The notes under the pieces: generated by a model
What the model was told of the DNA's origin: nothing
The model's input: the letters and a program-made list of their open reading frames with translations, nothing else
Databases searched by the model: none
Part shown: positions 1 to 64,000 of the stretch, in pieces
Layout of the letters: every line of letters starts with the position of its first letter
Numbering within the stretch: the first letter of the stretch is position 1
Source of the DNA: Paludibacter jiangxiensis
GTDB taxonomy: Bacteria > Bacteroidota > Bacteroidia > Bacteroidales > Paludibacteraceae
Direction: 5' to 3'
NCBI RefSeq assembly: GCF_001618385.1
Contig: NZ_BDCR01000001.1
Location: 744,001-808,000 of the forward strand
Length of the DNA stretch: 64,000 nucleotides
Program-made: the position numbers and the translations under genes

Positions 1-1
1 T

Positions 2-931
2 GAATTGGCTGAAAAAGGAGTGGAAGCTGACGTTATACTGTTTCATCCATACGATGAAGGCAAATGGGGCTTCGACAAGATGTCGCACAAAACAGATCTG
101 TTTTACTTGAAATACATTGTGGCACGGCTCAGTTCGTTCCGCAATGTGTGGTGGTCGCTGTGTAACGAATTCGACCATTTCAAATATAAGAGCGATGCCG
201 ACTGGGACGACTTGATTGCGACCGTGGCCAAGGAAGATCCGTATCACCATTTATGCTCCATTCACAACGACAAGCGAATGTTCAACAATACCAATCCTGC
301 ATTGACCCATGCCTGCGTACAAGGAGGAACCTACGTGGACGATTTCGGACGGGCGGTAATTCAACGCGATGCCTACAAGAAACCGGTTGTTTACGATGAA
401 ATCTGTTACGAAGGCGATATCGTTTACCGTTGGGGAAATCTTTCGGCCGAAAGGATGGTATATCGTTATTGGCAAGGCGCTATTGCCGGTTGTTATGCAG
501 GCCATGGAGAGACTTTTGTAGGAAAAGACAGCGTGCTGCATCTGGTTTGGGGTCGTGAATTGCGAGGTAGAAGTCCCGAAAGGATCCGTTTTCTGAAAAG
601 TATCATGGAAGAGACCGGAACCCTCGAACAAATCGACCATTTTTGGGGAATGAACAACATGGCAAAATCGGAGCACGGCGATATACTAATCTATCTGGGA
701 ACAGAAGCAAAAACCGAATGGCCGTTCGTGCTTTCGCGCGATTTGAAACTTCCGGAAGGTACCAAATACACCGCCGAGATAATCGACACCTGGAATATGA
801 CCCGAACACCGGTTCCCGGGATATTTTGCACCACCAAAGCCGACGCGAAAGGTATCTACGATAACAAAAGCCGGACAATCGGACTACCGGGAAAACCTTA
901 TATGGCAATCTTGCTGAAACCGACCAGGTAA
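2..931 (+). CDS. Secreted glycoside hydrolase-like protein (DUF4038/DUF5605 type), 5' partial
   Basis: The reading frame is open to the left window edge, so the N-terminus, including any signal peptide, is missing and about 309 residues remain. The fragment looks like the C-terminal half of a clan-A style TIM barrel: a short NEF motif (WSLCNEFDHF, about residue 58) is placed like an acid/base glutamate and a second glutamate in VYDEICYEG (about residue 130) like the nucleophile. The remainder resembles the DUF5605-type tail of Bacteroidota proteins that combine DUF5060, DUF4038 and DUF5605; some DUF4038 relatives are apiosidases acting on pectin. The gene is first in a plus-strand run with GH43, PL10, CE8 and GH105 genes, which supports a pectin side-chain role. 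Substrate is not determinable from this fragment. Confidence 0.7.
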   Translation, partial: ELAEKGVEADVILFHPYDEGKWGFDKMSHKTDLFYLKYIVARLSSFRNVWWSLCNEFDHFKYKSDADWDDLIATVAKEDPYHHLCSIHNDKRMFNNTNPALTHACVQGGTYVDDFGRAVIQRDAYKKPVVYDEICYEGDIVYRWGNLSAERMVYRYWQGAIAGCYAGHGETFVGKDSVLHLVWGRELRGRSPERIRFLKSIMEETGTLEQIDHFWGMNNMAKSEHGDILIYLGTEAKTEWPFVLSRDLKLPEGTKYTAEIIDTWNMTRTPVPGIFCTTKADAKGIYDNKSRTIGLPGKPYMAILLKPTR

Positions 932-985
932 TTTACAATTTAAAAAATTACGATTTACGATTTAGAAGCTTAATCCTCATTTACT

Positions 986-2497
986 ATGAAACAACTCTTT
1001 TTCGGATTATTGATAATGGCATTTGCTTTACACGCTTTAGGTGTTACCAAACAGTCAATATATAAGAAAATTGATAATCAGACTTATACCAATCCCGTGT
1101 TGGGAGGTGATTATCCCGATCCTTCCATTCTGCGGGTGGGGAATGATTTTTACATGACTCATTCTTCGTTCAATTATTACCCGGGATTGCTAATCTGGCA
1201 CTCCACCGACCTGATTCATTGGGAACGGGTAACTCACGCGCTCAATAAAAATGTCGGTTCCGTATGGGCACCCGATTTTGTGAAGGTAAAAGACACCTAC
1301 TACATCTATTTCCCGGCAGGTGGCACGCTTTGGGCAGTTTACGCCAAGTCACCGGCAGGCCCCTGGTCGGAGCCGGTCGACCTCAAAATCCACGGATTCA
1401 TTGATCCCGGTCATCTGGTCGCTCAGGACGGCACCCGCTACCTTTATCTCTCCAACGGGTATTACATCAAACTCACGGCCGATGGACTAGCTGCCGATGG
1501 GGAAGCGGTTAAATTTTACGAAGGCTGGCAGTTCCCGCAAACATGGAGCACCGAATGTTTCTGCATGGAATCGCCCAAAGCCAACTATCACAATGGTTAT
1601 TACTACCAAACGGTAGCCGAAGGCGGTACTGCCGGTCCGGCCACTTCGCACATGGTGGTGACGGCTCGTTCCAAAAATCCGCTGGGTCCCTGGGAAAATT
1701 CGCCTTACAATCCCATCATCCATACCGAAAACCGGGATGAAACTTGGTGGAGCCAGGGACACGGCACTCTCGTTGATGATGCCTCGGGTAAATGGTGGAT
1801 TCTCTATCATGCTTACGAAAAAGGCTTCCATACATTGGGGCGTCAAACACTGATGTTGCCGGTGGAATGGACCAAAGACGGCTGGTTCCGCATTCCGCAA
1901 GGAGTCAAAAGCGGTAATAAAATTCAAAAGCCGCAGGGGATACCTTCTAACGATGGTATCGGATTGTCCGACAATTTTTCAGGAAATACGTTAGGCCTGC
2001 AATGGCAGTTCTACAAACTCTTCAAGCCTGAACGGGTGCGGGTCGCCGATGGAAAATTGACATTGACCGCAGAAGGCAATTCGTTTGCCGACAGTTCTCC
2101 TTTGTTAGTAAATGCCGCCGATAAAAAATACGAAATAATCGTTGAATATGCGATTGAAGACGGCGTTACCGCCGGTCTGACTCTTTATTACAACGAAAAG
2201 GCCAATGTTCGTCTGGCGGTCGACAGCAAACAGGCTTCGGTTATCGTACAGCAATCGAGAAAAGCACATTATCCTTCATTAGCCGGCAACCACGGTTTTT
2301 TACGGATTCTGAATGAAAATAACGAAGTGAGTTTTTACCAAAGCGCTGACGGAAAAAACTGGACAAAATTTGACCGGAGTATCGACATTTCCGGTTACAA
2401 CCACAATGTGTTTGCTGAGTTCCTTAGCCTGCGTGCCGGCCTTTTTGCCTTTGGCAACGGGAAGGCTGTCTTTCGGAACTTTATCTATAATAAATAA
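986..2497 (+). CDS. Glycoside hydrolase family 43 (beta-xylosidase/arabinofuranosidase type)
   Basis: 503 residues with an N-terminal signal peptide (about residues 1-19). A five-bladed beta-propeller begins at about residue 35: GGDYPDPSIL carries the general-base aspartate, VWAPDF the second conserved aspartate, and FCMESPK is placed like the acid glutamate. From about residue 325 a beta-sandwich (ISDNFSG-like onset, LSDNFSGNTLGLQWQF) matches the GH43 C-terminal accessory domain. Family members remove beta-xylosyl or alpha-arabinofuranosyl groups from plant cell-wall glycans; the exact substrate cannot be read from the motifs. It lies 54 bp after the preceding hydrolase and is followed by a repeat-bearing spacer before the pectate lyase. 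Probably periplasmic. Confidence 0.9.
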   Translation: MKQLFFGLLIMAFALHALGVTKQSIYKKIDNQTYTNPVLGGDYPDPSILRVGNDFYMTHSSFNYYPGLLIWHSTDLIHWERVTHALNKNVGSVWAPDFVKVKDTYYIYFPAGGTLWAVYAKSPAGPWSEPVDLKIHGFIDPGHLVAQDGTRYLYLSNGYYIKLTADGLAADGEAVKFYEGWQFPQTWSTECFCMESPKANYHNGYYYQTVAEGGTAGPATSHMVVTARSKNPLGPWENSPYNPIIHTENRDETWWSQGHGTLVDDASGKWWILYHAYEKGFHTLGRQTLMLPVEWTKDGWFRIPQGVKSGNKIQKPQGIPSNDGIGLSDNFSGNTLGLQWQFYKLFKPERVRVADGKLTLTAEGNSFADSSPLLVNAADKKYEIIVEYAIEDGVTAGLTLYYNEKANVRLAVDSKQASVIVQQSRKAHYPSLAGNHGFLRILNENNEVSFYQSADGKNWTKFDRSIDISGYNHNVFAEFLSLRAGLFAFGNGKAVFRNFIYNK

Positions 2498-2736
2498 TCA
2501 CTCATGTGAATCAGGAGTTGAAATAATTGCTAAACATCTGAACATTAATTTGACCGTAGGTCATTCATATCAAACAACGTTCAGCGAAGCTAATAGAAAA
2601 TGTAATTCTCACATTAATGCAACCCCGTATGGGGTTGAACCTTGGGATCGATATTTATTTTCTATTGACAGATAAGTCCTAACGGACTATTTTCAACTCC
2701 TGATTCGCATCACTCACTTTATTACATTATATCTAT
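2498..2736. repeat. Spacer with short palindromic repeats
   Basis: A 239-bp gap inside the pectin operon. It holds several small inverted repeats: GACC/GGTC at 2552-2562, AACCCC-GTAT-GGGGTT near 2620-2636, and AGTCC-TAAC-GGACT near 2672-2686. It also holds CGTTCAGCGAAGCTAAT at 2578-2594, whose reverse complement recurs exactly at 55035-55051. No convincing gene is present. This looks like a decayed dispersed-repeat element rather than a terminator, as none of the hairpins has a strong T-run. Confidence 0.55.
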
Positions 2737-3879
2737 ATGAAATATATCCAATTGATTACAATATTATTGCTTTTCCCATTAACTTTGGGTTTCGCTCAAA
2801 ATAAGCCACAAGTTAACCCCGGAGAGTATCTTAAAATGAGATGGGAGACGGTGGCAACCCGAATGCCGGCACAATGGTATGGCACGGATGAAGCAAAACA
2901 GGTAGCTGAGAATGTGTTAATCAGCCAGAAAGAGATTGGAGGCTGGGCAAAAAATGAGCCCTTTCACCACCCGTTTTCCGACTCTTTGAGAACTCACTAT
3001 CTCCGAACCAAAATCGAAAAAGGAGGAACGTTTGACAATGGTTCAACCATCTCTGAATTGCGATTTCTGGCGAAAGTATATTCTCATCTCAAAGATGAAC
3101 GATACAAACAGGCATTTGAAAAAGGGGTGAATTATATCTTCATGGCACAATATAAAAATGGAGGATGGCCTCAGTATTTTCCGGTGAAAGATGCTCAGGA
3201 TGAGATACTTTTGGATAAAACAGAACCCTACTCGATGCACATTACCTTCAACGACAATGCCATGGTAAATGTCATGACGCTCCTTAAAGATCTGTTTTCT
3301 GACAATAAAGAATTTGTACCTTTAGAATTGGGAAAAGGCCTTAAAGAAAAAGCAAGGAAGGCATTTGATAAAGGGGTTGAATGTATACTCAAAACACAGA
3401 TTCAGGTTAACCACCACCCCACCGTCTGGTGTGCTCAACACAACGAAAAAACACTTGCTCCGGCTAATGCACGTGCTTACGAACTGGCATCATTCAGCGG
3501 AGCCGAATCGGTGGGCATCGCATTATTGCTGATGGATATCGATCATCCGTCAAAGGCCATTATTTCGTCTGTCAAGGGGGCTGAGAAATGGTTTGAAGAT
3601 CATGAGATAAAAGGAATAAAAATCGGAAGCGAAACCGACCAAAATGGTCAAAGAAACCGTGTTGTCATTGAAGATAAAAATGCATCGCCTATTTGGGCTC
3701 GCTTTTACGATCTGACAACAGAGAAACCATTTTTCTGTAGTCGCGATGGCATTAAAAGAAGCTCTTTGGCTGAAATAAGTTACGAACGCAGAAACGGTTA
3801 TGGCTGGTACACCTATGAACCGGCAAATGTATTAGCCAGATTTCCCGAATGGCAAAAGAAAAATCATCTTTCAAAATAA
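2737..3879 (+). CDS. Pectate lyase, family PL10
   Basis: 380 residues with a signal peptide (cleavage after GFAQ, about residue 21). The alpha/alpha-toroid features of PL10 are visible: GGWAKN near residue 70, TFDNGSTISELRFLAKVY near 99-116, GGWPQYFP near 141, FNDNAMVNVM near 171, and the C-terminal WARFYDL...SRDGIKR...ISYERRNGYGWY block that carries conserved catalytic and substrate-binding residues. The enzyme cleaves de-esterified polygalacturonate by beta-elimination, giving 4,5-unsaturated oligogalacturonides, which the GH105 enzyme encoded two genes later could process. The CE8 pectinesterase gene follows directly and would prepare its substrate by demethylation. The length is typical of single-domain secreted PL10 enzymes. 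Confidence 0.93.
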   Translation: MKYIQLITILLLFPLTLGFAQNKPQVNPGEYLKMRWETVATRMPAQWYGTDEAKQVAENVLISQKEIGGWAKNEPFHHPFSDSLRTHYLRTKIEKGGTFDNGSTISELRFLAKVYSHLKDERYKQAFEKGVNYIFMAQYKNGGWPQYFPVKDAQDEILLDKTEPYSMHITFNDNAMVNVMTLLKDLFSDNKEFVPLELGKGLKEKARKAFDKGVECILKTQIQVNHHPTVWCAQHNEKTLAPANARAYELASFSGAESVGIALLLMDIDHPSKAIISSVKGAEKWFEDHEIKGIKIGSETDQNGQRNRVVIEDKNASPIWARFYDLTTEKPFFCSRDGIKRSSLAEISYERRNGYGWYTYEPANVLARFPEWQKKNHLSK

Positions 3880-3887
3880 CAAAAACC

Positions 3888-4913
3888 ATGAAAAGAAGAC
3901 TTTTCGGTTTTATAATGTGCTGCACTATATTGCTATCCGGTTCTTTGCACGCACAACGTTATCAAGCAGTTGTTTCGCCGGGAGCAAGCATTCAGGCGGC
4001 CATTGAGTCTGCTCCTGAGAACCCGGACAAACCGTATGTCATTCTGGTAAAAAACGGCATTTACAAGGAGAAGGTGATCATCAACAAACCAAATATTGTG
4101 CTCGTTGGAGAAAATCGCGACAGCACTCGGGTAATATTTGCGGAACTTTCGAGTAAACGCACAATGAAAGAATACAAAGGCAAACCGGTGGGCAATGGTG
4201 TGATTGTTTTGCAGGATGGGGCAGACGACTGCATTATCAGTGGCATAACCGTTTATAATAATTACGGAAGTACTGTTGAACCGACTACCGCCCATCAAAT
4301 GGCGATATTTGGCACTGCAACACGCACCATCATCATTAATTGCAACGTGTGGGCCGATGGCAACGATGCCTTGTCGCTTTGGGCAAAAGAGGATGGAATG
4401 TATTACCACGCGGATCTAAGCCTGCGTTGTCCTGGAGTAGACTTCCTGTGTCCGAGAGGTTGGTGCTATGCCACCCGTTGCTCTTTTTATGGCGATGGAC
4501 GGGCGTTAATCTGGCATGACGGGCGCGGCAACTATGATAAAAAACTGGTGATAACCGACTCTCATTTCGACTCGAAAAGCCCGGTGACGCTGGGCCGCTA
4601 CCACCACGACGCTCAGTTTTTCCTCATCAATTGCACAATGACCGACAAAATTATCGACCATCCGATTGGATATGCCTATACCGATCAGGTACTCGATCCA
4701 TGCCCATGGGGACAACGGGTGTATATGGACAACGTGAAACGCGAAGGTGGCAATTTCGAATGGATGAAAAACAATCTGGAGAAAGCAAAAGGTTCGCCGA
4801 AACCGAAACAAATCAACGCACTTTGGACATTTGCCGGCAAATGGGATCCGGAAGCAAAAATACAATCTCTTTGGAATGTTCTTGCCTACCCGCAGACTAA
4901 AACTGTCAAATAA
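3888..4913 (+). CDS. Divergent pectinesterase (CE8-like right-handed beta-helix)
   Basis: The ATG at 3888 starts a clean signal peptide (MKRRLFGFIMCCTILLSGSLHA); an in-frame ATG 39 bp earlier lies inside the pectate lyase gene and would bury it, so 3888 is preferred (341 residues). The beta-helix begins at about residue 28 with VSPGASIQAAIESAP, the usual CE8 opening. Catalytic positions are atypical: the DFxFG-equivalent reads VDFLCPRG (D185), the LGRPW-equivalent reads LGRYHH (R237), and the QDT segment appears as GNDALSLW. The aspartate and arginine expected for ester hydrolysis are therefore present but the tryptophan is not. Likely removes methyl or other esters from pectin; substrate may differ from that of the canonical CE8 enzyme at 28992-29963. 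Confidence 0.82.
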   Translation: MKRRLFGFIMCCTILLSGSLHAQRYQAVVSPGASIQAAIESAPENPDKPYVILVKNGIYKEKVIINKPNIVLVGENRDSTRVIFAELSSKRTMKEYKGKPVGNGVIVLQDGADDCIISGITVYNNYGSTVEPTTAHQMAIFGTATRTIIINCNVWADGNDALSLWAKEDGMYYHADLSLRCPGVDFLCPRGWCYATRCSFYGDGRALIWHDGRGNYDKKLVITDSHFDSKSPVTLGRYHHDAQFFLINCTMTDKIIDHPIGYAYTDQVLDPCPWGQRVYMDNVKREGGNFEWMKNNLEKAKGSPKPKQINALWTFAGKWDPEAKIQSLWNVLAYPQTKTVK

Positions 4914-4921
4914 AATGCCCT

Positions 4922-6136
4922 ATGAAAAAACTATTGATTCTTCTGCTCCTTTTTGCTGACATTACCATACAGGCACAAAGCAATGACTTGTCGGTAATTC
5001 GTTCGGTGGCCGACAATATCCTGAGCGAACACTCCTACAACATTGTGGATAAAAAAACGGGAAAGGTTTATGCCAATTCGAAGAATTTACCAGCCGGCGG
5101 CGATTTTGCCTTTCAAAGCAAATACCTGGAATGGCGGTATGTGGATGGGGTGCTTAACATGGCAATGCTCGACCTTTTCAAGCAAACCGGCGATGAACGG
5201 TACAAAGATTTTGTGCTGAAAAACTATCGGTTCATTTTCGATAACAGCGCATTTATTCGCAGGGAGTACGAGAACGGAATCCGCAATCCGGCCTATTACC
5301 GCTTTGCAGCGATGAAGAGTCTGGACGATTGCGGCGCCATGACCGCCGGCCTGATCGGTGCCATTCAGTACGACAACCGTGCCGATTACAAAGCCTATAT
5401 CGACCGGGTAGGTGATTACATCCTACATAAAGAAGGGCGTCTGGCAGACGGCACGCTCTCCCGCGAACCGGAAGGTCACAAGATTGTTTGGCTGGACGAT
5501 CTTTACATGAGCGTTTCCTTTCTTTCGCAAATGGGCGACTATTCCAAAAACAGCGAATACCTCGATTTCGCCGCCAAACAGGTAATTCTGTTTAGTAACC
5601 TGCTCTACGATTCCATCACAGGGCTCTATTTTCATTGCTATTACGATTACCTGAAAGAACCGGGCGTAGCCCACTGGGGGCGAGCCAACGGCTGGAGCAT
5701 CTATGCACAGGCTTATCTGCTCGATGTGCTGCCCGAAAATCATCCGCTCCGACCGCAACTTTTACAGATTTTCCGCCGCCAGATTCTCGGTTTCTCCCGC
5801 TATCAAAGCCAATCAGGACTTTGGCACCAGTTGCTCGATAAAAACGATTCATATCCCGAAACTTCCTGTTCGGCAATGTTCGCCTATGCGGTTGCCAAAG
5901 GGGTAAATCGCGGTTGGATCGACAAAGAGTTTGGTTCAATTGCACTACGTGCGTGGGAAGGTGTTTGCAAACAGGTATCCGAAAAAGGAGAGGTTTCGGG
6001 CATCTGCATCGGCACCGGCATTTCGCACGATCTGGTCTTTTATTACACCCGCCCCACTCCGCTCAACGATGCCCATGGGTTGGGAGCCATTATTCAGGCA
6101 GGCTTGGAAATTAATAAAATGAAGAACTCAAAATAA
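4922..6136 (+). CDS. GH105 unsaturated uronyl/rhamnogalacturonyl hydrolase
   Basis: 404 residues; signal peptide to about residue 19 (IQAQ). The six-hairpin alpha/alpha barrel of the GH88/GH105 superfamily is recognisable: YVDGVLNMAMLDLF near 75, MKSLDDCGAMTAGLI near 128, WLDDLYMSVSFL near 185, AHWGRANGWSIYA near 250, GLWHQLLD near 300 and ICIGTGIS near 360. The aspartate in SLDDCG and the histidine/arginine of HWGR are the positions used to hydrate the 4,5-unsaturated uronic acid. It removes the unsaturated galacturonic acid left by pectate or rhamnogalacturonan lyases. It starts 8 bp after the pectinesterase, so co-transcription is very likely. Confidence 0.92.
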   Translation: MKKLLILLLLFADITIQAQSNDLSVIRSVADNILSEHSYNIVDKKTGKVYANSKNLPAGGDFAFQSKYLEWRYVDGVLNMAMLDLFKQTGDERYKDFVLKNYRFIFDNSAFIRREYENGIRNPAYYRFAAMKSLDDCGAMTAGLIGAIQYDNRADYKAYIDRVGDYILHKEGRLADGTLSREPEGHKIVWLDDLYMSVSFLSQMGDYSKNSEYLDFAAKQVILFSNLLYDSITGLYFHCYYDYLKEPGVAHWGRANGWSIYAQAYLLDVLPENHPLRPQLLQIFRRQILGFSRYQSQSGLWHQLLDKNDSYPETSCSAMFAYAVAKGVNRGWIDKEFGSIALRAWEGVCKQVSEKGEVSGICIGTGISHDLVFYYTRPTPLNDAHGLGAIIQAGLEINKMKNSK

Positions 6137-6190
6137 TTTGCCGGATAATGAAAAATATGCTGGAGATAACCGGTAGATAAAAATCAGGAT

Positions 6191-8173
6191 ATGAAATCGT
6201 TCTGTAAATTTTTGTGGGTTGCTCTTTGTTGTTGCCCTTTCCTTTTATCGGCTCAGGGCAATTTCAACGCGCTGGCCTGGAAACAGAGTCTGGCTTACAA
6301 TTCATACCTGATGCGCGACGTCCATCAGCAGTATGCTGACCGTCGTAATGAACTGGCAAAAGCCGTTCAATCAAAAAAAGCAATGCCGCAATATCAGGAC
6401 GAATTGCGCAAAAACTACAAAGCCATTTTGGGAGACTTTCCGGATAAAACGCCTCTGAATGCAAAAGTGCTGAAAGTTTCTCAGGAGAATGGATTCAAAG
6501 TAGAAAAGATTATTTTCGAGAGCCTGCCCAAACGTTACGTTACGGCCAATCTGTATCTGCCCGATGGTAAAGGTCCGTTTCCGGCCTCGCTCGAATTGTG
6601 TGGCCACGGACTATCCGGAAAACTCTATTCCGAAGAGGCAACGCTTATGGCACTGAATGGGATTGCCGTGCTGGTGGTCGATCCTATCGGACAAGGAGAA
6701 CGTGTGCAGTTGCTCGATGAAAACGGAAAGGCGGCCACCCGTGGAGTCACAACCGAACATACCTTGCTGAATGCTGGTTGCGAACTGGTGGGCAGCAGCC
6801 TGGCAGCCTACGAATGGTGGGACAATCACCGAGCCCTTGATTATTTGGAAACACGTAGTGATATCGACAAAACCCGTTTAGCAGTTTACGGTAGTTCCGG
6901 CGGAGGAACACAAACAGCTTATCTGATCGGATTGGAAGATCGGCTGAAAGTGGCTTGCATTTGCAGCTATTTTTCGCAGCGCGAACGGGTACTCGAACTG
7001 AACGGCCCGTCAGACGGTTGCCAGCATATTCCGGGCGAGGGCGAAGCCCACATCGAAATTGCCGACTGGGGAATTATGTTTGCCCCAAAGCCGTTGCTCA
7101 TTATGTCAGGCTTATACGATTTTGTCGACTATTAGGGAGCCTTGCAGGGAACTAAAGAGTTGAAGCAGGTGTATGAAACACTGGGGGCAAAAGACGCCGT
7201 TTTGCAATTTACTGCCGAAAGCGGTCACGGCATGCCGAAGGAGAAGCGGGAAGCGTTGGCTACCTGGTTTCGCCAATGGCTTTGCAACGATCCGACGCCG
7301 GTTCACGAAACCACTTTGCCTCGTGTTCCTGAAGAAGATCAGCAATGTACGGCAACCGGACAGGTCAACACTGCGTTTTCTGATGCCGAATCCATTCCTG
7401 CTTATAATGAAAAAATCGCCGCCCAAATGGAAAAAGATCGTGCCGCTTTTTTGAAACAAAACGATCAGGCCATCCGGGCAAAAATCCTTTCGCTGCTGGG
7501 AATGGAAATGCCAAAAGAGAAAATATCGGTGGTGCCGACCGGTAACATTCAATTGAGAACTTACAGCCTTTTGAAATACCAGATTTTGCGCAAAGGAGAG
7601 ATGCCGGTTCCTTGTGTGGCGGTAATTCCCGAAAAAGTAGCTCCTCAAGGGAAAGTACTCCTCTTTCTAAACGAAGCCGGTAAAGACGCTGTTTTGAACG
7701 ATGAAAACACGTTGAGCAATTACGTCAACCATGGAGATATTTTGGTGGTAGCCGATCTGAGAGGATATGGCGAGATGGAAGATCCGGCGAGTCTGAACGA
7801 CACCAAATACTGGAATCGCGAGTACCGGAATGCTATGACCAGTCTGCATGTTGGTCGTCCGATTGTTGGCCAGCGGGTGACGGATATTCTTTCTTTGGTG
7901 GATTTCATATCCTCCGACCCGAAATTTGCCGGGCATTCTATTCAATTACAGGCCACTGGAACGTATGGACCTGTTGCGGTACATGCAGCCTTTTTAGATC
8001 TTCGTATCACCAAAACAGAAATTAGCCGATCCATCAAGTCCTATCGGGAATTTATCCGCAACCCGATGCAACGCGACATGTTCACCAATATCATTCCCGG
8101 TGTCTTGAAATATTACGATCTCAAAAATCTCATTGAAAAGGCAGGAAAAGGAAGAATTCAGTTTATTGATTAA
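6191..8173 (+). pseudogene. Two-domain alpha/beta-hydrolase esterase interrupted by an in-frame amber codon
   Basis: Two open segments, 6191-7132 and 7136-8173, lie in the same frame and are separated only by TAG at 7133-7135. Read through, they make one protein of about 660 residues with signal peptide (to about residue 21). The first domain carries nucleophile S236 in GSSGGG, aspartate D310 in GLYDFVDY and histidine H346 in ESGHGMPK; the stop at codon 315 falls between the last two triad members, so the truncated product should be inactive. The codon sits where related acetyl-esterase-like proteins appear to have tryptophan (DYWGA), so a TGG to TAG change is the simplest explanation. The second domain (about 430-650) is a weaker alpha/beta-hydrolase fold in which the nucleophile position reads ATGTYG. 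Last gene of the pectin operon. A sequencing error is an alternative. Confidence 0.85.
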
Positions 8174-8313
8174 CAGGCAGATTTCTAACAAAAACGATTT
8201 TCAACGACTCCCATTAAGCCATTTGGTTTCTGGTTTAGTTTCTTTTTAAATAATTCAAGAGATTAATTCAACACTTAACATCGATTCAATTTCTCTGTTT
8301 GGGTTTTAAGCCG

Positions 8314-8321
8314 TAATTTTG
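8314..8321 (+). promoter_or_regulatory. -7 element of the GH25 lysozyme gene
   Basis: TAATTTTG matches the Bacteroidota -7 consensus TAnnTTTG, 29 bp before the start codon. No clear -33 TTTG at the usual distance. Confidence 0.45.
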
Positions 8322-8350
8322 CAACATATTTGAAGAAAGACTAAAGTATC

Positions 8351-9094
8351 ATGTACAGGGTAGGATTTTTAGCGGTATTGCTTTTATTTATCGGCTCGTT
8401 TTGTGTCAACGGGAAACATTCAAAAAAACACAGACATATCAGGGCAAATCACAGAACTGTCGGTGTGGACATATCAAGATATATGACCAGTGACCAAATT
8501 GTTGGCATTGACGTATCGAAACATACAGGCATCATCAACTGGGATATTATCAAACGGCAGGGTGTTGACTTTGCCTATATCAAATCCACTGAAGGTGCTG
8601 ATTACCTTGACCCACGTTATCTTTACAATATCAAGGAAGCCAAAGAAGCCGGAATACCCGTCGGTGCTTACCATTTTTTTCGTTTCCACCGCACAGGCAA
8701 AGAGCAGGCAGACAATTTTCTTTCGCAGGTAAATGTTCGGGAACTGGATCTTCCTCCGGTAGTTGACGTAGAAGATTGGGGACAATACAACTTTTCTAAA
8801 AACACAGGAGTTGTAAGCGCTGAGGTACAATCTTTTATCAACAACATTGAAAGCAAAACGAACCGAAGAGTGGTTATTTATGCAGATAAAAATTCCTACC
8901 GTAAATACATTGAAGGAAGATTCAGAAACAACCCGATATGGATCTGTTCCATCGGAACTCCTCCTCAAATAAGCCAGAAATGGACATTGTGGCAAAAATC
9001 ACAACGCGGCAAATGTTCCGGCGCTTCCGGCATCGTGGATATTAACCTCTTCAACGGTGACACCAAAGACTGGAAAGAGTTTCTGCAGAACTAA
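8351..9094 (+). CDS. GH25 lysozyme (muramidase)
   Basis: 247 residues with a hydrophobic N-terminal segment (about 5-20), either signal peptide or anchor, followed by a short basic His/Lys-rich stretch. The catalytic domain starts at VGIDVSKHTG (D54) and continues with AYIKSTEG (E81), VGAYHFF and VVDVEDW (D139, E141), the acidic residues expected in GH25. The C-terminal WTLWQKS and GIVDINLFNGD segments close the beta/alpha barrel. Hydrolyses the MurNAc-GlcNAc bond of peptidoglycan; in Bacteroidota such proteins take part in wall turnover or attack on neighbours. An oddity is that VGVDISRY at 37-44 resembles VGIDVSKH at 51-58, as if the first strand had been duplicated. Monocistronic, with its own terminator. 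Confidence 0.9.
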   Translation: MYRVGFLAVLLLFIGSFCVNGKHSKKHRHIRANHRTVGVDISRYMTSDQIVGIDVSKHTGIINWDIIKRQGVDFAYIKSTEGADYLDPRYLYNIKEAKEAGIPVGAYHFFRFHRTGKEQADNFLSQVNVRELDLPPVVDVEDWGQYNFSKNTGVVSAEVQSFINNIESKTNRRVVIYADKNSYRKYIEGRFRNNPIWICSIGTPPQISQKWTLWQKSQRGKCSGASGIVDINLFNGDTKDWKEFLQN

Positions 9095-9111
9095 TTATTT
9101 CATTATAAATC

Positions 9112-9160
9112 AAAAAAAGGGTTTGAAGCTGAAAATTTCAGCTTCAAACCCTTTTTTTTT
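9112..9160 (+). terminator. Rho-independent terminator after the lysozyme gene
   Basis: A long inverted repeat (GGGTTTGAAGCTGAAA pairing with TTTCAGCTTCAAACCC) is flanked by an A-run and followed by nine T, so it can act in both directions. Confidence 0.93.
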
Positions 9161-9561
9161 GGAAATTCATCGTGGCATATTAATTGGCTTCAAAAAGACA
9201 ATTCGTACTACCCGGTTGTATCTTTACTGCGATTTATCTGTTCGCTAACTTCTTTTCCGCACCAACTTCACTACAATCTTCAGGAATATTGAATATCTCT
9301 GAAATATATCCCAATTATCAAATAATCAAGCACATGGGAATTTACCTGAAAACCCTCAAAAAAGTAGGGAGCAAAAGCCGAAATGCTGAATTGTAGGCAA
9401 CACACAAATTGAACTTACGTTACAACAATCTTTCGGTTCAGTTACCGCAAGGAGAAAATGTATTAGGTCTTTTAGTCTGTGATGAAAGTTGTGAGTGTAT
9501 CAGGCTAAAAAGATAAATAATCGAACAATGCGCTGATTGATTTACTTAGCAATTTCTATCT
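9161..9561. other. Non-coding spacer
   Basis: About 400 bp between the lysozyme terminator and the TPR gene. Short frames exist (for example 9184-9396) but start with TTG, lack any family signal and have no ribosome binding context. I see no repeat, RNA or clear promoter here. Confidence 0.5.
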
Positions 9562-10818
9562 ATGAGAAAAATTATGTTGGTTTCTTTGTTATTTATGTGT
9601 GTACTGGCAGTAAACGGACAAAAATCGACTGATCAACAGAGTTCTAACGAACCGGGTGTCAATACACTCAATACAATGGTATTAGCCGCAAATGCTTCAT
9701 CATCATTCTCAAAAGCACAATCGATAGATACAGAGAAGCATGGATTCGCTTATGAAGAAGATTTCAAAGATGCATTTTCTGCTTCTCCACAAGCTATGGA
9801 TAAATATTGGGAAGGAGTGCATCAAATGATGGCAGATCAAAGTAATGAGGCAATTAAATCTTTTACAGAAGCATGTAAAATTGATTCTACCTTTGCGATG
9901 GCAGCTTTTTACGCCACACTTTTGACTAACAATCCGGAACATTACAAAGAGTCGGTACGTTGGGCAAAAATGGCTTATGACAACAAAGATAATCTTCCAA
10001 AGGACCTTCAGGACTGGATATCTCTTTGGCGCGGATTGCTCATTACAAAAGATTGCGATGAGATACAACAATGTTGCGATGCCATGTTGACTTCAGACAG
10101 AAAATCCAGAATTTTCTTGGATGATTTGGGCGAAAATCTTTGTGCTATAGAACAATATGGAAAAGCAGTAAAAGCGTTTTCTAAACTAGAAGCTTTATGT
10201 ATTGAATTAAAAAGTGACTGGAAAAATTCAGGATACTATGAAAATTACGGTTCGGCTTGCCATGCTATGGGCATGCACGAGAAAGAAGCCGAAGTATTCA
10301 AGAAAGGCCTGATTGCTTCACCTGACGACATGTCGTTATTGTGGGATCAAACCCGGTGTGCACTGATAAATGGTAATGACGAAGCTGTCAATAACTTGAT
10401 AAATAAAATGCAAAAGATATCCAAAGATAAGGGATATACCGTTTATACTCCTGAATTTACAAAAGGGATAATCTACGCAATGGAAAACGAAGGAGCAAAA
10501 GCAGAAGAATCTTTACGAAAAGCTCTTCAGAATGATCCTGATAACAAAGACATTATGGGAACACTGGCATGGTGTCTTGCTAAATTCAATGTCAATCTGG
10601 ATGAAGCAGAACAACTTCTGGCAAAATCGCAGCCGAAAGAAACTGATAATCTTGGTTCAAGCTATGTAAAAGGACTCATCAGTATGAATAGGGGCAATCT
10701 GGAAGAAGCTCTGGCTACTCTTCAACAGGTGAAAGACAAATCATCGATCTGGAACTATAAAATTTGTAGTACCATTACAAAAATAGAGAGTTCGTTAGCC
10801 AACCAAAATGCTAAATAG
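9562..10818 (+). CDS. Secreted tetratricopeptide-repeat protein
   Basis: 418 residues with a signal peptide (cleavage after VNGQ, about residue 20) and a Ser/Gln/Asn-rich linker. Helical TPR-type repeats fill the rest: YWEGVHQMMADQSNEAIKSFTEACKIDSTFAMA near residue 78, a segment around YGKAVKAFSKLEAL near 195, EKEAEVFKKGLIASPDDMSLLW near 240, and EGAKAEESLRKALQNDPDNKDI near 310, with the characteristic final Pro-Asp turns. Such proteins act as scaffolds in the periplasm; no catalytic domain is visible. Monocistronic, converging on the HxlR regulator. It is similar in type, but not obviously homologous along its length, to the TPR protein at 27308-28270. Confidence 0.8.
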   Translation: MRKIMLVSLLFMCVLAVNGQKSTDQQSSNEPGVNTLNTMVLAANASSSFSKAQSIDTEKHGFAYEEDFKDAFSASPQAMDKYWEGVHQMMADQSNEAIKSFTEACKIDSTFAMAAFYATLLTNNPEHYKESVRWAKMAYDNKDNLPKDLQDWISLWRGLLITKDCDEIQQCCDAMLTSDRKSRIFLDDLGENLCAIEQYGKAVKAFSKLEALCIELKSDWKNSGYYENYGSACHAMGMHEKEAEVFKKGLIASPDDMSLLWDQTRCALINGNDEAVNNLINKMQKISKDKGYTVYTPEFTKGIIYAMENEGAKAEESLRKALQNDPDNKDIMGTLAWCLAKFNVNLDEAEQLLAKSQPKETDNLGSSYVKGLISMNRGNLEEALATLQQVKDKSSIWNYKICSTITKIESSLANQNAK

Positions 10819-10828
10819 CATTTAGCCA

Positions 10829-10866
10829 AGAGGCTGTTTCTGATTATTTTACTTGAGACAGCCTCT
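10829..10866. terminator. Terminator hairpin between convergent genes
   Basis: AGAGGCTGT (10829-10837) pairs with ACAGCCTCT (10858-10866), followed by GTTTTA. It lies between the TPR gene and the convergent HxlR gene. The right arm shares TTGAGACAGCC with 58581-58591. Confidence 0.7.
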
Positions 10867-10893
10867 GTTTTAAACTCTGTACCGTAACAGGAT

Positions 10894-11232
10894 CTATTGC
10901 GTCACCTCCTGAAAGTGTTGAAGAGACCAATCGAGCAACATGCGCATGGCAAGCATAAGGCTTTCGCCGGTTTCGGTTAACGAATATTCAACACGGGGCG
11001 GGATTTCGGCATACGCTTCCCGTACCAGAAGATTGTCTTCTTCCAGATGTTTCAGTGTTGATGAAAGCATCTTTTGCGAAATATCGGGGATTGACCGGCG
11101 AATTTCCGTATACCTCATCTTCCCGTTTTGAAGAATACACACTAACACCAGCAACGACCATTTATCGCTGAAACGGGCCAACACATTCCGAACCGGACAG
11201 GTGGGAAATTTTAAATCAAGTTCCTGCATCAT
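10894..11232 (-). CDS. HxlR-family winged-helix regulator
   Basis: About 112 residues if translation starts at the ATG at 11232 (a second ATG follows at 11229; an upstream TTG would overlap the apparent -7 element). The HxlR fold is clear: a single N-terminal cysteine (FPTCPVRNVL), FSDKWSLLVLVCIL, the recognition helix region RYTEIRRSIPDISQKMLSSTLKHLEEDNLLVRE, and the wing PPRVEYSLTETGESL. Members often sense electrophiles or oxidants through that cysteine. It is divergent from a cupin + QorB-like pair and resembles the E. coli ytfH-ytfG arrangement. The inverted repeat at 11366-11392 in the shared intergenic region is the likely binding site. Confidence 0.92.
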   Translation of the reverse strand: MMQELDLKFPTCPVRNVLARFSDKWSLLVLVCILQNGKMRYTEIRRSIPDISQKMLSSTLKHLEEDNLLVREAYAEIPPRVEYSLTETGESLMLAMRMLLDWSLQHFQEVTQ

Positions 11233-11250
11233 TTTCAAATTTAACCGCCT

Positions 11251-11258
11251 CAAAATTA
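11251..11258 (-). promoter_or_regulatory. -7 element for the HxlR gene
   Basis: On the minus strand the sequence reads TAATTTTG, matching TAnnTTTG, about 19 bp before the ATG at 11232. This supports the downstream ATG as the true start. Confidence 0.4.
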
Positions 11259-11365
11259 CAAAATATCTCCAAAAGAGAGTAACACAATCAGAAGAAAGCC
11301 ACTCTCTGTTTAAATAAGGTTAAATCTCACAGAAAATTCTATACGTAAAACATTGGATATCAATA

Positions 11366-11392
11366 TTAGTAACCTTGATGGTGCGTTACTAA
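11366..11392. promoter_or_regulatory. Probable HxlR operator
   Basis: TTAGTAAC (11366-11373) and GTTACTAA (11385-11392) form a perfect 8-bp inverted repeat with an 11-bp spacer, just upstream of the -33 element of the cupin-qorB promoter. Size, spacing and position fit a dimeric HxlR regulator binding site. Confidence 0.65.
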
Positions 11393-11397
11393 CGATA

Positions 11398-11428
11398 TTG
11401 CATCTGGCTCCTTAGTGCTATACATTTG
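11398..11428 (+). promoter_or_regulatory. Promoter of the cupin-qorB operon
   Basis: TTG at 11398-11400 and TACATTTG at 11421-11428 are separated by 20 bp, matching the Bacteroidota -33/-7 pattern. The start would be near 11435, leaving a leader of about 75 nt. Confidence 0.6.
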
Positions 11429-11511
11429 CAGAGTAATTACATCTCAACCCGATATTTATGCTGCGCGCAGCCTGAATTCAGAATTACCTTAAACGCAAAA
11501 ATTATTCTATT

Positions 11512-11952
11512 ATGAAAGAGATAACTGTAAAGAATTACATTTCGGCCGAAGGAGAAAAAATTAACCGCAATGGTAACGAATTCACAATTAAACCGGTAGT
11601 TCCTGCTGCCGACGTTACCAAATGTCGTGCCAACTTCATTGAAGTAGAGCCGGGCAATTATGCTTTTGGGTATCATTATCACGAAGTGAGTGAAGAAGTT
11701 TTTTATATCATCAGCGGTACGGGAATAGTGCGTACGCCACAGGGAGATATCACCGTAAAGGCTGGCGACGCAATCACATTTCCGACTGGAGCCGAAGGTG
11801 CTCACGTGATACGTAACGGATCCGACACAGAAAAGCTCATTTACATCGACTTTGATGCTGTCAGCATTCCCGAGATTGTCCATCTACCCGATACAAACAA
11901 AATCATGGTAATCGGACCCTATTCAGACGGGATTTATGACGAAATAAAATAA
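11512..11952 (+). CDS. Cupin-domain protein
   Basis: 146 residues, no signal peptide, so cytoplasmic. A single double-stranded beta-helix is evident: GNYAFGYHYHEVSEEVFYIISGTG (two histidines and a glutamate of cupin motif 1) and PTGAEGAHVIRNGS (motif 2 histidine), which together form the usual metal site. The substrate is unknown. It lies 25 bp before the QorB-like gene and behind the HxlR operator, so it is probably induced with it in response to quinones or electrophiles. Confidence 0.85.
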   Translation: MKEITVKNYISAEGEKINRNGNEFTIKPVVPAADVTKCRANFIEVEPGNYAFGYHYHEVSEEVFYIISGTGIVRTPQGDITVKAGDAITFPTGAEGAHVIRNGSDTEKLIYIDFDAVSIPEIVHLPDTNKIMVIGPYSDGIYDEIK

Positions 11953-11977
11953 ACAAATCATTTAATATTAGAAATAT

Positions 11978-12832
11978 ATGAAAATAGGAATAACAGGTGC
12001 AACCGGACAATTAGGAGTTCTGGTTGTCAATAAACTAAAAGAAAAAGTGGCCGCTGAAAATATTGTGGCACTTGTACGCTCGCCACAAAAGGCGGCAGCT
12101 CTTGGAGTAGAAGCCCGCGAAGCTGATTATAATCAGCCCGAAACGTTAGAAAAAGCTTTTCAGGGCATAGACAAACTACTAGTGATTTCGGGAAACGAAA
12201 TCGGACAACGCTTGTCGCAACATACCAATATTATTAATGCTGCAAAAAAAGCTGGTGTGAAGCTGATCGTTTATACCAGCGTGTTGCACGCCGACACTTC
12301 GACACTGTCGTTGGCGGAGGAACATCTTGGAACTGAAGCTGCGCTAAAAGCGTCGGGAGTTCCCTATGTTTTGCTGCGTAACGGATGGTATACCGAAAAT
12401 TATACCGGATCAATCGGTGGTGTTTTGGCAGGTGGAGCTTTACTCGGCAGTTCAGGCGACGGAAAAATATCTTCCGCCACCCGCGCCGATTTTGCCGAAG
12501 CGGCTGTTGCCGTACTTACCGGCGAAGGACAGGAAGGGAAAGTGTATGAACTTGCCGGCGATGAAGTTTATACCATGAGCGATTTGGCAGCCGAAATATC
12601 AAAACAGACCGGAAAGAATATTCCGTATAAAAATTTGCCGGTGGCAGAATACGCTGCAGCTCTTATCAGTGTTGGTCTGCCCGAAGGCATAGCTCATTTT
12701 TTAGCCGGTACGCATGTCTCTACCGAAAAAGGGGATTTGTTTGACGATGGGCATCAACTTTCTAAATTGATCGGTCACTCTACCACTTCATTGACAGATG
12801 CCGTAAAGGCGGCTCTTGCCGGTCTGGCATAA
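11978..12832 (+). CDS. qorB: NmrA-like NAD(P)H:quinone oxidoreductase (QorB/YtfG family)
   Basis: 284 residues. The Rossmann glycine motif GATGQLG lies at residues 6-12, followed by VALVRSPQKA (NADP-preferring arginine) and the atypical-SDR segment LIVYTSVLHAD near 95-105; the active-site YxxxK of classical SDRs is absent, as expected of NmrA/HSCARG-type enzymes. VPYVLLRNGWYTENY and KISSATRADFAEAAVAVL are characteristic of the YtfG/QOR2 subgroup, which reduces quinones with NADPH. In E. coli this gene is divergent from the HxlR-type regulator ytfH, the same partnership seen here. Symbol given by family resemblance. Confidence 0.85.
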   Translation: MKIGITGATGQLGVLVVNKLKEKVAAENIVALVRSPQKAAALGVEAREADYNQPETLEKAFQGIDKLLVISGNEIGQRLSQHTNIINAAKKAGVKLIVYTSVLHADTSTLSLAEEHLGTEAALKASGVPYVLLRNGWYTENYTGSIGGVLAGGALLGSSGDGKISSATRADFAEAAVAVLTGEGQEGKVYELAGDEVYTMSDLAAEISKQTGKNIPYKNLPVAEYAAALISVGLPEGIAHFLAGTHVSTEKGDLFDDGHQLSKLIGHSTTSLTDAVKAALAGLA

Positions 12833-12849
12833 ATAGAATGGTAAGAAAC

Positions 12850-12873
12850 AAAAGGCTGCCGAAGCAGCCTTTT
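12850..12873. terminator. Terminator hairpin after qorB
   Basis: AAAAGGCTGC-CGAA-GCAGCCTTTT: a 10-bp stem with a four-base loop between the convergent qorB and MFS genes; usable in both directions. Confidence 0.8.
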
Positions 12874-12904
12874 GTCGTTATAAACTCTCTTGACTATTGC
12901 ATAA

Positions 12905-14281
12905 TCAACTGTTTTTCTTTCCTCTGGCCAAAGACGCAAATACGCCAATAAAGCAAAGGATGGCAAAAATGGCGAACAAAAGCCGCACACAGGTTACAAA
13001 AGCGGGATGTTGTGCCGGAGTGATATGAGATTCCCCAATGAAAAGGTGAATCATAAGGGTGGCCAGTCCCAAACTCATCATTTGACCGGTGAGACGCATA
13101 GTACCTATGGTTGCCGAAGCAATTCCCAGATATTGTTTGGAAACCGACCCCATAACCGAATTGGTATTCGGAGAAGAAAAAAGGCCAAACCCTGCACCCA
13201 ATACCACCAGACTAATTATCAGAAAAGTGCGGGAAGTATCTTCTGAAATGAAGGAGAGCATCAGCAACCCTGCTACTATAATACTCATACCGATAGATGA
13301 TAAAATGCGAGGATCATACTTATCAGAAAGCCGACCAGCAATGGTTGCCATGATCATCATCACTACTGGCTGACTAATCAACAAGAGACCGGTGTCCTGG
13401 GGCGTCATGCCCTTGATATACTGAAGATACAGACTAAGGATAAAAGCAACGGCAAACGTGGCGGCATAATTGATAAACGCGGATAGATTTGAAAAGGCAA
13501 AAATCCGGTTGTCGCGAAAAAGACCGATTTCCATAACCGGCATACCACAGTGCAATTCCACACGAATAAACCAAAGCAGAAGGGCAACACCTGTAATAGA
13601 AAGGATAATTGCATTGGTGTCGGGCAGCCTTGAGAATCCGTACATCAAAGCCGAAATTGCCAGCATATAAATGGCTGATCCTTTGAAATCGAAGGCTTCC
13701 AGCCGGTTTTTTGTGCCGTCCGGTTTTATAAAAACAGCAGATGCAATAGTAATCGCAATTTCAAACGGCACCAACACAAAAAAAATACTTCTCCATCCCC
13801 ACAGCTGAGTAAGAAATCCTCCCGCCACCGGAGCAACGGAGAGTCCGAGATAAACTGCAGCAACATTGATACCTAACACCTTCCCGCGTTCATTTGGAGG
13901 AAAAATGTGAGTAATAATGGCCATCCCCGTTGCGTACATCATCGCTCCCCCAATACCCTGAATGATGCGCACTCCGATAAGCATTCCTTCCGAAATGGAA
14001 AGCCCGCACAGCAGCGAAGTGATGCCCACGATAATATTGCCACAGATAAAGATCCTTTTACGACCCAACAGATCGGCAAGTTTGCCGAATGGAACCAGAA
14101 AAACGGATGATGACAACAGAAACGACATGGCAATCCAGCTCAGTGTAACGGCATTGAGTGAGAACTGACGCGCAATATCAGGAAGAGCAACATTGATGGC
14201 TGCCGACAAAAACGGAATCACAAAAGAGGTGAATACCACTGCATACAGAACAATTGTTTTATTTTCCCGGATTGTTGCCAT
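12905..14281 (-). CDS. MFS drug-resistance transporter, 14-TM DHA2/EmrB type
   Basis: 458 residues if started at the ATG at 14281 (MATIRENK); the alternative upstream start adds 11 residues of weak character. Fourteen hydrophobic segments are visible. The first loop motif reads GKLADLLGRKRIF, the conserved MFS motif A, and motif C-like GGAMMYATGMAI and PVAGGFLTQLWGWRSIFFVLVPFEIA follow. These fit proton-driven exporters of toxic compounds in the inner membrane. It converges on qorB and is followed on its own strand by no obvious partner gene. Substrate unknown. Confidence 0.88.
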   Translation of the reverse strand: MATIRENKTIVLYAVVFTSFVIPFLSAAINVALPDIARQFSLNAVTLSWIAMSFLLSSSVFLVPFGKLADLLGRKRIFICGNIIVGITSLLCGLSISEGMLIGVRIIQGIGGAMMYATGMAIITHIFPPNERGKVLGINVAAVYLGLSVAPVAGGFLTQLWGWRSIFFVLVPFEIAITIASAVFIKPDGTKNRLEAFDFKGSAIYMLAISALMYGFSRLPDTNAIILSITGVALLLWFIRVELHCGMPVMEIGLFRDNRIFAFSNLSAFINYAATFAVAFILSLYLQYIKGMTPQDTGLLLISQPVVMMIMATIAGRLSDKYDPRILSSIGMSIIVAGLLMLSFISEDTSRTFLIISLVVLGAGFGLFSSPNTNSVMGSVSKQYLGIASATIGTMRLTGQMMSLGLATLMIHLFIGESHITPAQHPAFVTCVRLLFAIFAILCFIGVFASLARGKKNS

Positions 14282-14365
14282 GAAAACTGGATGTGAAATT
14301 GTTATTGCGAACAAAAATAATCACAATTTTGACAGGATATATTTTCGCAAGTCACATTCTCCAAA

Positions 14366-14400
14366 ATAAAAAAGCCTGATCATCAAAAGACAATCAGGCT
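14366..14400 (-). terminator. Terminator of the metY-type gene
   Basis: On the minus strand AGCCTGAT and ATCAGGCT enclose a 12-nt loop and are followed by a run of T, just beyond the stop codon at 14424. Confidence 0.85.
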
Positions 14401-14423
14401 CTGTCATTACCGAATCAGACCGG

Positions 14424-15704
14424 TTAAGCATTGAGCGCTTGCTCTATATCGTCGATAATATCATTTGCGTTTTCAATCCCCACCGAGAAACGGATCAGAT
14501 CGGGAGCCACGCCGGCCGCGATCAGCTGTTCGTCGGTAAGCTGGCGATGAGTGTGACTGGCCGGGTGAAGCACCGATGTACGGGCATCGGCCACATGTGT
14601 AACGATGGCCGCCAGTTGCAGATTATCCATAAAACGAATGGCCACTTCACGACCACCCTTCAATCCGAACGAAATAACACCACACGAACCATTTGGCAGG
14701 TACTTCTGAGCCAAATCATAATATTTATCCCCTTTTAGTCCGCAATAATGAACCCAGGCCACCTTTTCATTCTTTGCCAGATATTCGGCCACCTTCTGGG
14801 CATTGGAACAATGGCGCTCCATGCGCAGGTGCAACGACTCCAATCCGAGATTGATGATAAAAGCATTTTGTGGCGACTGAATCGCCCCCAGGTCGCGCAT
14901 CAGCTGAACGGTGGCTTTGGTGATAAAGGCCTTTTCACCGAAAGCCTTGCTGTAGGTAAGTCCGTGATACGAAGGATCGGGTTCTGTAAGGCCGGGGAAT
15001 TTATCGGCATGGGCATCCCAGTCGAATTTACCGCTGTCCACAATCACACCGCCCACCGTACTGGCGTGTCCATCGATGTATTTGGTGGTAGAATGAATCA
15101 CGATATCTGCTCCCCACTCAATCGGGCGACAATTGATCGGAGTGGCAAAGGTATTGTCTACAATCAAAGGAATGCCGTTGGAATGAGCAATTTTGGCGAA
15201 CTTTTCAATATCAAGCACCGAAATGGATGGGTTTCCGATAGTTTCGCCGAAAAGCACTTTAGTATTGGGTTGAATGGCTGCGGCAATCACTTCGGCCGGA
15301 GCATCCTGATCGACGAACGTACAGTCGATTCCCATTTTCTTCATGGTAACGGCCAAAAGGTTGAAGGTTCCGCCATAAATGGTGGAAGAGCTCACAATAT
15401 GGTCGCCGGCAGAGCAGAGGTTAAAAAACGAGAAGAACGAAGCTGCCTGTCCGCTGGAAGTAAGCATTGCCCCCACTCCACCTTCGAGCTGCGCGATTTT
15501 ATCGGCCACCGCATCGTTAGTAGGATTTTGCAAACGAGTATAAAAATAGCCGCTCTCTTCGAGGTCGAAAAGGCGACCCATCTGTTCGCTGGTATCGTAC
15601 TTGAAAGTGGTACTCTGATAGATAGGCAACACACGTGGTTCGCCCGTTTTGGGATTCCATCCTGCCTGCACGCAAAGAGTCTCCCGGCTCTGTTTCTTTT
15701 CCAT
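14424..15704 (-). CDS. metY: O-acetylhomoserine sulfhydrylase (PLP-dependent Cys/Met enzyme)
   Basis: 426 residues, cytoplasmic. The Cys/Met-metabolism PLP fold is clear: opening RETLCVQAGWNPKTGEPRVLPIYQST, YTRLQNPTNDAVADKIAQLEGG, SSGQAASFF, and the PLP lysine K208 in IHSTTKYIDGHASTVGG. The long insert with PDPSYHGLTY and the closing RFSVGIENANDIIDDIEQAL distinguish O-acetylhomoserine aminocarboxypropyltransferases from cystathionine enzymes. It makes homocysteine from O-acetylhomoserine and sulfide, for methionine biosynthesis. A monocistronic unit with a strong terminator. No riboswitch is obvious upstream. Confidence 0.94.
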   Translation of the reverse strand: MEKKQSRETLCVQAGWNPKTGEPRVLPIYQSTTFKYDTSEQMGRLFDLEESGYFYTRLQNPTNDAVADKIAQLEGGVGAMLTSSGQAASFFSFFNLCSAGDHIVSSSTIYGGTFNLLAVTMKKMGIDCTFVDQDAPAEVIAAAIQPNTKVLFGETIGNPSISVLDIEKFAKIAHSNGIPLIVDNTFATPINCRPIEWGADIVIHSTTKYIDGHASTVGGVIVDSGKFDWDAHADKFPGLTEPDPSYHGLTYSKAFGEKAFITKATVQLMRDLGAIQSPQNAFIINLGLESLHLRMERHCSNAQKVAEYLAKNEKVAWVHYCGLKGDKYYDLAQKYLPNGSCGVISFGLKGGREVAIRFMDNLQLAAIVTHVADARTSVLHPASHTHRQLTDEQLIAAGVAPDLIRFSVGIENANDIIDDIEQALNA

Positions 15705-15730
15705 GATTTAGTTGTGTTTGTTTGTCAGTG

Positions 15731-15738
15731 CAAAGGTA
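15731..15738 (-). promoter_or_regulatory. -7 element upstream of the metY-type gene
   Basis: The minus strand reads TACCTTTG, matching TAnnTTTG, 26 bp before the start codon. No good -33 at the standard spacing. Confidence 0.4.
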
Positions 15739-15876
15739 GGAAAATATACTGCTCGAAAGGCAATTCCGGGAAATTGCAGCAGCATCAGAGTTGTGAAAAA
15801 ATACTGAATATGAAGCCTCAGCGTGAAACTTCACTAAAAAAGAGCCTCCGCTTTTCCCCTGTTCCTCTATTGACAC

Positions 15877-15884
15877 TACTTTTG
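15877..15884 (+). promoter_or_regulatory. -7 element of the small lipoprotein gene
   Basis: TACTTTTG matches the consensus and lies 43 bp before the ATG at 15928. Confidence 0.4.
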
Positions 15885-15927
15885 CACAAAGAATCGTCTT
15901 AACATTTTACCAATAATAGATTTGGCT

Positions 15928-16260
15928 ATGAGAAAGTTATTATTCTTAACTGCTTGTGTATCGCTGTTTCTGCTAACCGCTTGTTCTAAAAACGACTCGG
16001 CACCCACCTCGCTCACCAACACAAGCTGGAAATATTCGGCATCGGGTAGCACACAGGTATTGAAATTCACCTCGGCAACAGCCGGAACTTACACGATCAA
16101 TAGCAGCTCTGTGGCATTTACTTATACCTATTCGAGTCCCAATATTTCGATCAAAGAATCGAACGGAGACAAACTGGACGGGGATTTTACCTCCACTACC
16201 ACTCTGAATATCGTACAGAGCAATTCACCAACTGCCGCACTGAAATTCACCAAACAATAA
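15928..16260 (+). CDS. Small lipoprotein of unknown function
   Basis: 110 residues from ATG 15928 (an upstream TTG is less likely). A lipoprotein signal peptide ends in the lipobox LLTAC at about residue 19, followed by SKNDS. The rest is a Ser/Thr-rich beta-strand domain beginning LTNTSWKYSASG and ending LNIVQSNSPTAALKFTKQ, in the style of Bacteroidota lipocalin-like or DUF-type outer-membrane lipoproteins. I do not recognise a specific family. It sits between the metY-type gene (divergent) and folE. Confidence 0.75.
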   Translation: MRKLLFLTACVSLFLLTACSKNDSAPTSLTNTSWKYSASGSTQVLKFTSATAGTYTINSSSVAFTYTYSSPNISIKESNGDKLDGDFTSTTTLNIVQSNSPTAALKFTKQ

Positions 16261-16282
16261 TCTTTATTTGAACTGATAGACA

Positions 16283-16311
16283 AAAACCTGTCCGTAATAT
16301 GGGCAGGTTTT
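16283..16311 (+). terminator. Terminator after the small lipoprotein gene
   Basis: AAAACCTGTCC and GGGCAGGTTTT enclose a 7-nt loop, one mismatch in the stem. The TATTTTTG of the next promoter follows at once. Confidence 0.75.
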
Positions 16312-16313
16312 CG

Positions 16314-16321
16314 TATTTTTG
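16314..16321 (+). promoter_or_regulatory. -7 element of folE
   Basis: TATTTTTG matches TAnnTTTG, 21 bp before the folE ATG at 16343. It argues for that ATG rather than the TTG at 16319, which would lie inside the promoter. Confidence 0.5.
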
Positions 16322-16342
16322 CAGCTTCAAAAATATTCCGCG

Positions 16343-16921
16343 ATGGAAATAGTAAAACAAGACAACGAACAGCTCGAAAAGCTGAAGTACCATTACGGTG
16401 AAATTCTCAGATTACTGGGAGAAGACACTGAACGTGACGGACTTATAAAAACTCCCGAACGTGTGGCTAAAGCAGTCCAGTTTATGACCCAGGGTTATGA
16501 GATGGATGCCCGGGAAGTGCTGCTTTCGGCAAAATTCCGCGAAGATTACCGCCAAATGGTCATCGTGAAAGAGATTGAGTTCTACTCCACCTGCGAACAT
16601 CACATGCTTCCTTTCTTCGGAAAAGCTCATGTGGCCTACATCCCCAACAAATACATTACCGGACTGAGCAAGATTGCACGTGTGGTAGACATTTTTGCCC
16701 ACCGCCTTCAGGTTCAGGAGCGTATGACCACTCAAATCAAAGAGTGCATCCAGCAAACGCTCAATCCGCTGGGAGTAATGGTGGTAATAGAAGCACAACA
16801 TACCTGCATGCAGATGCGGGGTGTGCAGAAATACGGAGCGGTAACAACCACGTCCGACTTTACGGGAGTTTTTGAGGTAGCTAAAACCCGCGAAGAGTTT
16901 ATCAGCCTGATTAAAAACTAA
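16343..16921 (+). CDS. folE: GTP cyclohydrolase I
   Basis: 192 residues from ATG 16343. Zinc ligands and active site are intact: [10 protein letters not shown] (C84, H86, H87) and [11 protein letters not shown] with the second cysteine near residue 155. [22 protein letters not shown] and [27 protein letters not shown] are standard for the type I enzyme. It converts GTP to 7,8-dihydroneopterin triphosphate, the first step to folate or pterins, in the cytoplasm. It precedes phosphoglycerate kinase by 110 bp that contain a separate -7 element, so the two are probably separate units. Confidence 0.97.
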
Positions 16922-16984
16922 TAAGATACTGTTACAGACTACAATTTGAGCTGGTTCCGGTTTTCGGGAATCAGTAAAAAATCG

Positions 16985-16992
16985 TATTTTTG
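16985..16992 (+). promoter_or_regulatory. -7 element of pgk
   Basis: TATTTTTG, 39 bp before the pgk ATG; identical to the element before folE. Confidence 0.5.
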
Positions 16993-17031
16993 TAATTGAT
17001 TCAGAACAATCATCTTCAAACAAAAATAACT

Positions 17032-18297
17032 ATGCAAACACTTGACAGCATTAATTTTGCCGGCAAAAAGGCATTCGTTCGTGTGGACTTCAATGTACCT
17101 TTGAACGAAAATTTTGAAATCACAGACGACACACGTATCCGTGCTGCTCTGCCTACGTTGAAAAAAATCTTAGCCGATGGCGGTAGCGTAATTATCGGTT
17201 CTCACCTGGGCCGTCCTAAAAAGAACCCGGAACCTAAGTATTCATTGAAATACATTTTGGCTCACGTTTCAAAATTATTGGGTGTTGAAGTACAGTTTGC
17301 CGACGACTGTGTAGGTGCTGATGCAGTTGCTAAAGCTGCTGCCCTGAAACCAGGCGAAGTTCTTTTGCTCGAAAACCTCCGTTTCTATGCTGAAGAAGAA
17401 GGCAAAGCACGCGGTTTGGCAGAAGATGCTACCGACGAAGAAAAAGCTGCTGCTAAAAAAGCAGTTAAAGCTTCTCAGAAAGAATTCACAAAGAAACTGG
17501 CCGACCTGGCTGATATCTATGTAAACGATGCATTCGGTACTGCTCACCGTGCACACGCTTCTACAGCCCTGATCGCTTCTTACTTCGATGCTGACAAGAA
17601 AACTTTCGGTTACCTGATGCAAAAAGAAGTTGATTCAGTTGAAAAAGTATTGAAAGAAGCTGTTAAACCGGTAACTGCTATCATCGGTGGTTCTAAGGTT
17701 TCTACAAAAATCACCATCATCGAAACCCTGTTGTCGAAAGTTGACAACCTGATTATCGTGGGTGGTATGGCCTTTACTTTTGCAAAAGCTCAGGGTGGTA
17801 AAATCGGTACTTCACTTTGCGAAGACGATATGCTGGAACTGGCTAACACTATTGTTGCCAAAGCAAAAGAACTGGGTGTTAACCTCGTTCTTCCTACAGA
17901 CTGCGTTGCTGCCGACAAATTCGCTCCTGATGCAGCTACTCAGGTAACAGCCAACACAGCTATCCCTGACGGTTGGATGGGTCTTGACCTCGGTCCTGCT
18001 TCTGCCGTTGTGGTTTCTGATGTTATTAAAGCATCTAAAACTATCCTGTGGAACGGTCCTGCCGGTGTATTCGAATTCGATGCGTTTACCGTAGGTTCTA
18101 AAGCTATCGCAGTTGCAATTGCCGAAGCTACTTCAAACGGTGCTTTCTCACTGATCGGTGGTGGCGACTCTGTAGCTTGTATCAACAAGTTCGGCTTAGC
18201 TGACAAAGTAAGCTACGTATCAACCGGTGGTGGTGCTCTCCTCGAAATGATCGAAGGCAAAGTACTTCCAGGTATCGAAGCTATCCGCGGTTTCTAA
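17032..18297 (+). CDS. pgk: Phosphoglycerate kinase
   Basis: 421 residues from ATG 17032 ([23 protein letters not shown]); the frame extends a little upstream but without family homology. Signature elements are [27 protein letters not shown], the hinge segment [17 protein letters not shown] and the nucleotide-binding IGGGDS near the C-terminus. Interconverts 1,3-bisphosphoglycerate and 3-phosphoglycerate with ATP formation. An insertion of lysine-rich residues near 125-150 ([19 protein letters not shown]) is common in Bacteroidota versions. Codon choice is strongly biased, as expected of a highly expressed gene, and a strong terminator follows. Confidence 0.97.
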
Positions 18298-18321
18298 GCG
18301 AAACACGATATTTCAAAACAG

Positions 18322-18354
18322 AAAAGGTTGTTCCAAACGGGACAACCTTTTTTT
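18322..18354 (+). terminator. Terminator of pgk
   Basis: AAAAGGTTGTTCC and GGGACAACCTTTT form a stem with an AAAC loop, followed by seven T. Similar stems occur at 27138-27170 and 28300-28337. Confidence 0.92.
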
Positions 18355-18722
18355 GTATCTGCCTTTCTCCCTCCTTCAATAAGGCTTTTCAGCCTCCGGT
18401 GAATCTAATTGCATCGTATTTCAACAAACAAATTTTGTTGTATCAACACTACATTGTATTTTACGTTATTATCTAAATTATAAATTTAAATGTCTAAATT
18501 ATCAATTCACCAATGATTCTTTCACTTACCTTTATCGACAAAATTTGAGCTGGTTACATCAATATGAAACGAACAGGTTGCTTCACAATACCCAAGAGTT
18601 CCTGATAGCTATCAGAAAATAATTTCATCGCCATGAGGTCTCATACTCCTCAAACGAAATAAGACATACGACCATATTATCCATATCACCTTAATCACTA
18701 AACCTACCAAATCTATTAAAAA
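18355..18722. other. Non-coding spacer before the thioredoxin-domain gene
   Basis: About 370 bp, AT-rich. I see no supported gene, RNA or repeat; it presumably holds the promoter of the following gene but no consensus pair stands out. Confidence 0.45.
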
Positions 18723-20924
18723 ATGAAACACACAACACTTACTCTGGCCTTTTTGGTCCTCTGTGTCCTTACCGGAATAGCACAGAAAAGAACGATTGTA
18801 AACCCTGCTTACGAAGTAAAAAATACCGGCATCTACAATGTGACAAAAATTGAACTGACCGATACTGCCACCCTGCTTTCGATGCATATTACATTTGTAC
18901 CCCACTGGTGGGTTACATACGACAGTGTTGATGTAATACGTGACTGTGCCACCGGCACCGAATACAAGTTAAAAGCGCTGAAAGGTGGCACGCTTAACAA
19001 GTACATTTGGATGCCCGACTCGGGTGACAGCACCGTCGTGCTGGTGTATCCCCCACTACCGGCATCGGTAAAAAAAATTGACTTTAACAAACACATTTTC
19101 GGCATCTCGCTCGACAGAACTGCAGCCAGGACTCGAAAATCCGCCGTGGTGTCGCCAGCCATCGACAAATGGATAAAGGAGCAATTGGATAAAGCGCCTA
19201 AAAAGACATTGGATAACTATGAACTATCCTCCTTTTTCGTCGAAAAACAGAGCCGCCTGATTGGTTGTATAAAAGGATACGACTCCCGACTGGGTTTTTC
19301 AACCGGAATTATTTATGTCGCAAACGAACTTACCCGCGAAGATTATCCTGTTGTGATTAAAATTGAACCCGATGGTCGTTTTGAGGCCGAGATTCCAATG
19401 CACATGCCGAAATATACTTTGGCAGTATTCAACGAACGCTATACTCTCCCATTTTACATCGAACCCGGTCAGACTCTTTGCATGATTCTCGACTGGGACG
19501 AATGTCTTACGGCCAACCGTAAAGCCAATATCCGTTACCAATTCAAAAGGGTAGAATACAGGGGAGCACTTGCATCGCTCAACAAGGAATTATTGGCATA
19601 CCCTGCCAGCCAGTTTAGCTACGAGACCTTCGATAAAAAGAGGAAAACCATGACTCCGCTCGACTTTAAAGCCGATCAGATGCAAGAATACGACAACAAC
19701 ATGGCTCAATATAATGAGTATGTGAAACAACACTCTTTATCGCAAAAAGCAAAGACCCTGCTCCGTAATAGAATTATGTTGGAAAACGCCAATAATCTTT
19801 TTAATTATACGATGGATCGCGATTATTACGCGAAGCAAGACAGCACGAATAAAGTGCTCAAAATACCGGTTCCCGTTTCCTTTTTCGATTTCTTGAAACA
19901 ATTGCCGCTCAACGACCCAAGCTTATTGGCATGCAACGAATTTAGCGAATTTATCAACCGATTCGAATACAACGACCTGTTTTTGAAAGCACAGGTACAA
20001 TTTAATAAAAGCCAGATTGCAAATCAACCAAAACCGGAAAAGAACTTTCTGGAATATCTCGACGAAGAAAAAATATCAATCCCCACTGAAGATCGCAAGT
20101 TCCTTTCTATTTTATTTAAAGAACACAAGACAGACGACGACCGGAAGCAACTGGAAGAGATGAGCGAAGTAGCGAAAAACTTTAGCGAAAAATACCAGGA
20201 GCATCTTCAGAAATACTCACAAAAATACACGATACCTCTCATCCAGACCAACAACGCCAACAGCGAGATTGAGATTTGGAAACTTAAAGAGGGCATTCTG
20301 AACAACGAATTGGGGCTTAAGCCGAATCTGGCCTATGAAATAACCAAAGTCCGTTCGCTTAATTTCTCGTTCAAGAACGCAGCATCAAAAGACAATGCCA
20401 CCGCTCTGTGGAACTTTCTAAAGCAAGGCATTCACACGCCTTATTTGGCAACAACGGGCCAGGAACTTCTGTCCAAAGCTTTTCCCGAAAGACAGGCTGC
20501 TTCAAAACCTCTGCCCCAAAGCACATACGCCGATGTTTTCCGAAAAATCATTGAGCCGTTCAAGGGAAAAGTATTGTTCGTCGATTTTTGGGCGACTACC
20601 TGCGGTCCGTGTGTAGGTGGAATTAAAGACATGAAAGCTACCCGCGTAAAATACGCAAACAATCCCAACTTCGACTTTATCTTCATTACCGACCAGAGAA
20701 GTTCACCCGAAAAAGATTACAACGACTTTGTGAAAGAGCAAGAGATGAAAAACACCTACCGTCTTTCTATCGACGATTTCAATATGCTGCGTCAGCTTTT
20801 CAAATTCAATGGGATACCACGTTATGTAGTAATAGATCAGAAAGGCGATGTACTGAACGACAAGTTTGAAATGTGGAATTTTGAAACGGAGTTGAGGAAA
20901 ATAGTACCGGCATACAACAACTAA
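18723..20924 (+). CDS. Periplasmic protein with C-terminal TlpA-like thioredoxin domain
   Basis: 733 residues with a signal peptide (to about residue 20, GIAQ). The N-terminal about 570 residues consist of beta-rich then helical regions that I do not recognise, including a coiled-coil-like stretch around 445-500. The C-terminal domain begins at about 605 (FKGKVLFVDFWATTCGPC) with the redox pair CGPC at about 627-630 and ends with the cis-proline region GIPRYVVID. The architecture is typical of Bacteroidota TlpA/ResA-like thiol-disulfide oxidoreductases with a large N-terminal extension, acting on cysteines in exported proteins. Monocistronic. Confidence 0.85.
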   Translation: MKHTTLTLAFLVLCVLTGIAQKRTIVNPAYEVKNTGIYNVTKIELTDTATLLSMHITFVPHWWVTYDSVDVIRDCATGTEYKLKALKGGTLNKYIWMPDSGDSTVVLVYPPLPASVKKIDFNKHIFGISLDRTAARTRKSAVVSPAIDKWIKEQLDKAPKKTLDNYELSSFFVEKQSRLIGCIKGYDSRLGFSTGIIYVANELTREDYPVVIKIEPDGRFEAEIPMHMPKYTLAVFNERYTLPFYIEPGQTLCMILDWDECLTANRKANIRYQFKRVEYRGALASLNKELLAYPASQFSYETFDKKRKTMTPLDFKADQMQEYDNNMAQYNEYVKQHSLSQKAKTLLRNRIMLENANNLFNYTMDRDYYAKQDSTNKVLKIPVPVSFFDFLKQLPLNDPSLLACNEFSEFINRFEYNDLFLKAQVQFNKSQIANQPKPEKNFLEYLDEEKISIPTEDRKFLSILFKEHKTDDDRKQLEEMSEVAKNFSEKYQEHLQKYSQKYTIPLIQTNNANSEIEIWKLKEGILNNELGLKPNLAYEITKVRSLNFSFKNAASKDNATALWNFLKQGIHTPYLATTGQELLSKAFPERQAASKPLPQSTYADVFRKIIEPFKGKVLFVDFWATTCGPCVGGIKDMKATRVKYANNPNFDFIFITDQRSSPEKDYNDFVKEQEMKNTYRLSIDDFNMLRQLFKFNGIPRYVVIDQKGDVLNDKFEMWNFETELRKIVPAYNN

Positions 20925-20932
20925 AACCACAC

Positions 20933-20963
20933 GCTTAACCAAGGCTATAGGCCTTGGTTAAGC
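20933..20963. terminator. Hairpin after the thioredoxin-domain gene
   Basis: GCTTAACCAAGG and CCTTGGTTAAGC pair perfectly over 12 bp with a 7-nt loop; no T-run follows, so termination strength is uncertain. Confidence 0.55.
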
Positions 20964-21386
20964 ATAAACCACAAATATGCCCATGAAAAAGCTGGAATGG
21001 AACAGTCCAAACACTACTTTTTTTTCTCCAATAAGAAAGAAATTAGTAAGATTTGGTCAGTGAAAGTAATGGTAGAACAATAATTATAAAAGAAACAATC
21101 CGGCGCATATTCATATTGACATTACGTAATTTCCATCACCGATTCCCAAAAATTAACATTTCATGCCAATATTTCCACCTCTAAAACCTTCTATTTATCG
21201 ACAAATGAAGATGCAATCCCCTTGCATTTGTTAATGTTTTGTAATTATGCCATGCTCCCTTATTGTACCCTTTAAGAATTGTAAATTTGACACAAATAAC
21301 TGTTTATTAGCACTATAAAAATTTTAAGTGTCAATTTAACGCTTATAAATGCTCTTTTTTGAATTCTTAGATTCGATTATGCTTGT

Positions 21387-21415
21387 TGTTACATTCCACA
21401 GATATACTAACTTTG
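21387..21415 (+). promoter_or_regulatory. Candidate promoter for susC/susD
   Basis: TTG at 21387-21389 and TAACTTTG at 21408-21415, spaced 18 bp, fit the -33/-7 pattern. The start would be about 21422, implying a very long leader. Confidence 0.4.
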
Positions 21416-21840
21416 CAACAATAATCATAATGAAAAACATGCTTTGAAGACAGATCAGCCTTTCATTATCTTCTGAAGAAATAAGATTCTGACGTTTGAA
21501 CCACTATCTAATAGAAACGTTAAGAAATGCTTCGCAGGAATAATTCCCTTATTTATTCAGACAGGTAATTCTGATTTTATTCGACAGCTTCTTCTACAAT
21601 GAAGAGGTTTTACGTCGTATAAAATTCTTATCACCTACTATTTAAACATTTTCTTCAAGTAAGGAGCTGATTACAGTAGCACATGCCTATCCAACACCAT
21701 AGGGATGTGATGAGACTGCATTGACATTTATGTAGATGCACTGACAGTAGAGATATTTTTTTGTATAGCTAGATAGTAAATATTTTAACCTAAAATTTAT
21801 AAGCCAATGAGAGAGACTCCCCGATAATCAAACCCGCCAA

Positions 21841-21951
21841 ATAAAAAGCGGAACAATGTTGCGACCATTGCTCCGCCCGTATCCAAGCAATACCCCCTTT
21901 GTTTCATTATACTGACCGTACAGACAGTATAATAGCGGTGTATCGTTTTGA
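21841..21951 (-). ncRNA. Candidate antisense small RNA opposite the susC leader (copy 1)
   Basis: On the minus strand a -7 element TATCTTTG (21957-21964) precedes ATCAAAACGATACACC (21937-21952), then a hairpin TTATACTG/CAGTATAA with a 10-nt loop (21907-21932), then a GC-rich stem (GCGGAGCAATG/CATTGTTCCGC, 21848-21876) followed by a T-run. The total is about 110 nt and there is no reading frame of note. Copy 2 at 41168-41282 has the same -7 element type, the same 16-nt 5' segment, a central hairpin of the same size but different sequence, and a similar terminator containing CATTGTTCCG. Both run antisense to the leader of a susC gene, about 100-200 bp upstream of its ATG. This position is like that of the DonS-type antisense RNAs known from Bacteroides polysaccharide loci. 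Confidence 0.78.
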
Positions 21952-22070
21952 TAGTGCAAAGATAATCATATTTTTACTGAATTGATTTGATGTAAAAATA
22001 ACTCTCCTTCATTCTTCTTGAATGATTCTGAACAATATCATTATTTCAATTGACCAAATTATACATACTC

Positions 22071-25000
22071 ATGAATCAAATAAAGACACATTTTTTACGG
22101 CTGTTTTTGTGCACCCTATTTATGTCGTTTATGACAGTAGGGTTCGCGCAACAAGGAAGTGCTCATAAAGTAACTGGAACCGTAGTTGATTCTAGTACAG
22201 GAGAATCACTTCCAGGTGTAAATATTATTATTTTGGGTGCAAAAGTTAAGACCGGAGTTATTTCTGACATTGACGGCCGGTTTACTATAAACGTATCTCC
22301 GGATGCTACCCTTGAATTTTCGTATGTTGGATACCAAAAAAAGAATGTTGCAATAGCCAACAAATCTGTTTTGAACGTAACTCTCGAATCTGATGTAAAA
22401 AAACTTGATGAAGTTGTAGTTGTCGGTTACGGTACCATGAAGAAGAGTGACCTGTCGGGTGCTGTATCTTCAGTTCGTTCCGATGCTCTTAAAAACTTAG
22501 CCACCAGTGATGCTGCTGCAGCTATCCAGGGTAAGGTTTCCGGTGTTCAGGTGTTAACCAATTCGGGAGCTCCTGGTCAGGGGGCAACAATCCGTGTACG
22601 TGGTTACTCTTCAAACTCGGGTAGTATCGGACCACTCCTTATTGTTGACGGTCTGAAAGTTGACAATATTCAATATCTCGATCCTTCTATGATTGAATCT
22701 ATGGAGATACTGAAAGATGCTGCTTCTGCTGCTATTTATGGTGCGGAAGCTGGTAACGGTGTTGTTTTGATCACTACTAAATCAGGAGCTAAAGGTACTT
22801 CAAGCATTTCATATGATGTCAATTTAATCAGTCAGAGCCTTGGCAGACATGCAAAACTTTTCAACGCACAGGATTTTATTGCTTACAAAACATTGTCGGG
22901 TCTTCCTATCCAAAATCAGTTAACACAAAATAAGTACGATGGAACAGATACCGACTGGTCCAAAGTAGTATTTGGTCCCGCTTTCAGCCAACAACATACA
23001 GTTACGTTTCAGGGTGGAAATAACCAGGGACATTTTTTTACGTCTCTTAACGTAACCAACAACAATGGTATTGTAAGAGGTGACAAAGATGTTTATAAAC
23101 GTATTACAGGTCAGGTTAATGCTGACTATAATATCAAACCATGGTTACAGATAGGAGGCAACAACTCTTTCGAATATTGGAATACGAAATCAGTTAGCCA
23201 GATGTCTCAGTATGGTTCATTGATGAACTGCGTGATGCAGATGGATCCGTTAACTCCTGTTTACTATTCTTCTCCGGATCAATTTGCTTCAGGAACGCTT
23301 CAGGCTTATAATGCAGGAAAGAATGTTCTCAAAGACCCAACCAATGGTCTCTACTATGCAACTTCGAAGTATGTGATCGATAATAATGGTAATCCATTGC
23401 TTCAAAGAGATCGTACGGAGGCTTCAAGTGGCGGTATTAACCTCCGTGGTATACTTTACGGAAATTTCAAACCTGTTAAGGGACTTGTAGTTACTTCTCG
23501 CTTTGGTTACCGTGTGTCACAAAGTACTTCACACAGTTATAGCACCCCGTATTATGCCACATCTCAGGCAAACAGTAATGACTATAGCATCTCAGCAAAT
23601 GCAAATACCAGTTACTACTATCAATGGGAAAACTTCGCCAATTACAATTTTACAATAGATAAGCATAACATTACGGCAATGGGTGGTATGTCTTATATCG
23701 AGAACAACTGGGATAATGTTAGCGCCAGCGCTTCGGGTCCGGATATCTTGAAAGGATACGATGCCAATTTCCGTTTTCTCGACTATGTGAATAGTAATGA
23801 CAAAACCGTTAAGAGCTTTGGTAATACTCCCGGTAAATCGTCTCAGATGGGATATTATGGACGGTTAAGTTATTCTTATGATAACAAATATATGATTCAG
23901 TCTAACTTCCGTGCCGATGCGTTCGACTCTTCTAAGTTGTCCAAAACAAACCGTTGGGGTTATTTCCCATCGTTCTCTGGAGCCTGGACCGTCAGCAACG
24001 AAAAATTCTTCCAGAATCTCATTGATGACAAAATTTTCTCTTTCCTGAAAGTTCGCGGATCGTGGGGACAGAATGGTAATATCAATGTACTCAGCGGTTA
24101 CCAGTATAGTACTACTATCAATTACAATGGGTCATGGTATCAGTATGGTGTAGACAGTCCAACTCCATCATATGGTTCATCTCCTTCAGGTTTGGCTAAC
24201 CCCAACTTGAAATGGGAAACTTCAGAACAGTTAGACTTTGGTGTTGAGATGAGATTTTTGAAAGACAAACTTTCGTTGAATGCAGGCTACTATAACAAAA
24301 AGACGAAAGACCTTCTCGTATCGATTGCTCCGGTTGCGGAAGTTGGTATAGGTAGTACTACTATTAATGGCGGTAATGTTCTTAACCGCGGTTTTGAATT
24401 CGACGCAACATGGAAAGATAATATCGGTAAAGATTTCACCTACTCTGTAAAGGCCAACTTGACAACCCTACACAATGAGGTTACTTACCTTGATCCTTCG
24501 ATTTCCCGTATTTCCGGTACTTCAGCGGGTAATAACGATATTTACACAGCATTTGAGGTTGGTCAACCGATATGGTATTTAAGAGGTTACAAGTATTTGG
24601 GTGTTAACCAAAAAACAGGTGCACCTATCTACCAGACTAAAAATGCAGACGGGGTGCCTACTTCTAATGATATGACCTATATTGGTAAAGCAATTCCTGA
24701 TTTCACATACGGTCTTACCATTAATCTGGCTTATAAAGGATTTGATATGAATATGTTTGGCACAGGTGTAACCGGCAATAGTATCTTGAATATGGCTTAT
24801 CGTGCTGATTCTCCAATGACCAATTCATTGAAGTACTACTATGACCATGCATGGACAACGACCAACACAAATGGCTCTATGCCTGATCCGGCAAAAGTAG
24901 TTAACTCTAGGATATTTTGGAGCTCTTCAGCTTCGATCTTCAATGGTGCTTACTTCAAAATCAAACAGATACAGTTAGGTTACACCCTTCCTGCATCGGT

Positions 25001-25187
25001 TAGCAAGAAGTTCCTTATCAGTAAACTGAGATGCTATGTATCTTTGGATGACTTCTTTACTTTTGCAAGTTACCCTGGAGGCGATCCTGAAACTGCTACT
25101 ACTTCTACCGCTTCCTCAGCAGGCTTTGATATGGGTACATATCCTGTGGCTAAGAAGGTTACATTTGGTTTAAACATGACATTTTAA
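22071..25187 (+). CDS. SusC-family TonB-dependent outer-membrane transporter (no STN domain)
   Basis: 1038 residues from ATG 22071; the TTG 21 bp upstream is disfavoured. Signal peptide to about residue 27 (VGFAQ). Order of parts: carboxypeptidase-regulatory-like beta domain from about 35 (GTVVDSSTGESLPGVNIIILG), TonB-box-like DEVVVVGYGTMKKSDLSGAVSSV near 115, plug domain with IRVRGYSSNSG and LKDAASAAIYGAEAGNGVVLITTKSG, then the 22-strand barrel, closing with a phenylalanine (TFGLNMTF). Imports oligosaccharides together with the SusD lipoprotein encoded 17 bp downstream. There is no N-terminal STN signalling domain and no sigma/anti-sigma gene beside it, so control must be different from that of the SusC at 37738-41061. 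Confidence 0.95.
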   Translation: MNQIKTHFLRLFLCTLFMSFMTVGFAQQGSAHKVTGTVVDSSTGESLPGVNIIILGAKVKTGVISDIDGRFTINVSPDATLEFSYVGYQKKNVAIANKSVLNVTLESDVKKLDEVVVVGYGTMKKSDLSGAVSSVRSDALKNLATSDAAAAIQGKVSGVQVLTNSGAPGQGATIRVRGYSSNSGSIGPLLIVDGLKVDNIQYLDPSMIESMEILKDAASAAIYGAEAGNGVVLITTKSGAKGTSSISYDVNLISQSLGRHAKLFNAQDFIAYKTLSGLPIQNQLTQNKYDGTDTDWSKVVFGPAFSQQHTVTFQGGNNQGHFFTSLNVTNNNGIVRGDKDVYKRITGQVNADYNIKPWLQIGGNNSFEYWNTKSVSQMSQYGSLMNCVMQMDPLTPVYYSSPDQFASGTLQAYNAGKNVLKDPTNGLYYATSKYVIDNNGNPLLQRDRTEASSGGINLRGILYGNFKPVKGLVVTSRFGYRVSQSTSHSYSTPYYATSQANSNDYSISANANTSYYYQWENFANYNFTIDKHNITAMGGMSYIENNWDNVSASASGPDILKGYDANFRFLDYVNSNDKTVKSFGNTPGKSSQMGYYGRLSYSYDNKYMIQSNFRADAFDSSKLSKTNRWGYFPSFSGAWTVSNEKFFQNLIDDKIFSFLKVRGSWGQNGNINVLSGYQYSTTINYNGSWYQYGVDSPTPSYGSSPSGLANPNLKWETSEQLDFGVEMRFLKDKLSLNAGYYNKKTKDLLVSIAPVAEVGIGSTTINGGNVLNRGFEFDATWKDNIGKDFTYSVKANLTTLHNEVTYLDPSISRISGTSAGNNDIYTAFEVGQPIWYLRGYKYLGVNQKTGAPIYQTKNADGVPTSNDMTYIGKAIPDFTYGLTINLAYKGFDMNMFGTGVTGNSILNMAYRADSPMTNSLKYYYDHAWTTTNTNGSMPDPAKVVNSRIFWSSSASIFNGAYFKIKQIQLGYTLPASVSKKFLISKLRCYVSLDDFFTFASYPGGDPETATTSTASSAGFDMGTYPVAKKVTFGLNMTF

Positions 25188-25204
25188 TCTAAATACTTAA
25201 GAAT

Positions 25205-26899
25205 ATGAAAAAATATAATATACTGTTCTTGCTATGCGTGCTGCTGTTTACTGCATGTAGTGAGGATAAACTTAACATTGACCAGAAGGGTGTTATTGAT
25301 ATCAAATCGTTTTATATAACGGATGCTGATGCGCAGTCGGCACTTGTTGCTACGTACGCCGATTTTGCTCAAAATATCGGTGGTAACGATGGTATTTATG
25401 TTCCGTACAATGTAATGTTCAACTACCCTGCAGATAATGTTCTTGCAGCTGGTGCATATTATACAGACAACGATGGACAAGCCTGTATCAATGAATTCCG
25501 TCACACTACACAGACCGCGGTAGTTAGCACGATGTACAAACGTTTCTACTGGGTTATCTATCATTGTAACCTCGTTATTAATAATTTCAAATATGGGGTT
25601 AGTCCTATAAAAGACCGTTGTATTTCTGAAGCAAGGGTAATGCGTGCATGGTGTCAAATGATGCTTGCTATGGGATGGAATAATCCTCCACTTGTTGAAA
25701 CGGTACTGACCGGCTCTGACAAACCGGGGAACTATGAGAAAGGGCATGATGCCATGCTTCAATGGTGTGCCGATGAGTGTGCCGATGCATCAAAATATCT
25801 TGACGAGCGTGCATCTACAACAGATAAAGATGGTGCTGTAAAAGTTACCAAAGGTTTTGCCTGGACGGTTCAGGGAAAAGCTCTCCTCTACAAAGGGGAT
25901 TATGCCGGGGCAAAAACAGCTCTTAAAAAAGTAATTGATTCGGGTAAATATGCGCTTGTTTCCGGTGATCGTTGGGCGAGTCTTTTCCACATCGCCGGTG
26001 ACGGTTGTGAAGAAAAAATATTCGAGACCAACCTTATTAACAATAGCAGTATTGGTGACTGGGGTGGAAAAATTCAACGTTCTACCTGGATGGAATCGAA
26101 CTATTGGGGCTGGAGAACCGATCGTTTGGCAAGTAAGCCGGTGTGTCAGGATGACGCAGGATGGGGCGGTTTGGCTGTTGAAGAAAATTTCGCCAAGGAG
26201 TTTGCTGCAAACGATGGAGCTTCTTATCGTCGCATAGGCACAATGGTCTCTTATGATGAGTTCCTTTACGACTCGTCTGTCGGTTGGACTACAGATACTG
26301 TTGGAATGACCCCTGCTATGAAAAAAGTAGATAAGATGAGAGGTGTCAAAGACAACAATGGTCTTTACGGAAATAACTTATATCTTCAGAAAAAAAATAT
26401 TGTTGGCCCCGGTGACCGTACAACCAATTGGTACAGATTCAACAACTTCAATATTGAACGATATGCGGATGTGCTTCTTATGTATGCTGAGGCTTGTGCC
26501 AATACCTCGGATGCAGACGGTAGCGGTCTTAAAGCTCTGAATGATGTTCAAAAACGAGCAGGTTCTACTGTACATGTCAGCACTACATTGACTTTGGCTG
26601 ATGTTAAGAAAGAAAGAAACTATGAGTTGTGGAATGAAGGTGCACGTTGGATCGACATGAAACGTTGGAATGAGTTTGACAAGGCCAAAACTGCCGGTGA
26701 ACATATTCCAACGCTGAGAGATCATTTCTTTGATGCAGATGCAACTACAAAGACTGCCACTCACGTGGGATATGTGACTTATTCAGAGCCTAATGCCTCT
26801 ATAGCTCATGGCTTTAAGGCAGGAAAGAACGAATGGTTCCCTTATCCGTTCAGTGAAACCTCTATCAATCCTAACATTAAGCAAAATCCGGGTTGGTAA
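25205..26899 (+). CDS. SusD/RagB-family surface glycan-binding lipoprotein
   Basis: 564 residues with lipoprotein signal and lipobox LFTAC (about residue 18). SusD features: ITDADAQSALVATYADFAQ near 40, RVMRAWCQMMLAMGWNNPPLVETV near 140, TPR-like helices (FAWTVQGKALLYKGDYAGAKTALKKVID near 215), and the C-terminal RYADVLLMYAEACANT...LWNEGARWIDMKRWNEF segment. It caps the SusC barrel and presents glycan to it at the cell surface. The pair has no enzyme genes next to it, so the substrate cannot be deduced. Confidence 0.94.
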   Translation: MKKYNILFLLCVLLFTACSEDKLNIDQKGVIDIKSFYITDADAQSALVATYADFAQNIGGNDGIYVPYNVMFNYPADNVLAAGAYYTDNDGQACINEFRHTTQTAVVSTMYKRFYWVIYHCNLVINNFKYGVSPIKDRCISEARVMRAWCQMMLAMGWNNPPLVETVLTGSDKPGNYEKGHDAMLQWCADECADASKYLDERASTTDKDGAVKVTKGFAWTVQGKALLYKGDYAGAKTALKKVIDSGKYALVSGDRWASLFHIAGDGCEEKIFETNLINNSSIGDWGGKIQRSTWMESNYWGWRTDRLASKPVCQDDAGWGGLAVEENFAKEFAANDGASYRRIGTMVSYDEFLYDSSVGWTTDTVGMTPAMKKVDKMRGVKDNNGLYGNNLYLQKKNIVGPGDRTTNWYRFNNFNIERYADVLLMYAEACANTSDADGSGLKALNDVQKRAGSTVHVSTTLTLADVKKERNYELWNEGARWIDMKRWNEFDKAKTAGEHIPTLRDHFFDADATTKTATHVGYVTYSEPNASIAHGFKAGKNEWFPYPFSETSINPNIKQNPGW

Positions 26900-26959
26900 T
26901 TGATTTAGTCCTAAAAAGCTTTACAGTTATTATTAGGACAAAACCATTATAATTTATGA

Positions 26960-26993
26960 GATAGTTGTCGGGCTGGCCCGACAACTATCTTTG
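26960..26993 (+). terminator. Terminator of the susC/susD operon
   Basis: GATAGTTGTCGGGC and GCCCGACAACTATC pair over 14 bp (the innermost pairs open to form the loop), followed by TTTGTTT. Confidence 0.88.
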
Positions 26994-27041
26994 TTTATAT
27001 ACGTTCTGATAATCTTCTTCAGGGGACTTTCGTTCTAATAA

Positions 27042-27105
27042 AAAAAGCAGATTTATAGACCCCACAGCTGTTTTAGACATAAGGACAAAGATCTGCTTTT
27101 TGTTT
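27042..27105 (+). terminator. Second hairpin of a terminator cluster
   Basis: AAAAAGCAGAT (27042-27052) pairs with ATCTGCTTTTT (27091-27101) around a 38-nt loop. It is preceded by a long A-run and followed by TGTTT, so it could act in either direction. Confidence 0.55.
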
Positions 27106-27137
27106 AACGCTATTTCAGGACCAGATATATTTAGTAC

Positions 27138-27170
27138 GGAAAGGTTGTTCCAATTGGGACACCCTTTTTG
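27138..27170 (+). terminator. Third hairpin of a terminator cluster
   Basis: GAAAGGTTGTTCC and GGGACACCCTTTTT form an imperfect stem followed by a T-run. It is a degraded version of the stem after pgk and after 28270. Confidence 0.55.
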
Positions 27171-27307
27171 TTTTTCAAGCTCCCATGATAGTATCTACAA
27201 AATTTTAATACAAACATTATTTTAATATTTCGGAAATAATAGGCAAATTTGTATGGTTGATTCCCTCAACTCTGCAAGTACACATACCTAATAATCAAAA
27301 GAAACCA

Positions 27308-28270
27308 ATGAAAACACGCCTCCTCTTTTTGCTCATTTTTAGCTGTATAATTGCATCTGCACAAGAAAACAAAGCTAATCAGCTGCTAAAAGAACTTTCA
27401 AACGACGCCTGCAACTGCATTGATTCAATCAACACGAGAAATAAAACGAAGGAACAGATTGCGTCAGAAATAGCCAAGTGTATCGATGCCAGGGTAGTTG
27501 CGCTACAGCTTAGTTCCAAATTAAGAGCAATTGATCTTGGGAAAGAGACAAATAACGGCAAAGAAAAAAAAGCTTCTGTAAATATCTCCATCAATACCAA
27601 CAAGAGCTCTGATGAGTACAAAAAATACTATTATCAGCTTGAACGCTATCTGATGGACAGTTGTAAAGCGATTAAAAATTGTGTATCAGCCAATGACATT
27701 GAAAACGAGAAATCAGTTTCCAAGAATCAGGATGCTCTCGAATGGTATTCGAAAGGATTGAAAGAGTACAATGCAGAACACTACAATGGTGCCATCACGC
27801 TATTTCAGCAAGCTGTGATTGCTGACTCGACATTTGCATTTGCCTGGGATAACCTGGGTATCTGTTACCGCAAAATAAATGATTTTGACAATGCCATTGC
27901 TGCTTACAAAAGATCACTGGCAATTGATCCGAAAGGCCTGATGCCTCTTCAGAATATTGCAGTTGCTTACAGATACAAAAAAGAGTACAAGAATGCTATT
28001 GATGCATATATGCGACTATCCGAAATTGATCAGAATAATCCGGAAGTGTATTACGGCCTGGGCGAAACGTACACGTTCTATGTCAACGATATCGAAAAAG
28101 GACTGGATAATATGTGTAAAGCCTATAATCTTTATGTTGCGCACAGTTCGCCTTACAGAACCGATGCGGAAAAGATAATCAGCTCAATTTACAACGAGAT
28201 GAAAAAGCAGAATAAGCTAGAACGCTTCAATGAAATCTTAAAAGCAAACCATATTAACCCGGTACAATAA
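27308..28270 (+). CDS. Secreted TPR protein
   Basis: 320 residues from ATG 27308 (MKTRLLFLLIFSCIIASAQ signal peptide); the earlier in-frame ATG at 27257 would add a non-signal tail. After a linker containing a cysteine pair (DACNCIDS) there are at least three tandem TPR units from about 160: ALEWYSKGLKEYNAEHYNGAI, FAWDNLGICYRKINDFDNAIAAYKRSLAIDPKG, and LQNIAVAYRYKKEYKNAIDAYMRLSEIDQNNPEVYYGLGETY. A structural scaffold role is likely; no catalytic residues are visible. It is transcribed as a single gene, between terminators. Confidence 0.82.
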   Translation: MKTRLLFLLIFSCIIASAQENKANQLLKELSNDACNCIDSINTRNKTKEQIASEIAKCIDARVVALQLSSKLRAIDLGKETNNGKEKKASVNISINTNKSSDEYKKYYYQLERYLMDSCKAIKNCVSANDIENEKSVSKNQDALEWYSKGLKEYNAEHYNGAITLFQQAVIADSTFAFAWDNLGICYRKINDFDNAIAAYKRSLAIDPKGLMPLQNIAVAYRYKKEYKNAIDAYMRLSEIDQNNPEVYYGLGETYTFYVNDIEKGLDNMCKAYNLYVAHSSPYRTDAEKIISSIYNEMKKQNKLERFNEILKANHINPVQ

Positions 28271-28299
28271 ACGGACTTCAGATTGGTTCGTTTAAACGC

Positions 28300-28337
28300 A
28301 AAAAGGTTGTTCCGATAATTGCAGGAACAACCTTTTT
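28300..28337. terminator. Bidirectional terminator
   Basis: AAAAAGGTTGTTCC and GGAACAACCTTTTT pair perfectly over 14 bp between the TPR gene and the convergent lipoprotein gene. Confidence 0.93.
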
Positions 28338-28372
28338 GTTTTTCAATCGACAAGGATGTCGCTTGTCTCCGT

Positions 28373-28981
28373 TTATTTCTTCCGTGGATCCTGATCAAGC
28401 AACCGGTACATCAGCGTTGTAATTTTCGATAGCTTATAGGTAGCCATATCCGGCCCAAAATAGAAACGAAACATCATATCTCTCCCCGAGCGAATGGCGG
28501 CCAACATCTCTGGCGTAACGGGAACCACAAAGTTTGTCACTATCCAATTTTGATGCGTGGTCGATATGGTTTTCCGCTGCTTGCCAGTCGCTGTAGAGTC
28601 TTTAGTAATGGTGGTTCTCTCTCTACTCCGTTCTTCATCAAAAATATCGGACAATTGAATTTCAAACTGTTTACCATTGGCCTTCATAAAGCCCTTCGGT
28701 TCGAGGCCAAAACTATTAGTTTCTCTCTCTATTGAGAAATAAAACGCGACGGATTCACTGTTGGCTGTTACAAGACGGCTACATTTAATATCAGCCTCTC
28801 CAATATCACTTCCATATTCAGAATTACTTTCTGACTCCGTCAGCGTATATCGATGCGTGTTAGTAAATTCATCGTAAACATGATAGCCCGGCACCAAACT
28901 CAGACAACCGGACAACCCGATTGCCAACAAAATAAAAACCGAAGCAACGGCCGGTTTTCCACTCAAATTTATTTTTCTCAT
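28373..28981 (-). CDS. Lipoprotein of unknown function
   Basis: 202 residues with a signal peptide and lipobox IGLSGC (about residue 26). The mature part is beta-rich, with the segments NTHRYTLTESESNSEYG, SVAFYFSIERETNSFGLEPKG and KTISTTHQNWIVTNFVVPVTPEML, and ends in a basic tail. I do not recognise a family. It ends 35 bp beyond the bidirectional terminator and begins 10 bp after the stop of the CE8 pectinesterase gene upstream of it on the same strand, so the two are likely co-transcribed. Confidence 0.7.
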   Translation of the reverse strand: MRKINLSGKPAVASVFILLAIGLSGCLSLVPGYHVYDEFTNTHRYTLTESESNSEYGSDIGEADIKCSRLVTANSESVAFYFSIERETNSFGLEPKGFMKANGKQFEIQLSDIFDEERSRERTTITKDSTATGKQRKTISTTHQNWIVTNFVVPVTPEMLAAIRSGRDMMFRFYFGPDMATYKLSKITTLMYRLLDQDPRKK

Positions 28982-28991
28982 CTTTTCTTAT

Positions 28992-29963
28992 TTATTTTGC
29001 CCACGCACTAACCGCGGGTTCCGGTGACGGCAATGCCGCAGAAAGCACTTTTTCTTTGGTATAATTTGCAGCCTCTTTTTTTGTCAACTGATGGCTCCAG
29101 GCTACCCGTTGAGAGGTAGTGGCTCCTTCACCGTTATTTTCAAATTCAGCGTAGTAGGCTGTTTTGTCACGCGAGGTCTTGCTCCAGTTTTCCCAGCCGG
29201 CAGGAGCGATGTGTTTGCCAATAGAGCAATGAATGTACACCACACAGGCATAATCGCGCCAGGGACGCCCCAAATAGGCTTTATTGACCCCTTCGGCGGC
29301 AGTCAGCTTACACTCATTGAACACAAAGCCATATTGCTTGCCCTGGTTTGTACTGGCGGCTGTCACATACGAGTTGGTTTTGCTATGGAGCGTGCATTTT
29401 TCAAAATAGGCAGTGGCTGCTCCGAAAATAAAGTCGGTGGTGCCTTCGATATAGCAATTGGCAAAATAGTCGCGACTGGTTTGTCCGGCCAGATAAACCG
29501 TATCCTGATTGCCCAGCAAACGGCAGTTGACAAACGCGCAACGATCACCTTCCACGTGTAATGCCACGGCTTGCCCAATAGGTCCGGCTGAATTTTCGAT
29601 GGTCATGTTTTCGGCCCGGAAATCATCGGCTTCCACCAGCAGGGTGTAAGTATAGAACGTGCTATTGCGTCCACGATTGATTTTATCGAAATGATCGCCG
29701 TAGGTGAGAATCGTTTTTTCGGCACTCTCCCCTATCAGGCGTAAGTGAGGATTACACGCCGCCACTTTTACTTTTTCGTTATATACTCCGTTCTTGATAA
29801 AAATGGTGATCGGTGCATCAGGAAATGCCTTGCTGGCATCTATTGCTGCTTGTATGGTCGTAAAATTACCACTACCATCCTTAGCCACTACAAAATCATA
29901 CTTTTGAGCCCATGCAGTGATGCCGGACATTGCCAGTAGCAATACAACAAAAATCTTCTTCAT
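28992..29963 (-). CDS. Pectinesterase, family CE8 (canonical)
   Basis: 323 residues; signal peptide to about residue 20 (ITAWAQ). A right-handed beta-helix with all catalytic motifs: GNQDT (Q153, D154), DFIFG (D177), LGRPW (R233, W235), plus the opening VAKDGSGNFTTIQAAIDA. It demethylates pectin in the periplasm or at the surface. In contrast to the enzyme at 3888-4913, all the classic residues are present. It is not directly linked to the minus-strand sugar-utilisation operon that begins 1.0 kb further on (a GDPD gene intervenes), but may be controlled with it. Confidence 0.95.
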   Translation of the reverse strand: MKKIFVVLLLAMSGITAWAQKYDFVVAKDGSGNFTTIQAAIDASKAFPDAPITIFIKNGVYNEKVKVAACNPHLRLIGESAEKTILTYGDHFDKINRGRNSTFYTYTLLVEADDFRAENMTIENSAGPIGQAVALHVEGDRCAFVNCRLLGNQDTVYLAGQTSRDYFANCYIEGTTDFIFGAATAYFEKCTLHSKTNSYVTAASTNQGKQYGFVFNECKLTAAEGVNKAYLGRPWRDYACVVYIHCSIGKHIAPAGWENWSKTSRDKTAYYAEFENNGEGATTSQRVAWSHQLTKKEAANYTKEKVLSAALPSPEPAVSAWAK

Positions 29964-30106
29964 GAATGCGAATTATCAGTTACTGTTAATAAATAGAGGA
30001 ACTCGATCGGCGAACCGTTCGTAAAGGCAAATTTAAAAGAATTATCCGAGAAATTAAATAATTATGACAAACAACAAATCCGCAAGGAATTATCGGCAGA
30101 TAACTG

Positions 30107-30114
30107 TAATTTTG
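30107..30114 (+). promoter_or_regulatory. -7 element of the glycerophosphodiesterase gene
   Basis: TAATTTTG, 26 bp before the ATG; no clear -33. Confidence 0.4.
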
Positions 30115-30139
30115 CACCTCATCAAAATATTTTAAACGC

Positions 30140-30919
30140 ATGAACAAAAATACGATAGCAAAAGTATGCCTTGTCGGAGTGGTACTTTTTTTCGCAACTG
30201 ACGGATTCGGGAAAACAAATGTGATTGCGCACAGAGGGTATTGGAAAACCGAAGGATCGACAAAAAATTCTATCTCTTCGCTCTCGAATGCACAAAAGCT
30301 GGGCATCTACGGCTCGGAGACCGATGTGCACCTCACTGCCGATGGAGCAGTCATCATCAATCATGACGACACCATCCAGGGGCATGACATCAGCTCAACT
30401 CCCCTCGCGGTTTTGAAAACGGTAAAGCTGTCGAACGGAGAAGCGCTGCCGACACTTGAAGAGTACCTCAATCAGACACGGAAAGATAAAAAGACGAAGT
30501 TGATTATTGAAATCAAAAACAAGAAAGATACGTTACTCGAACAACGGACGGTCCGGGCAGTGGTCAATCTGGTCAAAAAGATGAAGATGTCCAAAGCGGT
30601 AGAATATATTTCGTTCAGTATGAATGCCTGCAAAACGTTATTACAAGAAAAGGCGGGAGCTCCCATTGCTTATCTTGCCGGTAAAGATGGTGCGCTTGCT
30701 CCTGCCGAACTTAAAAAAATCGGTTTATCCGGACTGGATTATCATCATTCGGTACTGATCAAACATCCCGAATGGATTGCCGAAGCTCATTCGCTGGGAC
30801 TCACGGTGAACGCCTGGACGGTAAACGATTCCCTTGTTATCCGGAAGTTGATCGACTTGGGTGCCGATTTTATTACCACAGACGAACCGGTTATTGCCAG
30901 AAAATTGATTGTCAACTAA
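30140..30919 (+). CDS. Glycerophosphodiester phosphodiesterase family protein
   Basis: 259 residues with a signal peptide (to about residue 22). The GDPD barrel motifs are present: VIAHRGYW (H31, R32), the metal ligands in GSETDVHLTADGAVIINHDDT (E60, D62, H75), KTKLIIEIKNKKD and the closing VNAWTVNDSLVIRKLIDLGADFITTDEP. It hydrolyses glycerophosphodiesters to glycerol-3-phosphate and an alcohol, here probably in the periplasm. Monocistronic and divergent from the pectinesterase; its terminator is shared with the GH51 gene coming from the other side. Confidence 0.93.
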   Translation: MNKNTIAKVCLVGVVLFFATDGFGKTNVIAHRGYWKTEGSTKNSISSLSNAQKLGIYGSETDVHLTADGAVIINHDDTIQGHDISSTPLAVLKTVKLSNGEALPTLEEYLNQTRKDKKTKLIIEIKNKKDTLLEQRTVRAVVNLVKKMKMSKAVEYISFSMNACKTLLQEKAGAPIAYLAGKDGALAPAELKKIGLSGLDYHHSVLIKHPEWIAEAHSLGLTVNAWTVNDSLVIRKLIDLGADFITTDEPVIARKLIVN

Positions 30920-30924
30920 AAATT

Positions 30925-30956
30925 GAGGCTGACAAAAATCACTTTCTGTCAGCCTC
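30925..30956. terminator. Hairpin between the GDPD and GH51 genes
   Basis: GAGGCTGACA and TGTCAGCCTC pair over 10 bp between convergent genes; A/T-runs are weak, so strength is uncertain. Confidence 0.65.
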
Positions 30957-30998
30957 CTCAAGTGTTAACTAAAGCTCAATCTTATCTCATTCAAATAT

Positions 30999-32969
30999 TT
31001 ATAAGCCAATCCGGTAAACAGCAAACGAATAGGGAGCCAATTCTGCTTTAATCATTTTGCCTTTCGGTGCGAACGGTTGCGTTTTGGGTGCCAGCGCGGC
31101 AGGATTTTCAATCGAGTTGACCTGTTTCATATCGCAGCTCTGCATTACGGTAAGTGTACCTGCTTTTGCAAGTTTAGGCGCTCCTTCCAGTTGAATTTCC
31201 TTCGTCGTTTTATTGCCCGAGGCATTAACAATTTTCACGATCAGTTCTTTGGTCTTGGTATCGATAACAGCAGAGGCATAAATGCTGTCCTGCCCGGCTA
31301 CCACATCCTTGCCTAAGGTTATTGGAACCACTTTGTTCCCCTTATTGTTGGAATAGAGTTTTTGCACGTAGTAACTCGGAGTTCCGTACGAATGAAGATT
31401 GTCGTACCAGATCAGGTCGGGAGCCCATTGCCACCCTTCGAGATGCGCAAACAACGGAGCGTACGAAGCCATGCTCACCACGGCTGCATTACGTTCCAGA
31501 CCTGTCATAAATGCAGCTTCCGAAAGAGCAGCCTTCCAGTTGTTGCGTGCTGCACCGACAAACGAATTGTCGCAATGCGAGGCATATTCACCGGCAAAAA
31601 CCTTGCTCGCGGTACGCGGATAGTTGTCGTAACGACGGGCATTGGAGAAGAACCATTCGGGCGAACGGTAATAGTGCTCATCAATCAGGTCGGCATTCAT
31701 TTTCCGCAATTCACCGTTCAGATAGTCAAAACGATCGCCGCTGGGATCGGTACCCGAACTATTCACTAGTTTGAAATCGGGATATTTATCTTTGATCGCT
31801 TTGGTGAATATTTTGAGTCGTTCGACATATTGCGGACCCCAGTTCTCGTTACCCACGCCCATCATCTTGAGGTTGAACGGAGCGGGATGTCCCATTTCGG
31901 CACGCAGTTTTCCCCATTTGCTGTCTGTAGAGCCATTCGCAAATTCAATCAGGTCGAGGGCATCCTGCACATACGGATCTATTTGTCCGGCCGGAACCAG
32001 CTCTGCAGAGTTGAACTGGCAAGCCATGCCGCAATTGAGAATCGGTAACGGTTCGGCGCCAATATCTTCGGCCAGTTGGAAATATTCGAAGAATCCAAGT
32101 CCAAAGCTCTGGAAATAGTCGGGAGTGGAACGGCTGGAAAATTCGGTGTTCCAGCGATTGATAATCAAATGCCGATCTTCGACCGCACCAACCGTCTTTT
32201 TCCACTGATAGCGCTGAGCCAAATCGAAACCTTCGACGATACATCCTCCCGGGAAACGGATAAAGCCCGGTTTCAGGTCGGCAAGCAGTTGTACCAAATC
32301 GGCACGCAAGCCTCCGGGACGGTTCTTCCAGGTATCGGACGGAAAGAGAGAGATCATATCCAGATCGATCTTACCGTCGCCTTCGAACCAAATGTTCAGT
32401 TTGGCTTTCGGATCGGTGGCATTCGATTTAAAAGAAACCGATTGTTTGTGCCATTGATTATCGGCTACTTCCGGTGTAAGAGAAGTGCTGCCTAAAACTT
32501 CATTTTGAGCGTTCACCAACTCGATATTCAGTTTCCCGGTCGGAGATGACTGACGATAAAGCACCGAAAAGGTATAGGTGATATCTTTTTTAACTCCCAT
32601 TCCACGGAAGCCTTCGTTGGTCAGTCCGAGGTCGTGTCCGCTTGCTTTTTGCAGCAACACCTGAAGATAACGCGGGTTGGTATCCTCTTTTTCGGGACGA
32701 TTCACCACCTGCACAGCCCCCTCAACAAAGTTTTTCTGTTGCACTTTCCAACCCATCAATGGTTTGGTAAACTCAAAAGAACGATTTTTCACCAGCTCAG
32801 CATAGATGCCGCCATCAGCAGCAAGGTTGATATCTTCAAAGAAAATGCCCCACATGGTGGGCTGAATGTCGGCAATCGGCTTGTTAACCTGAACGGTCAT
32901 TTTGTTTTGAGCAGCCGCCGAAAACAATGCCAAAAAGGCCAACAATAGAATGGTTGTTTTTCTGATCAT
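30999..32969 (-). CDS. Alpha-L-arabinofuranosidase, family GH51
   Basis: 656 residues from the ATG at 32969, which opens a proper signal peptide (MIRKTTILLLAFLALFSAAAQ); the earlier in-frame start would put 25 hydrophobic residues before it. An N-terminal beta-sandwich carbohydrate-binding-like domain (about 40-230) precedes the catalytic barrel: IRFPGGCIVEGF, NCGMACQFN, the acid/base motif GVGNENWG (about 375) and the nucleophile in VFAGEYASH (about 455). The C-terminal beta-sandwich closes at SFAVYRIGL. It removes alpha-arabinofuranosyl groups from arabinan, arabinoxylan or pectin. Last gene of the sigma-FecR-controlled operon. Confidence 0.95.
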   Translation of the reverse strand: MIRKTTILLLAFLALFSAAAQNKMTVQVNKPIADIQPTMWGIFFEDINLAADGGIYAELVKNRSFEFTKPLMGWKVQQKNFVEGAVQVVNRPEKEDTNPRYLQVLLQKASGHDLGLTNEGFRGMGVKKDITYTFSVLYRQSSPTGKLNIELVNAQNEVLGSTSLTPEVADNQWHKQSVSFKSNATDPKAKLNIWFEGDGKIDLDMISLFPSDTWKNRPGGLRADLVQLLADLKPGFIRFPGGCIVEGFDLAQRYQWKKTVGAVEDRHLIINRWNTEFSSRSTPDYFQSFGLGFFEYFQLAEDIGAEPLPILNCGMACQFNSAELVPAGQIDPYVQDALDLIEFANGSTDSKWGKLRAEMGHPAPFNLKMMGVGNENWGPQYVERLKIFTKAIKDKYPDFKLVNSSGTDPSGDRFDYLNGELRKMNADLIDEHYYRSPEWFFSNARRYDNYPRTASKVFAGEYASHCDNSFVGAARNNWKAALSEAAFMTGLERNAAVVSMASYAPLFAHLEGWQWAPDLIWYDNLHSYGTPSYYVQKLYSNNKGNKVVPITLGKDVVAGQDSIYASAVIDTKTKELIVKIVNASGNKTTKEIQLEGAPKLAKAGTLTVMQSCDMKQVNSIENPAALAPKTQPFAPKGKMIKAELAPYSFAVYRIGL

Positions 32970-33059
32970 GATAGAAATTTGTATGGCTAAAATAATAGGT
33001 GTAAAAATAACACTTATAAGCTTATAAACAAAATCCACTCTCAATGTTTTACAACATAT

Positions 33060-34106
33060 TTATCGGTCGGATTCTGCAGAGACATGCTTTTCCCAGTATG
33101 TTTTCAGACTATTATATTCCTGCATAGTAATTGGCATGACAGTTCCATGACGGGGATGAAAATCCATCTTTACATTCTGATCAACCACATCAAACTTCAG
33201 AAGATTAGTACTTCTGGTAAATTGATAATATCCTTTAGTATATACATCATACATCAAGATCCATGCATCAGAGTTATTCAATTTAAACACACCAGGTCCT
33301 TCTACATGTTCTTTAGTTTGCTGCAAAGCTCCGACATACGGCACCCAATTGCATGTCAATTCATTTGAGACCGCCTGATGAATTCCTTTGTCATCCCCCT
33401 CCGTTTTATAAAACATATGATATTTGCCTTTCGCGTATAATATATCGGCATCAATACATGCTTTTTTCTCAGGGTTATAAAAAAGTTGTTTCGGGACTGT
33501 CGTTATCTTTGTGAAATCCTCATTCACATAGCAATAATATATCTTATCGTATTCATTAGGAGAACTTGTAAGCATAGAGAAATACAACATATACTTCCGT
33601 GCCTTCGGATTATAAACAGTTTGAGGAGCCCATACACGCAGAACATTCCCGAAGTCTTTGGGGAAAACGGTTGGAATGTGAATGGCTTTTGAAGACCAAT
33701 GAATCAGATCGGTTGACTTAAGCAAAACAATGCCTCTGTTAGAATTCCATCCACTGTCCGCAACCATATCTGTGGCAACCATATAAAAAGTTTTTCCGTC
33801 AATACCCCGCAAGATATGAGGGTCTCGAACCCCACCCGTCAGACTTATTTTCTTTGCGTCAAGGATTGGATTATTATGATTTAGCGCTGTGTAATGATAT
33901 CCGTCAGGACTAAGTGCAAAACGAATTTGCTCTTCGTTACGATTGTTACCGGTGAAATAGACAAATAGATAAGCATCATAATGGTTCTGTTGGGATTCTG
34001 TGACCTTTATAGTCTGTAGATTTCGCACTTTGGAAGTTTGCGATTGTATAGCGTTCACAAACAGTATGGATATAAAAAGAATGAGGACAGGCTTGAAGAA
34101 ACTCAT
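33060..34106 (-). CDS. GH43-like beta-propeller hydrolase (probable arabinosidase/xylosidase)
   Basis: 348 residues with a signal peptide (to about residue 22). A five-bladed propeller is supported by GGVRDPHIL (aspartate as general base), IVLLKSTDLIHWS, LRVWAPQTVYNPKARKYML, ACIDADILYAKGKYHMFY and KEHVEGPGVFKL (the glutamate placed as acid). The spacing resembles GH43 relatives, but the first motif is RDPH rather than the PDP/HDP of typical members. Substrate unknown. It is 133 bp downstream of the fucosidase and 90 bp upstream of the GH51 gene on the same strand. Confidence 0.8.
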   Translation of the reverse strand: MSFFKPVLILFISILFVNAIQSQTSKVRNLQTIKVTESQQNHYDAYLFVYFTGNNRNEEQIRFALSPDGYHYTALNHNNPILDAKKISLTGGVRDPHILRGIDGKTFYMVATDMVADSGWNSNRGIVLLKSTDLIHWSSKAIHIPTVFPKDFGNVLRVWAPQTVYNPKARKYMLYFSMLTSSPNEYDKIYYCYVNEDFTKITTVPKQLFYNPEKKACIDADILYAKGKYHMFYKTEGDDKGIHQAVSNELTCNWVPYVGALQQTKEHVEGPGVFKLNNSDAWILMYDVYTKGYYQFTRSTNLLKFDVVDQNVKMDFHPRHGTVMPITMQEYNSLKTYWEKHVSAESDR

Positions 34107-34239
34107 ATTTCAAAGTATTATCGGAAATTAAAAACTATACATCTATCTTGTAGCACAAAAAACGTTCTTCCTCAACTTCTCTACAAGAATAGGCAAGGAA
34201 AAACGCTTACACTAAAATTTTTAGGGCAAAAACAATCTA

Positions 34240-35865
34240 TCATCTTATTTTTAGGGCAATAGCAGAACTGCCACCTTCCAAAGCCGGTAGCGTTACAACT
34301 AAACCGAGAGCTTCAGAACTAAATTTGACTTTACCGAAGTCTAACAATTCGACTTGTTCCACTTTTTGAGGATATAAAGGACTATTTTGGGCAAGTGATT
34401 TAATAATTACTTGCCCATCCTTGGGATAATCTAAAACAATTGCATATAGAATTCCGTTTTTTGTTGTGAATCGGATATCTTCGGATGTAAATGCAACTTT
34501 TCCCTCATTAAATCCCTGAGCATTGATAGGATTGGCATTCTCTACGGAAGGGCCTTCTCCAAAAACCTTCCATGGACGTGTATCGTAAATGGCTTCGCTA
34601 TTCGTATGCATCCAGGCTCCTATCTGCTTAACTATTGCTTCCTCTTTCTCATCAATAGAACCATCGCCACGCACAGGAATATTCAGCAATAGATTCCCGT
34701 TTTTACTGACAATATCCGCAAGCATCTGTATTACCGTCTTAGCCGACTTATAACCGTTGCTTTCATAAACTGAACGCCTGTAATGCCATTCTCCAATACA
34801 TGTACATGTTTGCCAAGGCTTTTCCTGAATTTTATCCGGAGCACCTCGTTCAACATCCCATACCATACACTTCTTTTGATCTTCGGTTAAAATTTTTCCG
34901 AAAATCACACTTTCAAGTTTCCCTCTATTTAGCTGCATACTATGGTTATAATAATGGGCAGCAATGCGCAGCCCGGCATCGCTGATTGGCCATAATGGTA
35001 AAGCGGTGTCATCAAAATAGAGTAAATCGGGATTGTAATGGTTGATGAGATCCACCGTACGATTATAAAATTTTTCGCAATACGCATCGGTCGGGACAGA
35101 TGCACCATTGCCCCATTCCCACTGGCTATGAATAGTTCCTGTTTTATCACTCCCCTTACTCAATGAATGATTTTGGGCATAAAGATCCTGAGGGTCGTAT
35201 CCTTCCCACCATTTCCCTTTTCCATCTGCTTTTGTCAGCTTACCATCATAAGGGATTCCAGCTTTAGTGCCTTGCTTATCTGCTCTTTGAGCAGTTTCAT
35301 AAAATGTCCAGGCATGGGCAGCATGAATGCTTACTCCAAAATAAAGTCCGTTTTTACGTGCTGCTTTTGCCCATCCATCTATAATATCCTTCTTCGGTCC
35401 AATATTAACGGAGTTCCACGGTTGATACTTGCTGTCCCACATATCAAAATTGTCATGGTGATTACCCATTGCAAAAAAATAACGAGCTCCGGCACTCTTA
35501 TAAAGAGCTACTAATTTCGCCGGGTCCCATCTCTCTGCTTTCCATGCATTGCATATATCCTTAAACCCGAATTCGGAAGGATGGCCATACTTTTTTAGAT
35601 GCGAATTGTACTCGCGGCTTCCCTCATTATACATAAAACGGGCATACCAATCACCCTCCTCCGGTTGACACTGCGGCCCCCAATGAGCCCAAATTCCGAA
35701 TTTGGCATTGCGAAACCATTCCGGCACCTCATATTTTTGCAACGACTTCCAAGTCGGTTGAAATTTTCCATTGGCCATAGGCTCTTTGCCCGTCTGCTGA
35801 GCATGAGAAACGACCAGATTGGCAAAAACGGCCAAAGAGAAGAACATGAATTTCACTTTTTTCAT
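34240..35865 (-). CDS. Alpha-L-fucosidase, family GH29
   Basis: 541 residues; signal peptide to about residue 22 (SHAQ). The catalytic barrel opens with YEVPEWFRNAKFGIWAHWGPQCQPEEGDWYARFMY and continues through FFAMGNHHDNFDMWDSKYQPWNS and LLYFDDTALPLWP, whose first aspartate is placed as the nucleophile; the C-terminal beta-sandwich ends ALEGGSSAIALKIR. GH29 enzymes remove alpha-L-fucose with retention. In this locus the likely targets are fucosylated plant glycans such as xyloglucan or pectin side chains. The gene is 124 bp after susD. Confidence 0.93.
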   Translation of the reverse strand: MKKVKFMFFSLAVFANLVVSHAQQTGKEPMANGKFQPTWKSLQKYEVPEWFRNAKFGIWAHWGPQCQPEEGDWYARFMYNEGSREYNSHLKKYGHPSEFGFKDICNAWKAERWDPAKLVALYKSAGARYFFAMGNHHDNFDMWDSKYQPWNSVNIGPKKDIIDGWAKAARKNGLYFGVSIHAAHAWTFYETAQRADKQGTKAGIPYDGKLTKADGKGKWWEGYDPQDLYAQNHSLSKGSDKTGTIHSQWEWGNGASVPTDAYCEKFYNRTVDLINHYNPDLLYFDDTALPLWPISDAGLRIAAHYYNHSMQLNRGKLESVIFGKILTEDQKKCMVWDVERGAPDKIQEKPWQTCTCIGEWHYRRSVYESNGYKSAKTVIQMLADIVSKNGNLLLNIPVRGDGSIDEKEEAIVKQIGAWMHTNSEAIYDTRPWKVFGEGPSVENANPINAQGFNEGKVAFTSEDIRFTTKNGILYAIVLDYPKDGQVIIKSLAQNSPLYPQKVEQVELLDFGKVKFSSEALGLVVTLPALEGGSSAIALKIR

Positions 35866-35989
35866 CCGTAAATAATTTTTTCAAAAATCAATCTTTTTTG
35901 CACTTAAATAAACATACCTATCAATTATCAGAAAGTGTATTCTCCCTTTCCCGAATCCGACAAAAGGAGAATACTTTATGTCGAAAACA

Positions 35990-37660
35990 TTATTTATATC
36001 CTGAATTTTGAACCAGATTCGGGTTAATGTTCAGGTCATGCTGGGGTATAGGAAAATAACGATTATGAGAATCCCATGTTCTCGTTTCAAACTGATAGTA
36101 CTTATTCGCATCTACCGGAGACGCTGTCGAACCTGAACCTCTATAGTTTGCGGCGGTTGGATCGTCCGACAGTTTTACGCCTGTAAACGTATGGTTCAGT
36201 TCCGTAGCAGCAGTTCCCCAACGAAGCACATCATAATATCGCAATCCTTCGAAGGCAAGTTCGACTCTGCGTTCCTGACGGATAGCGGCTCTCAATGTCG
36301 TCTGAGAAGAAACATCGGCCAAAGTAATTGCAGGTAAATTTACCCGGCTCCTAACATCATTAATGGTCTGATCCAACAGTGCCTGTGTAACATTACTATA
36401 TCCCGATTCGTTAACGGCTTCAATATAACTCAACAACACCTCTGCATAGCGCATTAATGGGGTATATGTGTATGTACTATACAAATCGGTAGCAGAAGCA
36501 TCACATCCTTTCTTTGGACAATAACCATTAAAAAGAGGGAACTTACTATAATAATCGCTGGTTCCTGCTCCCTTATAGCAATTATACGTGACGTTATTGA
36601 ACTTCGTTCCGGCATAACTCCCTAACGGAGGTAAAAATATAGATGAATAAAGCCTTGGATCACGGTTTGCATAAGGATCATTTTCACTATAGACAGACGA
36701 AGTCGAAATAGGTTTTCCATCGGTGCAAAAATAATCTTTTACCAATTCATTGTAAGGCGCAAATTGATGCCATCCTCCATTACACTCGGGGAAAAGATAA
36801 ATATAACGGGAAGTTGTAAATTGATCTTTCAGATATTGAATCACAAATATCATTTCAGAACTCGTTTCACCTCCAATCTGAAAGAGTTTCTCATATCCCA
36901 ACGTACGATCCAATTTATAGATATTGGAATCGACAATTGCTTTCAAAACTGTGGCGGCATCGGTCCATTTTTGCTGAGCAAGATACAAACGACTTAAAAG
37001 AACCCGGACAAAGCCAGTCGTGACACGACCATACTCGGACGATGTACGTTTATCTGGCAATACAGACAATGCCGATTTCAAATCTGTCTCGACCTGAGAA
37101 TAAACAGTTGCCTGAGGTGTTTGACTTATACTATTGGCTTGTGAAACGGTTTGCGTAGTTAAAGGCATTGGAACATTCCCCCAATAGAATGCAAGATTAA
37201 AAAGATAATATGCGCGCAAACATTTCACTTCAGCAGTCCAGATCGCCTTTTTCGAATCATCCATAGGACACTTGCCGATATTGTCCAGAAAAGTATTATA
37301 CGCTGCAATTTGAGCATAGGCATTGCTCCAGTAACCATAAACCAAATCGCTGGTTGCAACGGTATTGCTACTGGCCATGCCAAGTGTAGTGAAATTTTCT
37401 TTTTCTACACCGTTGCCGCCAGCCAAATCGAGGTACATAAGACCTTGCGGATGTGCAAAATCAGCATGATTCCATCCATGCGGAAATTCATAGCATCCAA
37501 CCAATGCCAATGAAGCATCACTCTCACTCTTCCAGAATGTTGCATCGGAAATAGAGGTTGTGGGTTGTTTATCCAGAACATCCGAACAGCTAACAGCCAA
37601 AAAAGCTATTAATACAGATACCGCTGCCATCAAGATTGATGTTATATTATTGTTTTTCAT
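35990..37660 (-). CDS. SusD/RagB-family surface glycan-binding lipoprotein
   Basis: 556 residues; lipobox FLAVSC (about residue 25) followed by SDVLDKQPTTSISDATFW, the usual SusD N-terminus. ALVGCYEF, the alpha-helical scaffold (AEVKCLRAYYLFNLAFYWGNVPMPL, RVLLSRLYLAQQKWTDAATVLKAIV), and the C-terminal RYAEVLLSYIEAVNES...RRVELAFEGLRYYDVLRWGTA are clear. It partners with the SusC encoded upstream. It is not closely similar to the SusD at 25205-26899. Confidence 0.95.
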   Translation of the reverse strand: MKNNNITSILMAAVSVLIAFLAVSCSDVLDKQPTTSISDATFWKSESDASLALVGCYEFPHGWNHADFAHPQGLMYLDLAGGNGVEKENFTTLGMASSNTVATSDLVYGYWSNAYAQIAAYNTFLDNIGKCPMDDSKKAIWTAEVKCLRAYYLFNLAFYWGNVPMPLTTQTVSQANSISQTPQATVYSQVETDLKSALSVLPDKRTSSEYGRVTTGFVRVLLSRLYLAQQKWTDAATVLKAIVDSNIYKLDRTLGYEKLFQIGGETSSEMIFVIQYLKDQFTTSRYIYLFPECNGGWHQFAPYNELVKDYFCTDGKPISTSSVYSENDPYANRDPRLYSSIFLPPLGSYAGTKFNNVTYNCYKGAGTSDYYSKFPLFNGYCPKKGCDASATDLYSTYTYTPLMRYAEVLLSYIEAVNESGYSNVTQALLDQTINDVRSRVNLPAITLADVSSQTTLRAAIRQERRVELAFEGLRYYDVLRWGTAATELNHTFTGVKLSDDPTAANYRGSGSTASPVDANKYYQFETRTWDSHNRYFPIPQHDLNINPNLVQNSGYK

Positions 37661-37737
37661 CGTTACAAAAATTTATTAAAGATTAAGAATAACAATATCT
37701 CTCTCATTCATATTAATTGCAATAAATAATTTAATAA

Positions 37738-40700
37738 TCATATTTTTATATTGCAACCAAATGAAAAGACACTGTTGATAGGATAGTATGATGGCGCATC
37801 TCCTGTCCCAATTTGGTTTTCAGGATCCCACCCTTTATAAAAAGAGTTGAAATTGTAGAGATTTTCTCCACTAACATAAATCCGACAATATTGCAATCCA
37901 ATCTTATGCAGAATTGTTTGGGGAATGGTGTATCCTATTTGAATATTTTTTATTCTCAGGAAACTTGCGTTTCTTATCCAATAGTCGGATGTCTGAAGAT
38001 TCGGATTATTCATATTTAAAGTTTCCAGTCTTGGGTATTTGGCCCATTTATTAGGATTAGCGGTAGTCCATCTGTTATCTACCTGCCATTGTTGGATTTG
38101 CCCCCCGTTATAATAAGCATAAGCCATATAAGAGCCTATTAGTCTCTGATATCCTCCCAATCCCTGAAACAGTGCAGACAAATCAAATCCTTTAAAAGAG
38201 GCATTCAAAGTCACTCCATAATAATATTTAGGGGTACGACACCCGATAACTGTTCGATCGTTATTGGCATCCACTGAATTATCGCCATTCAAATCTTTGT
38301 ATTCGATATATCCGGGTTTCAAACTGCTTTTCGAAACTAATTGTGTAGGAGCTGCATCTATTTCCGATTGATTGACAAATAATCCATTGGTTTTGTATCC
38401 GTAAATAATGCCGATAGGCTGACCTACAATCAGGCCATTGTTGAGATCCTGCTTGGCTCCATCAGCCAATTTTTCAACAGCATTTTTTACATACGTAAAG
38501 TTGGGGTTGATACTGTATTTGAAATCCTTTCCGATATTTCCATTATATGTTAGGTTCACTTCAAAACCCTTATTAGACACGGCTCCTACGTTGGATTGTC
38601 CGACACTGCGTCCCATAATGCTGGTGTACTGAACCGAAGATAAAATGTTGTAGGTATACTTATAAAAATAATCTACGTTGGCTGTGATTTTTCCTTTGAA
38701 CAGACTAAAATCGAGCCCGGCATCTGCGACCGAAGTCGTTTCCCAGGTAATATCAGGGTTATTGTAAGTGGTGATTCTGGTGCCGGATGTAAGCGCAGCC
38801 GTACTACCCAGTACAGCATTCTCGCCCAAGGAGTATGTCTGTTGATAGGGATAGGTTCCGATATTCTGATTACCAAGCACACCCCATGAAGCTCGCAACT
38901 TAAGATTATTCACTATGTCCGACAAAGATGCTTTTTCCCAGAATTTTTCTTCGGAAATTCTCCATCCGGCAGAAAATGAAGGAAACACACCCCAACGATG
39001 GCTGGGAGCAAATCGGGAAGATCCATCATAGCGCACATTTGCCTCAAACAAATATTTGTCCATAAGCGAATAATTTGCCCGTCCAAAAAAAGACATCAAC
39101 CCCCATTCGCTAAGATAACCAGAATTTGAGGCGGAAGCACCAGACCCTGCATTCAATTCATAAAGATAATTGTTGGGAAAGGTGTTCCTATAACCATACA
39201 GGTTTTTGTATGTGTATGTCTCACTCGAAGCCCCTGCCAATAAGTTGATAGAATGAGCATGAAATTGTTTCTTATAATTAACTAATCCTTCAAATGACCT
39301 ATAAGTTGCATTGTCAGAGGTCACTGACAGAGATGCAGGGCCAACCGTTTTACTTGCATCAAAATAGGTTTGCGCAATAAAAGATTTGTTGTAGTTATTA
39401 TTATAATTAATACCAGCTTTGCCTGTAATTGTTAATCCATCGACAGGAGTTTGCCAAACCAATTGTGTATTGCCTATTATATTGGTGCTTATGTTTTTTG
39501 TGAACGATTCGCTTGATAGCCATGCTTCTGGACTATAATTGTCCTGATAACCAAAAGTTCCATCTGCCTTTTTTCCGCTATAAATAGGACCTTCACGGAC
39601 TGCATATCCGATTATACCTTCAATACTAGACGGTTGACCGTTCGGAGAATTGTAAGTGGTTGTATAGGCATCCAGGTTAACTTTCAGAGTAAGACCTTTC
39701 AGAATATTGGCATTCATATTCCATAAGATATTATATCTATCATTAGAAGTTTTTTCTGTCATCCCTGCCTGATGCATATAATTTGCCGAGCAATTATATG
39801 ACAAAGACGAATTGCCGCCTTGTACACCCAAATTATGCTTCTGCTGAAAACCCGAACCGCTATTCAGAAGCCATTTCAGATGATTGACGTTCGGATAATT
39901 ATCAGGATCCGATCCATCTTTAAATTTTTGAATCTGAGCATCTGTATAAGCAGCTGATTTTCCCATATTTGCCATAGCTTCATTATAATAAGACGCATAT
40001 TGCCAAGAAGATAGAAAATCCGGAAGTTCAGTCGGCTTTTGCCATCCGAAAGAATTGTTATAAGAAATAACTGTTTTCCCTTCGGCCCCTTTTTTAGTTT
40101 CAATTAAAATTACTCCGTTTGCAGCGCGGTTACCATATATGGAAGCAGATGCTGCATCTTTAAGGAATGAAATACTCTGTATATCATTCGGATCAACATC
40201 GTCAATATTACCTGATGTACCATCGATTAATACTAATGGAGCAGTTCCTGCACTCGAAAAAGTTCCTGTTCCTCGAAGATTTACCGATGCACTTGCTCCC
40301 GGTCTTCCTGAAGATTGCACGACGCTTAAACCTGGTACTAATCCAGCCAACGCTTGCGAAGTGTTTGAAACCGGTTTGTTTGCAATTTCTGTTGCTGTAA
40401 TTGATGCTACCGACCCTGTTAGATTCACCTTCTTTTGAGTTCCATACCCAACAACCACTACTTCTTCAAGCTTCTTTACATCGGGATCAAGAGTAATTTT
40501 CAACTGAGACTGCTTACCGATATTCACCTTTTTGGGAATATAACCAACATACGAGCAGTCGAGAACTCCTCCAAAAGGAACTTCCATCGAGAAACGACCG
40601 TCAATATCAGTAATTACTCCATTACGCGTACCTGCTATCACTATATTTACCCCTATAAGAGGATCTCCTGTATTAGCATCTACAATTGTCCCTATAATTC

Positions 40701-41061
40701 TCTGAGACTTTGAAGATACCGCTCCCGGCGAACCATTAGTTTCGTGATTATCACCACCTGTTGTAAGTACAATTTGTTTGTTCGAATCTATCTTATAACT
40801 AATACCTGTGCCCTGAAAAATTTGTTTTAGAATGGATTCAACATCCTGATTTTTAGCATTGATCGTTATGGTTTTGTCCAATCCTGGCAAGTCATTGTTG
40901 TAGAAAAAACTATAGTTGCTGTTTTTTTCAATCAGGTGGATTACCTGTCTGATTTTTTGATTTTTTGCACTAAAAGTAATTTGTGCGAAACTCACTGCTG
41001 CAAACGACACAAAGAGAGTGCATAACAGTAGCCGGTAAAGATGTTTTTTTATACGATTCAT
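37738..41061 (-). CDS. SusC-family TonB-dependent transporter with N-terminal STN signalling domain
   Basis: 1107 residues from the ATG at 41061 (MNRIKKHLYRLLLC signal peptide); a longer start adds 15 residues without support. Domain order: STN/secretin-N domain (about 27-100: ITFSAKNQKIRQVIHLIEKNSNYSFF... to QIVLTTGG), carboxypeptidase-like beta domain (IGTIVDANTGDPLIGVNIVIAG), TonB-box-like EEVVVVGYGTQKKVNLTGSV, plug (LRGTGTFSSAG, FLKDAASASIYGNRAANGVILIETKKG) and barrel. The STN domain is the hallmark of transducers that signal to a FecR anti-sigma factor, and exactly such a pair lies upstream. Imports the oligosaccharide and reports its arrival. Confidence 0.96.
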   Translation of the reverse strand: MNRIKKHLYRLLLCTLFVSFAAVSFAQITFSAKNQKIRQVIHLIEKNSNYSFFYNNDLPGLDKTITINAKNQDVESILKQIFQGTGISYKIDSNKQIVLTTGGDNHETNGSPGAVSSKSQRIIGTIVDANTGDPLIGVNIVIAGTRNGVITDIDGRFSMEVPFGGVLDCSYVGYIPKKVNIGKQSQLKITLDPDVKKLEEVVVVGYGTQKKVNLTGSVASITATEIANKPVSNTSQALAGLVPGLSVVQSSGRPGASASVNLRGTGTFSSAGTAPLVLIDGTSGNIDDVDPNDIQSISFLKDAASASIYGNRAANGVILIETKKGAEGKTVISYNNSFGWQKPTELPDFLSSWQYASYYNEAMANMGKSAAYTDAQIQKFKDGSDPDNYPNVNHLKWLLNSGSGFQQKHNLGVQGGNSSLSYNCSANYMHQAGMTEKTSNDRYNILWNMNANILKGLTLKVNLDAYTTTYNSPNGQPSSIEGIIGYAVREGPIYSGKKADGTFGYQDNYSPEAWLSSESFTKNISTNIIGNTQLVWQTPVDGLTITGKAGINYNNNYNKSFIAQTYFDASKTVGPASLSVTSDNATYRSFEGLVNYKKQFHAHSINLLAGASSETYTYKNLYGYRNTFPNNYLYELNAGSGASASNSGYLSEWGLMSFFGRANYSLMDKYLFEANVRYDGSSRFAPSHRWGVFPSFSAGWRISEEKFWEKASLSDIVNNLKLRASWGVLGNQNIGTYPYQQTYSLGENAVLGSTAALTSGTRITTYNNPDITWETTSVADAGLDFSLFKGKITANVDYFYKYTYNILSSVQYTSIMGRSVGQSNVGAVSNKGFEVNLTYNGNIGKDFKYSINPNFTYVKNAVEKLADGAKQDLNNGLIVGQPIGIIYGYKTNGLFVNQSEIDAAPTQLVSKSSLKPGYIEYKDLNGDNSVDANNDRTVIGCRTPKYYYGVTLNASFKGFDLSALFQGLGGYQRLIGSYMAYAYYNGGQIQQWQVDNRWTTANPNKWAKYPRLETLNMNNPNLQTSDYWIRNASFLRIKNIQIGYTIPQTILHKIGLQYCRIYVSGENLYNFNSFYKGWDPENQIGTGDAPSYYPINSVFSFGCNIKI

Positions 41062-41133
41062 CTGTTGAGTTTTTATACGATTAAATTTTATGGTACATAG
41101 AATCATTCCGGAAAGAATGATAGAGAGTTTTTC

Positions 41134-41161
41134 TTTGACAAAAGAAATTATCGTACATTTG
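41134..41161 (+). promoter_or_regulatory. Promoter of the antisense RNA, copy 2
   Basis: TTTG at 41134-41137 and TACATTTG at 41154-41161, spaced 16 bp (slightly short). It faces away from the susC gene, toward the antisense RNA. Confidence 0.5.
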
Positions 41162-41167
41162 CAGAAT

Positions 41168-41282
41168 CAAAACGATACACCAATGGCTGTTGATGCCTGA
41201 TAAAGACATCAATAAATGAAAAACATGAGTGTACGAATGATTACGACGGAACAGTGTTAACGGCATTGTTCCGTTTTTTTTT
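41168..41282 (+). ncRNA. Candidate antisense small RNA opposite the susC leader (copy 2)
   Basis: After the TACATTTG element comes ATCAAAACGATACACC (41166-41181), a hairpin TTGATG/CATCAA with an 11-nt loop (41190-41212), an ATGAAAAACA segment, and a strong terminator (ACGGAACAGTG/CATTGTTCCGT, 41246-41274) followed by nine T. It lies between fecR and susC, antisense to the susC leader, and ends 65 bp short of fecR. Copy 1 at 21841-21951 shares the element, the 16-nt segment, the following ATGAAA and the terminator end, while the central hairpins differ in sequence but match in size: support for a structured RNA family rather than chance. Confidence 0.82.
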
Positions 41283-41347
41283 GAGGGGTGATTTCAGGAG
41301 GATGGTTGTTTCATATTATATTCAGATTTGATAGGTTAACGAGTCAC

Positions 41348-42358
41348 TTAATCACGGCTATAGTTGAGCCTCTTTTTTGTGTTTTGTTTCAAAGTAACGA
41401 CAGAATCCTTCACGTTGTAATGAATCGGAGACGTTAAAGAGATGAGCTGCAAGACGCTTTCGAGGCTGTTATTTTTTATCTTACCACTAAAGCGTATCTG
41501 TTTAATCTGTTCCGAATCAAAGACTACCTGAATGTTATACATGCGCTCCAGCACTTTGGCAATATCTTCCAGCGTTTCCGAATCGAATGCCAGCTGATTG
41601 TTTTTCCACAATCCGGCAATTGCGGCATCGTATACCTGCACCTTATCAAAGGTATGATTGCTTTTGTTGAAAGTAATCTTCTGATTGGGCAACAATTGCG
41701 AGGTTGTTGTTTTGTCAAATACATTCACTTTCCCTTCAATCAGGGTTGTCGTAATTGCATCATCGTTGGTATAAGCCTTAACATCAAATGCGGTACCGAC
41801 CGCACGAACGGAGACTGCATTGGCCTTCACTATAAACGGGCGTTTTTTATCTTTTGCCACTTCAAAATAGGCTTCTCCCTCAAGAGCAATAATCCGGTCG
41901 TGCTGATTGTAACTCTTATCGTAACGAATGGAACTACCGGAGTTAAGCCACACCTTTGTTCCATCCGGCAATTGCAGGTTTGCCTTCTGTCCATTTTCCA
42001 CGCTCACAATCATTTCCTTATTATTGTCGTGAGCTAAATTCGCAATCAGCAAATAGGCTCCTACTCCCAGCATAACAGGGATGACTGCGGCCGCGGCATA
42101 CTTCATCAGCTTGCCGAAAGGCAAAGACCACCGGTGACGGCCGGGACTCATTTCACTCCGGATATTCTCCAGCATGCTATTCTGAAGAGCAGCATCCATC
42201 GAAGCCGCAGCTTCTTCCCACTTTTCGGCATAGAAACCGGAAAGTTTCTCTTTGGTGTCGGGTTGGCAAAACCACTCCGTCAGCCGGCGGGTTTCTTCGG
42301 AAGTTGCTTCTTTCCTGAGGAACTTCTCCAGGAGCTTATTGTAGTCGTTTTCGGTCAT
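41348..42358 (-). CDS. FecR-family anti-sigma factor
   Basis: 336 residues. The N-terminal cytoplasmic part (about 1-80) carries the sigma-binding region, TM helix at about 87-107 (YAAAAVIPVMLGVGAYLLI), then the periplasmic FecR domain (NGQKANLQLPDGTKVWLNSGSSIRYD, ALEGEAYFEVAKDKKRPFIVKA, VRAVGTAFDVKAY) and a C-terminal STN-like domain (DIAKVLERMYNIQVVFDSEQIKQIRFSGKI) that would contact the STN of SusC. It holds the ECF sigma factor inactive until the SusC transducer is occupied. Sigma gene ends 102 bp upstream. Confidence 0.95.
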   Translation of the reverse strand: MTENDYNKLLEKFLRKEATSEETRRLTEWFCQPDTKEKLSGFYAEKWEEAAASMDAALQNSMLENIRSEMSPGRHRWSLPFGKLMKYAAAAVIPVMLGVGAYLLIANLAHDNNKEMIVSVENGQKANLQLPDGTKVWLNSGSSIRYDKSYNQHDRIIALEGEAYFEVAKDKKRPFIVKANAVSVRAVGTAFDVKAYTNDDAITTTLIEGKVNVFDKTTTSQLLPNQKITFNKSNHTFDKVQVYDAAIAGLWKNNQLAFDSETLEDIAKVLERMYNIQVVFDSEQIKQIRFSGKIKNNSLESVLQLISLTSPIHYNVKDSVVTLKQNTKKRLNYSRD

Positions 42359-42460
42359 AGTTATAATTTATATACGCAGAGGAAAGGAATCCCCTACAGC
42401 CACCTGTATATTTTATGTTTTGTTAAGAAATTAAGAATTACTTCCCGGTGAACGGACAAG

Positions 42461-43030
42461 TTACTGAAGGAAAAACAGAATACCTGCAAGCGCCACATGA
42501 GGCTTGAGGTGTTTTTTCAGAAAATGGATGGAACGGGTGATCTGGGTCTCTACTGTTTTTTCGGAAATAGAGAGTTTTTGGGCTATTTCTTTGTTGGATA
42601 ATCCCTGACGGCGGCTTAGCAAAAAGATTTCCCTGCGTGATGGCGGCAATTGCTCAATCAATTCGGCAATCAGTTTTTCAAGAAACTGATAATCGAGTGT
42701 TTCCTCTGCCGATATTTCGGTCACGGATTGAAATTTTTGCACATATTCTTCGTACCGGCTGGCAAGAAGCATCTTTTCGGTTTGACGATACACCAGATTT
42801 TGTGCGATGGTGTAGACATATGCAGAAAAGCTTTTAGAAGTGTCTATGGTTGCGCGGTGTTCCCATATCGACAGAAAGACATTCTGGGTCAGATCCTGAG
42901 CCAGAGTTTTGTCGTAAAGAGTCGACATAATAAAATTGTACACCCTGGCATTGTACTTCCAAAAGATGGCTTCAAAAGCATCGGGATCCCCTTTTGTCAG
43001 ACGATAAAGTATGTCATTATCAGTCCCCAA
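42461..43030 (-). CDS. ECF sigma-70 factor
   Basis: 189 residues starting at TTG 43030: there is no ATG between it and an in-frame stop at 43049-43051, and the next internal methionine would delete much of region 2. Region 2 reads DPDAFEAIFWKYNARVYNFIMSTLYDKTLAQDLTQNVFLSIWEHR, region 4 reads LPPSRREIFLLSRRQGLSNKEIAQKLSISEKTVETQITRSI. It is of the Bacteroidota type linked to FecR and drives the adjoining SusC/SusD operon. A -33/-7 promoter lies upstream at 43060-43090. Confidence 0.93.
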   Translation of the reverse strand: MGTDNDILYRLTKGDPDAFEAIFWKYNARVYNFIMSTLYDKTLAQDLTQNVFLSIWEHRATIDTSKSFSAYVYTIAQNLVYRQTEKMLLASRYEEYVQKFQSVTEISAEETLDYQFLEKLIAELIEQLPPSRREIFLLSRRQGLSNKEIAQKLSISEKTVETQITRSIHFLKKHLKPHVALAGILFFLQ

Positions 43031-43059
43031 AGTAATAGATTTAGGTGGTTAGCTTGGGG

Positions 43060-43090
43060 CAAAGATAAGCAATTGGAGTATAATAAACAA
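43060..43090 (-). promoter_or_regulatory. Promoter of the ECF sigma gene
   Basis: Minus strand: TTG (complement 43088-43090), 20 bp, TATCTTTG (complement 43060-43067). This is the household -33/-7 type, so the sigma gene is probably not self-driven. Confidence 0.55.
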
Positions 43091-43205
43091 GCAATGTTTC
43101 AGATTGGATTACATAGATTTTATAAGAAATATATCGGTGTTCTTTAATTGGTCTCAAAATCTATTGTATTATGCAAACAGGAGGCAGATTAAGGTAATGT
43201 ATTGG

Positions 43206-43213
43206 TACATTTG
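43206..43213 (+). promoter_or_regulatory. -7 element of the SASA esterase gene
   Basis: TACATTTG, 16 bp before the ATG at 43229; no clear -33. Confidence 0.4.
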
Positions 43214-43228
43214 CAAATAAATTATCAG

Positions 43229-44695
43229 ATGATGAGAAAAACGTTTATTCTGTCTGTTTCCGTGCTGGCAATATTCCTGTCGGGAAGCCGGCTCGAGGCA
43301 AAAATTGTGTTGCCGAAAGTGATCGGGCATAACATGGTGTTGCAACGCCATAAAGATGTAGCTATCTGGGGGTCTGCCGCCAAAGGAGAAACGGTGACCG
43401 TGTCGTTTGCCGGTCAGCAAAAGCAAACCGTGGCCGCCGCCGATGGCAAATGGGAGGTAAAACTCAGCCCAATGGAGGCTTCCGAACAGCCCCGCGATAT
43501 GGTAATTGCAGCATCGGATACCATTCGTCTGCACAACATTCTGGTGGGCGAAGTGTGGCTCTGCTCAGGTCAGTCGAACATGGAATATGCCATGCGTAAA
43601 AACAGCAAACTGTTCGACAAAGTGAGAGGATCCCACCCGGCAACGGACGATCTTCAGACAGCAAATAATCCCAATATCCGCATCTTTCTGGTGCGGCGTA
43701 AATACATGGCACCCGACTCTACCCATCAGGGATGGGACGTGGCTGCCGGCACTCCGTTACGCGACTTTTCGGCAGCAGGTTATTTCTGTGCCAAAGAGTT
43801 GTATGCCAAACTCCACGTGCCTGTCGGGATGATTTCATCCGCCGTGCCCGGAAGCCGCATCGAACCGTGGATTGAGAAGAAACAGCTGGAAGTTTCTCCA
43901 AAACTGAAAGACGGTACCACCTTAAAACCACTGACGAATGACGGCGGCGATGCCGGAAAATTTTACGAAACGATGATCCGCCCGGTGATTCCTTTCACCC
44001 TTAGCGGCGTCTTCTGGTATCAGGGCGAATCGGCTTGCTTCCTCAACGAAACCATCCGCTATGCCTATAAGTTCAAAACACTGGTCAACAGTTGGCGCGC
44101 TGACTGGAAGGATGCTTCCCTGCCCTTCTATTTTGTGCAGATAGCGCCTTACGCTTATTCAGCTGCCAAAGATGTACGTCCGCATACCACCGAAAACCTG
44201 CCCGAATTCTGGGAATCGCAGGCACTGGCTCTCAAACTGCCGAACACGGGTATGGCTGTTATCACCGACCTGGTGGACAGCGTGGCCGACCTGCATCCGG
44301 GCTACAAATGGGAAGTGGGTCGCCGACTGGCCTTGCTGGCGCTGAACAAAACCTACGGCATGAAAGATATTGTGTGCAACGGGCCGATATACAACGGCAT
44401 AAAGATAGTACGCGACAAGATTGAAGTGGGCTTTACCAATACCGGCAGCGGACTGGCCAGCCGCGATGGGAAGCCGCTCACCTGGTTCTCTATTGCCGGT
44501 GCCGACGGCAAGTTTTACCCTGCCGATGCGGTAATCAGAAACAATAAAGTGGTTGTTGCCTCTCCCTCGGTAAAACATCCCGTCAAAGTACGGTTTGGAT
44601 GGAACGAAGCAGCCCAATCCAACTTCATCAACAAAGAAGGCCTCCCAGCTGCTCCTTTCCGCAGCGACAACCCATGGGAGAATGTGTTTGAGTAA
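43229..44695 (+). CDS. SASA-domain carbohydrate esterase (sialate O-acetylesterase-like)
   Basis: 488 residues from ATG 43229 (a second ATG is immediately after); signal peptide to about residue 24. The SGNH-type hydrolase is indicated by EVWLCSGQSNMEYAM (nucleophile S116), the block GVFWYQGESACFLNE, and DLVDSVADLHPGYKWEVGRRLAL with the aspartate and histidine of the triad (about 360). An N-terminal beta-domain (AKIVLPKVIGHNMVLQRHKDVAIWG) and C-terminal beta-domain frame it, as in Bacteroidota esterases called sialate 9-O-acetylesterases, many of which act on plant polysaccharides. Divergent from the sigma gene, so probably part of the same locus: deacetylation alongside GH51/GH29. Confidence 0.88.
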   Translation: MMRKTFILSVSVLAIFLSGSRLEAKIVLPKVIGHNMVLQRHKDVAIWGSAAKGETVTVSFAGQQKQTVAAADGKWEVKLSPMEASEQPRDMVIAASDTIRLHNILVGEVWLCSGQSNMEYAMRKNSKLFDKVRGSHPATDDLQTANNPNIRIFLVRRKYMAPDSTHQGWDVAAGTPLRDFSAAGYFCAKELYAKLHVPVGMISSAVPGSRIEPWIEKKQLEVSPKLKDGTTLKPLTNDGGDAGKFYETMIRPVIPFTLSGVFWYQGESACFLNETIRYAYKFKTLVNSWRADWKDASLPFYFVQIAPYAYSAAKDVRPHTTENLPEFWESQALALKLPNTGMAVITDLVDSVADLHPGYKWEVGRRLALLALNKTYGMKDIVCNGPIYNGIKIVRDKIEVGFTNTGSGLASRDGKPLTWFSIAGADGKFYPADAVIRNNKVVVASPSVKHPVKVRFGWNEAAQSNFINKEGLPAAPFRSDNPWENVFE

Positions 44696-44715
44696 TCCTG
44701 CTTGCAGAATACCAT

Positions 44716-44749
44716 AAGCCCGATCGAAGCAATTCGACCGGGCTTTTTT
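44716..44749 (+). terminator. Terminator copy A
   Basis: AAGCCCGATCGAA and TTCGACCGGGCTT pair with one mismatch, followed by TTTTTTG. The same hairpin recurs at 47374-47403. Confidence 0.9.
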
Positions 44750-44940
44750 GTTGTAAATGGTTATCCGGAATTTTACCTAAGAGGCATCACTTTGAGCCCT
44801 GTCCGACCTTTCAGGTCGCATTACTTGAGGGCGACATTCACTCACAGGTCACAGACCTGCGGTTATGAAAATATGGCTTTTCAAGCCGTTTTTCAGAGTT
44901 GAGATTTGCACCTTCTCACATCAGTTTCCCGATTTAAAGA

Positions 44941-45019
44941 ATATATTCTTTTAATATGTTAATTATTTGTGGTATGTTTGCAGAGAGGTTTATGATAGAC
45001 TGAAAATGAGGAGTGTTAT
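44941..45019. repeat. Repeat R1, copy A
   Basis: About 80 bp very similar to 54036-54113; both contain TATGTTTGCAGAGA and TTCTTTTAA and end in a GAAAATGA/GAAGGA-like segment. The TATGTTTG fits a -7 element. Confidence 0.8.
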
Positions 45020-45036
45020 CCCTTTTGGTGGAAGAA

Positions 45037-45075
45037 AGCAGATCCTCGTTCTACTTAACGAAGTGTAGTTTGGAC
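45037..45075. repeat. Repeat R2, copy A
   Basis: Contains CTTAACGAAGTGTAGTTTGG; matches 54971-55009 (CTTAACGAAGTGTAGCTTGG). It has inverted-repeat character, the arms flanking TAACGAAGTGT. Confidence 0.75.
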
Positions 45076-45116
45076 TATTAGGAATTCATTTATAAATTCA
45101 AAATCAATAAAGAACT

Positions 45117-47363
45117 ATGATTGAGTCAATAAGTTTAAAAAACGTTGCTTCTTTTGATTCAACAGGCATTCAGATTGACAACTTAAAGAGAGTCAACTTT
45201 ATATATGGATCTAATGGTTGTGGTAAAACTACTATTTCAAATTTTTTACTAAATCCAACCGATCCTAAATTTCAAAATTGTTTTGCAACGTGGAAAAATG
45301 GAACAGAATTAAAAACGTTAGTTTACAATAAAGAATTTAGAGTTAGAAATTTCGACAAAGGGAAATTAGAAGGTGTTTTTACGCTTGGAGAAGCTACAAA
45401 AGAACAGAAAAGAATAATTACAGAAAAAAATGAACAACTAAAACAGTTTAAAATTGAAGGCGAGAGAATCCGGATTTCGCTGACTCAACAAGAAGAAAAG
45501 CTAAGTTTTTTAGAAACTGATTTTAAGGAGTTTGCATGGACAAAAATTTACAAGAAATATCAAAGCATATTCAAAGATGCTTTTGTTGGCTCAATGAAGT
45601 CTGGCGACCTTTTCAAAACTAGACTATTACTGGAATTTACGAATAACAAAGGAAAACTAAAAACAATTGATGAGTTGAAAGAAAAAGCTTCAACTATTTT
45701 CGTAGAGACACCACAAAACTTAAATTTCATTAGCCAAATCAATTTTGATAGAATTATTGAGATTGAAAAAGACTCTATCTGGAAAAGAATTATCGTTGGC
45801 AAAGCTGATGTCGATATAGCGAAACTTATTCAAAGACTTAACATAAGTGACTGGGTAAATCAAGGACGAACTTATGTACAAGAAAGTAACATTTGTCCAT
45901 TCTGTCAGCAACATACTATTACCGACAAATTCAAAAATCAATTAGAAAGTTTTTTTGATGAAACTTATTTAATGGATATTGAATCGCTAAAGATATTAAA
46001 ACAAGAATACAGTAGTTTAATCCAGACTGTTATAAATGAATTGAATAGCACTGAGCTAACTCAGAAAGAATTAAAGAATTCCAAATTGAATCTCGATAAA
46101 TTCGCTTCATTACTCAAAACTTTAATTAGCCAAAATACGACTAATAATGAATATCTAAATAACAAGCTCAAAGAACCTAGTAGAAGCGTTGAACTAATAA
46201 GTCAAAAAGAATTACTGACTCAAATATTCGAACTTATTTCAACTGCAAACAATGAAATAAAGCAACATAATGATATTGTTTTGGATTATTCCAACCAACG
46301 TAATGATTTGATAAATGCTATTTGGAAGTATTTAATTGATGAATTTAAAGGAGAGATTGAAAAATTCAGTACAACAAAAAAAGGCCTTGAGGCAGGACAT
46401 AATTCTATTGAAGCCCAATTGAAAAATAAGTTGAAGGATTACTCTAATTTGAATTCTGAAATAAAAGAACTAAGCAAAAACGTAACAAGTATACAGCCTA
46501 CAATTAACGAAATAAATCGACTTCTTAAATCTTATGGATTCAATAGCTTCGAGATTGTACCGGCAGAAGAAGACGGCTTTTACAAAATACAACGAGAAAA
46601 TGGAGAAATTGCGGAATCAACTTTAAGTGAAGGAGAGATTACCTTTATCACATTTTTGTATTTTCTGCAGCATGCAAAAGGAGGTTCTACAGAAGATAAC
46701 GTAAATGAAGAAAGAATTCTTGTAATTGATGACCCTATTTCTAGCTTAGACAGCAATGTCCTTTTTGTAGTCAGTACTTTGATAAAAGAAATTCTGAAAG
46801 AGGTTAAAAGTGACAAAGGAAATATCAAACAAGTAATTTTGTTGACCCATAATGTTTATTTCCATAAGGAAGTTTCTTATGAAGGCCTTAATCGGAAAGG
46901 TGAAAAGCCTCAATTTTGGATTCTTCGGAAAAACTACAAATTCTCAAAGATTCAACATTATAACGATCAAAATCCAATCCAATCTTCTTATGAATTACTT
47001 TGGCGTGACATAAAGGAATGGGAAAAAAATTCTGGAATTACAATTCAAAATACCATGCGAAGGATTCTTGAAAACTTCTTTAGCATTCTAGGTAACAAAC
47101 GTGACGATTACTTAATTGGGAAATTCCAGACTCAAGAAGAAAGAGAAATATGTCGATCACTTCTAAGCTGGGTTAACGAGGGTTCACATACATTTTCGGA
47201 TGATTTGTATATTGAAACACCTGATGGAATGATTGTAAAGTATTTAAATGTATTTAAAGCCATTTTTAAACATACAAAAAACATAGGTCATTACAACATG
47301 ATGATGGGTATTAGTGATGAAATAGAAACTGAACAAGAAGTTGAAATAGCATTAGCAAATTGA
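45117..47363 (+). CDS. AAA_13-family ABC-type ATPase with zinc hook, RloC/PrrC-like
   Basis: 748 residues, no signal peptide. Walker A at 31-38 (GSNGCGKT), a coiled-coil region, CPFC at 260-263 (zinc-hook-like), further coiled coils to about 480, ABC signature LSEGE at 503-507, Walker B ILVIDDP at 534-540, H-loop THN at 577-579. The C-terminal part has R648-x3-E652 and H691 in SLLSWVNEGSH, an arrangement reminiscent of the Arg-Glu-His triad of PrrC/RloC anticodon nucleases (R-x3-E then His), though similar residues occur in AAA_13 ATPases of unknown activity. RloC proteins are phage-defence tRNA nucleases of similar length with a zinc hook. The gene is far more AT-rich than its neighbours and has no partner gene. 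Insert status is argued by the flanking duplicated terminator. Confidence 0.8.
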   Translation: MIESISLKNVASFDSTGIQIDNLKRVNFIYGSNGCGKTTISNFLLNPTDPKFQNCFATWKNGTELKTLVYNKEFRVRNFDKGKLEGVFTLGEATKEQKRIITEKNEQLKQFKIEGERIRISLTQQEEKLSFLETDFKEFAWTKIYKKYQSIFKDAFVGSMKSGDLFKTRLLLEFTNNKGKLKTIDELKEKASTIFVETPQNLNFISQINFDRIIEIEKDSIWKRIIVGKADVDIAKLIQRLNISDWVNQGRTYVQESNICPFCQQHTITDKFKNQLESFFDETYLMDIESLKILKQEYSSLIQTVINELNSTELTQKELKNSKLNLDKFASLLKTLISQNTTNNEYLNNKLKEPSRSVELISQKELLTQIFELISTANNEIKQHNDIVLDYSNQRNDLINAIWKYLIDEFKGEIEKFSTTKKGLEAGHNSIEAQLKNKLKDYSNLNSEIKELSKNVTSIQPTINEINRLLKSYGFNSFEIVPAEEDGFYKIQRENGEIAESTLSEGEITFITFLYFLQHAKGGSTEDNVNEERILVIDDPISSLDSNVLFVVSTLIKEILKEVKSDKGNIKQVILLTHNVYFHKEVSYEGLNRKGEKPQFWILRKNYKFSKIQHYNDQNPIQSSYELLWRDIKEWEKNSGITIQNTMRRILENFFSILGNKRDDYLIGKFQTQEEREICRSLLSWVNEGSHTFSDDLYIETPDGMIVKYLNVFKAIFKHTKNIGHYNMMMGISDEIETEQEVEIALAN

Positions 47364-47373
47364 TAAGACAACA

Positions 47374-47403
47374 AAGCCCGATCGAATCGATTCGACCGGG
47401 CTT
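47374..47403. terminator. Terminator copy B
   Basis: AAGCCCGATCGAA-TCGA-TTCGACCGGGCTT, with one mismatch; it closes the ATPase gene and also faces the converging efflux operon. Nearly identical to copy A at 44716-44749. Confidence 0.88.
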
Positions 47404-47436
47404 TGTTGTGATTTACCTGCTTACGGGAAAGACTTC

Positions 47437-48849
47437 TTAGCGGACTCCGCCGCCAAGTGCTTTGTAAAGGTTTACGCCGTAGGTAAGTTGTTCGAGTTTG
47501 TCATTTACCTGGTTGAGTTGTGCCGAGAGGAGATCGCGTTGTGCCGACAATACCTCGGTATAGCTGGCTTCGCCCGCTTTCAACAGTTCCTGGGTGTAAT
47601 CCACCGACTTAACCAGCGATTCGATCTGTTTTCCGCGGGTTTCGTTTTTGCTCAACGACGACTGGAACCCGAAAAGAATATCCGAAACTTCCTGGCCTGC
47701 TGTCAATACCGCTTTCTGGAAAGTAAGCAACGCTTCTTCCTGTTGCGCTTTGGCAATCTTCAGGTTTCCTTTCAGCTGGTTTTTAGTGAACAGTGGCTGT
47801 GTAAGGCCTGCTACAATACTTGCGGCAATATTAGCCGGTTTGAAAAAGTCGGTAAAGCCTCCCGCAAGACCCAACGATGCCGAATTGATGGTAAACGAAG
47901 GATAGAAGCTTGCTTTGGCAACATCTACCGCAGAATATGCCGAACGGAGCGAAAGTTCTGCCTGTTTCACATCCGGCCGACGTGCCAGCATACCGGCAGG
48001 CACACCGTACGACAAACGGGTAGCGACGGTTTCATCAGCAATAGAAGCTCGTTCAACAGGACCGGGTTTGCGACCGAGCAGCACACACAAAGCATCTTCC
48101 TGCAGACGAATCTGAGTCTCCAAAGCAGGGATAGAAAGCTGCGTGCTGTAAAGAAGCGCCTTGCTTTGTTCCACGGCAGCCGCGTTTTGTTGTCCGGCCG
48201 TCATAAGGCTCTGCATGGTTTCGGCGCTTTTCTGCAACGTAGCCACCGTTTTTCTGGTAATGCGGAGATTCTCATCGTAGGCCAGCAACGAATAATATGC
48301 ACGGGCAATATTGGCAATCAACGTGGTTTGAACCAGGTTTCTGCTTTCGTTACTGTTGAGCAGGGCAGCATATTTGACTTTTGTCTGGCTGTTGATTTTA
48401 CCCCACAAATCGGCTTCCCACGAGGCCGAGAAACCAAGTTGATTTACAGTGGAGGAATAACCCAGCACATCGGTACCGTTCTTCCCCGAACTGGTACGTG
48501 TATGTGACAGTTGCCATCCGGCAGAAACGGAAGGTAGTTTTGACCCGTTTGCCATCATAAGAGAAGCCTCAGCCTCCTGTATGCGCAAAACGGCCACTTT
48601 CAGATCCGGATTATTGGTAAGACCTTCGGAAATCAATTGCTGTAATCTGGAATCGGCAAAATATTCTTTCCATGGAATATCGGCAATAGTAGCCGTATCT
48701 GTTGCATTGGCAACCGTATCGCGCACCAACCCCTTGCTGTCGGGAGCCGGCGCCTGAGCCAGATCCTTGTACGAGCGGCACGAGGAAACCCCCAGCGCCA
48801 GCACTGCCATTACAAGGATTAGCGTTTTATGTTTACTGAATAGATTCAT
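47437..48849 (-). CDS. Outer-membrane efflux lipoprotein (TolC/OprM-NodT type)
   Basis: 470 residues; lipobox GVSSC (about residue 24), then the TolC-like repeat: IPWKEYFADSRLQQLISEGLTNNPDLKVAVLRIQEAEASL, and the second copy around ARRPDVKQAELSLRSAYSAVDVAKASFYPSF, plus GLTQPLFTKNQLKGNLKIAKAQQEEALL. It forms the outer-membrane duct of an RND tripartite pump. It follows the RND permease gene by 69 bp. Confidence 0.94.
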   Translation of the reverse strand: MNLFSKHKTLILVMAVLALGVSSCRSYKDLAQAPAPDSKGLVRDTVANATDTATIADIPWKEYFADSRLQQLISEGLTNNPDLKVAVLRIQEAEASLMMANGSKLPSVSAGWQLSHTRTSSGKNGTDVLGYSSTVNQLGFSASWEADLWGKINSQTKVKYAALLNSNESRNLVQTTLIANIARAYYSLLAYDENLRITRKTVATLQKSAETMQSLMTAGQQNAAAVEQSKALLYSTQLSIPALETQIRLQEDALCVLLGRKPGPVERASIADETVATRLSYGVPAGMLARRPDVKQAELSLRSAYSAVDVAKASFYPSFTINSASLGLAGGFTDFFKPANIAASIVAGLTQPLFTKNQLKGNLKIAKAQQEEALLTFQKAVLTAGQEVSDILFGFQSSLSKNETRGKQIESLVKSVDYTQELLKAGEASYTEVLSAQRDLLSAQLNQVNDKLEQLTYGVNLYKALGGGVR

Positions 48850-48918
48850 AAAGATGAATGTCGGTTTTATGATTTACCGACAGAACCCGGTAAAGGATTC
48901 TGCCGCTTGAATGGTTAA

Positions 48919-51900
48919 TTAAATCTCGCTGTCGTCGATAGTCACGATTTTGTGCTTGCTCAGACGTTCATGCAATGTCTGGAACAGAATGAAGAGCACC
49001 GGAATAACAAAGATACCGATCATTGTTCCGATGAACATCCCACCAACGGCACTGATACCGATTGATTTGTTCCCCACAGCACCGGCACCGGTAGCAAGAG
49101 CCAGAGGCATCAACCCGAAGATCATGGCAAACGAAGTCATCAGGATAGGGCGCAAACGAGCCAAAGCACCGCTGATGGCAGCTTTAGTGATACTCATCCC
49201 TTTTTGACGACGTTGCAGGGCATACTCAACAATCAAAATGGCATTTTTGGATAATAGCCCTATCAACATGATAAGCGAAATCTGTACGTAAATGTTGTTG
49301 ACAATACCGGTTCCTCCCATCATGGCGCTGAAGATAAAGATGAATACCCCGGCAAGACCCACGGGAAGCGAGAAGATTACCGCTAACGGCAAAATGTAAC
49401 TTTCGTAAAGTGCCGATAGCAGCAGATAAACGAACACAAGGCTCAAGATAAACACAATGATAGTCTGATTACTGCTATTAACCTCTTCGCGTGTCATACC
49501 CGAATAATCGTAGGTATATCCTTCGGGGAGCGGTGTTTGTTGAATTGCCTTGATAGCATCACCCGAAGTAAATCCTTTGGCATAATTCGGAATAATTGTT
49601 ACCGACATAGACGAGAAAAGGTTGAAACGGCTTAATGATTGAGGGCCTGTAACATCTTTTATTGTCAGGAATTCCGTGATCGGAGCCATTGTTCCGTTAG
49701 ACGTTTTTACAGACAAACCGCTCAGGTCTTCGAGTTTGGATCGATACATTGGAGCTGCTTGTACCACAACACGATACTGTTTACCGAAGGTGTTGAAGTT
49801 GGAAATATACATACTTCCGATATATGTTTGCAAGGTCGACATCACTTCGCCGACGGTCAATCCGGCATCTTTTATTTTTGCCACATTTGCTTCCAGCATC
49901 TTTTGCGGGAAACGCGGGTCGAAAGTTGTCGTTGCCATCATTATCTCCGGCCGTTTCTGGAGCTGATTGAGATAGTTGGTTACTACGTCAAAAAACTTAT
50001 TGATATCACCACCGGTTTTATCCTGCATTTCGAGAGCCACTCCGTTGCTTAAACCAAAGCCCTGCAAGGTGGGTGCTCCAAAGAACATCAGTTTGGCATC
50101 GGTCACGGAGGCGGTTTTTTCTTTCAACAGAGCAGCCACCTGGTTGGTAGTCATTTCTCTATCTTCCCATGGTTTCATTTTAACAACAACGCCGCCATAG
50201 GAACTACCGCTACCGCCCATGAAACTGAAACCGGTCAAACTCGTAACCGATTTCACATCGGAGATGCCTTCGGCAGTTTTTACCACACTCTTTACGATAC
50301 TATCGGTGCGTTCGAACGAAGAACCGGGAGACATGGTAACGCCACCCATCAGGGTTCCGCTGTCCTCTTGAGGAACAAAACCGGTAGGCATTATCTTCAT
50401 CAAACTGAAGAAAATAATAGCGAATACAACGACAATGGCCCCGGTGATCCATCGATGGTTTTTCTGAGTCAGAAAATAAAGAGCCTTTTTGTACTTCTTC
50501 GTTGCGGCGTCGAAACCAATACCGAAATAGTAAGCAAACTTCTTCGGAAGGCTCTTTTGAGCAAGCTCGGTATGTTCTTCAGGTTTCAGGAAGAGCGCGC
50601 ACAGGGCAGGACTCAGCGTTAACGCGTTGATCGCGGAGATAATAATTGCCATGGCCAGTGTCAGACCGAACTGTTTGAAGAATACGCCACTGGTACCACC
50701 CAGAAAACTTACCGGGATAAATACCGCGGCCATCACCAAAGTAATGGAGATGATGGCAGGTGCAATTTCACTCATTGCTTTTATTGCTGCTGTTCTGGCA
50801 TCTTTTTCACCGGCATCCAGCTTGGCGTGTATTGCTTCCACTACCACAATGGCGTCGTCCACCACAATACCGATGGCCAGCACAAGGGCAAAGAGCGTCA
50901 GCAAGTTGATGGAGAATCCGAAGATAAGAAGGAAGAAAAAGGTACCGATAATGGCTACCGGCACTGCAATAGCCGGAATCAGCGTTGCCCTGAAATTTTC
51001 GAGGAAAAGCAAAACGACCAAAAACACCAGCACAAAGGCTTCCAATAACGTACGAATCACCTTGTTGATAGAAGCATTGAGGAACTCGCTGGCATCCATC
51101 ATATAGTCGTAGGTAACACCCGGAGGAAGCTCTTTCCCCACTTTTTTCATTTCGGCTTTTACCTGCTCAATGATGTCCTGCGCGTTTGAACCTGCAATCT
51201 GGCTGATACCCAGCAAAATTGAGGGTTTGTTTTCGCTCAGGGTTTTGAAGTTATAATCCTGTATACCGAGTTCTATCTGCGCAACATCCTTCAGTCTCAA
51301 TGTTTGTGCATTTTTGGAACGGATAATGATATTTCCGAACTGGTCGGCATTTTTCAGACGGCCCGTATAGCGAAGCGCATACTGGAACGACTGGTTAGCC
51401 TGAGCCCCCAACTGACCTGGAGCCGCTTCAATATTCTGATCTTGCAGGGCTGCTGTTACTTCGGCCGGAGTAAGGTTGTATGACTTCATTACATCCGGTT
51501 TCAGCCACACACGCATTGAGTACTCCTGAGTTCCGAACGATGATGCAGAACCAACTCCGTCGATACGTTTCAGCTGAGGAATGATATTGATGTTGGCATA
51601 GTTCTGAAGGAATTTAGCATCATAATCGGGGTTGTCCGATTTGATCATAATCATCATGATGTTGCTACTCTGTTGCTTCTGCACCACAACACCACTCTTG
51701 GTTACTTCGGCCGGCAATAACGATGCTGCCTGCGAAACACGGTTTTGCACGTTTACGGCAGCCATATCGGGATCGGTTCCCTGCTTGAAGTAAACGTTGA
51801 TGCTTGCCCCACCACCATTAGAAGCGGTAGAGGTCATATAGGTCATGCCCTGTACCCCGTTGATTTGCTCTTCGAGCGGAACAATCACACTGTTGAGTAC

Positions 51901-52068
51901 AGCATCGGCATTGGCTCCGCTATAGGCGGTGCTGACACGTACCGTAGGAGGCGCAATGTTGGGATATTGCTCCACAGGCAACATGTACAGACCGATAATA
52001 CCCAGCACTACGATGACGATTGAAATTACGGTCGATAGTACCGGACGTTCGATGAATGTCTTTAGCAT
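48919..52068 (-). CDS. RND multidrug efflux permease (HAE1/AcrB family)
   Basis: 1049 residues, the standard size. It opens with FIERPVLSTVISIVIVVLGIIGLYMLPVEQYPNIAPPTVRVSTAYSGANADAV, and has the proton-relay DD in TM4 (AIGIVVDDAIVVVEAIHAKL). Two large periplasmic loops with VVQKQQSSNIMMIMIKSDNP and the second-half equivalent are present; TM10 GLLSKNAILIVEYA is normal. It exports hydrophobic drugs, detergents or bile-like compounds by proton exchange. Starts 6 bp after the fusion-protein gene and is followed by the outer-membrane factor, a complete tripartite pump. Confidence 0.96.
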   Translation of the reverse strand: MLKTFIERPVLSTVISIVIVVLGIIGLYMLPVEQYPNIAPPTVRVSTAYSGANADAVLNSVIVPLEEQINGVQGMTYMTSTASNGGGASINVYFKQGTDPDMAAVNVQNRVSQAASLLPAEVTKSGVVVQKQQSSNIMMIMIKSDNPDYDAKFLQNYANINIIPQLKRIDGVGSASSFGTQEYSMRVWLKPDVMKSYNLTPAEVTAALQDQNIEAAPGQLGAQANQSFQYALRYTGRLKNADQFGNIIIRSKNAQTLRLKDVAQIELGIQDYNFKTLSENKPSILLGISQIAGSNAQDIIEQVKAEMKKVGKELPPGVTYDYMMDASEFLNASINKVIRTLLEAFVLVFLVVLLFLENFRATLIPAIAVPVAIIGTFFFLLIFGFSINLLTLFALVLAIGIVVDDAIVVVEAIHAKLDAGEKDARTAAIKAMSEIAPAIISITLVMAAVFIPVSFLGGTSGVFFKQFGLTLAMAIIISAINALTLSPALCALFLKPEEHTELAQKSLPKKFAYYFGIGFDAATKKYKKALYFLTQKNHRWITGAIVVVFAIIFFSLMKIMPTGFVPQEDSGTLMGGVTMSPGSSFERTDSIVKSVVKTAEGISDVKSVTSLTGFSFMGGSGSSYGGVVVKMKPWEDREMTTNQVAALLKEKTASVTDAKLMFFGAPTLQGFGLSNGVALEMQDKTGGDINKFFDVVTNYLNQLQKRPEIMMATTTFDPRFPQKMLEANVAKIKDAGLTVGEVMSTLQTYIGSMYISNFNTFGKQYRVVVQAAPMYRSKLEDLSGLSVKTSNGTMAPITEFLTIKDVTGPQSLSRFNLFSSMSVTIIPNYAKGFTSGDAIKAIQQTPLPEGYTYDYSGMTREEVNSSNQTIIVFILSLVFVYLLLSALYESYILPLAVIFSLPVGLAGVFIFIFSAMMGGTGIVNNIYVQISLIMLIGLLSKNAILIVEYALQRRQKGMSITKAAISGALARLRPILMTSFAMIFGLMPLALATGAGAVGNKSIGISAVGGMFIGTMIGIFVIPVLFILFQTLHERLSKHKIVTIDDSEI

Positions 52069-52074
52069 TGCGTA

Positions 52075-53148
52075 TTATTTAAGAGATTTTACTTTGATTT
52101 TCTGACCGCTTTTCAGGGTAGCGATACTTCCCGATACTATCTTTTCTCCGGCAGACAAGCCATCGAGTACAACATAACTTTTGCCATCGGGGGTTGCCTT
52201 TACCAAAATAGATTTCTGTAAGACAGAATCGCCGAGTACTTTATACACCATCACTTTATCCTGTTGGTTGAATGTTGCTTCCTGCGGAATGACAATTACA
52301 TTGCTGATCGGTTGTGGAATTACAACCTTTCCGCTCGAACCGCTCCGCAACAGACCGTGTTTATTGGGGAATGAAGCTCTGAAATTGACAGCCCCCGAAA
52401 CGGCATCAACTACTCCCGAAATGGTTTCGATTTTTCCGGTTTCTTCATATTCGGTTCCATCCGAAAGCAATAGCTTTACTCGTGGCATGTTTTTGATTTT
52501 TTCGGCCTGAGTACTCCCTTTCATGTCTTTCAACAAAGTGAGCAGGTCTTTTTCGTTGATCGAAAAGTAGGCGATGATATTGGTGGTATTTGCAACGGTG
52601 GTAAGCACATTGGCATTATTTACCAGACTTCCCTGACGGAAGTTGATGGTTCCCACAATGCCGTTCACCGGACTGGTAACGGTAGCCCAGCTCAGTTTGG
52701 CTTTGGCTTCGTTCAACGCACCTTTGGCATTGGCCAGCACGTTTTCGTAGGTAGACAGTTTTACCGAACTGTAAATTCCCTTTTCGGCCAACGGACGTAT
52801 ACGATCAACATCCAGTTTCGCTGTATTATACGCCGACTGAGCAGCTTGTACAGCCTGCACCGATGTCGGTGAATTGATTTTGAACAGAGGTTGCCCTTTG
52901 CGGACAACAGCACCCTCATCTACAAAAACTTTGTCGATAAAACCATCAACGCGTGGCTTGATATCAACGTCTTCCTGTCCCTTAAGTACGGCGGGGTATA
53001 CCGATTTCAGTTCCACATCTTGCGGTGCAACAGCTTCTACCGGATAGGCAAGAATGGGATTGGGATTATTGGCTCCCATTTGTTTGTTCTTACACGAAGA
53101 GAAAAGTACAAGAAGCAGCAGGCTTCCCATGATTAATGTTTTGTTCAT
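52075..53148 (-). CDS. RND efflux membrane-fusion lipoprotein (AcrA/MexA type)
   Basis: 357 residues; lipobox VLFSSC (about residue 19). The fusion-protein elements are present: lipoyl half KPRVDGFIDKVFVDEGAVVRKGQPLFKINSPT, helical hairpin (AVQAAQSAYNTAKLDVDRIRPLAEKGIYSS...NAKGALNEAKAKLSWATVTSP), second lipoyl half VNGIVGTINFRQGSLVNNAN, beta-barrel and membrane-proximal domain. It bridges the permease and outer-membrane duct. First of the three structural genes, 107 bp after the tetR stop. A -7 element TATATTTG (complement of 53201-53208) lies upstream. Confidence 0.95.
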   Translation of the reverse strand: MNKTLIMGSLLLLVLFSSCKNKQMGANNPNPILAYPVEAVAPQDVELKSVYPAVLKGQEDVDIKPRVDGFIDKVFVDEGAVVRKGQPLFKINSPTSVQAVQAAQSAYNTAKLDVDRIRPLAEKGIYSSVKLSTYENVLANAKGALNEAKAKLSWATVTSPVNGIVGTINFRQGSLVNNANVLTTVANTTNIIAYFSINEKDLLTLLKDMKGSTQAEKIKNMPRVKLLLSDGTEYEETGKIETISGVVDAVSGAVNFRASFPNKHGLLRSGSSGKVVIPQPISNVIVIPQEATFNQQDKVMVYKVLGDSVLQKSILVKATPDGKSYVVLDGLSAGEKIVSGSIATLKSGQKIKVKSLK

Positions 53149-53200
53149 ACGTCAAACATTTTTTTTAATTAAGTTTTATATCCAATTTTCTATCGATTGT

Positions 53201-53208
53201 CAAATATA
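53201..53208 (-). promoter_or_regulatory. -7 element of the efflux operon
   Basis: Minus strand TATATTTG, 53 bp before the fusion-protein ATG. A second candidate TATCTTTG lies at the complement of 53239-53246, inside an inverted repeat CGGATAG/CTATCCG (53222-53255) that could be an operator. Confidence 0.4.
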
Positions 53209-53255
53209 CTATAAAGCTCACCGGATAGGTATTTTACCAAAGATAATTCTATCCG

Positions 53256-53852
53256 TTAATGGGTTATGCTATCGATAAACCGCTGCATAAACTGCATGAA
53301 AAGTTCCCGGGAGGTGAGTGAGAATTTTTCCTGCAAAGGATGCTCGGGTTTGTCGAATTGCATTATCATGCTGATTGTGCCGTTTAATACACAGACCCAG
53401 TTGAAGATCAGAATGTCGATTTCCCGATTGCTTCGTTTTGTAACTTCGCCAAAAATATCTTTCAGCAATTGAGCTCCCTTTTCGGCCTCATCGTTTGGGA
53501 GAGGCCTTTCAAGACTAAACATTAGCTGATAAAGCTCCCGGTGTTCGTACGAAAAATCCCAGTGCACCAATGATAATGCCAGCAACTTCTCTTTGGGATC
53601 TGAGGTTTTTAACAAATTTTCGCTCCCCATTTGGCGCAATTTCTGAAACCCGTAAATGATTATTTCGTGAATCAGATCGTCTTTGTTCTTGAAATATTCA
53701 TACACGATAGGTGGAGTATACTCAATTGCTTCTGCAATTTTCCGAATAGTTACAGCGCTCCAGCCCTCTGATTTAGCGAGATTTATCGCCGCATTTAAAA
53801 TGCTGGCACGAATATTCTCCTGATCCCGCTTCTTTCTCTCTACATGGCCCAT
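53256..53852 (-). CDS. TetR-family regulator, probable repressor of the efflux operon
   Basis: 198 residues from ATG 53852 (MGHVERKKRDQENIRASIL); an upstream in-frame ATG would read through the apparent promoter. The N-terminal helix-turn-helix: ILNAAINLAKSEGWSAVTIRKIAEAIEYTPPIVYEYFKNKDDLIHEII. The C-terminal half is an effector-binding helical bundle (WDFSYEHRELYQLMFSLERPLPND), a shape common in Bacteroidota TetR_C regulators. It lies directly upstream of the RND operon, on the same strand, and probably senses the pump's substrate. The palindrome at 53871-53885 is its likely operator. Confidence 0.92.
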   Translation of the reverse strand: MGHVERKKRDQENIRASILNAAINLAKSEGWSAVTIRKIAEAIEYTPPIVYEYFKNKDDLIHEIIIYGFQKLRQMGSENLLKTSDPKEKLLALSLVHWDFSYEHRELYQLMFSLERPLPNDEAEKGAQLLKDIFGEVTKRSNREIDILIFNWVCVLNGTISMIMQFDKPEHPLQEKFSLTSRELFMQFMQRFIDSITH

Positions 53853-53870
53853 ATAAACGTTGTTATAAAA

Positions 53871-53885
53871 TCTAACATTGTTAGA
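53871..53885. promoter_or_regulatory. Probable TetR operator
   Basis: TCTAACATTGTTAGA is a perfect palindrome with 7-bp arms around a single central base, 19 bp before the tetR ATG. On the minus strand a TTTG (the -33 position) directly precedes it and TATAAC follows, so bound TetR would cover its own promoter. Confidence 0.55.
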
Positions 53886-53921
53886 CAAAGGACGGAATAA
53901 TTTCTGACCGGACAATTGCAC

Positions 53922-54457
53922 TTCGTGCTAAAAAATATTAACCACTTCATTCAATTCGTCTTACCCCTCCCTCCCGGTTAATTTGAATTCTGTGATAGCT
54001 ATATCGGGAGAATCAAAATATTATCAATTGGCGAAATATTTTCTTTTAACATGTTAATAATTTATTGTATGTTTGCAGAGAAGTTTGTGATTAGCTAAAA
54101 ATGAAGGAGATTACTCTGTTCCCGCGCGAAATGAAATTCAGCGGGGCTAATCTTTCGCGTGAGCAAACCAAACAATAGCATTGAACTGTAAAACAAAAGC
54201 CGTTTTTACCCCTAAATCCCCTGCAGGGGACTTTAAGTCAGTGAAAACTGAAAAGTTTATAAAACGATCGAGAAGAGCAACAGGCAGATTGAAGTTCCTT
54301 CAGACTTGAAGTAGTGACATCGTAGATCGTCAGTGGGTTTGGGGTGGAGAACGAAAATGGCTGATTATAAAGAATACAGAGGTAGCATATTAGCTTCGCT
54401 GATCTTCGATTCCGGCTGAACGGCATTAAAAAGATAAACCCAACTAATATCAATATT
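53922..54457. other. Repeat-rich spacer
   Basis: No supported gene. Holds R1 copy B (54036-54113), an inverted repeat CGCGAAA/TTTCGCG (54125-54159), the perfect palindrome TCCCCTGCAGGGGA (54217-54230) and a partial ATTAGCTTCGCTGA (54389-54402) related to the repeat at 55035-55051. Confidence 0.6.
54036..54113. repeat. Repeat R1, copy B
   Basis: Closely matches 44941-45019, including TATGTTTG (54068-54075), a -7-like element. Here it lies about 345 bp before the small secreted protein gene. Confidence 0.8.
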
Positions 54458-54922
54458 ATGAGAAAATCAATATTAATTCTTTTGCTGTTGAATGCATTGT
54501 GTTTAATGGCTCAGAATAGCAAACTGCAGATTGAAAATAACTGGATTAACCTCACAAAACAGAAGGGGAAATATGTTTTGTTATATCCTTGCTATAGTGA
54601 GATTAGTCAAATTAAAATCAATTGGGAACAAAAAACAATCACAATAAATTATGGACAGGAGGATGACGTCTTCAAGATACTAAATTCAAAAAAAGTATCA
54701 GACAAAGAGCAGGAATTTAATGTCTTATATTCGACATTCGGTAATCCGCGAGAAACTGTTGTTAAAGTCAAATTTACCAATCTTGAAAAAAAGATTGCTG
54801 AGTGGTCATTTACCCTGACTGATGATTCTGGTAATGAATTAAAAAATATATACACTATGATTCCTGTGCAAATGTCAAGATATTACCAGAAAATCAAAGA
54901 ACCTTGCAATGGAGGTATGTGA
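54458..54922 (+). CDS. Small secreted protein of unknown function
   Basis: 154 residues with a signal peptide (MRKSILILLLLNALCLMAQ). The mature part is beta-rich and hydrophilic (ITINYGQEDDVFKIL, RETVVKVKFTNLEKKIAEWSFTLTDDSG) and has two cysteines (YPCYSE near 48 and the C-terminal EPCNGGM). No family recognised. It lies between repeats R1 and R2, and its AT-rich composition resembles that of the ATPase gene, which is near other copies of the same repeats; this suggests accessory origin. Confidence 0.7.
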   Translation: MRKSILILLLLNALCLMAQNSKLQIENNWINLTKQKGKYVLLYPCYSEISQIKINWEQKTITINYGQEDDVFKILNSKKVSDKEQEFNVLYSTFGNPRETVVKVKFTNLEKKIAEWSFTLTDDSGNELKNIYTMIPVQMSRYYQKIKEPCNGGM

Positions 54923-54970
54923 TATTTTTAAAATAGTCGAAGTCCATTTTGGCGCAAGAATACAAAAATA

Positions 54971-55009
54971 ACAGATTCTCGTTCAAGCTTAACGAAGTGT
55001 AGCTTGGAC
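54971..55009. repeat. Repeat R2, copy B
   Basis: Contains CGTTCAAGCTTAACGAAG and AGCTTGGACG, an imperfect hairpin, and matches 45037-45075. Confidence 0.75.
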
Positions 55010-55180
55010 GCAAAATAAAAGCAGTTTATAACTGATTAGCTTCGCTGAACGTAGTTTGTGGTTACAAACCATTTGGGTTTTAGGCACAAGTTACGCTATC
55101 GCTAAACTTGCGCCAAAGAGGGACAATAACGTAGAAGTAAGAAAAATTGCAGTAATGCGATTGAAGTAATTCCTTCTAAC

Positions 55181-55207
55181 TTTGGCATAGCGAGACGCTA
55201 TGCCAAA
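55181..55207. repeat. Perfect 12-bp inverted repeat
   Basis: TTTGGCATAGCG (55181-55192), AGA, CGCTATGCCAAA (55196-55207). No T-run. It lies just beyond the end of the truncated deaminase fragment, so it may mark the rearrangement point. Confidence 0.65.
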
Positions 55208-55225
55208 CATCGGAAGCAGCATTAT

Positions 55226-55399
55226 TTACGCTACGGGAAACAGGGCTGTCGGATCGTTCGTTAATGTCACCGTATTGCCTGCGCGGGCGATGATCTCGTA
55301 GTTTTTGACAATTACTGCGCTAAAAGGGTCACCGCCATTTCTGACATTCTCGGCGGCCAGACTGATCGCCTCTTTTATATAGATCAGAGGTTTATCCAT
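55226..55399 (-). pseudogene. N-terminal fragment of a nucleoside (guanine-type) deaminase
   Basis: Minus-strand frame of 57 codons plus stop from ATG 55399. The translation begins MDKPLIYIKEAISLAAENV, continues with GGDPFSAVIVKN, and ends TNDPTALFPVA followed by stop. Cytidine-deaminase-fold enzymes of the guanine deaminase/tRNA adenosine deaminase group share the features KEAI...AAENV, GGxPFGAVIV and TNDPTAHAE; the sequence breaks off exactly where the zinc-binding HAE should be, so the zinc site is absent and the protein cannot be functional. The frame is short, so it is missed by length cut-offs. Confidence 0.8.
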
Positions 55400-55637
55400 T
55401 GCGCTTTATCTTAGATTAAAAGATTTACTCATTTATTTGCCGCAATATGCCCTTTTTGTAAGGGCTCTTCAGTATTGACAGGATATATAATCCCTTTCTA
55501 TTGTTTTTCCTGAAAACGGGGGAATGCCTATCTTTGTACTCACAAATCTTCACCCCAAAGGGAATATATTTACCCCGAAGGCTCAAAGGTCTTATTGTAT
55601 CTTTGTGCCTTCTTGTTTACTCAAATACACCAAAATC

Positions 55638-57707
55638 ATGAAAGTGTGCATCGCCGAAAAACCAAGTGTCGCCCGTGAAATCGCCCAGATATTAGGAGCC
55701 AAGGCAAAGAAAAATGGCTATTTTGAGGGCAACGGATATCAGGTCACCTGGACATTCGGCCACCTCTGTACGCTGAAGGAACCTCACGAATATCTTCCTG
55801 AATGGAAACAATGGTCGCTGGCTTATCTTCCCATGGTGCCTCCGCGATTTGGCATTCGCCTGATTCAGAATGACGGCTATGTAAAACAGTTTCAAACCAT
55901 TGAAAGTTTGGTCAAAAATGCCGAAATAGTGATTAACTGTGGTGATGCCGGCCAGGAGGGGGAGCTCATTCAGCGATGGGTGTTGCAAAAGGCACAATGC
56001 TCTTGTCCTGTCTATCGGCTTTGGATTTCCTCACTGACAGAAGAGGCTATTAGAGAGGGGTTTGAGAAGCTTCATACCAATCAGGAATTTCAGCATTTAT
56101 ACGAAGCCGGGCTTTCGCGGGCTATCGGTGACTGGTTGTTGGGAATGAACGCGACGCGCCTATTCACCCTGAAATATGGCAAGAACCGCAGCGTTCTTTC
56201 TATCGGTCGTGTGCAGACTCCCACATTGGCGTTGATCGTGAATCGCCAGTTGGAGATTCTGAATTTCAAGCCCGAACCTTATTGGGAACTCAAGACCATT
56301 TACCGAAATACGACATTTTCTGCCTCCAAAGGTAAATTTACCTCGCAGGAAGAGGGGCAGGAATTTCTGGAGACGGTGCGCAATTCGCCTTTCACCGTTA
56401 CCAACGTTACCACCAAAAAAGGAAACGAAGCGCCTCCGCGCCTTTTTGACCTGACTTCGCTTCAGGTAGAGTGCAATAAGAAGTTTAGCTACTCGGCCGA
56501 TGAGACTTTGAAGCTTATCCAATCGCTTTACGAAAAGAAAGTGACGACCTATCCGCGTGTGGATACCACGTTCCTGAGCGATGATATTTACCCGAAAGTA
56601 CCCGGTACGCTGCGTGGACTGAAGGATTATGAAGAGCTAACTGCTCCGGTACTGGCAGCAAAGATTCCCAAATCGAAAAAAGTATTCGATAACAGCAAGG
56701 TAACCGATCACCACGCTATTATACCTACTGGTGTTCACCCCAATAACCTGACCAACGATGAGCGCAAGGTATTTGATCTTGTGGCTCGCCGATTCATCGC
56801 AGCCTTTTATCCTGATTGTAAAATATCGACCACGACCGTCAATGGAGAAGTGGATAAGGTAGAATTTAAGGTAAATGGTAAGCAGATCCTTGATCCGGGA
56901 TGGCGTGTGGTATTTGCCAAAGACAAGCCGGAGGAAAAGGACGAAAGCGAAAAGAAAGACGAAGATGACGATAATATCCTGCCGGCTTTTGAGATTGGCG
57001 AAAGCGGTTCGCACGAACCCACATTGGGAGAGAAATGGACGCAGCCGCCCAAGCCTTACACCGAAGCGACGCTCCTTCGTGCGATGGAGACAGCCGGTAA
57101 GCAGGTCGATGATGACGAGTTGCGCGATGCTTTGAAGGAAAACGGCATTGGCCGTCCTTCCACCCGTGCTGCGGTTATCGAAACACTCTTTAAACGCAAT
57201 TACATCCGCAAGGAGAAGAAAAACCTGATAGCTACTCCCACGGGCATGGACTTGATTGGCGTGATTGATGTGGAGCTGCTTAAATCCGTGGAGTTGACCG
57301 GTCTTTGGGAGAAAAAACTGCGCGAGATAGAAAAAGGTAGCTTTGAGGCCCGCAAGTTTATTGACGAGCTAAAAACGATGGTATCTGACGTAGTGCATCA
57401 GGTGAAATACGATACTTCGCACCGTTCGGTGAGTGTGGAGGCTCCGGTCGTTGAAGAGCCCAAGAAAGAGGCTAAAGCTCCGAAAGAGAAAAAGGAACGC
57501 GCCCCCCGCAAGAAGAAAGAGCCGACCGAACCTAAGCCGGAAGTGGCAAAACCAGCTGCTACAACTGCTCCTGCCGCAACTCCTCAACCGGAAATCTGTC
57601 CGTTGTGTGGCAAGGGAACAATTATCAAGGGGAAAACGGCTTACGGCTGCTCGGAGTGGAGGGCTGGATGTGCTTATCGGAGGCCGTTTGAGGAAGGGGC
57701 GGAATAG
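55638..57707 (+). CDS. topB: DNA topoisomerase III
   Basis: 689 residues from ATG 55638 (MKVCIAEKPSVAREIAQIL); the frame extends upstream without family homology. The Toprim domain contains EKPSVARE and VINCGDAGQEGELIQRW (acidic residues of the metal site), then domains with SIGRVQTPTLALIVNRQLEI and the tyrosine segment KKVTTYPRVDTTFLSDDI. After about 480 there is an acidic linker, then the type IA core continues (PKPYTEATLLRAMETAG, LKENGIGRPSTRAAVIETLF). The C-terminal tail is a Lys/Ala/Pro-rich linker (about 600-655) and one zinc ribbon, CPLCGKG...CSEWRAGC. Relaxes negative supercoils and resolves recombination intermediates. Confidence 0.95.
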   Translation: MKVCIAEKPSVAREIAQILGAKAKKNGYFEGNGYQVTWTFGHLCTLKEPHEYLPEWKQWSLAYLPMVPPRFGIRLIQNDGYVKQFQTIESLVKNAEIVINCGDAGQEGELIQRWVLQKAQCSCPVYRLWISSLTEEAIREGFEKLHTNQEFQHLYEAGLSRAIGDWLLGMNATRLFTLKYGKNRSVLSIGRVQTPTLALIVNRQLEILNFKPEPYWELKTIYRNTTFSASKGKFTSQEEGQEFLETVRNSPFTVTNVTTKKGNEAPPRLFDLTSLQVECNKKFSYSADETLKLIQSLYEKKVTTYPRVDTTFLSDDIYPKVPGTLRGLKDYEELTAPVLAAKIPKSKKVFDNSKVTDHHAIIPTGVHPNNLTNDERKVFDLVARRFIAAFYPDCKISTTTVNGEVDKVEFKVNGKQILDPGWRVVFAKDKPEEKDESEKKDEDDDNILPAFEIGESGSHEPTLGEKWTQPPKPYTEATLLRAMETAGKQVDDDELRDALKENGIGRPSTRAAVIETLFKRNYIRKEKKNLIATPTGMDLIGVIDVELLKSVELTGLWEKKLREIEKGSFEARKFIDELKTMVSDVVHQVKYDTSHRSVSVEAPVVEEPKKEAKAPKEKKERAPRKKKEPTEPKPEVAKPAATTAPAATPQPEICPLCGKGTIIKGKTAYGCSEWRAGCAYRRPFEEGAE

Positions 57708-57776
57708 TCCCTCTGTAATTTCAACGAGGGATTCGTCGCACCGTAATATAAGACGGTAGAAAAGTGATATATGGTC

Positions 57777-57811
57777 AAAGCGGTTTCAGAAATAAATCTG
57801 GAGCCGCTTTC
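57777..57811. terminator. Hairpin after topB
   Basis: AAAGCGG and CCGCTTT with an inner CAG/CTG stem, 70 bp after the topB stop. No long T-run; probably a terminator. The rest of the 57708-57944 gap shows nothing. Confidence 0.55.
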
Positions 57812-57944
57812 TGGTTTTTAAGATGATTGTTTCTAAACAAAGCGTAGGCTGGAGCCATACGTTTATCGGAAGTGTGCGGTTTCTTTAATTCTGTTGAGGT
57901 AATTGGCAGACTACGGGGATCGGAGGATTTTAAGCTGGTCTTGC

Positions 57945-58517
57945 TTAGTCCACTCCCGGTCCGTGATTAAATTTCGTGCCTTTGCCAATAGCGTAGAATT
58001 GACCGCCTGCTACATAATGCACAGTACGCAATTCATCCGGTGCGTCATCAAAAATCCAATGCCCGTTTTTAAATACGCGGTCATCGCTCCAAGCCGCAAC
58101 AATTTCACCCATAAACAAGTCAAAATTCTGTTCTTGATGCGAATTGGGAATTACTTTACAAACTAACCAACCTGCACAACCTTCTACCATTGGAATGTCA
58201 AATTCTTCCTGATAAAACAGGGGAAGACTATCAAGTTTGTTAGGCATCGTGTTTTTGCTGTGTTCTCCCACAAATAAAACGATTTCCATTTGTTGAGCCG
58301 TAGGAATATGCACAACGAAATAACCGCTCTTTTCTACAAGCTGGCGGGTGTCGGCTTGTTTGCCAATATAGGCGACCACTTTATTTGGACCGCCAATACC
58401 GACCCAGGCGGCTGCCATTACGTTTTCATCTCCATCGTGTTTGGCGGAAATCATTGTAGTAGGTCCTACTTGTAACAAACGGTAGGCTTTACTTAATTCA
58501 ACTGGTTTTATTGCCAT
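57945..58517 (-). CDS. Flavin reductase-like (FMN-binding split barrel) protein
   Basis: 190 residues, no signal peptide. The DIM6/NTAB flavin-binding fold is seen in VGPTTMISAKHDGDENVMAAAWVGIGGPNKVVAYIGKQADTRQLVEKSGYFVVHIP: the AxxxA and second-strand segments that contact FMN. Members reduce flavins or act as small flavoprotein oxidoreductases; the exact substrate is unknown. It is in the same orientation as a second, distant relative at 58592-59170, with 74 bp between them containing a small hairpin. Confidence 0.85.
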   Translation of the reverse strand: MAIKPVELSKAYRLLQVGPTTMISAKHDGDENVMAAAWVGIGGPNKVVAYIGKQADTRQLVEKSGYFVVHIPTAQQMEIVLFVGEHSKNTMPNKLDSLPLFYQEEFDIPMVEGCAGWLVCKVIPNSHQEQNFDLFMGEIVAAWSDDRVFKNGHWIFDDAPDELRTVHYVAGGQFYAIGKGTKFNHGPGVD

Positions 58518-58561
58518 AATCTGTTTCTTTTATGTTCTTTAGTTCGTGTTTGGTAGGGCGG

Positions 58562-58588
58562 TGTCTCGTTTTAAATAATTTTGAGACA
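58562..58588. terminator. Weak hairpin between the two flavin reductase-like genes
   Basis: TGTCTC and GAGACA around an AT-rich loop; the GAGACAGCC segment is shared with the terminator at 10829-10866. Confidence 0.4.
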
Positions 58589-58591
58589 GCC

Positions 58592-59170
58592 TTATCTTAA
58601 CTTAGCTCCTTCACGAAATGCCTTACCTGCTGTTTCTCCAAGCTGGATATAGGTCTGATGTACCGTTTCGTGGCAGATCAAATTCATCTTCCGAATATCC
58701 GGATAGCCATCTTCTCCCAAATATTTATCATCAACCAGAATCCCGACTATATCAGCGATAAGGTGGTAGCAATCGCGAGACGTCGCATCATCGAGTACCT
58801 CTTTAACACGGCACTCCAGTGTTAATGGAAACTCCGTGAAGAGAGGTGCATTGACATCCGGAGCCTTCTCTACTGTCCAGCCCGTCCTGGCTATCTTATC
58901 CGGTTCACGGAGACTGCTGGCAATACCTACATAGTCAGCTCCAACCATAGTGTCCTTGTTGGCTAATGCCAGAGTAAATTCACCATGTTTCTGCAGATTC
59001 AAAGTAGTCTGCCGTCTTTTACCCAAAAAGAGGGAAATTTCTGTGTGATCCCAACTACCACCACAATCAGCATTCATGGCATTTGGTTTGCCGTCCTGGT
59101 CGTATGTGCCGATAATCATTACCGGCTTCGGGAAGAGCCATCCCGCTGGTCCAAATTTCTTCATATTCAT
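58592..59170 (-). CDS. Flavin reductase family protein
   Basis: 192 residues. WLFPKPVMIIGTYDQDGKPNAMNADCGGSWDHTEISLFLGKRRQTTLNL is the standard FMN-binding opening, with FTLALANKDTMVGADYVGIASSLREPDKI next and PLTLECRVKEVLDD later. Related to bacterial flavoredoxin-like proteins. Divergent from the AraC-type regulator, so the latter is probably its controller. On the minus strand TAATTTTG (complement 59199-59206) is its probable -7 element. Confidence 0.88.
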   Translation of the reverse strand: MNMKKFGPAGWLFPKPVMIIGTYDQDGKPNAMNADCGGSWDHTEISLFLGKRRQTTLNLQKHGEFTLALANKDTMVGADYVGIASSLREPDKIARTGWTVEKAPDVNAPLFTEFPLTLECRVKEVLDDATSRDCYHLIADIVGILVDDKYLGEDGYPDIRKMNLICHETVHQTYIQLGETAGKAFREGAKLR

Positions 59171-59198
59171 ACCTTATCAAATCTTATTATTAGTGTTG

Positions 59199-59206
59199 CA
59201 AAATTA
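59199..59206 (-). promoter_or_regulatory. -7 element of the flavin reductase gene
   Basis: Minus strand TAATTTTG, 29 bp before the ATG. Confidence 0.4.
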
Positions 59207-59290
59207 CTCCAACATGAGGGCTGAGTTATAACACTAAAACAAGTAAAAATATCACTTTTTGCAGTTTAGTTATCTTTTTGTTGTTTTTAT

Positions 59291-59298
59291 TACCTTTG
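59291..59298 (+). promoter_or_regulatory. -7 element of the AraC-type gene
   Basis: TACCTTTG, 28 bp before the ATG at 59326. Confidence 0.45.
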
Positions 59299-59325
59299 CG
59301 TTATTATTAATCATGTAAACTAGAT

Positions 59326-60189
59326 ATGGCAAAGAAAGAAGAAATTGATAAACAAATATTTATCATTAGTGAAAATGATATTGTTTTCTCAAATGATATC
59401 TATGATGCCATGTCTGACAAGCATCTTGATACCTGTCTTCATTTGGTTGTTATTTCAGGAAATGTGACATTCCGTATTGGTATAAAGAGCTTTGCTGCCG
59501 GCAAAGACGACTGTATTATTATTCCAAACAGGACTTCGATTACAGACATCAGGGCAACAGATGATTTCAGAATGACCGGCGTCATCGTCTCTAATAAATT
59601 TATGCATGTGGCTCTTCCTAAAAGCAACTATGAGGCGACGGGGCTGCTTGCGATGGCAAATAATCCTGTTATGCCCTTATCGGTTGAAGAATCGGAACGA
59701 ATTATCTCTGATTTCAAACAGGTTAAGTTCCGCTATAATGGGTTTTCACATGTTTATTATGCCGAAATGGTGGTTCGTGCCGTAGAGATGATGGTTCTTG
59801 ATATGTATGATATCCATTCCGGGTATCATGCGGATGATTTGAAAGGTATGGATCAAAGTGCATGGATTCTGAGAAAGTTTGTGCACCTCCTTCAGAAAGG
59901 ATTGTACAGGAAATACCGAAAGGTAGAATATTATGCATCTTTGCTGAATGTAAGTCCTCAATACCTTTCCGAGTGTTGCATAAGGGCAAATGGGCACAAT
60001 GCCTCTTTTTTCATCGAACGCTTTACGGCTGAGGAGATAGCCGGACTGCTGAAGAGAGAAGATCTTTCAATTGCTGAGGTCGCTTATCAGCTGGACTTCG
60101 ACACAACAAGTTATTTTACTCGTTACGTCAAGCGGGTTTTGGGTATGACACCCAGTGAATACAAGGCTCGATTCAATGTAAAAAAGTGA
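59326..60189 (+). CDS. AraC-family transcriptional regulator
   Basis: 287 residues. The C-terminal about 100 residues carry two helix-turn-helix motifs: YYASLLNVSPQYLSECCIRANGHNAS and LSIAEVAYQLDFDTTSYFTRYVKRVLGMTPSEYK. The N-terminal cupin-like region (HLVVISGNVTFRIGIKSFAAGKDDCIIIPNRTS) is the expected effector-sensing domain of this class. Divergent from the flavin reductase gene. Confidence 0.9.
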   Translation: MAKKEEIDKQIFIISENDIVFSNDIYDAMSDKHLDTCLHLVVISGNVTFRIGIKSFAAGKDDCIIIPNRTSITDIRATDDFRMTGVIVSNKFMHVALPKSNYEATGLLAMANNPVMPLSVEESERIISDFKQVKFRYNGFSHVYYAEMVVRAVEMMVLDMYDIHSGYHADDLKGMDQSAWILRKFVHLLQKGLYRKYRKVEYYASLLNVSPQYLSECCIRANGHNASFFIERFTAEEIAGLLKREDLSIAEVAYQLDFDTTSYFTRYVKRVLGMTPSEYKARFNVKK

Positions 60190-60280
60190 TATTCTATCCA
60201 CTGTCGACACTGTTCTCCCGGATCAACTCAACGTGTGAAAATAGCGAGTGTCGGGGGACCTGAAGACCGAGCCTTGAACT

Positions 60281-60634
60281 CTAATGCGATTCGTTATTAC
60301 CTTGTGTATCCAAATGATTTAAATATTCATACCCCCATTTCCTCATATCTCGGACAATTGGATAAATACTCTCTCCATATGCTGTGAGGAAGTACTCAAC
60401 ATGCAGAGGTACCTCCTGAAACACTTTACGAACAATTATGCCATCCTTTTCTAATTCCATTAGTTGTTTGGCAATCATCCTTTCACTGATAGTCGGTAAG
60501 GTTCGTTTTATCTCACTAAAACGGTTTCTGCCTTGTTCGATCAAAACGATTATCGTTGTCTTACATTTGCCTTTGATAATCTTCAGGAAAACATCAGACG
60601 GACAAATAATCTCAGTTTTTTTTATTTCATCCAT
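60281..60634 (-). CDS. HxlR-family winged-helix regulator
   Basis: 117 residues with the opening TEIICPSDVFLKIIKGKCKTTIIVLIEQGRNRFSEIKRTLPTISERMIAKQLMELEKDGIIVRKVFQEVPLHVEYFLTAYGE. As in other HxlR proteins there is an early cysteine (C11 in IICPSD). Divergent from the YhdH-like oxidoreductase at 60749, a partnership similar to the HxlR/QorB pair at 10894-12832. I do not see a clean operator in the 114-bp gap; GTTACTGTAC near 60685 is the only half-site-like stretch. Confidence 0.9.
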   Translation of the reverse strand: MDEIKKTEIICPSDVFLKIIKGKCKTTIIVLIEQGRNRFSEIKRTLPTISERMIAKQLMELEKDGIIVRKVFQEVPLHVEYFLTAYGESIYPIVRDMRKWGYEYLNHLDTQGNNESH

Positions 60635-60748
60635 TTTTATAAAACCGTGTTAATCAGCAATTGTGAATAGTATGTTGGTTACTGTACTTTTTGTAAGTTA
60701 TTGTTTCATAAAAAATTATTGCCCAAATTTACACCAAAATTTGATGAT

Positions 60749-61747
60749 ATGGAAACAAAATTCAAAGCATTAGTAGTAAAAGAAGTAGATGGCGTTTTTG
60801 TTAAGGTGGTGGAAAATCTAACCCTCGCAGATTTGCCGGCAAATGAAGTATTGATAAAGGTTAGCTATTCTTCGATTAATTATAAAGATGCCCTTTCAGC
60901 ATCAGGTAATAAAGGTGTGACAAAGAAATATCCACATGTACCCGGTATTGATGCTGTAGGAAAGGTTGTTTTATCCTCTGTAGAGGAAATTAAAACCGAT
61001 GCACCGGTACTGGTAACCGGATATGATTTGGGGATGAATACTTCTGGTGGATTTGGAGAATATATCAGCGTGCCTGCGGCTTGGGTTGTTCCTCTTCCTG
61101 AAGCATTCACAGAACAAGAAGCTATGTATTTCGGGACTGCCGGTCTGACTGCCGGCCTTTCTGTCTCAGGCCTTATCAACAATGGCATTACTCCGGGAAA
61201 AGGGGAAATAGTAGTCAGTGGTGCGACTGGTGGAGTTGGTAGTCTTTCTATTGCTATACTAAAACACTTAGGATATAAAGTTGTAGCTGTTTCCGGAAAG
61301 AATAACGCAAAGCTTCTCGAGGATACATTAAAGGTTGATGAGATAATTACACGGGAAGAATTTACTGCCAGATATGATAACAGACCTTTATCTAAAAGTG
61401 AGTTTGCTGCGGGTATTGATACTGTTGGTGGAAAAATATTATCCGGGATGTTGAAATCTGTCAATTATAACGGTGTTGTGACCTGTTGTGGAATGATTGC
61501 TTCCTCTCAATTAGATACGAGTATTTTCCCCTTTATTCTGAGAGGAGTGAAATTAATTGGCATTGATTCTGTGGAGATTTCCAAAGATGCAAAAATGCAA
61601 ATATGGAATTTGTTATCTACAGCCTGGAAACCAGATCAACTGAAAGAAATAACTCAGGAAGTAAGTCTTGAAGAGTTGCCGAAATTGCTTGATTTGATAC
61701 TTTTAGGGAATGCTAAAGGCAGATATATATTGAAACATAACTCTTGA
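60749..61747 (+). CDS. YhdH/YhfP-family quinone oxidoreductase
   Basis: 332 residues from ATG 60749; an upstream TTG frame is disfavoured. MDR family: NYKDALSASGNKGVTKKYPHVPGIDAVGKV is the signature of the YhdH/YhfP subgroup (acrylyl-CoA or quinone reductases), and the NADPH site is VVSGATGGVGSLSIAIL; there is no catalytic zinc cysteine set. Likely reduces reactive enones or quinones with NADPH, under the divergent HxlR regulator. Confidence 0.9.
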   Translation: METKFKALVVKEVDGVFVKVVENLTLADLPANEVLIKVSYSSINYKDALSASGNKGVTKKYPHVPGIDAVGKVVLSSVEEIKTDAPVLVTGYDLGMNTSGGFGEYISVPAAWVVPLPEAFTEQEAMYFGTAGLTAGLSVSGLINNGITPGKGEIVVSGATGGVGSLSIAILKHLGYKVVAVSGKNNAKLLEDTLKVDEIITREEFTARYDNRPLSKSEFAAGIDTVGGKILSGMLKSVNYNGVVTCCGMIASSQLDTSIFPFILRGVKLIGIDSVEISKDAKMQIWNLLSTAWKPDQLKEITQEVSLEELPKLLDLILLGNAKGRYILKHNS

Positions 61748-61910
61748 AATTCTCATCATAACGTGCAAAAATAGCAAGTTGCCAGCAAAGAACCTGCTCT
61801 CACGAAAGATAAGCTTCGGCTTAAAAAAGCCGAGGCCACCATCAAACGACAGCAGCCTCAGCCTAAACACAATAAATAATAAATAGAGCTTCTTTTAAAA
61901 CATAGAGTAG

Positions 61911-62810
61911 TTAATATTCAGGGGGTAAAGCCTGCAATTCAGCTCCGGTAAATACCGGCCCGTCTTTGCATACATACAGTTTGCCCACGTTGCAGCGGCC
62001 GCACTTCCCTACCCCGCATTTCATACGGTTTTCGAGCGTGGTGTAGATATTTTCGGGTTTGAAACCGAGTTTTTCCAGCACCGGGAAGGTAAACTTAATC
62101 ATCACCGGAGGACCGCACACAATCGCCACAGTGTTTTCGCTCGATGGATTCATCTTTTCAAGGACGGAAGGAACAAAACCAACCTCACCTTTCCAGTCGG
62201 GTGTTTCGCCTCCGGGATCGACTGTCGTTACCAGTTTCACATCGGGACGTTCTTCCCACTCTTTCAGTTCGTGCTTGTACACCAGATCGGCCACCGATTT
62301 GGCGCCGTAAAGGATGCTCACATCCTTAAAGTTTTCGCGGGTATCCAACGCATTCCAGATCACGCAACGCATGGGAGGAAGCGCGATACCACCGGCAATA
62401 AAGAGCAGGTTCTTGCCCTTCCACTGGTCGATGGGAAAAGTGTTGCCAAACGGGCCACGGAATCCCATCGTGTCACCCTCTTCGAGCCTTGCCAGCGATG
62501 AGGTAACCTTACCGGCTTCGCGAAAGGTACATTCGATATAGCCTTTGCGGGTAGGCGCCGAAGCGATACAAAAGGTGCTTTCACCATCGCCGAAAGCGGA
62601 GTATTCACCGAATTGTCCGGCTCTGAACGAGAACTGTTCTGCTGCCTCCTCATCCTGAAATTTCAAACGGAAAGTCTTCACGCCGGGAGCCTCCTGCGTC
62701 ACCTTCTCAACGGTCATCAGATAAGGCAAATACAGATTTGAGGATGTGGAGATTTGAGAATTTGAGGATGAAGAAATACCGTTCTCCTCAATATGTTGTA
62801 AATTATCCAT
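61911..62810 (-). CDS. FAD/NAD(P)-binding iron-sulfur electron-transfer subunit (hydrogenase gamma-like)
   Basis: 299 residues. Flavodoxin-reductase-like fold: FAD site FRAGQFGEYSAFGDGESTFCIASAP, NAD(P) site LLFIAGGIALPPMRCVIW, VCGPPVMIKFT, and a C-terminal 2Fe-2S site with CGVGKCGRCNVGKLYVC. This resembles the gamma subunit of group 3b hydrogenases/sulfhydrogenases and the related dihydroorotate dehydrogenase electron-transfer subunits. The partner at 63231-64000 carries two 4Fe-4S clusters. Unlike the standard hydBGDA order, no delta or alpha gene follows: the neighbour is the converging YhdH gene. Confidence 0.88.
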   Translation of the reverse strand: MDNLQHIEENGISSSSNSQISTSSNLYLPYLMTVEKVTQEAPGVKTFRLKFQDEEAAEQFSFRAGQFGEYSAFGDGESTFCIASAPTRKGYIECTFREAGKVTSSLARLEEGDTMGFRGPFGNTFPIDQWKGKNLLFIAGGIALPPMRCVIWNALDTRENFKDVSILYGAKSVADLVYKHELKEWEERPDVKLVTTVDPGGETPDWKGEVGFVPSVLEKMNPSSENTVAIVCGPPVMIKFTFPVLEKLGFKPENIYTTLENRMKCGVGKCGRCNVGKLYVCKDGPVFTGAELQALPPEY

Positions 62811-62825
62811 AAGCGTACGTCTTAA

Positions 62826-63176
62826 TCAGTTCTTTTTTGATGTGATGATGATTTTTGAAATCACATTGTGTATAGAATTCAATTTTTCTTTCAGAGCCGA
62901 AGGATCCGGATAATTCTTTGATCTTTCACAAAGAATCAACCAATATTCTGTTTCGTCAGCCTCTTTTGCTGCTATCTTCAATTTGTGAATAAAATCTACC
63001 TTGCTCTCTGCATTTTGGGCTTCACGGACATTCGCTCCGATGGAAGTCCCTGATTTAAGCAATTGATTGGCAATAACAAATTTCCTGTTTTCTTCCAGCA
63101 ATTCGCAATATTCGATAATGGCCAAAGCAAATTCTACCGAAAGGTTGACGATCAAATTATCCTTGTCATTTTTCAT
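62826..63176 (-). CDS. Four-helix-bundle protein (23S rRNA intervening-sequence-protein-like)
   Basis: 116 residues from ATG 63176 (MKNDKDNLIVNLSVEFALAI); an ATG five codons earlier is possible. FVIANQLLKSGTSIGANVREAQNAESKVDFIHKLKIAAKEADETEYWLIL is the hallmark segment of the S23/four-helix-bundle family, encoded within 23S rRNA intervening sequences in some bacteria and free-standing in many others. Function unknown. It lies between the two electron-transfer subunit genes, whose usual neighbours are each other, so it looks like an insertion into the operon. Confidence 0.85.
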   Translation of the reverse strand: MKNDKDNLIVNLSVEFALAIIEYCELLEENRKFVIANQLLKSGTSIGANVREAQNAESKVDFIHKLKIAAKEADETEYWLILCERSKNYPDPSALKEKLNSIHNVISKIIITSKKN

Positions 63177-63230
63177 AATCAATAAAATCAAAGGCTGTTT
63201 CCATCTTCAAATTTTCACATCCCCAAATCC

Positions 63231-64000
63231 TCAAATCGAGGAAAGATGTTCCGATAAATTCATATCCACGGGGCAAGCGCGTGAACAACGGCCACAACCG
63301 GTACAGCCCCTTACGGAAAGACGATCGGGCATATACGAAAATTTGTGCAAAAGGCGTTGCCGCCAGCGTTGAGCCTGCGTCTGACGGGGATTATGTCCCG
63401 AGGTGTGCAGGGTAAACAGTGCGAATCCGCATGAATCCCAGCAACGGAGACGGTTCCCTTTGGTGCCGTGCGCATCTTCCTGAATGTCGAAGCAGGCGCA
63501 GGTAGGACAAACATAGGCACACGCTCCGCAGCCGATGCAGCGTTGCGATTGCGCTTTCCAGATCGGACTCTCGAATGCGGTCTGCAACTTCTCCTGAACG
63601 GTTTTAATATCGAATTTCTCCGGTAACTTCACCAGATATTCCTCCTTTACATCACCACGATCGGCTTCAAAAACGGCCTCATCGGCTTTCACCAAGGCTT
63701 CGCCCTTTTCGGTCAGGATCTCGGCCAGAAAACCGCCGTTAACCGGTGTAAACTGGATATCGCTCCCGGCGGTATTGCCCGGGCCGCCGTTAACGGAAGT
63801 ACAGAAACAGTACTCATCGGCTTTGGTGCAGGCCAGCGTCACCACCACGGTGCGTTGCAGGCGGGCATTGTAGAGTTCGTCTTTGTAATCCCAGTTAAAG
63901 ATCGCTCCCAGCGGATTGAATCCGGCAGCATCGCAGGGATGCAGGCCGAACACCACCGTTTCAGGATAGGCGTTCAGGTCGGCATTTTCGAGTTGAACCT
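63231..64000 (-). CDS. 4Fe-4S dicluster electron-transfer subunit (hydrogenase beta-like), partial
   Basis: The frame is open to the right edge (VQLENADLNAYPETVVFGLHPCDAAGF), so the N-terminus is missing; a GTG at 63956 is not the start. Two ferredoxin-type clusters: CIGCGACAYVCPTCACF and CTGCGRCSRACPVD. The opening VFGLHPCDAAGFNPLG is the cysteine-bearing segment of the AsrA/HydB group. Such proteins relay electrons between an NAD(P)-flavin subunit and another redox centre, as in sulfhydrogenases or anaerobic sulfite reductase. The gene ends 54 bp before the four-helix-bundle gene. Confidence 0.88.
   Translation of the reverse strand, partial: VQLENADLNAYPETVVFGLHPCDAAGFNPLGAIFNWDYKDELYNARLQRTVVVTLACTKADEYCFCTSVNGGPGNTAGSDIQFTPVNGGFLAEILTEKGEALVKADEAVFEADRGDVKEEYLVKLPEKFDIKTVQEKLQTAFESPIWKAQSQRCIGCGACAYVCPTCACFDIQEDAHGTKGNRLRCWDSCGFALFTLHTSGHNPRQTQAQRWRQRLLHKFSYMPDRLSVRGCTGCGRCSRACPVDMNLSEHLSSI

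Follow-up and report, generated by a model that had tools for sequence, protein, structure and literature searches.

Why should the gap between an anti-sigma gene and the susC gene that follows it carry the marks of a small RNA on the opposite strand, and why should the first 16 nucleotides of that RNA recur unchanged ~19 kb away? The gap lies in a 64,000-nucleotide stretch of the Paludibacter jiangxiensis genome, which as a whole we call the window. The initial annotation had seen in it one of two antisense small RNAs, in a configuration known for cis-antisense control of polysaccharide loci, sharing a 16-mer that could in principle let each of them act on the locus of the other. Our analysis upholds the first half of this proposal, in that member 2 is likely to be an antisense-oriented small RNA placed in a configuration of this kind, the DonS-like one, and does not support the second half, cross-talk as the reason for the common 16-mer. 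By position, strand and predicted length, member 2 is a DonS-type PUL antisense RNA, and we favor, with a probability of roughly 58%, the reading that it is cis-encoded and would dampen its own susC.

The neighborhood of the RNA is the one that had been proposed, and domain matches confirm both of its flanks. Upstream stands the anti-sigma gene fecR (41348–42358, minus strand; PF04773 and PF16344), preceded by an ECF sigma factor gene recognized by its domain match (42461–43030, minus); downstream is the putative target, a transducer-type susC of 1107 aa (37738–41061, minus) with STN, CarboxypepD and Plug domains. Genes nearby encode SusD, an alpha-L-fucosidase, a GH43/GH32-like enzyme, an arabinofuranosidase, a pectinesterase and an acetylesterase-like protein, and because of this enzyme set a pectin-type glycan is the likely substrate. 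The susC beside member 1 (22071–25187, plus) has no STN domain in the domain search and is followed by susD; the genome holds three FecR matches, none of which adjoins member 1, so the term orphan is right for this gene. On the plus strand next to the member 2 PUL, 45117–47363 encodes a 748-aa AAA_13 protein (PF13166, E 1.2e-175), from a family that includes anticodon-nuclease-type ATPases.

Every element that had been named for the RNA is found at its site on the plus strand: TTTG at 41134–41137, the box TACATTTG at 41154–41161, the 16-mer, ATGAAAAACA and a strong terminator, together with the hairpin TTGATG/CATCAA and its 11-nt loop. We take TACATTTG, which lies 92 nt 5' of the susC start codon, as the −7 box. 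The +1 is placed 5 nt past the TTTG of this box and is uncertain by 1–2 nt; the distance comes from the Flavobacterium TAnnTTGY box at −12 to −5, as given in the available text of PMC9723704, and is thus the rule of another host. On this basis, the predicted RNA is 117 nt long (41166–41282, plus), begins with the 16-mer ATCAAAACGATACACC (41166–41181) and ends with an intrinsic terminator (41245–41282) made of a 14-bp stem and nine T (41274–41282). The minor elements are less constant: the TTTG near −33, a possible −33 element, is there in the sequence but reads TTTT in the ortholog of genome G114 and is absent from member 1, and ATGAAAAACA is present in member 2 but lost in the same ortholog. 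A peptide read from ATGAAAAACA was rejected for the loss of its ATG in that ortholog. An 11-codon frame from the next ATG is, by eye, open in both member 2 and the G114 ortholog, no counterpart of it was noticed in member 1, and it is unlikely that the member 2 RNA encodes a small peptide. Within the 64-kb window, Rfam gave no match at the gathering score.

The sister RNA, member 1, is predicted at 21843–21952 on the minus strand (110 nt), 5' of the orphan susC. Its −7 box, TATCTTTG (21957–21964, minus; 106 nt 5' of its susC start codon), ends 4 nt before the 16-mer, which is the spacing of TACATTTG in member 2. The 16-nt segment is indeed identical in the two, as the initial annotation had it, and falls at about +1 to +16 of each predicted RNA. 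It occurs exactly twice in the window, for which shuffles yield 0.05 matches at up to two mismatches, and exactly twice in the whole genome, both times at members 1 and 2; a further four places in the genome match with two mismatches and look coding by eye. The segment is constant in four sequences, the two members and one ortholog of each, and the sequence downstream of it diverges between the members; just ahead of it, bases −2/−1 vary (CT, GA and AT in the four sequences) and the preceding CA is constant. With one mismatch allowed, 200 family genomes returned 38 places in 31 genomes, four of them, by eye, members in three genomes; several of the other places look, again by eye, like unrelated palindromic hairpins and were set aside. 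Other loci suggested, post hoc, a 5' core in common (TAnnTTTGC, six bases, AAAACRAT); it matched 119 of 392 Bacteroidales genomes and was dropped as unspecific, its reversed control giving far fewer matches, as expected if ordinary promoters match the core. The likeness of the two loci extends beyond the RNAs: the SusC signal peptides (22071–22130 and 41061–41002) share the pattern MNxIKxHxxRLxLCTLFxSF despite the different domain content of the proteins, and belong to a common block that begins at the RNA terminator and extends into coding sequence.

None of the 200 dinucleotide shuffles of either RNA folds as well as the RNA itself (z −4.95 for member 2 and −5.37 for member 1). In each, most of the 16-mer is predicted to pair with the segment before the terminator and to close a stem around an inner hairpin, and the partner segments are not the same in the two members. 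In the predicted fold of member 2, the 16-mer, rather than being exposed, is largely paired with 41229–41241 (plus), the 3' arm of the closing stem P1, which is based on the MFE and centroid structures and on shuffles; the internal hairpin P2 (41188–41214, plus) is unchanged in the G114 ortholog. The mean predicted pairing of the 16-mer within the two RNAs is 0.72 and 0.63, and among 300 mid-shuffles this pairing was reached by 1%, 1%, 0.3% and 1.7% (members 1 and 2 and orthologs 1 and 2, respectively). The total fold energy of the same four RNAs was reached by 1.7, 2.7, 12 and 9.7% of mid-shuffled and by 7, 2, 6 and 11% of 16-mer-shuffled sequences, where both kinds of shuffle preserve the single-base and not the dinucleotide content; in these models, total energy is the weaker control for the closing stem and less decisive than the pairing of the 16-mer. 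The z score of the RNA strand lies below that of the leader strand in all four sequences, by a clear margin in three of them and by a small one in the fourth (−3.16 vs. −2.91). The substitutions can be read on the same two strands: member 2 and its ortholog differ in a linker, where the T-run ends and at a single A-U pair, which becomes G-U on the RNA strand and would be A-C on the leader strand, and member 1 and its ortholog differ by one similar change in the closing stem, with G-U retained on the RNA strand. Four pairs of the inner hairpin of member 1 are lost in its ortholog. As far as sequence comparison goes, the strand bias of folds and substitutions leans towards selection on the small RNA.

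Of the eight genus genomes examined, G000 carries both blocks, G078 that of member 1 and G114 that of member 2. Each of the solitary copies, member 1 in G078 and member 2 in G114, retains the 16-mer, and the partner locus is therefore not needed for its presence; as evidence of constraint, retention at ~92% overall identity says little. No member 2 was detected in G078 (completeness 97%), nor any FecR with more than 38% identity to that of member 2; no member 1 was detected in G114, an absence that is less sure because the completeness of that genome is 94%. The FecR of G114 is 97% identical to the member 2 FecR over residues 90–336. Along the RNA of member 2, 112 of 118 alignment columns are identical to the G114 ortholog (95%), while the comparison of member 1 with its ortholog gives 83/94 identical positions for the RNA body, 38/38 for the promoter and 544/580 for the start of susC; terminators are retained in the orthologs of both. 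In a related locus of G060, a genome of the same genus (FecR 64%), the gap contains no 16-mer and no antisense box. Elsewhere in the genus, the anti-sigma loci L247 and L253 (genomes G033 and G104) carry another antisense box and hairpin in their gaps, and are alike in this.

The protein encoded downstream seems to have had a different history. Over the stretch compared, fecR is identical between the window and G114 at 529 of 543 nt (97%), and SusC identity between the same two falls from 93% over residues 1–30 to 72% over 31–120, 65% over 121–200 and then 25 to 50%. The window SusC is a mosaic, G114-like in residues 1–200 and 67–80% identical to a Prolixibacteraceae SusC in residues 201–1107; the first 200 residues of the latter are only 27–36% identical to the window SusC. 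Because FecR and the RNA are conserved while SusC diverges beyond its N terminus, the SusC barrel appears to have been replaced while the regulatory block stayed as it was. Such an exchange would suit a regulator that touches leader sequence only: if this is true of the RNA, the block formed of the anti-sigma gene, RNA, leader, signal peptide and STN domain could therefore have stayed constant during the swap.

Antisense pairing presupposes that the susC transcript reaches across the small RNA gene. Within the window, TTAACCTA is found at the two susC loci and nowhere else, marking the putative leader start regions at 41332–41339 (minus; 278 nt before the ATG) in the member 2 locus and at 21785–21792 (plus; 286 nt before the ATG at 22071) for the orphan susC. 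For a susC of B. thetaiotaomicron, the available text of PMC11501099 describes an ECF-dependent 5' end that maps 291 nt upstream, falls within the anti-sigma gene and lacks a housekeeping consensus; by this analogy and from the motifs, both window leaders probably start ~280 nt upstream of the ATG. With a start as in B. thetaiotaomicron, the leader would hold the full complement of the RNA, at ~nt 58–174, and we infer the overlap of the two transcripts from these leader motifs and from the analogy with what is given in PMC11501099; if susC instead started downstream of the 16-mer, the two RNAs would not overlap. Between the RNA promoter and susC lies AACTCTC with the hairpin ATCATTC..GAATGAT (41101–41129, minus), which the alignment finds in common with member 1, and the spacing from the 16-mer to the next common element differs by 11 nt between the members. 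With boxes this far ahead of the start codon (92 and 106 nt), the RNAs would cover the distal susC leader only. In Bacteroidales loci, the stretch after fecR holds a further regularity: among the matches listed, GCCTATG is found in 17 of 50 sequences, namely 49 stretches after fecR and the stretch before member 1, against 0.2 expected from first-order resampling; the highest count for any 7-mer in the resampled sets was 18. Counted over the 91 anti-sigma loci among the matches listed, it occurs in 17 and its reversal or reverse complement in none; by eye, it frequently stands ~11–18 nt past AACC, and both window loci have degenerate forms only. GCCTATG after fecR may be an ECF promoter, and the regularity offers a candidate for one. 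A leader switch by self-pairing, suggested by the resemblance of the reverse 16-mer to the complement of the susC start region, was dropped because the partners differ among the four leaders folded, only the G114 leader pairing the reverse 16-mer with the start of susC.

The arrangement is not a peculiarity of one genus. Our Bacteroidales sample consisted, among the matches listed, of 91 anti-sigma loci from 60 genomes, made up of the three of the window's genome, 29 further ones and 59 of 60 hand-picked rows (L126 was too short). Among the matches listed, 54 anti-sigma genes are followed by a gap of 70 nt or more; in 21 of these gaps an antisense TAnnTTTG coincides exactly with the start codon of the next gene, and in 28 it does so with one mismatch allowed; any other offset of the box in these long gaps was found once each, and none of the 33 listed gaps shorter than 70 nt has the box at the start codon. 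Among the same listed matches, an antisense terminator accompanies 19 of the 21 boxed long gaps vs. 12 of the 33 other long gaps, and the predicted lengths are 67–143 nt, with 13 of 19 inside the published range of 78–128. The cross-table behind these counts omits L044 (the window's own locus, its start mis-called) as well as L122, L160 and L162 (no usable next gene) and includes rows in which the next gene is not a SusC (e.g., L095, L119, L149 and L179), and many rows come from one genome and are not independent, so that p-values overstate independence. We read the regularity of the box at the start codon, which is an observation of this analysis and not a published criterion, as the DonS-type arrangement recovered from sequence alone. 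Members 1 and 2 deviate from it, with boxes 106 and 92 nt 5' of the start codon and the AACTCTC-hairpin between. Taken as a rule for sequences, an antisense box at the start codon, a terminator after ~67–143 nt and GCCTATG after fecR offer a way of annotating such RNAs. Of the 33 TonB-receptor starts examined in the window's genome, 4 combine an antisense box with an antisense terminator in the stretch scanned: members 1 and 2, an ECF locus on contig C4, and L059. The site on contig C4 (L045/L080/L251; ~685.7–686.1 kb), at another FecR/susC locus, is a third DonS-like candidate, with its box 237 nt 5' of the start codon and a 5' end unlike that of members 1 and 2. L059 (contig C1, 947.9–951.2 kb) is a TonB-receptor start with the antisense box and a strong antisense terminator at or near the start codon, and its hairpin may simply be the terminator of the upstream gene.

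If the RNA belongs to a recurrent type, its constant first 16 nucleotides still call for an explanation. That they are a seed through which each RNA acts on the susC leader of the other locus, so tying the orphan SusC/SusD to the sigma locus, now looks quite unlikely. The pairing itself is available on paper, as had been suggested: the 16-mer fits the 5' ends of the RNAs, both leaders probably contain its complement, and each RNA could form 16 perfect pairs with the leader of the other locus in either direction (−22.9 kcal/mol). The suggested RNA–RNA pairing prediction, however, finds the cross duplexes far weaker than the cognate ones (−82.9/−78.8 vs. −205.8/−213.2 kcal/mol, with accessibility ignored), most of the 16-mer is taken up by internal pairs in each RNA, and G078 and G114 retain one member each with its 16-mer, no partner having been detected; what lacks support is the cross-talk as the explanation of the common segment. 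In the window's own genome such cross-talk is possible, and nothing here requires it. A 5' seed acting in trans on unlinked mRNAs, as in FopS, is rather unlikely too: the 5' end is constant between otherwise diverged RNAs, and three RRM_1 proteins, candidates for RbpB-like partners, are encoded in the genome, yet no target rose above shuffles among the start regions of 36 window genes and 33 TonB-receptor genes (69 in all; for some of the receptor genes the start codon is uncertain), where the mean was −6.07 against −6.53 for shuffled seeds and 78% of 200 shuffles were as good, and the four two-mismatch places mentioned above have the look of coding sequence.

The remaining alternatives do away with antisense action of the RNA. 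The 16-mer could be a DNA element, the site of a regulator or a stretch of the susC promoter (read as GGTGTATCGTTTTGAT on the reverse complement), with divergent promoters and no overlap of RNAs, and we consider this unlikely. In its favor, a short block is perfectly conserved and nearly abuts the conserved promoter box, and the block contains CGT, a triplet reported for the Flavobacterium ECF-type −10 region in the available text of PMC9723704; against this, no second conserved box stands at a fixed distance, the spacing differing by those 11 nt, the putative susC start is ~280 nt upstream, and the z score of the RNA strand is the lower one in four of four sequences, if by little in one. The initial annotation had itself named a site for a protein only as the outcome contrary to its proposal; this is weakened because the conserved stretch coincides with the 5' end predicted for the RNA and takes part in a stem, and still only two variable bases part it from the conserved promoter box. 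Finally, there may be no transcript, or a nonfunctional one carried along with a duplicated regulatory block, which we hold to be improbable. It would agree with the narrow distribution (each member in two of the eight genus genomes), with the G060 locus, which lacks the 16-mer and the antisense box, and with the decay of the inner hairpin of member 1 in its ortholog, and is countered by fold z scores near −5, by terminators retained in both orthologs and by the recurrence of the arrangement at the level of the order.

We thus return to a cis-encoded DonS-type RNA acting on its own susC. The promoter box, predicted structure, terminator, position, orthologs and recurrence come from the sequence, and we infer transcription, the start of the leader, repression and the step of action; counted against this reading are the decayed hairpin of member 1, the less-conserved RNA body and the G060 locus without a box. 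The RNA would have a housekeeping-type promoter of its own within the susC leader and would be complementary to ~nt 58–174 of that leader, which itself would be ~278 nt long and begin close to where fecR ends, driven by the ECF sigma factor. Pairing might start at the 16-nt 5' end or at the hairpin, and the paired susC transcript would then be destabilized or stopped prematurely; the RNA falls short of the start codon and so would not directly hide the ribosome site. Leaky susC expression would in this way be held down up to the point at which release of the sigma factor lets susC mRNA exceed the RNA in number. A more specific version, in which the constant 16-nt 5' end is a seed gated by the closing stem, controls the distal leader and, where both copies exist, links the orphan SusC/SusD to the sigma-controlled PUL, is a tentative suggestion and on present grounds a doubtful one.

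DonS-type antisense RNAs of Bacteroides PULs were reportedly described by Cao et al. in 2016. According to the available texts, such RNAs run divergently to susC and reduce its expression (PMC7366714, PMC10994844), correlations between them and their PULs are positive as well as negative (PMC10994844), and the mechanism of DonS is described as unknown (PMC7366714, PMC11697453). Members 1 and 2 share with them the cis position, upstream of and divergent to susC in a PUL, and a similar size, the published RNAs being 78–128 nt long in the text available and the members predicted at 117 and 110 nt with a promoter and terminator of their own; many such PULs are likewise under ECF/anti-sigma control. 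What differs here is that the boxes are 92 and 106 nt upstream, that two paralogs have the same first 16 nt, and that member 1 serves a susC without neighboring sigma and anti-sigma genes. CopA and CopT, a classical antisense pair with mirrored folds, likewise are two complementary structured RNAs from one locus, whereas the present RNAs are chromosomal, PUL-linked and without a demonstrated kissing loop. With the FopS family (RF04319) and RbpB of B. thetaiotaomicron, the members have in common paralogous RNAs with a shared 5' segment, a susC target, putative in the members, and RRM proteins, here the three RbpB-like candidates, but FopS pairs with start-codon regions in trans and has another 5' sequence (both as far as the available text of PMC11697453 goes). 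The RF04319 model scored 17.6 bits against a cut-off of 56, at 41067–41137 and thus outside the RNA, and an open-library literature search returned no paper on these two RNAs. With identical 5' ends at an ECF locus and an orphan susC in one genome, the pair permits a direct test of cis vs. trans action of such RNAs. The kind of regulator is already known in gut bacteria; a pair with identical 5' ends is unusual.
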